DNA of 14,976 nucleotides from Pseudomonadota bacterium (GTDB lineage Bacteria > Pseudomonadota > Gammaproteobacteria > Steroidobacterales > Steroidobacteraceae). A model generated the notes under the pieces. That model was given only the letters and a program-made list of their open reading frames with translations, was not told where the DNA came from and did not search any database. Each line of letters starts with the position of its first letter. Positions within the stretch are counted from its first letter, which is position 1. The stretch covers positions 1-14,976 of the forward strand of contig JAJZFQ010000206.1 of the NCBI GenBank assembly GCA_021805275.1. The letters run 5' to 3'. Of this stretch, positions 1 to 14,976 are shown one piece after another. The translations under genes were made by a program, and so were the position numbers.

Positions 1-56
1 GCACCTTACTTTACTTAGTATAGCTAGGTGATTTGGCCTTTGAAACCCGCGGCATT

Positions 57-86
57 CCCCAATCCGGCCTTTTGGGTACTTTTTTG
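57..86 (+). terminator. Possible weak rho-independent terminator
   Basis: A short inverted repeat (CCCAA at 58-62 and TTGGG at 72-76, loop of 9) is followed closely by a run of six T at 80-85. On the + strand this is the order expected of an intrinsic terminator for a gene lying left of the window. The stem is only 5 bp, so the call is weak. The rest of positions 1-185 is the leader of the UDP-glucose dehydrogenase gene. It is more AT-rich than its surroundings near 1-50 and could hold a promoter, but I see no convincing -35/-10 pair. Confidence 0.25.
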
Positions 87-185
87 TGCCTTGCGCGGGG
101 GCGTGTCAGCTGCACGCGCGTCGACTGCAGAGCGCGAGCCGCTCGCTTGTGAGGGCCGCCTCGATCCATTACCCTCTCGCGCGCC

Positions 186-1532
186 ATGAAAGTGACCATC
201 TTTGGTTCGGGATATGTGGGACTGGTGACCGGGGCCTGCCTGGCGGAAGCCGGCAATCACGTGGTCTGCGTCGATGTGGACGCGGGCAAGATCGAGCGCC
301 TCAAGCGCGGCGAGGTCCCGATTCATGAGCCGGGGCTCGATACGTTGCTTCACCGCAACGCCGCGGCGGGGCGCATCGAATTCACAACCGATGCCGCGCA
401 CGGCGTCGCGCACGGTCTGTTCCAGTTCATTGCGGTCGGCACGCCCCCCGACGAGGACGGCTCGGCCGACCTGCGCCACGTGCTGGCGGCGGCGCGCACC
501 ATCGCGACGCACATGACGCGCTACACCGTCGTAGTGACCAAGTCGACCGTGCCCGTCGGGACGGCGGACAAGGTCCGCGGCGAGCTCGCCAAGACGCTGC
601 GGGAGCGTGGGGCGGCGATCGAATTCGACGTGGTCTCCAACCCCGAATTCCTCAAGGAGGGCGCGGCGATCGCGGACTTCATGAAGCCCGACCGGGTGGT
701 GATCGGCACCGACAATCCCCGCACCACCGAGCTGCTGCGGGCGCTGTACGAGCCGTTCACGCGCAATCACGACCGGCTGATCGTCATGGACATCCGCTCC
801 GCGGAGCTGACCAAGTACGCGGCCAATTCCATGCTCGCGACCAAGATCAGCTTCATGAACGAGCTGGCGAACATCGCCGAGCGGCTCGGGGCGGACATCG
901 AGAAGGTTCGCGTCGGCATCGGCTCCGATCCGCGGATCGGTTACGGCTTCATCTATCCCGGGGCCGGCTACGGCGGCTCGTGCTTCCCGAAGGACGTCAA
1001 GGCGCTGATCCGCTCCAGCCACGATGCCGGTCACGCGCCGGCGCTGCTGAATGCGGTGGAAGAGGTCAACGCCCGCCAGAAGGAGGTGCTGTTCGGCAAG
1101 ATCTCGCGCCATTTCGGGGGCGCGCTCGGCGGACGGACCGTGGCGCTCTGGGGTCTGGCGTTCAAGCCCGACACCGACGACATGCGCGAGGCCTCCTCGC
1201 GCGCGCTGATGGAGGCGCTCTGGAGCGCCGGGGCGCGCGTGCGGGCCTACGATCCGGTGGCCACTGGCGAGGCGCAGCGCCTCTATGGCGCGCGAGCCGA
1301 TCTGACGCTCACGGACAACGCCTACACGGCGGTCGAGGGTGCGGACGCGCTGGCCATCGTGACGGAGTGGAAGGAGTTCCGCAGCCCGGACTTCGAGCGG
1401 CTGCGCGAGCTGCTCGCCACGCCGGTGATCTTCGATGGCCGCAACCTCTACGACCCGCACATGGTCGAGAGCTTCGGGCTCTCGTATTACGCGATCGGCC
1501 GCGGCCGATCGCTGCGTTTCCCGCAGGTCTGA
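186..1532 (+). CDS. ugd: UDP-glucose 6-dehydrogenase
   Basis: The enzyme oxidises UDP-glucose to UDP-glucuronate with two NAD+ in the cytoplasm, supplying acidic sugar for polysaccharide or lipopolysaccharide. The protein has 448 residues, the usual size for the longer bacterial class. It starts with a Rossmann dinucleotide fold ([10 protein letters not shown] at residues 7-16). It carries the STVPVGT segment, the EFLKEG motif (E154-E158) and the catalytic cysteine loop [10 protein letters not shown] with Cys266. A C-terminal UDP-binding Rossmann domain opens with [13 protein letters not shown]. The ATG at 186 is chosen because the Rossmann strand begins directly there; no strong Shine-Dalgarno is visible before it. 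The mannose guanylyltransferase gene starts 19 bp downstream on the same strand, so the two are probably co-transcribed. The family assignment is firm; which polymer uses the product is not visible here. Confidence 0.96.
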
Positions 1533-1551
1533 CTTCACCAGGGCTGTACCC

Positions 1552-2973
1552 ATGCTCACCCCGGTCATTCTCTCCGGCGGCGCCGGCACGCGACTCTGGC
1601 CGCTCTCGCGCGAGCTGTATCCGAAGCAACTGCTGGCGCTCACCGGCGAGCGCACCATGATCCAGCAGACCGCGCTGCGGCTCGAGGGCCTGCCCATCGC
1701 CGCTCCGGTGGTGGTGTGCAACGAGGCGCACCGCTTCCTGGTCGCCGAGCAGCTGCGCCAGATTCGCATCGAGCCGCAGGCCATCGTGCTCGAGCCAGTG
1801 GGGCGCAATACGGCGCCTGCGATCGGACTCGCGGCGCATGCGGCGCTCAAGGCCGCCAGCGGCGCCGATCCGCTGCTGCTGGTGCTGCCGGCCGATCACG
1901 TCATCCGGGACGTGCCGGTTTTTCAGAAGGCGGTGCACGCGGCGCTCGCGGCAGCCAGTGCGGGCAAGCTGGTCACCTTCGGCATCGTCCCGACTCAGGC
2001 CGAGACCGGCTACGGCTACATCCAGCGCGGCGCACGTCAGGGCGAGGCTTATGCGATCGCCCGGTTCGTCGAGAAGCCCGACGCGGAGCGCGCCGAGCAG
2101 TTCCTCGCCTCGGGCGAGTACTACTGGAACAGCGGCATGTTCCTCTTCGGGGCGCGGCGCTATCTCGAGGAGCTCGGACGGCTGGCCCCAGAGATAGCCC
2201 GGGTCTGTGCCGAGGCGTTCGCGGCGGCCCACGCGGATCTGGATTTCACGCGCATCGATCGGCAGCACTTCGAGGCCTGCCCGGCCGACTCGATCGACTA
2301 TGCGGTCATGGAAAAGACCCAGGATGCCGTGGTTGTGCCGCTCGATGCGGGCTGGAGCGATGTGGGGTCCTGGGCGGCCCTGCATGAGGCCTGCGAGGCC
2401 GACGCTCACGGCAACGTGGCGCGCGGCGATGTGATCTGCGAGGACACCGAGGGCTGCTATCTGTATGCCGAGAGCCGTCTGGTCTCGGCGGTCGGGCTGA
2501 AGGACCACGTCGTGGTCGAGACCAAGGACGCGGTGCTGGTGGCGCCGAAGGACCGCGTGCAGGACGTGAAGCGGCTGGTGCACCGGCTGAAGGAGGCCGG
2601 TCGCTACGAGCACAGTCTGCACCGGGAGGTCTTCCGGCCCTGGGGCAGTTACGACAGCATCGAGAGCGGTCCGCGCTTCCAGGTCAAGCGCCTGAACGTC
2701 AAGCCCGGCGCGGTGCTCTCGCTGCAGCTGCATCACCACCGCGCCGAGCACTGGGTCGTGGTCTCCGGGACCGCGCGCATCACCCGAGGGGACGAGGTGT
2801 TCCTGCTCGAGGAGAACCAGTCGACCTACATCCCGATCGGGGTGCGCCACCGCATCGAGAACCCGGGCAAGATTCCGCTGCACATCATCGAGATCCAGTC
2901 CGGCTCCTACCTCGGCGAGGACGATATCGTGCGCCTCGAGGACCAGTACGGCCGGCAGGGTACGACGAGCTGA
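1552..2973 (+). CDS. manC: Mannose-1-phosphate guanylyltransferase / mannose-6-phosphate isomerase (bifunctional)
   Basis: This is a type II bifunctional enzyme (ManC/AlgA/XanB family). The N-terminal domain makes GDP-mannose from mannose-1-phosphate and GTP, and the C-terminal cupin interconverts fructose-6-phosphate and mannose-6-phosphate. The 473 residues match the family length. Visible signatures are the nucleotidyltransferase loop [12 protein letters not shown] (residues 9-20) with PKQ at 24-26, FVEKP at 172-176, the [10 protein letters not shown] segment, and the isomerase motif [10 protein letters not shown] with His394-His396. The reading frame is open further upstream, to 1435 inside the dehydrogenase gene. 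The ATG at 1552 is chosen because the family's conserved N-terminus starts there and AGGG sits 8 bases before it. With the upstream dehydrogenase it supplies two activated sugars typical of acidic exopolysaccharides. Sometimes named algA, cpsB or xanB in relatives. Confidence 0.95.
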
Positions 2974-2985
2974 TCGACGCGGCAG

Positions 2986-3204
2986 TCAGCGGATGGCGCC
3001 GGATTGGCGCAGCAGGGCGAGCAAGGCCCGCTCCATGTCGCAGACCCTGGATTGGATGTCGAGCAACTGTTCGCGGATCGATTCGACGTCCGTCCTCAGG
3101 GTCCGCAAAGACTGCCATGCGATGCGCCGTTGGCCTGCGGCCCTGCGGGGCGCTTCGGTTGGCGCGTGCTGCCTGGCCGCGGCGGCTTGCGTACGATGGG
3201 GCAT
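2986..3204 (-). CDS. Small hypothetical protein with predicted coiled coil
   Basis: A 72-residue protein of unknown function. The first 30 or so residues are basic and rich in Arg, Ala and Gln. Residues from about 36 to 68 look like an amphipathic coiled coil (spaced Leu/Ile/Val in the stretch from TDVESIREQL to ALLALLRQ), with a single Cys. The start is supported by GGAG five bases before the ATG at 3204 (minus-strand reading GGAGACATC-ATG). It ends 12 bp from the end of the + strand guanylyltransferase gene, so the two converge. I recognise no family. A real small gene is more likely than a shadow because no other gene overlaps it, the ribosome site is good and the helix has heptad character. 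Expression is unproven. Confidence 0.55.
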   Translation of the reverse strand: MPHRTQAAAARQHAPTEAPRRAAGQRRIAWQSLRTLRTDVESIREQLLDIQSRVCDMERALLALLRQSGAIR

Positions 3205-3336
3205 GATGTCTCCAGCTGGGCTTGCGCTCCGGGGCGGAAGCGCCCCGCTCGGTGCGCCAGGGGTCCCCGCGCGGCGAAGGGGTCATCCCGGCGCGGATCG
3301 GTCCACTCGGTGCGCAAGCCGCAGCTCAAGAGACGG

Positions 3337-3355
3337 GCCCGCGTCGACGGCGGGC
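3337..3355. repeat. Short GC-rich inverted repeat downstream of the Uma2 gene
   Basis: GCCCGC (3337-3342) and GCGGGC (3350-3355) form a 6-bp stem with a 7-base loop, 17 bp beyond the stop of the minus-strand Uma2 gene. The position would suit a terminator, but no T-run follows on either strand, so it may be chance in GC-rich DNA. The rest of 3205-3371 holds nothing else I can name. Confidence 0.25.
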
Positions 3356-3371
3356 AATGTGTGGCGGAACT

Positions 3372-3971
3372 TCAGTCCTCGGGACTGGCCAGAATTGCGG
3401 CCAAGTCCACGGCCACGTCCGTCAGTCCCGGCAGGAACATCACTCCGGGATTTTCGGTGGCCGTCTCATCGGCGTAATGCCCCGCGGTGAGCTCCCGGAA
3501 GAAATGCACCGTCGCGCTCGTGAGGTCGAGCAGCCACACCTCGGGCACGCCGTGCCGGGCATAGAACGGCAGCTTGGTGTCGTGATCGTAGTGCCAGGTG
3601 GCATCGCTGACTTCGATCACGAGGAGCGTATCGGTGGCCGTCGGCGGGGCGCTGCGATGATACCCACCCGACCGGGCCTGCAGCACAGCCAAGTCCGGCA
3701 CCGGCTCGGAGTCCGTTCCCAGGCGCAGTGCCGCATGACGGTGCACGACGCCTTGTGCGCCGACGGCCTGGCGCAGCAGCTCATCGAGTCGGCGCACGAC
3801 GGCACGGTGCCGGGCGCTCGAGGGGGCCTTGTCGAAGATCGCCCCTTCGATCAGCTCGACCCGGACATCGCCCGAGAGCAGCCCCAGGTCGGCCATGCGA
3901 TGGTAGTCCTGCACGCTGATGCGGTGGCGGTGGGGCCGGTCTTCGATATGGTCGTTCGGCAGGTCGTTCAT
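3372..3971 (-). CDS. Uma2 family (DUF820) putative restriction endonuclease-like protein
   Basis: A 199-residue protein of the Uma2/DUF820 family, a PD-(D/E)xK nuclease-fold group that is abundant in cyanobacteria and scattered in other bacteria; its cellular role is mostly unknown. Visible hallmarks are the N-terminal helix region (SVQDYHRMADLGLL), VRVELIEGAIF (residues 36-46), the VPDLAV motif with Asp93, the LVIEVSDAT strand with Glu120, and Lys133 in TKLPFYARHGVPEVWLL. Asp93, Glu120 and Lys133 would be the metal-site and catalytic residues. The frame extends to 4028, but the ATG at 3971 is preferred: GGAA lies six bases ahead, and family members normally have a short polar lead before the SVQDYHRM-like helix. 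It reads opposite to the polysaccharide genes around it, so it is likely an insertion rather than a pathway member. Confidence 0.85.
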   Translation of the reverse strand: MNDLPNDHIEDRPHRHRISVQDYHRMADLGLLSGDVRVELIEGAIFDKAPSSARHRAVVRRLDELLRQAVGAQGVVHRHAALRLGTDSEPVPDLAVLQARSGGYHRSAPPTATDTLLVIEVSDATWHYDHDTKLPFYARHGVPEVWLLDLTSATVHFFRELTAGHYADETATENPGVMFLPGLTDVAVDLAAILASPED

Positions 3972-4076
3972 GGCGATTTCCACTCGAGCCAGAGGCGAAC
4001 AGGGCGAGTCTACGCGGGGCGCGCACACGGCGCATTTCGGTTGAGCGAGACGGGCGCGTTGCTTGCCACGGCTTGT

Positions 4077-4108
4077 CGCCGAGCGCCGGGGGTTGCCGGC
4101 GCTCGGCG
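4077..4108. promoter_or_regulatory. Strong hairpin in the leader of the phosphomannomutase gene
   Basis: A perfect 13-bp inverted repeat: CGCCGAGCGCCGG (4077-4089) pairs with CCGGCGCTCGGCG (4096-4108) across a 6-base loop, GGGTTG. It ends 36 bp before the mutase ATG and lies in the divergent gap between that gene and the Uma2 gene. No T-run follows on either side, so it is not a classical intrinsic terminator. It could be an RNA structure affecting the downstream gene, an operator palindrome or a REP-like element. The pairing is directly visible; any function is inference. Confidence 0.6.
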
Positions 4109-4144
4109 CACCTGCAATCCTTGGGCCCCGCTTCCGGAGGACGC

Positions 4145-5497
4145 ATGCTGAATCTGAACGCGTTCAAGGCCTACGACATCCGCGGCCGCATTCCCGATGA
4201 AATCAATGCCTCCCTCGCCTACGACATCGGGCGGGCCTTCTGCGCACTGGTCAATCCGCGCCAGGTCGCGGTCGGCTACGACATTCGCCTGACGAGCCCC
4301 GAGCTCGCCGCGGCGGTGCGCCGCGGACTCACTGACTGTGGCGTCGATGTGCTCGACATCGGCCTGTGGGGCACCGAAGCGGCGTATTTCTCGACGTTCG
4401 CCTATGAGCTGGACGGCGGGATCATGGTGACTGCCAGTCACAATCCATCCGACTACAACGGCATGAAATTCGTGCGTCAGCAGGCCCGGCCGGTGAGTTC
4501 TGATACGGGTCTGAACGAGATGCGCGACATGATTGCCGCAGGGCGCCTGCCGGGCAAAGCGGCCCGACCGGGCACCGAGAGCGGCCTCGACATCCGCGCG
4601 CGTTACATCGAGCACCTGCTCGGCTACGTCGATCGCGCCCGGCTGCGCAAGCTCAAGGTGGTGGTCAATCCGGGCAACGGCGGGGCCGGACTCGTCATCG
4701 ATGCGCTCGCGCCCCACCTGCCGTTTGAATTCATCAAGATGAACCATCAGCCCGATGGCACTTTCCCCAACGGGATTCCCAACCCGATGCTCGAGGAGAA
4801 CCGCGCAGTGACCGCCGAGGTGGTGCGCCGCAGCGGCGCGGATGTTGGCCTTGCGTGGGACGGGGACTACGACCGGTGCTTCTTCTTCGACGAGCAGGGC
4901 ACCTTCATCGAGGGCTACTACCTGGTGGGACTGCTCGCCGAGGTGTTTCTCGCGCGCGAGCCCGGCGGACGTATCGTGCACGATCCGCGTCTCACCTGGA
5001 ACACCATCGACATTGTTCGTGCGCACGGCGGCACGCCGGTGTTGTGCCGCTCCGGCCACGCCTTCATCAAGCAGAAGATGCGCGAGGTCGACGGGATCTA
5101 CGGCGGTGAGATGAGCGCGCATCATTATTTCCGCTCCTTCGCCTACTGCGACAGCGGCATGATTCCCTGGCTGGTGGCGCTGCAGGTCATCGCCGAGCGC
5201 GGACCGCTCTCGAAGCTCGTGGGCGAGCGGATGCGATGCTTCCCGGCGAGCGGCGAGATCAACCGACACCTCCCGAGCGATGCTCGCTCGATCCTCGAGC
5301 GACTCAAGCGCCAGTACGAGGGCGCCGCGCTCGCCGTCGATCGCACCGACGGGCTATCGATGGAGTTCGCCGACTGGCGCTTCAACGTGCGCGGCTCGAA
5401 CACCGAGCCGCTGGTGCGTCTGAACGTCGAGAGCCGCGGCAGCGAGGCGCTGATGCGCGAGAAAACCGCTGAGGTTTTGCGGCTGATCGAGGCCTGA
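4145..5497 (+). CDS. algC: Phosphomannomutase / phosphoglucomutase (AlgC-type)
   Basis: A cytoplasmic alpha-D-phosphohexomutase that interconverts mannose-6-P with mannose-1-P and glucose-6-P with glucose-1-P. It bridges the two sugar-nucleotide enzymes upstream: it makes the substrate of the guanylyltransferase and the precursor of UDP-glucose. It has 450 residues. The four-domain family signatures are all present: AYDIRG near residues 9-14, the phosphoserine loop TASHNPSDYNGMK with Ser98, the metal site DGDYDR (D239, D241, D243), the sugar-specificity loop GEMSAHHYF, and the phosphate-binding loop GSNTEPLVRLN from residue 417. The ATG at 4145 has GGAGG seven bases ahead; the frame is open further left to 4073, but the conserved N-terminus begins here. 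The gene is separated from the guanylyltransferase by two minus-strand genes and so probably has its own promoter. The symbol follows the Pseudomonas bifunctional enzyme; manB/pmm is an alternative. Confidence 0.95.
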   Translation: MLNLNAFKAYDIRGRIPDEINASLAYDIGRAFCALVNPRQVAVGYDIRLTSPELAAAVRRGLTDCGVDVLDIGLWGTEAAYFSTFAYELDGGIMVTASHNPSDYNGMKFVRQQARPVSSDTGLNEMRDMIAAGRLPGKAARPGTESGLDIRARYIEHLLGYVDRARLRKLKVVVNPGNGGAGLVIDALAPHLPFEFIKMNHQPDGTFPNGIPNPMLEENRAVTAEVVRRSGADVGLAWDGDYDRCFFFDEQGTFIEGYYLVGLLAEVFLAREPGGRIVHDPRLTWNTIDIVRAHGGTPVLCRSGHAFIKQKMREVDGIYGGEMSAHHYFRSFAYCDSGMIPWLVALQVIAERGPLSKLVGERMRCFPASGEINRHLPSDARSILERLKRQYEGAALAVDRTDGLSMEFADWRFNVRGSNTEPLVRLNVESRGSEALMREKTAEVLRLIEA

Positions 5498-5620
5498 GAG
5501 CCCGACGAGAAGGCCGTCACAAAGCGGGTGTCGTCGTACAAAGACACTAGATTATCCTGCTCCGGTAGAGGTACCTTCTCAGCGACTTGGTCTGACTACC
5601 TGAATATCTGGGGGTTTCCC

Positions 5621-6139
5621 ATGGCGTTGTGGAAAGATTCGAACTCACCGGGCACCGGCTTCGCTAGTGGTTCCGCGTCCGCCCCGCCGGCGCCGCGCGA
5701 TGCGACGCCGAATATCGCACCGCTGGCGGAGGCTCAGCGCCGTACCGGCGCGGCCCGTGCTGACGCCAAGGAGTCGCTGATCGCCTCGGGATTGACCCTC
5801 GAGGGCAAGATCAACGGCACCGGTCACGTGCGGGTGGCGGGTCGGTTCAAAGGCGATGTGCATATCGACGGCACCCTCACCCTGGATTCCGGCGCCCGAC
5901 TCGAGGGTCACGTCAAGGCCGCCGCGGTGATCGTCGGTGGAGAGCTGATCGGCAACATCGTCGATGCGCAACAGGTGGATCTGCGCGAGGGCGGACGCAT
6001 TGAGGGCGACATCAAAGCCGGTGCGTTCACCGTGGCCTCGGGCGCCCGCATGCGCGGCAAGGTCGAGTTCGGTTGGGACCGTTCGGCAGGAACCGCGACC
6101 GACACGCTCGCTGAGTCGGTAATTACCGGGACGGTATGA
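5621..6139 (+). CDS. Bactofilin (polymer-forming cytoskeletal protein)
   Basis: A 172-residue bactofilin (DUF583/CcmA-like). Members self-assemble without nucleotide into filaments or membrane-associated sheets that place cell-wall or polysaccharide enzymes. The pattern is classic: a disordered Ser/Ala/Pro-rich N-terminal tail (about residues 5-45), then a right-handed beta-helix of short repeats from about residue 50 to 155 (for example TLEGKINGTG, GRFKGDVHIDG, ARLEGHVKA, GRIEGDIKAG), and a short C-terminal tail. The start at 5621 is preferred over in-frame upstream codons (open to 5528) because MALWK-type short N-termini fit the family and a GGGGG tract lies seven bases ahead. Its stop overlaps the next gene's start as ATGA, which implies translational coupling. 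The 123-bp gap before it suggests a separate promoter from the mutase gene. Confidence 0.92.
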   Translation: MALWKDSNSPGTGFASGSASAPPAPRDATPNIAPLAEAQRRTGAARADAKESLIASGLTLEGKINGTGHVRVAGRFKGDVHIDGTLTLDSGARLEGHVKAAAVIVGGELIGNIVDAQQVDLREGGRIEGDIKAGAFTVASGARMRGKVEFGWDRSAGTATDTLAESVITGTV

Positions 6140-6606
6140 GTGCGGTTGCGCGCGCGGTGACGGCGGGCAAGACGCGGGTCTGTCCCCACTGCAAGGCGGT
6201 TGTTCTGGAGAGCCTGAGCGTGTGCCCGGGCTGCCGTCACCATCTGCGCTTCGATGTGGAGGCGGCTCAGCGCCAGGATGCGGCGACCCGCGCCCTCGAA
6301 GTCGAGGGGCAAGTGCGCCATCCGCTGGGCGAGGAGCCGTACGAGTACAGCATCGTCGTCACGGTCTGCAACGACAAGGGACAGGAGATCGCGCGCAAGC
6401 TGGTCGCGGTCGGGGCGTTGCAGGGCGGGGAGAGCTGCTCGGTGGCTCTCTCGGTGGAGGTCCTACCGACGCGCGCGCCGCAGAAAGTCGAGCCGGCACC
6501 TGCGGTGCTGCGGCCGGAGCGGGCCTCTGCGCCGCCGGCCTCCGGCGGGCGGCGGCTGCCCGATGGCACCATTCTCACTCCGCCGGGCCTGAAACCGAAG
6601 CGCTGA
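6136..6606 (+). CDS. Zinc-ribbon domain hypothetical protein coupled to bactofilin
   Basis: A 156-residue protein of unknown function. Residues 16-33 form a four-cysteine zinc ribbon (C16-P-H-C19 and C30-P-G-C33). After a short helix comes a region of about 50 residues (residues 55-115, with EYSIVVTVCND and GESCSVALSVEVLP) that looks like an immunoglobulin-like beta-sandwich fragment. The last 40 residues are Pro/Arg-rich and probably disordered. No signal peptide is visible, so it is likely cytoplasmic. The ATG overlaps the bactofilin stop (ATGA at 6136-6139), so the two are made together. A role as partner or regulator of bactofilin assembly is inference from this arrangement only. Confidence 0.8.
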   Translation: MSAVARAVTAGKTRVCPHCKAVVLESLSVCPGCRHHLRFDVEAAQRQDAATRALEVEGQVRHPLGEEPYEYSIVVTVCNDKGQEIARKLVAVGALQGGESCSVALSVEVLPTRAPQKVEPAPAVLRPERASAPPASGGRRLPDGTILTPPGLKPKR

Positions 6607-6619
6607 GCGGGGCGCTGCG

Positions 6620-6696
6620 CTACAGCGCGTTGAAGCGCTAGCCGACGCCGACGCGGAGGCCGAACAGGAACGGGTCGAAGTGGGACCTGGGAGAGC
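6620..6696 (-). pseudogene. Out-of-frame remnant of the OmpW C-terminal strand
   Basis: Just past the stop of the OmpW-family frame, the minus strand in a different frame encodes HFDPFLFGLRVGVG, then TAG (6638-6640), then Arg-Phe-Asn-Ala-Leu and a second TAG (6620-6622). OmpW proteins normally end in a strand of the type xDPxxxGxGVGYRF. Restoring one missing base near 6727-6735 and reading the TAG as the one-base neighbour TAC (Tyr) regenerates GVGYRF. This stretch therefore looks like the true 3' end of the gene, disconnected by a frameshift and a nonsense change. Two consensus errors in the assembly are the alternative explanation. Confidence 0.7.
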
Positions 6697-7329
6697 TTAA
6701 CGCCCCCGGTACTTCACGCCGCAGCGGATCATCACCCACTTGAAATCCGCATTGAAGTACCAGTTGTTGCCGAGCGCGTAATCAATTTCGGCCTGTGCGG
6801 CAGGACCGACGCTCGTCTTGTCCAGCTGCAGCGTCCCGACGGCCGGCACGGGCAGCTGGACGTCGGAGATGATCGTGAGCTTCACGCCGAGGCCGACGTA
6901 TGGCTGGAGGCGCTCGTTGGGCAGGAAGTCGTATTTGGCAAGGAGAGTCGGCGGCAGGGGCTTGAAGGTCCCGAGGATCCTCGGCCCGCCGAGCGCGCTG
7001 TGCTCCACCGTCACGGTCTGGCTCTGCGGATACGTCAGCACCCGCTCGCTCGACCAGTGTGGCGTGAAGAAGTACTCCAGATCCACTTCCGCAATCCACT
7101 TGCTGTTGAGGTGGATGGCGCTCGCCGGGATTGCGAGCAGCGGAAAGGCGTCGGATTGGTTCTGCGTGCCCAGGTAAATGCCGCGAACACGGACCGCGAA
7201 TGCCTGGCTGTGCATTTGCTCCGGCCGCTGATCCTGGCCATGGGCCAACCCCGTTCCCGCCAGCGCTGCCATGATTGCGAGGGTCACGGGCTTGACGCTG
7301 CCTCTCAGTGCCTGCTGCTGTCGATCCAT
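6697..7329 (-). CDS. ompW: OmpW family outer-membrane protein (3' end disrupted)
   Basis: OmpW proteins are eight-stranded outer-membrane barrels with a hydrophobic channel, linked to stress and to uptake of small apolar molecules. The open frame encodes 210 residues. A signal peptide covers about residues 1-31 (basic start, then hydrophobic VTLAIMAALAGTGLA). Family features follow: AVRVRGIYLGT near the mature N-terminus, the long loop with KWIAEVDLEYFFTPHWSSE, GTFKPLPPTLLAKYDF, LQPYVGLGVKLTII, and LGNNWYFNADFKWV. After that the expected last strand is missing and the protein ends abruptly in an unrelated ten-residue tail. The ATG at 7329 fits the signal peptide, although no good Shine-Dalgarno precedes it. 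As written, the protein lacks the C-terminal aromatic assembly signal and would probably not fold into the membrane. It lies 149 bp behind the Omp85-family gene on the same strand. Confidence 0.8.
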   Translation of the reverse strand: MDRQQQALRGSVKPVTLAIMAALAGTGLAHGQDQRPEQMHSQAFAVRVRGIYLGTQNQSDAFPLLAIPASAIHLNSKWIAEVDLEYFFTPHWSSERVLTYPQSQTVTVEHSALGGPRILGTFKPLPPTLLAKYDFLPNERLQPYVGLGVKLTIISDVQLPVPAVGTLQLDKTSVGPAAQAEIDYALGNNWYFNADFKWVMIRCGVKYRGR

Positions 7330-7478
7330 CGTGCAGGAACCAGTCGAGGGACCGCTGCGCGGTGCTTCGATACGTGTCAGTACCCAGTCGGCGGCCGGCC
7401 ATGCGTTGCGGTCGGCGCACGCGATAAACCGTCTCGCCGGCGTGACTGCCGGCCGGCTCGTGCCGCCGCGCCGGGCAG

Positions 7479-9197
7479 TTAGAACTGCTGCTCGGTCTGC
7501 ACCAGGAACTGCACGTGTCTTATATTCGAGCCGCCATCCAACGGGAAGGCGAGATCGACGTGGATGACGTTGCCGAAGGCGGTGCGGGCATTGCCCAGGC
7601 GCAGGCCGAAGCCGACGTCCTTGAGCAGCCCGAGGCTCGGTGCGCCGAGCGGCGCGTGTCCCCAGGTGCGCCCCATGTCGAAGAAGGCTGCCGCCCCGAC
7701 CCGGAACAGCCGGAACGGATACCAGTTGCTGAACCATCGCTCCTCGATGGTGAACAGCGATCGGGCCGTGCCGTCCTGATAGCGAAGCGGATAGCCGCGC
7801 AAGCCGCTGTCGCCGCCGAGGAGGATCTGGTTGTCGAGGGCGAGCCGCCGCCCCGCGGTGGCGCCGAGGGCCGTGTAGAGGAGCCACTGGCGAGTCTGCT
7901 CGGCGAAATTGACCACGTTGACGCTGAGCACCCCGTTCTCGAGCGTGCCGTGCTGGATACGGCCGGTGAGGCGGCTCGACACGAGCAAGGTGTCGCCATG
8001 GGGCAGCTCATAACCGTCGCCGACGGTGAACAGGAACGGCAGGGCGCTTTGCCGCGAGCCCAGGGCGCGGTCCGCCCAGCCCATCCGGCCGGTAAAGTAC
8101 GCGCCGATGTCGAAGTCCTCGGTGCGATGGATCTGGTTGTGGTTGCGCATCTTGGCGTACTCGTCCTGCACCAGATCGAGCTCGACCCAGGGATAGGTGA
8201 AGCTGCGGTTCGCCGGCAGCAGGGTCGGTCCGTTCCACTGATTGCTCGGCGCGAAGCGATGCTCATCGTAGGTCCAACCCACGCTCAGACGCCTCGCCCA
8301 GCCGTCCACCAGCCCGCGTGACCACCCGGCATAGCCCTGCAGGTAGCGGTACCGCTCGGAGAACCTGTCGATGATCCGACCCTGGTCATAGAGCGGCTGA
8401 TCGAATGTTGTGTCGCTGAGGGAGATGCCGCCGGCGTGACGGGCTTCGAGGGCGTAGAACGGCCGGTTGACCACCAGCGTGCGCGTCCGTCCGTCGCTCA
8501 GTTCACCGTAGACGACAGAGGCGCTCGTCCAGCCGCCGAACAGGTGCTGATTCGATACGGCGATGTCCGATTCGCTCCGGTCGACCTTGTTCAGGTGCTT
8601 CAGCGAGATGTCCGTGCCGGTGCCGGCGACGTTCATGTCCTCCAGCTGAAAGCCGGTGGTGCTCTGACCGCCGCTGCGCGAGAAGTCGAAGCCGGGGTTC
8701 AGTGTCCAGACGTCGTGCGTGACGACGAGCACATCGACCTTGCCGTCGTGATAGCGGAACGGTCGGACCGAGGCATCGTAGAAGTACGGATCGGCACGCA
8801 GGATGCGTGCCGATTCGGCAAGCAGATGGCCCGAGAAGCGCTGACCGCTGTGAAACAGCAGTTGCTTGCGGATCAGGCTGCGGCGCGTGCGCCGGTGCAG
8901 GCGGTTGGCGAGTCGGAACAGCGGCTTGTCGTCCTTGGGATCCTTCAGATTGAAGATGTTCTCGTTGCGGATCACGATCGTGCCGATTACAGCGCCGAGA
9001 CGCTCGAGCGCGGCATCGGACGGGATCGTGCGCACCGCGGAGTGACGATGGGTGCGCGCGGCCGCACTCTTCGGGCAGGCCATGGTGCATGGGGCGGTGC
9101 CGGCGAGCGCGGCGTGCGCGAGCCACTGCAGCGCGAGCGCGCCGGCCGCTCCGAGCAGCGCGCGGACCCGGCGGGGGCGGGCCTGGGCGCCCCTCAC
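7479..9197 (-). CDS. Omp85/BamA-family surface antigen-type outer-membrane protein
   Basis: A 572-residue protein of the Omp85 superfamily (BamA/TamA/ShlB-like). Translation probably begins at the GTG at 9197, followed by a basic stretch and a hydrophobic signal (ALLGAAGALALQWLAHAALA, about residues 13-32). Residues 50-160 look like one or at most two POTRA-like modules (IRKQLLFHSGQRFSGHLLAES, then RILRADPYFYDASV and VDVLVVTHDVWTL). The rest is a beta barrel of about 400 residues. It includes the late conserved GGDSGLRGYPLRY segment, which corresponds to the LRGY/VRGY motif of the lid loop, and ends in Phe (QTEQQF), the barrel assembly signal. It is shorter than BamA (about 800 residues), and no chaperone or lipid genes accompany it, so it is not the essential BamA. 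Export of a partner protein or lipid is possible but unproven. The start codon is the least certain part. Confidence 0.82.
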   Translation of the reverse strand: MRGAQARPRRVRALLGAAGALALQWLAHAALAGTAPCTMACPKSAAARTHRHSAVRTIPSDAALERLGAVIGTIVIRNENIFNLKDPKDDKPLFRLANRLHRRTRRSLIRKQLLFHSGQRFSGHLLAESARILRADPYFYDASVRPFRYHDGKVDVLVVTHDVWTLNPGFDFSRSGGQSTTGFQLEDMNVAGTGTDISLKHLNKVDRSESDIAVSNQHLFGGWTSASVVYGELSDGRTRTLVVNRPFYALEARHAGGISLSDTTFDQPLYDQGRIIDRFSERYRYLQGYAGWSRGLVDGWARRLSVGWTYDEHRFAPSNQWNGPTLLPANRSFTYPWVELDLVQDEYAKMRNHNQIHRTEDFDIGAYFTGRMGWADRALGSRQSALPFLFTVGDGYELPHGDTLLVSSRLTGRIQHGTLENGVLSVNVVNFAEQTRQWLLYTALGATAGRRLALDNQILLGGDSGLRGYPLRYQDGTARSLFTIEERWFSNWYPFRLFRVGAAAFFDMGRTWGHAPLGAPSLGLLKDVGFGLRLGNARTAFGNVIHVDLAFPLDGGSNIRHVQFLVQTEQQF

Positions 9198-9470
9198 GTC
9201 ACGCGCGCCCCGAGGCGATGGCGCGCCGCCGCGGTCCGTGCCGGAGCATTGTGCGGCCGGCCGTCTTGCGTCCCGGACTGTGTTGCGGTTCTTTCATCTC
9301 GCGCCCCGCGTGAAGGCAGGATACCGTAACGGCCGGCGCATCGAGCAGCCAATGCTCCCGCATGCCGCCGTCGGCGCAAGCGCGCGGCGCACCGATCATC
9401 CGGGCGTACGGTGTCGCGCCTTCGCGTCGCTGTTGGATCTTGCCGGACCGGGCTGGCTGGAACGACCCGC

Positions 9471-10301
9471 TCAGGCGTCCGCCGGCTGGCACTCGCATTG
9501 CGCGCCGCGCTCGATGGACTTGCCGCCGCCGGTCTCGATGATCGCGTTGCTGCCGAATGTCACGCCGCGCAGAGTCTGCTCATAACGGAACGCGCGCAGC
9601 GCGGGCAGCGGATCGAGGCCACTTACCCCGGTGCGTTGGTCCCGTGAGGGGATGATGCAGCGGGTGCAGGGCTTGACCAGCCGCAGCCGGACCGCCCCGA
9701 TGCGCAGCGTCGCGATCCGATCCTCGGCGAACGGCTCGAGGCCCGCCAGGACGAGATTCGGACGGAACCGGTCCATCGGTAGCGCCGTCGGGAGGCGCTC
9801 GTTCAGCAGATCGAGCGAGGCCTGGTTGCACACCAGAACGGGGAAACCGTCCGCAAAGGCGATCGGTTGCGGGTGTGCACCCGCGTAGGCGGGGTCGGCT
9901 CGACGCAGCGGTTGCTCGGCAACCCGCACCACGCGCACCGGTTCGCCCAGCACTGCGCTCATCCACTCGGCCGGCGCCTCGCCCTGATCCAAAGCGGCGC
10001 AACGGTCCTTCCAGACCTTCACTTCCCGCTCGCGACCAGTCGCGCCGAGCGTCAGCCGCAGCGGTGGCCGTGACTCACACTCGAGCCGCAGTCCCTGGGG
10101 CGTGAGGCTCACCCCGATGCGCGCCAGGGCCGGGTGCGTCCGCTGCGTGAGGAACAGGCCGTCCGGACGGATGACCATCCAGTGCCGGTCCCAAGTGAAT
10201 CCGGTCGTCCCGAGTTGCACGCGCTCGCAAGGAATGCCCTGAGCGGATTTCAGGGGGAAGATGCACAGGTCCTGGACGATGGCGGCGGTCACGGGCGCCA
10301 T
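9471..10301 (-). CDS. MOSC domain-containing protein (YcbX-like)
   Basis: A 276-residue protein with the two-part layout of YcbX/mARC-type proteins. An N-terminal MOSC beta-barrel domain (about residues 5-120, starting IVQDLCIFPLKSAQG and with GFTWDRHWMVI) precedes the MOSC domain (about 130-270). Conserved markers are FADGFPVLVCNQASLDLLN, DRFRPNLVL, and KPCTRC at residues 210-215 followed by IIPSRDQRTG. The second part binds molybdenum cofactor, and the family includes enzymes that reduce N-hydroxylated compounds; Cys212 or Cys215 would be the molybdenum ligand candidate. No ferredoxin domain is fused at the C-terminus, unlike E. coli YcbX. The ATG at 10301 matches the family N-terminus. It reads in the same direction as the Omp85 gene, 273 bp away; that gap shows no gene or clear signal. 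Confidence 0.92.
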   Translation of the reverse strand: MAPVTAAIVQDLCIFPLKSAQGIPCERVQLGTTGFTWDRHWMVIRPDGLFLTQRTHPALARIGVSLTPQGLRLECESRPPLRLTLGATGREREVKVWKDRCAALDQGEAPAEWMSAVLGEPVRVVRVAEQPLRRADPAYAGAHPQPIAFADGFPVLVCNQASLDLLNERLPTALPMDRFRPNLVLAGLEPFAEDRIATLRIGAVRLRLVKPCTRCIIPSRDQRTGVSGLDPLPALRAFRYEQTLRGVTFGSNAIIETGGGKSIERGAQCECQPADA

Positions 10302-10615
10302 TCTACGGAAGATCGAACCTCGCCCCTGCCGTGCGTGACGGTCGGCGCAGAACCGTGCAGGGCAGGCCGATCCGAGCCCCCGGGGAGCGGAAATTCACCG
10401 CGGGCGGCACTCGTCTCGGGAGCGGTGGGGGCGGCCTGGTAGGCCAGATTGAGAGGCAGATCGCAGGCCGGGGCGCGGCGGTGAGGGTTCATGGGCGGTT
10501 CAGGGGGACCGGCCGATAACGATCCCGTGCGATAATCTCACCGAGAACGGGGGGATGCGCAGCGCCTGAGCGTGGCGTGCGAAGCGTACCCTTGCGAGCA
10601 GAGCGGGGCGATTTC
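10302..10615. promoter_or_regulatory. Divergent intergenic region with a possible promoter
   Basis: This 314-bp gap separates two divergently read genes, so it should contain promoters for both. Toward the + strand gene I see a good -10-like GATAAT at 10531-10536 with an upstream TGC, which could act as an extended -10. The matching -35 position is poor. Two GGCCGG/CCGGCC elements (10466-10471 and 10509-10514) flank the region just upstream, without a compact stem. Small open frames here have ordinary GC-shadow composition and no convincing ribosome sites. Confidence 0.3.
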
Positions 10616-12724
10616 ATGAGAATTCACCGGTTTGGGGTGCTGGGCCTGCTGATCGCGCTGCTGTCGGCAGCGGCTGTGCCGCTCGCCTTGGCTCAGGAGA
10701 ATCCGCCGGATCGGGTCGGACGCCTCAGCTACATCGGCGGCCGCGTGTCGTTCGAGCCGGCCGGGACGCAGAGCTGGACGGCCGCTGAGTTGAACCGGCC
10801 GGTGACGATCGGGGATCGGATCTGGACCGATTGGGATTCGCGCGCCGAGATCGAGCTCGGCGATGCCGTGGTGCGCCTTGGCAGCCGGACCGGCTTCTCC
10901 CTGCTCAACCTCGATTCGATGACGGCGCAGATCCAGCTCACTGCCGGGACGCTGATCGTGCGGGTGCGCTCTCTGGCGGACGGGGAGCAGGACGAGATCG
11001 ACACGCCCAATCTGGCGCTCTCGCTCCAGCGGCGCGGCACGTACCGCGTCGAGGTCGACTCCGCGGGGGATGCGACCCGGGTCGAGGTCATCAGTGGCGA
11101 GGCGCTGGCCAGTGGCGGCGGGCAGAGCTTCCCGGTGACCGCCCAGCAGAGCGCGGTGTTTTCCGGCACCGACACGCTGAACGTGATCTACGCCACGCTC
11201 GGCGTGCCGGATGCGCTCGACGAATGGTCGATGGCCCGCGACCGTCAGGAGCAGCAGTCCGCCGCCCAGGTCGCGAGCTACGTCTCGCCGGACACGGTCG
11301 GCATTTACGACCTGGATACCTATGGCAGCTGGCAGGCCACGCCGCAATGGGGCTATGCGTGGTTCCCGAATGTGGTGGTCGGCTGGGCGCCGTATCGGTT
11401 CGGTCATTGGGTGTGGATCTTCCCCTGGGGCTGGACCTGGGTTGACAACGAGCCCTGGGGCTTCGCTCCGTTTCACTATGGGCGTTGGGGGTACTGGCAC
11501 AACGCCTGGTGCTGGGTTCCCGGGCCGCGGAACGTGCGGCCGGTCTATGCGCCCGCGCTCGTGGCGTGGGCCCATGGGCCGCGCGACGGCGGTCCTCGCT
11601 CCGTACCGCAGGTCGGGTGGTTGCCGCTCGGGCCGCGGGACGTGTACGTGCCCGGTTATGCGGCCAATGCCGCGTACGTTCGCAGCGTCAATCTGGCGAA
11701 TGCACGCGATCTGAATGCGGCGTCCTTCGCGGCTGCGTATCGGCGCGGGCCGGCGGGGTTGCGCTACGCCAATCGAGACGTGCCGGGGGCCATTACCGCG
11801 GTACCACGAGCGGCCTTCAGCGCATCTCGGGCGGCCGATGCGCACCGTGTCGTGCTCAATCGGCGGGGATTGCTCAACGTTCGGCTGAGCCCGGAGGCGC
11901 CCGCGATCACCCCGTCGCGCGCGAGCGTCTTTGGTGCGCGCGTGCACAATCTTCAGGTGCCGCCGCGCCAGCTGACGGACCGCCCGGTGGTCGCGCGGCT
12001 GCTTCCGCCCCGGGCCGCGGTCTCTTTCGCACGGCAGCAAGCGGCGATCCAGGCCAATGGCGGACGGATGCCGGCGCCGCCGCAATGGGCGCGCTTGCGA
12101 CCGAATATGCCCGCCTCCCCGGTGCGCCTGGCCCCGGAGACCCGCCCCGCAGCGCCGCCGTCCTCGCAAAGGCGGCCGCGCGGTGGGTTCACGAGCCGGC
12201 CGCAGCCGACGAGGGCGCCTGCCGTCCCACGGGCGTATCCGCGGCCGCAGTCTCAATACCGCAGCGACCGTCCGGCATGGGCCCGATCGCCCCAGCCGGC
12301 CGGTCGGCCCGAGGTGCCCGTGCGCGCGCCGCGCCCGCCGGCCGCTCGCGAGGTCTCGCCGTTCAGGGCACCGCAATTCCCTGCCGAACGGCCGGCACCG
12401 CGACCGCAGTCCCCGCCGCGCGAAAGCGCCCCGCCGGGGGCGCCCCGGGCGCGCCCCGTGCCCGCGGGACGGCCGCCGCTCGAGGTCTCGATGTGGAGCT
12501 CGGCGCCGCCGATGTACCGTGCCCAGGATGTCTCCGCTTCCGTGCGTTCTGACCCCTCGCTGACGAGTCCGCCCCCGCGCGAGTACGCGCCCCCGCGCTC
12601 CCCGCCACCGATGTACCGTGTACTGTCCCCGCCCGCCGTTGCGCCGGCGCCACCAACTGAGTACCGTCCTGCGGCTCCGCCCGAGGCGCGTGTATGGAGA
12701 CCGCATCAGCCCGGGCGGCGATGA
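10616..12724 (+). CDS. Exported FecR-like / DUF6600-type protein with Trp-rich core and Pro-rich tail
   Basis: A 702-residue protein of unknown function. A signal peptide spans residues 1-26 (cleavage after ALA), so it is periplasmic or surface-located. Residues 34-150 resemble a FecR-type domain (GRLSYIGGRVSFEPAG, then RIWTDWDSRAEIELGDAVVRLG and a right-handed strand pattern). From Trp245 for about 57 residues the chain is extraordinarily rich in Trp, Tyr, Phe and Gly (HWVWIFPWGWTWVDNEPWG), the hallmark of the DUF6600 family. From about residue 400 to the end it is Pro/Arg/Ala-rich and probably disordered, with two PPMYR copies near the C-terminus. The ATG at 10616 is preferred over the in-frame codon at 10577 because the signal peptide begins there and GGGGCG lies just ahead. 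It stands alone as a transcription unit. The DUF6600 call is from memory of the Trp pattern, and no activity is known to me. Confidence 0.8.
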   Translation: MRIHRFGVLGLLIALLSAAAVPLALAQENPPDRVGRLSYIGGRVSFEPAGTQSWTAAELNRPVTIGDRIWTDWDSRAEIELGDAVVRLGSRTGFSLLNLDSMTAQIQLTAGTLIVRVRSLADGEQDEIDTPNLALSLQRRGTYRVEVDSAGDATRVEVISGEALASGGGQSFPVTAQQSAVFSGTDTLNVIYATLGVPDALDEWSMARDRQEQQSAAQVASYVSPDTVGIYDLDTYGSWQATPQWGYAWFPNVVVGWAPYRFGHWVWIFPWGWTWVDNEPWGFAPFHYGRWGYWHNAWCWVPGPRNVRPVYAPALVAWAHGPRDGGPRSVPQVGWLPLGPRDVYVPGYAANAAYVRSVNLANARDLNAASFAAAYRRGPAGLRYANRDVPGAITAVPRAAFSASRAADAHRVVLNRRGLLNVRLSPEAPAITPSRASVFGARVHNLQVPPRQLTDRPVVARLLPPRAAVSFARQQAAIQANGGRMPAPPQWARLRPNMPASPVRLAPETRPAAPPSSQRRPRGGFTSRPQPTRAPAVPRAYPRPQSQYRSDRPAWARSPQPAGRPEVPVRAPRPPAAREVSPFRAPQFPAERPAPRPQSPPRESAPPGAPRARPVPAGRPPLEVSMWSSAPPMYRAQDVSASVRSDPSLTSPPPREYAPPRSPPPMYRVLSPPAVAPAPPTEYRPAAPPEARVWRPHQPGRR

Positions 12725-12744
12725 TTTTCGGGGAAATCTGATTT

Positions 12745-12771
12745 TTGCCAAGTGGATGGTCCGTCTATAGG
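12745..12771 (+). promoter_or_regulatory. Candidate sigma70 promoter for the cytochrome operon
   Basis: TTGCCA (12745-12750, five of six matches to the -35 consensus) is followed 15 bp later by TATAGG (12766-12771, four of six matches to the -10). The spacer is short, so the call is moderate. It lies just past the end of the preceding gene in the most AT-rich stretch nearby and would start transcription about 100 bp before the cytochrome-porin ATG. No terminator for the preceding gene is evident, so read-through cannot be excluded. Confidence 0.35.
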
Positions 12772-12878
12772 GGTTTTCCACTACCTCGCAGCGGCGTTTC
12801 CGGCTTTCGGCCACAATGGCGGCCCCCGTATCCTGCGCGCCGTTCCGCTGTAAGAAGAAGGCGGACGGGAGAACGCAG

Positions 12879-14315
12879 ATGCGATTTATGACGAGATTTC
12901 AGCTCGCGGCGCTGGTCGCGACCGGCGTGCTGCTGGCGCCCGCCGCGCAGGCGGTGCCCAGTTTCGCGCGCCAGACGGGCATGGCCTGTGCCGCATGCCA
13001 TACGGTTTTCCCTGAACTCACCCACTTCGGTCGTGTGTTCAAGGCGAATGGCTATGTGCTCGACAACCTCAAGCAGGTGCGGGCCGTGAACAGCGAGCGA
13101 CAGCAGCTGCTGTCGCTCTCGCAACTGCCGACGTTCTCGATCATGACGCAGGTGTCGTACACGACGCTCAACAAGCGTCTGCCTGACGCCACCAACCCCG
13201 CTGCGCCCGGGCTTACCCAGAATGGCACCGCGGGGTTCCCGCAGCAGCTCAGTCTGTTCTATGCCGGCCGCATCGCGCCACACTTCGGTGTGTTCTCGCA
13301 GCTCACGTACGGAAACGACTCAGGCACGATCGGCATCGACAACACTGACCTGCGCTTTGCCAAGCTCATCGTTCTGCCGGGCAAGAACACGCTGACCTAC
13401 GGCGTGTCGCTTAATAACAATCCGACCGTCCAGGACCTGTGGAACAGCACGCCGGCGTGGGGCTTCCCATATGACGCCAGCAATGCGGTCGTCTCGCCGC
13501 TTGCCGGGACGCAGATCGACGGCGCAATGGCGCAGAGCGTCGCGGGACTGACCGCCTACCTGTATTTCGACGAGTCGTTGTACGTGGAGTTCGGCGGTTA
13601 TCGCTCCGCGCCACAAGGGCAGACCAATGCGCTCACCGGTCAGGCCGGGCCGTTGGATGGAACCTTCAGCAACGTCATCGAGGGATTCTCCCCGTACTGG
13701 CGCCTGGCCTATGAGTACGATTGGGGCGCGAATTCCCTCGAAGTCGGCACCTATGGAGCGGATTTCAAACTGCACCCGGGTGCCGGTCAGGCGCTGCAGG
13801 GTCCGGATAACCGCTTCGCCGACGTGGCCGAGGACTTCCAGTATCAGTACGTGGGCGAGCGGAACATCGTCAGCATCGCCGGTACGCATATCCACGAGAA
13901 CATGAATCTGGTCGCCAGCTACCTGAGCGGTAGTTCGGCGAATCGCTCGGACAGTCTGAATACGTCCCGGATCTGGGGGAACTACTACTACCAGCGGCGC
14001 TACGGGGCGACCTTCGGATGGTTCTCGACCACCGGAACGACCGACTCGGCGCTCTATCCGGCATCAGGCACTCCGCCGTGCATGAATTCGAGCGGAACGA
14101 CGATCGCCTGCGGTGTCGTTACGAGCGCCAACGGCTCACCGGACACCGACGGGTACGTCGGCGAGATTCAGTATCTTCCCTGGTTGAACGTGAGGCTCTC
14201 GCTGCAGTACACGCACTACAACAAGTTCAACGGTGCCAGCACCAATTACGATGGTCTGGGGCGCAATGCGTCGGACAACGACTCACTGTACTTCTTGCTC
14301 TGGTATGCGTTCTGA
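12879..14315 (+). CDS. Fused monohaem cytochrome c-outer membrane porin (Cyc2-like)
   Basis: The 478-residue protein has a signal peptide (residues 1-25, cleavage after AQA). Almost at once follows a haem c site, C37-A-A-C40-H41, inside the segment PSFARQTGMACAACH, with FPELTHFGRVFKANGY just after. The remaining 400 or so residues have beta-barrel character (alternating aromatic strands, Gly/Asn/Ser turns) and end in WYAF, a C-terminal Phe typical of outer-membrane barrels. This architecture, a tiny N-terminal cytochrome plugged into a porin, is that of Cyc2, the outer-membrane iron oxidase of iron-oxidising bacteria, and of its less characterised relatives. The ATG at 12879 has GGAG seven bases ahead; earlier in-frame codons give no signal peptide. 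A c4 cytochrome gene follows after 10 bp. Function by analogy: moving electrons across the outer membrane. Donor and direction are unknown, and many family members are in organisms not known to oxidise iron. Confidence 0.82.
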   Translation: MRFMTRFQLAALVATGVLLAPAAQAVPSFARQTGMACAACHTVFPELTHFGRVFKANGYVLDNLKQVRAVNSERQQLLSLSQLPTFSIMTQVSYTTLNKRLPDATNPAAPGLTQNGTAGFPQQLSLFYAGRIAPHFGVFSQLTYGNDSGTIGIDNTDLRFAKLIVLPGKNTLTYGVSLNNNPTVQDLWNSTPAWGFPYDASNAVVSPLAGTQIDGAMAQSVAGLTAYLYFDESLYVEFGGYRSAPQGQTNALTGQAGPLDGTFSNVIEGFSPYWRLAYEYDWGANSLEVGTYGADFKLHPGAGQALQGPDNRFADVAEDFQYQYVGERNIVSIAGTHIHENMNLVASYLSGSSANRSDSLNTSRIWGNYYYQRRYGATFGWFSTTGTTDSALYPASGTPPCMNSSGTTIACGVVTSANGSPDTDGYVGEIQYLPWLNVRLSLQYTHYNKFNGASTNYDGLGRNASDNDSLYFLLWYAF

Positions 14316-14325
14316 GGTGCGAGCC

Positions 14326-14976
14326 ATGAATAGCCATCACAAAGTACGGAGCTGGATCCGACGCGCAGTCCTCGCCGCCGCGACCGCGACGTTCACCGTC
14401 CTCACCCTGCCGGCCGGCGCGCAAGGCGCGCCTACGCCGCCGCAGCAGGCGCCCCAGCTGGCGATCGCCGTCTGCGGAACCTGCCACGGCGTCGACGGCA
14501 ACAGCATAAACCCGATGTTCCCGCGCCTCGCTGGGCAGCATGCGTGGTACATCGAGCAGCAGCTGAAGGAGTTTCGGGCCGAGACACGCGGAGACCCGTA
14601 TGCCGTGGCCTACATGTGGGGCATGGCGAACCAGCTGTCCGACCCGACAATCGACGCGCTGGCGGAGTACTTCTCGCACCAGACTGCGGGGCCGGGAAAA
14701 TCGCACCCTCAGGCAGTGCTCGATCAGGGGCGGGCTATCTATGAACACGGTATCCCGACTCAGGGGGTGCCGGCGTGTGCGGCGTGCCATGGCCCTCAGG
14801 GCCTCGGCAGCAGCCAGTTTCCCCGGCTCGCCGGGCAGCACGCGGAATACATTCTGAAACAGCTGCAATCCTTCCAGAGCAACATGCGCAAAGTCGCGAT
14901 CATGCACGGCGTCGCGCAGACGCTGCACCAGTCACAGATGAAGGATGTCGCCGACTATCTGGAGTCTCTGCCCTAG
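14326..14976 (+). CDS. Dihaem c4-type cytochrome c (Cyc1-like)
   Basis: A 216-residue periplasmic cytochrome with a signal peptide (about residues 1-33, ending near AGAQG). It consists of two homologous halves, each with one haem c: C50-G-T-C53-H54 and C151-A-A-C154-H155. The halves repeat RLAGQHAWYIEQQL and RLAGQHAEYILKQL. The likely axial methionines are Met97 (YMWGMANQL) and Met193 (IMHGVAQTL), which align between halves. This is the cytochrome c4 pattern; c4 proteins shuttle electrons to terminal oxidases. The ATG at 14326 is chosen because GAGG lies eight bases upstream and just 10 bp separate it from the preceding cytochrome-porin stop; an in-frame ATG at 14305 would overlap that gene. 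The stop codon ends exactly at the window edge, so further operon members (for example oxidase subunits) may follow unseen. Confidence 0.93.
   Translation: MNSHHKVRSWIRRAVLAAATATFTVLTLPAGAQGAPTPPQQAPQLAIAVCGTCHGVDGNSINPMFPRLAGQHAWYIEQQLKEFRAETRGDPYAVAYMWGMANQLSDPTIDALAEYFSHQTAGPGKSHPQAVLDQGRAIYEHGIPTQGVPACAACHGPQGLGSSQFPRLAGQHAEYILKQLQSFQSNMRKVAIMHGVAQTLHQSQMKDVADYLESLP

What the first reader, a model, noticed from the sequence alone, without database searches (positions are those of the whole stretch)
12879..14976. Cyc2-like porin-cytochrome paired with a c4 dihaem cytochrome: possible extracellular electron-uptake operon
Seen: one CxxCH 12 residues after the predicted signal cleavage, a barrel-like remainder ending in Phe, then after 10 bp a two-haem c4-type gene. 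Known: in Acidithiobacillus ferrooxidans the outer-membrane Cyc2 passes electrons from Fe(II) to periplasmic carriers including the c4-type Cyc1, and their genes are adjacent. Inference: this pair performs the same outer-membrane to periplasm relay. The neighbours are ordinary envelope and sugar genes rather than a rusticyanin/oxidase cluster, at least to the left, so it may be a little-studied branch with another donor or a role outside iron oxidation.
Basis: partly seen in the sequence, partly recalled or inferred. Interest (0 to 1): 0.8.

Follow-up and report, generated by a model that had tools for sequence, protein, structure and literature searches.

The report
Two-gene Cyc2–Cyc1-type electron-uptake module
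Two neighbouring genes appear to encode a haem-bearing outer-membrane pore of the iron-oxidising Cyc2 family and the small two-haem cytochrome that would take its electrons, kept together as a two-gene unit in a little-studied group of bacteria.

The parts
12879..14315 (+). cyc2-like gene: outer-membrane fused monohaem cytochrome-porin, 478 aa
12879..12953 (+). predicted signal peptide, residues 1-25 (AQA|V), by inspection
   Evidence: model has helix 5-19
12951..12977 (+). Cyc2 signature AVPSFARQT (residues 25-33), published consensus AxPxFAR[QK][TY]
12987..13001 (+). haem site C37AACH41, the only CxxCH of the protein
   Evidence: C37, C40, H41 invariant in 90 rows
13011..13019 (+). PxL motif P45EL47 downstream of the haem site
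13131..14309 (+). porin domain: 16 long predicted beta strands, residues 85-477
14316..14325 (+). 10-bp intergenic gap; no terminator-like site found by the consensus scan of 12600-14976
14326..14976 (+). two-haem cytochrome c4 gene of the Cyc2-linked (Cyc1-type) group, 216 aa
14473..14487 (+). first haem site C50GTCH54 of the c4
14776..14790 (+). second haem site C151AACH155 of the c4

Best explanation
The two genes encode an outer-membrane-to-periplasm electron relay of the Cyc2-Cyc1 kind. SHOWN by sequence or model: a Cyc2-family protein with one c-type haem site at the N terminus of a 16-strand porin, and a two-haem c4 of a Cyc2-linked subfamily, on one strand with a 10-bp gap, conserved as a pair in its clade. 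INFERRED: the pore admits a soluble reduced donor, most likely Fe(II); the haem at the periplasmic mouth takes the electron; the c4 carries it across the periplasm to a cytochrome c oxidase (aa3-type in the two near relatives typed, cbb3 in a deep one) without rusticyanin; some electrons go uphill to feed CO2 fixation in lineages that have RuBisCO.
Against: No redox, growth or expression data. In the flanks of the other relatives no oxidase, bc1 or copper-protein gene was recognised among the ORFs scanned (not every ORF was scanned). The genome closest to the window (G001, 98% Cyc2 identity, 2.5 Mb) showed no RuBisCO. 6 of 16 strong-Cyc2 genomes in the order lack RuBisCO. DsrA over cut-off in 5 of 20 genomes offers sulfur as another energy source. 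Cyc2 homologues followed by c-type cytochromes also sit on plasmids of Caballeronia, Methylocystis and Ideonella, not known to me as iron oxidisers. Placing A. ferrooxidans Cyc1 with the generic c4s is not formally rejected (AU p 0.072), and the window's c4 is as identical to 1etp as to 1h1o. A HiPIP was found beside the pair in only two lineages of all loci held.
Confidence: 0.7

Rival explanations
1. Same relay, other donor: the pair takes electrons from reduced humics, Fe(II)-organic complexes, Mn(II), reduced sulfur or other extracellular reductants, as a supplementary energy source.
For: Homologues with adjacent c-type cytochromes on plasmids of Caballeronia, Methylocystis and Ideonella; 6 of 16 strong-Cyc2 genomes of the order lack RuBisCO; DsrA over cut-off in 5 of 20 genomes; PMC8406198 itself says additional functions are possible (section 13).
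Against: The three biochemically tested Cyc2 proteins, one per published cluster, oxidise Fe(II) (PMC8406198 section 13); kinship to a Cyc2 in a rusticyanin cluster.
Confidence: 0.2
2. Reverse use: the pair exports electrons to extracellular Fe(III) or another acceptor.
For: The fold does not fix direction.
Against: Haem-copper oxidase genes in 10 of 10 relatives; no precedent for Cyc2 as a terminal reductase in the passages I read; PMC8406198 predicts that the single haem serves dissolved Fe(II) entering the pore (passages).
Confidence: 0.03
3. The pair serves iron or oxidative-stress homeostasis (removing Fe(II) at the envelope) rather than energy gain.
For: Stand-alone module beside unrelated genes; a divergent Cyc2 paralogue in G006 lies among genes that look like RND efflux pumps (by resemblance only).
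Against: A dedicated c4 distinct from the cell's other c4s points to respiration; RuBisCO association.
Confidence: 0.05
4. The adjacency is accidental: a c4 gene merely next to a porin.
For: None beyond the absence of expression data.
Against: 17 of 17 labelled rows in the clade; 3 label changes on the tree against a shuffled mean of 15.6, 0 of 500 as low; separate c4 subfamily; flanks change but the pair stays.
Confidence: 0.02

Closest known systems
Acidithiobacillus ferrooxidans rus operon, Cyc2 and Cyc1 (CYC41; PDB 1h1o, identification recalled)
   Same: Cyc2 signature and porin fusion; adjacent c4-type gene; the c4's best solved match is 1h1o.
   Different: No rusticyanin, Cup or cox genes directly beside the pair; in 10 close relatives' genomes rusticyanin gives no match in 9 and one weak match (76 bits) in 1. 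A. ferrooxidans Cyc2 itself was not available as a named sequence.
Acidihalobacter Cyc2 (A. prosperus P0123, A. aeolianus P0127)
   Same: About 42% identity over nearly the full length to the A. prosperus protein; same large Cyc2 group.
   Different: In G273 Cyc2 is followed by a cup-like gene and cox genes, with no c4 gene directly after it; PMC10654088 gives cyc2-cyc1-cup for the genus (passage).
Cyc2-PV1 of Mariprofundus (Cluster 1) and Cyt572 of Leptospirillum (Cluster 3)
   Same: Same architecture according to PMC8406198.
   Different: A CHFQ-type group that I take, from recall, for Cluster 1 lies across a long branch from the window's; neither named sequence was available.
'Ferrovum' strain JA12 rusticyanin-free pathway (PMC4725956)
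   Same: Cyc2-like protein, soluble c-type cytochromes, no rusticyanin, a HiPIP of unclear role (passages).
   Different: There the Cyc2-like gene (FERRO_13930) and the cytochrome c genes (FERRO_02680, 02750) have distant locus numbers; here they are adjacent.
Steroidobacteraceae MAG 28 with Cyc2 from an acid mine drainage site (PMC8357290)
   Same: Possibly the same broad group: Cyc2-like gene, carbon fixation marked Yes, caa3 and bo oxidases (passages). Two 72%-identical homologues of the window's protein are named Steroidobacteraceae.
   Different: The passages I saw do not describe gene order or a c4 partner.

Membership tests
Cyc2 (fused cytochrome-porin) | AxPxFAR[QK][TY] motif upstream of CxxCH | tested here: met
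   A25VPSFARQT33, three residues before C37; motif text from PMC8406198 section 12, which counts the spacing as 5
Cyc2 (fused cytochrome-porin) | single CxxCH, PxL after it | tested here: met
   one CxxCH in 478 aa, P45EL47
Cyc2 (fused cytochrome-porin) | at least 365 aa and a signal peptide | tested here: met
   478 aa; hydrophobic N-terminal helix, AQA|V by inspection; SignalP not run
Cyc2 (fused cytochrome-porin) | 16-strand beta barrel | tested here: met
Cyc2 (fused cytochrome-porin) | haem plug at the periplasmic mouth | not testable with these tools
   stretches 20-28, 30-32 and 65-81 are under pLDDT 50; no haem in the model, no coordinates returned
Cyc2 (fused cytochrome-porin) | Fe(II) oxidation, outer-membrane location | not testable with these tools
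   needs bench work
Cyc2 Cluster 2 (A. ferrooxidans type) | groups with A. ferrooxidans-type Cyc2 rather than Clusters 1 or 3 | tested here: inconclusive
Cytochrome c4 | two tandem c-type domains with two CxxCH | tested here: met
   PF00034 two stretches, E 2.8e-20; alignment along residues 41-215 to 1h1o and 1etp
Cyc1 (Cyc2-partner c4) | closer to A. ferrooxidans Cyc1 than to generic c4 | tested here: inconclusive
   Cyc1 lies on the linked side of the 100/99 branch, but grouping it with generic c4s is not rejected (AU p 0.072), and identities to 1h1o and 1etp are 41.6 and 41.4%
rus operon | rusticyanin, cup and cox genes beside cyc2-cyc1 | tested here: not met
   absent to the left in the window; not recognised beside the pair in relatives; a cbb3, not aa3, operon 9.4 kb away in G143 only

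The most novel reading that the evidence does not exclude
A minimal, portable two-gene cyc2-cyc1 cassette, not tied to a rusticyanin/oxidase operon, gives a large, mostly uncultured gammaproteobacterial lineage (probably Steroidobacterales and kin) rusticyanin-free Fe(II) oxidation that plugs into whatever cytochrome c oxidase the host already has and, in part of the lineage, pays for RuBisCO-based CO2 fixation.
Probability: 0.35. Interest if true: 0.65.

Novelty: new member of a known kind. Interest (0 to 1): 0.45.

Why it matters
Cyc2 is used as a marker of microbial iron oxidation, yet PMC8406198 warns that the function of many homologues is unverified (section 13). A dedicated c4 partner that stays with Cyc2 while the surroundings change gives a second, independent signature that could separate working electron-uptake modules from orphan Cyc2 genes, and makes a rusticyanin-free route testable with two proteins.

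Tried and rejected
Pfam and NCBIfam have no model for the Cyc2 protein (0 families at E <= 0.01 and <= 0.1); phmmer against the PDB gave one chance hit (E 0.22). The window's own genome is not held, so right-hand context and gene content come from relatives. No homologue in the phage collection. The plasmid collection gave 9 records, all under 60% identity. A named Cluster 1 anchor was sought with L080 and not found; the organism names shown among its 120 listed hits are of metagenome bins. The one genome of 369 with rusticyanin over the cut-off, G217, has no Cyc2 match; the rusticyanin of G273 scores 137 bits, below the 146.7 cut-off, so the cut-off is strict. A first c4 tree held one wrong-frame ORF and duplicate rows and was rebuilt.

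Rows left out. tree, 116 rows: at most 61 of the 360 P homologues sampled; loci dropped as truncated, duplicate or frame-broken: L011, L019, L044, L046, L051, L052, L070, L091, L092, L106. tree, 70 rows: also without L012, L013 (near-copies) and L093-L105; L080 and P0305 as outgroup. Loci whose haem motif my pattern missed were in neither tree: L060 and L061 (strong matches with SMARQ in place of FARQ; L060 is followed by an ORF with one CxxCH, L061 by none), L079 (cut off), L095, L096, L100. Caballeronia and Paraburkholderia Cyc2 went in as annotated, without the haem end. Labels: Methylocystis counted as 'no c4 next' although three two-haem cytochromes follow it, likewise L055 and L075-L078 (one-haem ORFs downstream) and L062, L064 (two-haem ORF upstream). 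In the c4 tree the 'linked' set includes the Paraburkholderia gene, which lies upstream with one gene between; 30 of the 39 c4 matches had loci and could be used. Sulfur oxidation as sole support of RuBisCO: SoxB over cut-off 0 of 20, DsrA over cut-off 5 of 20, so neither general nor excluded.

Full report
What is there. The first gene runs 12879-14315 and encodes 478 residues: a signal peptide ending at about A25, the stretch AVPSFARQTGMACAACHTVFPEL, then a long strand-rich domain ending in Phe. The second, after 10 bp, runs 14326-14976 and encodes a 216-residue two-haem protein. Both are under strong purifying selection. No Pfam or NCBIfam family matches the first; the source names listed for its homologues are mostly 'hypothetical protein', a few 'cytochrome C'.

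Place in the family. Ten loci were found in species-representative genomes, all titled as metagenome bins; L001 is 98% identical, thus probably the window's own species. A rusticyanin search in 369 genomes of the class gave 64 with a match at E <= 0.001, one over the cut-off (G217) and, next by genome, G273 at 137 bits. Of four such genomes only G273 has a Cyc2, 42% identical to the window's over residues 9-476, in the order cyc2, cup-like, coxB, coxA, a further cox, ctaA, ctaB, rusticyanin (gene names by resemblance, mine). Its Cyc2 matches an Acidihalobacter prosperus record at 100%. In trees of 116 and 70 rows the window and Acidihalobacter fall in one large group, away from a CHFQ-motif group that I take from recall for Cluster 1. 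Formal cluster assignment was not possible.

The partner. Among solved structures the c4 is nearest to 1h1o, listed as cytochrome c-552, E 3.9e-39, ahead of 1etp at 6e-36; that 1h1o is A. ferrooxidans Cyc1/CYC41 is recalled. The 16 genomes searched hold 2 to 4 c4 matches each, 39 in all. In the cleaned tree of 45 rows the 24 Cyc2-linked c4s and the 17 generic ones (other copies of the same genomes, two from G273, and 1etp and 6q2u) are separated by a 100/99 branch in 200 of 200 bootstrap trees. A. ferrooxidans Cyc1 lies with the linked ones, but neither grouping is rejected (AU p 0.182 with linked, 0.072 with generic), and by plain identity the window's c4 is as close to 1etp as to 1h1o (41.4 and 41.6%).

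A module. In the 70-row tree the window's clade (29 rows, support 99/98) has 17 rows, the window included, whose downstream DNA could be read, and all 17 carry a two-haem ORF directly after cyc2; of 31 labelled rows outside, 3 do (L074, Caballeronia, Ideonella). The label needs 3 changes against a shuffled mean of 15.6. Two near-copies (L012, L013) and the frame-broken G480 copy also have it; L011 and L019 end at the contig edge. The flanks differ. Window-like genomes have a DUF6600/FecR gene upstream and VirB2/VirB3/VirB4-type genes downstream (Pfam on L002, L004, L006, L008, L189). Elsewhere: TsaD, DnaG and RpoD-like genes upstream and an MTTB gene downstream in G432; phasin and PhaC upstream in G143; a PEP-utilising enzyme and Cpn60 in G007; a CMD-domain protein and an M16 peptidase in G484; an FtsX permease, a HiPIP and a Usp protein in G495; a sensor kinase and an M1 peptidase in G471. 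A pair that survives such change is most simply explained by joint function.

Respiratory neighbours. In G143 the stretch to the right continues with a response regulator, a Crp/Fnr-type regulator, a FixL-like kinase, a DsbD-type protein and a copper-type P-ATPase, then ccoN (769 bits, cut-off 583), ccoO, a ccoQ-like ORF, ccoP and ccoG, ccoN beginning 9.4 kb beyond the c4. So at least one deep member of the clade has a cbb3 oxidase operon in the neighbourhood. In the other relatives none was recognised among the ORFs scanned.

Context for energy metabolism. Haem-copper oxidase genes are in 10 of 10 close relatives' genomes; of five proteins typed, two (G002, G004) are aa3 cytochrome c oxidase subunit I over cut-off, one is bo3, two gave no family at the limit used, one of them taken in what looks like a wrong frame. 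RuBisCO large-subunit matches are in 9 of 10, but full-length high-scoring ones only in 6; G004 has a lower-scoring type, G005 and G010 partial matches, and G001, the nearest, none. In 147 genomes of the order 10 of 16 with a strong Cyc2 match have RuBisCO against 9 of 131 others (Fisher p 5e-7), not corrected for kinship or completeness. Rusticyanin: 0 of 10 over cut-off, one weak match of 76 bits. SoxB over cut-off 0 of 20, DsrA over cut-off 5 of 20. A HiPIP gene follows the pair in G495 and precedes Cyc2 on the Caballeronia plasmid; a pattern scan of all loci held found it only there.

Literature. A Steroidobacteraceae mine-drainage bin (MAG 28) with Cyc2, carbon fixation marked Yes and caa3/bo oxidases is in PMC8357290 (passages). 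PMC10654088 (passages) connects A. ferrooxidans Cyc2 and Cyc1 to homologues in several proteobacterial groups and mentions stand-alone cyc2 and cyc1 genes. A rusticyanin-free Cyc2 route is proposed for 'Ferrovum' JA12 in PMC4725956 (passages); PMC13390463 assigns Ferrovaceae to Cluster 2 (passages). PMC12442390 warns that cyc2 expression alone does not report activity (passages). PMC12442345 (passages) was looked at for Cyc2 distribution. I found no account of a conserved two-gene cyc2-c4 module in this lineage in the searches, which cover open-licence PMC papers only; supplements were not readable.

Verdict. The pair is real; the first protein belongs to the Cyc2 family and the second to a Cyc2-linked c4 group that probably includes Cyc1. 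The relay is well supported by anatomy and conservation; Fe(II) as donor is likely, not shown. It is a new, well-defined member of a known kind, of moderate interest.

Noticed in passing
L002:13432-16256, L004:6395-10361, L005:15462-16460, L006:11287-17347, L008:13416-16243, L047:2-5819, L189:8815-10457: Right of the c4 gene in the window's near relatives lies a type IV secretion cluster (VirB2, VirB3, VirB4, VirB5, VirB6, CagX, VirB11-like ATPase, two TrwB-type coupling proteins) with a MobA/MobL relaxase; the pair may border an integrated mobilisable element.
   Followed up: partly
L191:6856-11756 (G143:C23, 9.4 kb right of the pair in L187): A ccoNOQP-ccoG cbb3 oxidase operon with Crp/Fnr-type and FixL-like regulators between it and the cyc2-c4 pair.
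   Followed up: partly
L185:8378-8878; L107:4927-5238: HiPIP genes (PF01355) next to the cyc2-c4 pair in G495 and next to Cyc2 plus c-type cytochrome on the Caballeronia sp. SBC1 plasmid.
   Followed up: partly
L046:8505-9821: A second, divergent Cyc2-like protein in G006 (about 40% identity) without a c4 neighbour lies among genes that look like RND efflux pumps (names by resemblance).
   Followed up: no
L060:1435-2820; L061:1348-2805: Two strong Cyc2 matches (E 1e-134 and 7e-129) have SMARQTG in place of FARQTG, a departure from the published Cyc2 motif.
   Followed up: no
L108 (CP084173.1) 5890-7257: A Cyc2-like gene beside a transposase on a plasmid of A. ferrooxidans YQ-N3 gives the same match values as one on an Acidiphilium cryptum JF-5 plasmid, suggesting a shared plasmid-borne copy; it reads FAAQT in place of FARQT.
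   Followed up: no
L091/L106 (G480:C2:383847-385237): The cyc2 of G480 is split between two overlapping reading frames (a frameshift or an assembly error), with a two-haem ORF still downstream.
   Followed up: no
P0070: A 71%-identical homologue is named as from a Tepidiformaceae (a family I recall as Chloroflexota) bin; transfer or a mis-binned contig.
   Followed up: no
window 186-5497: UDP-glucose dehydrogenase, GDP-mannose pyrophosphorylase/PMI and phosphomannomutase genes, a sugar-nucleotide set, with a Uma2 gene (3375-3983, minus) between.
   Followed up: no
window 5621-9197: Bactofilin (5621-6136), OmpW-family protein (within 6700-7887, minus) and a weakly BamA/Omp85-like protein (7482-9197, minus) precede the pair.
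   Followed up: no
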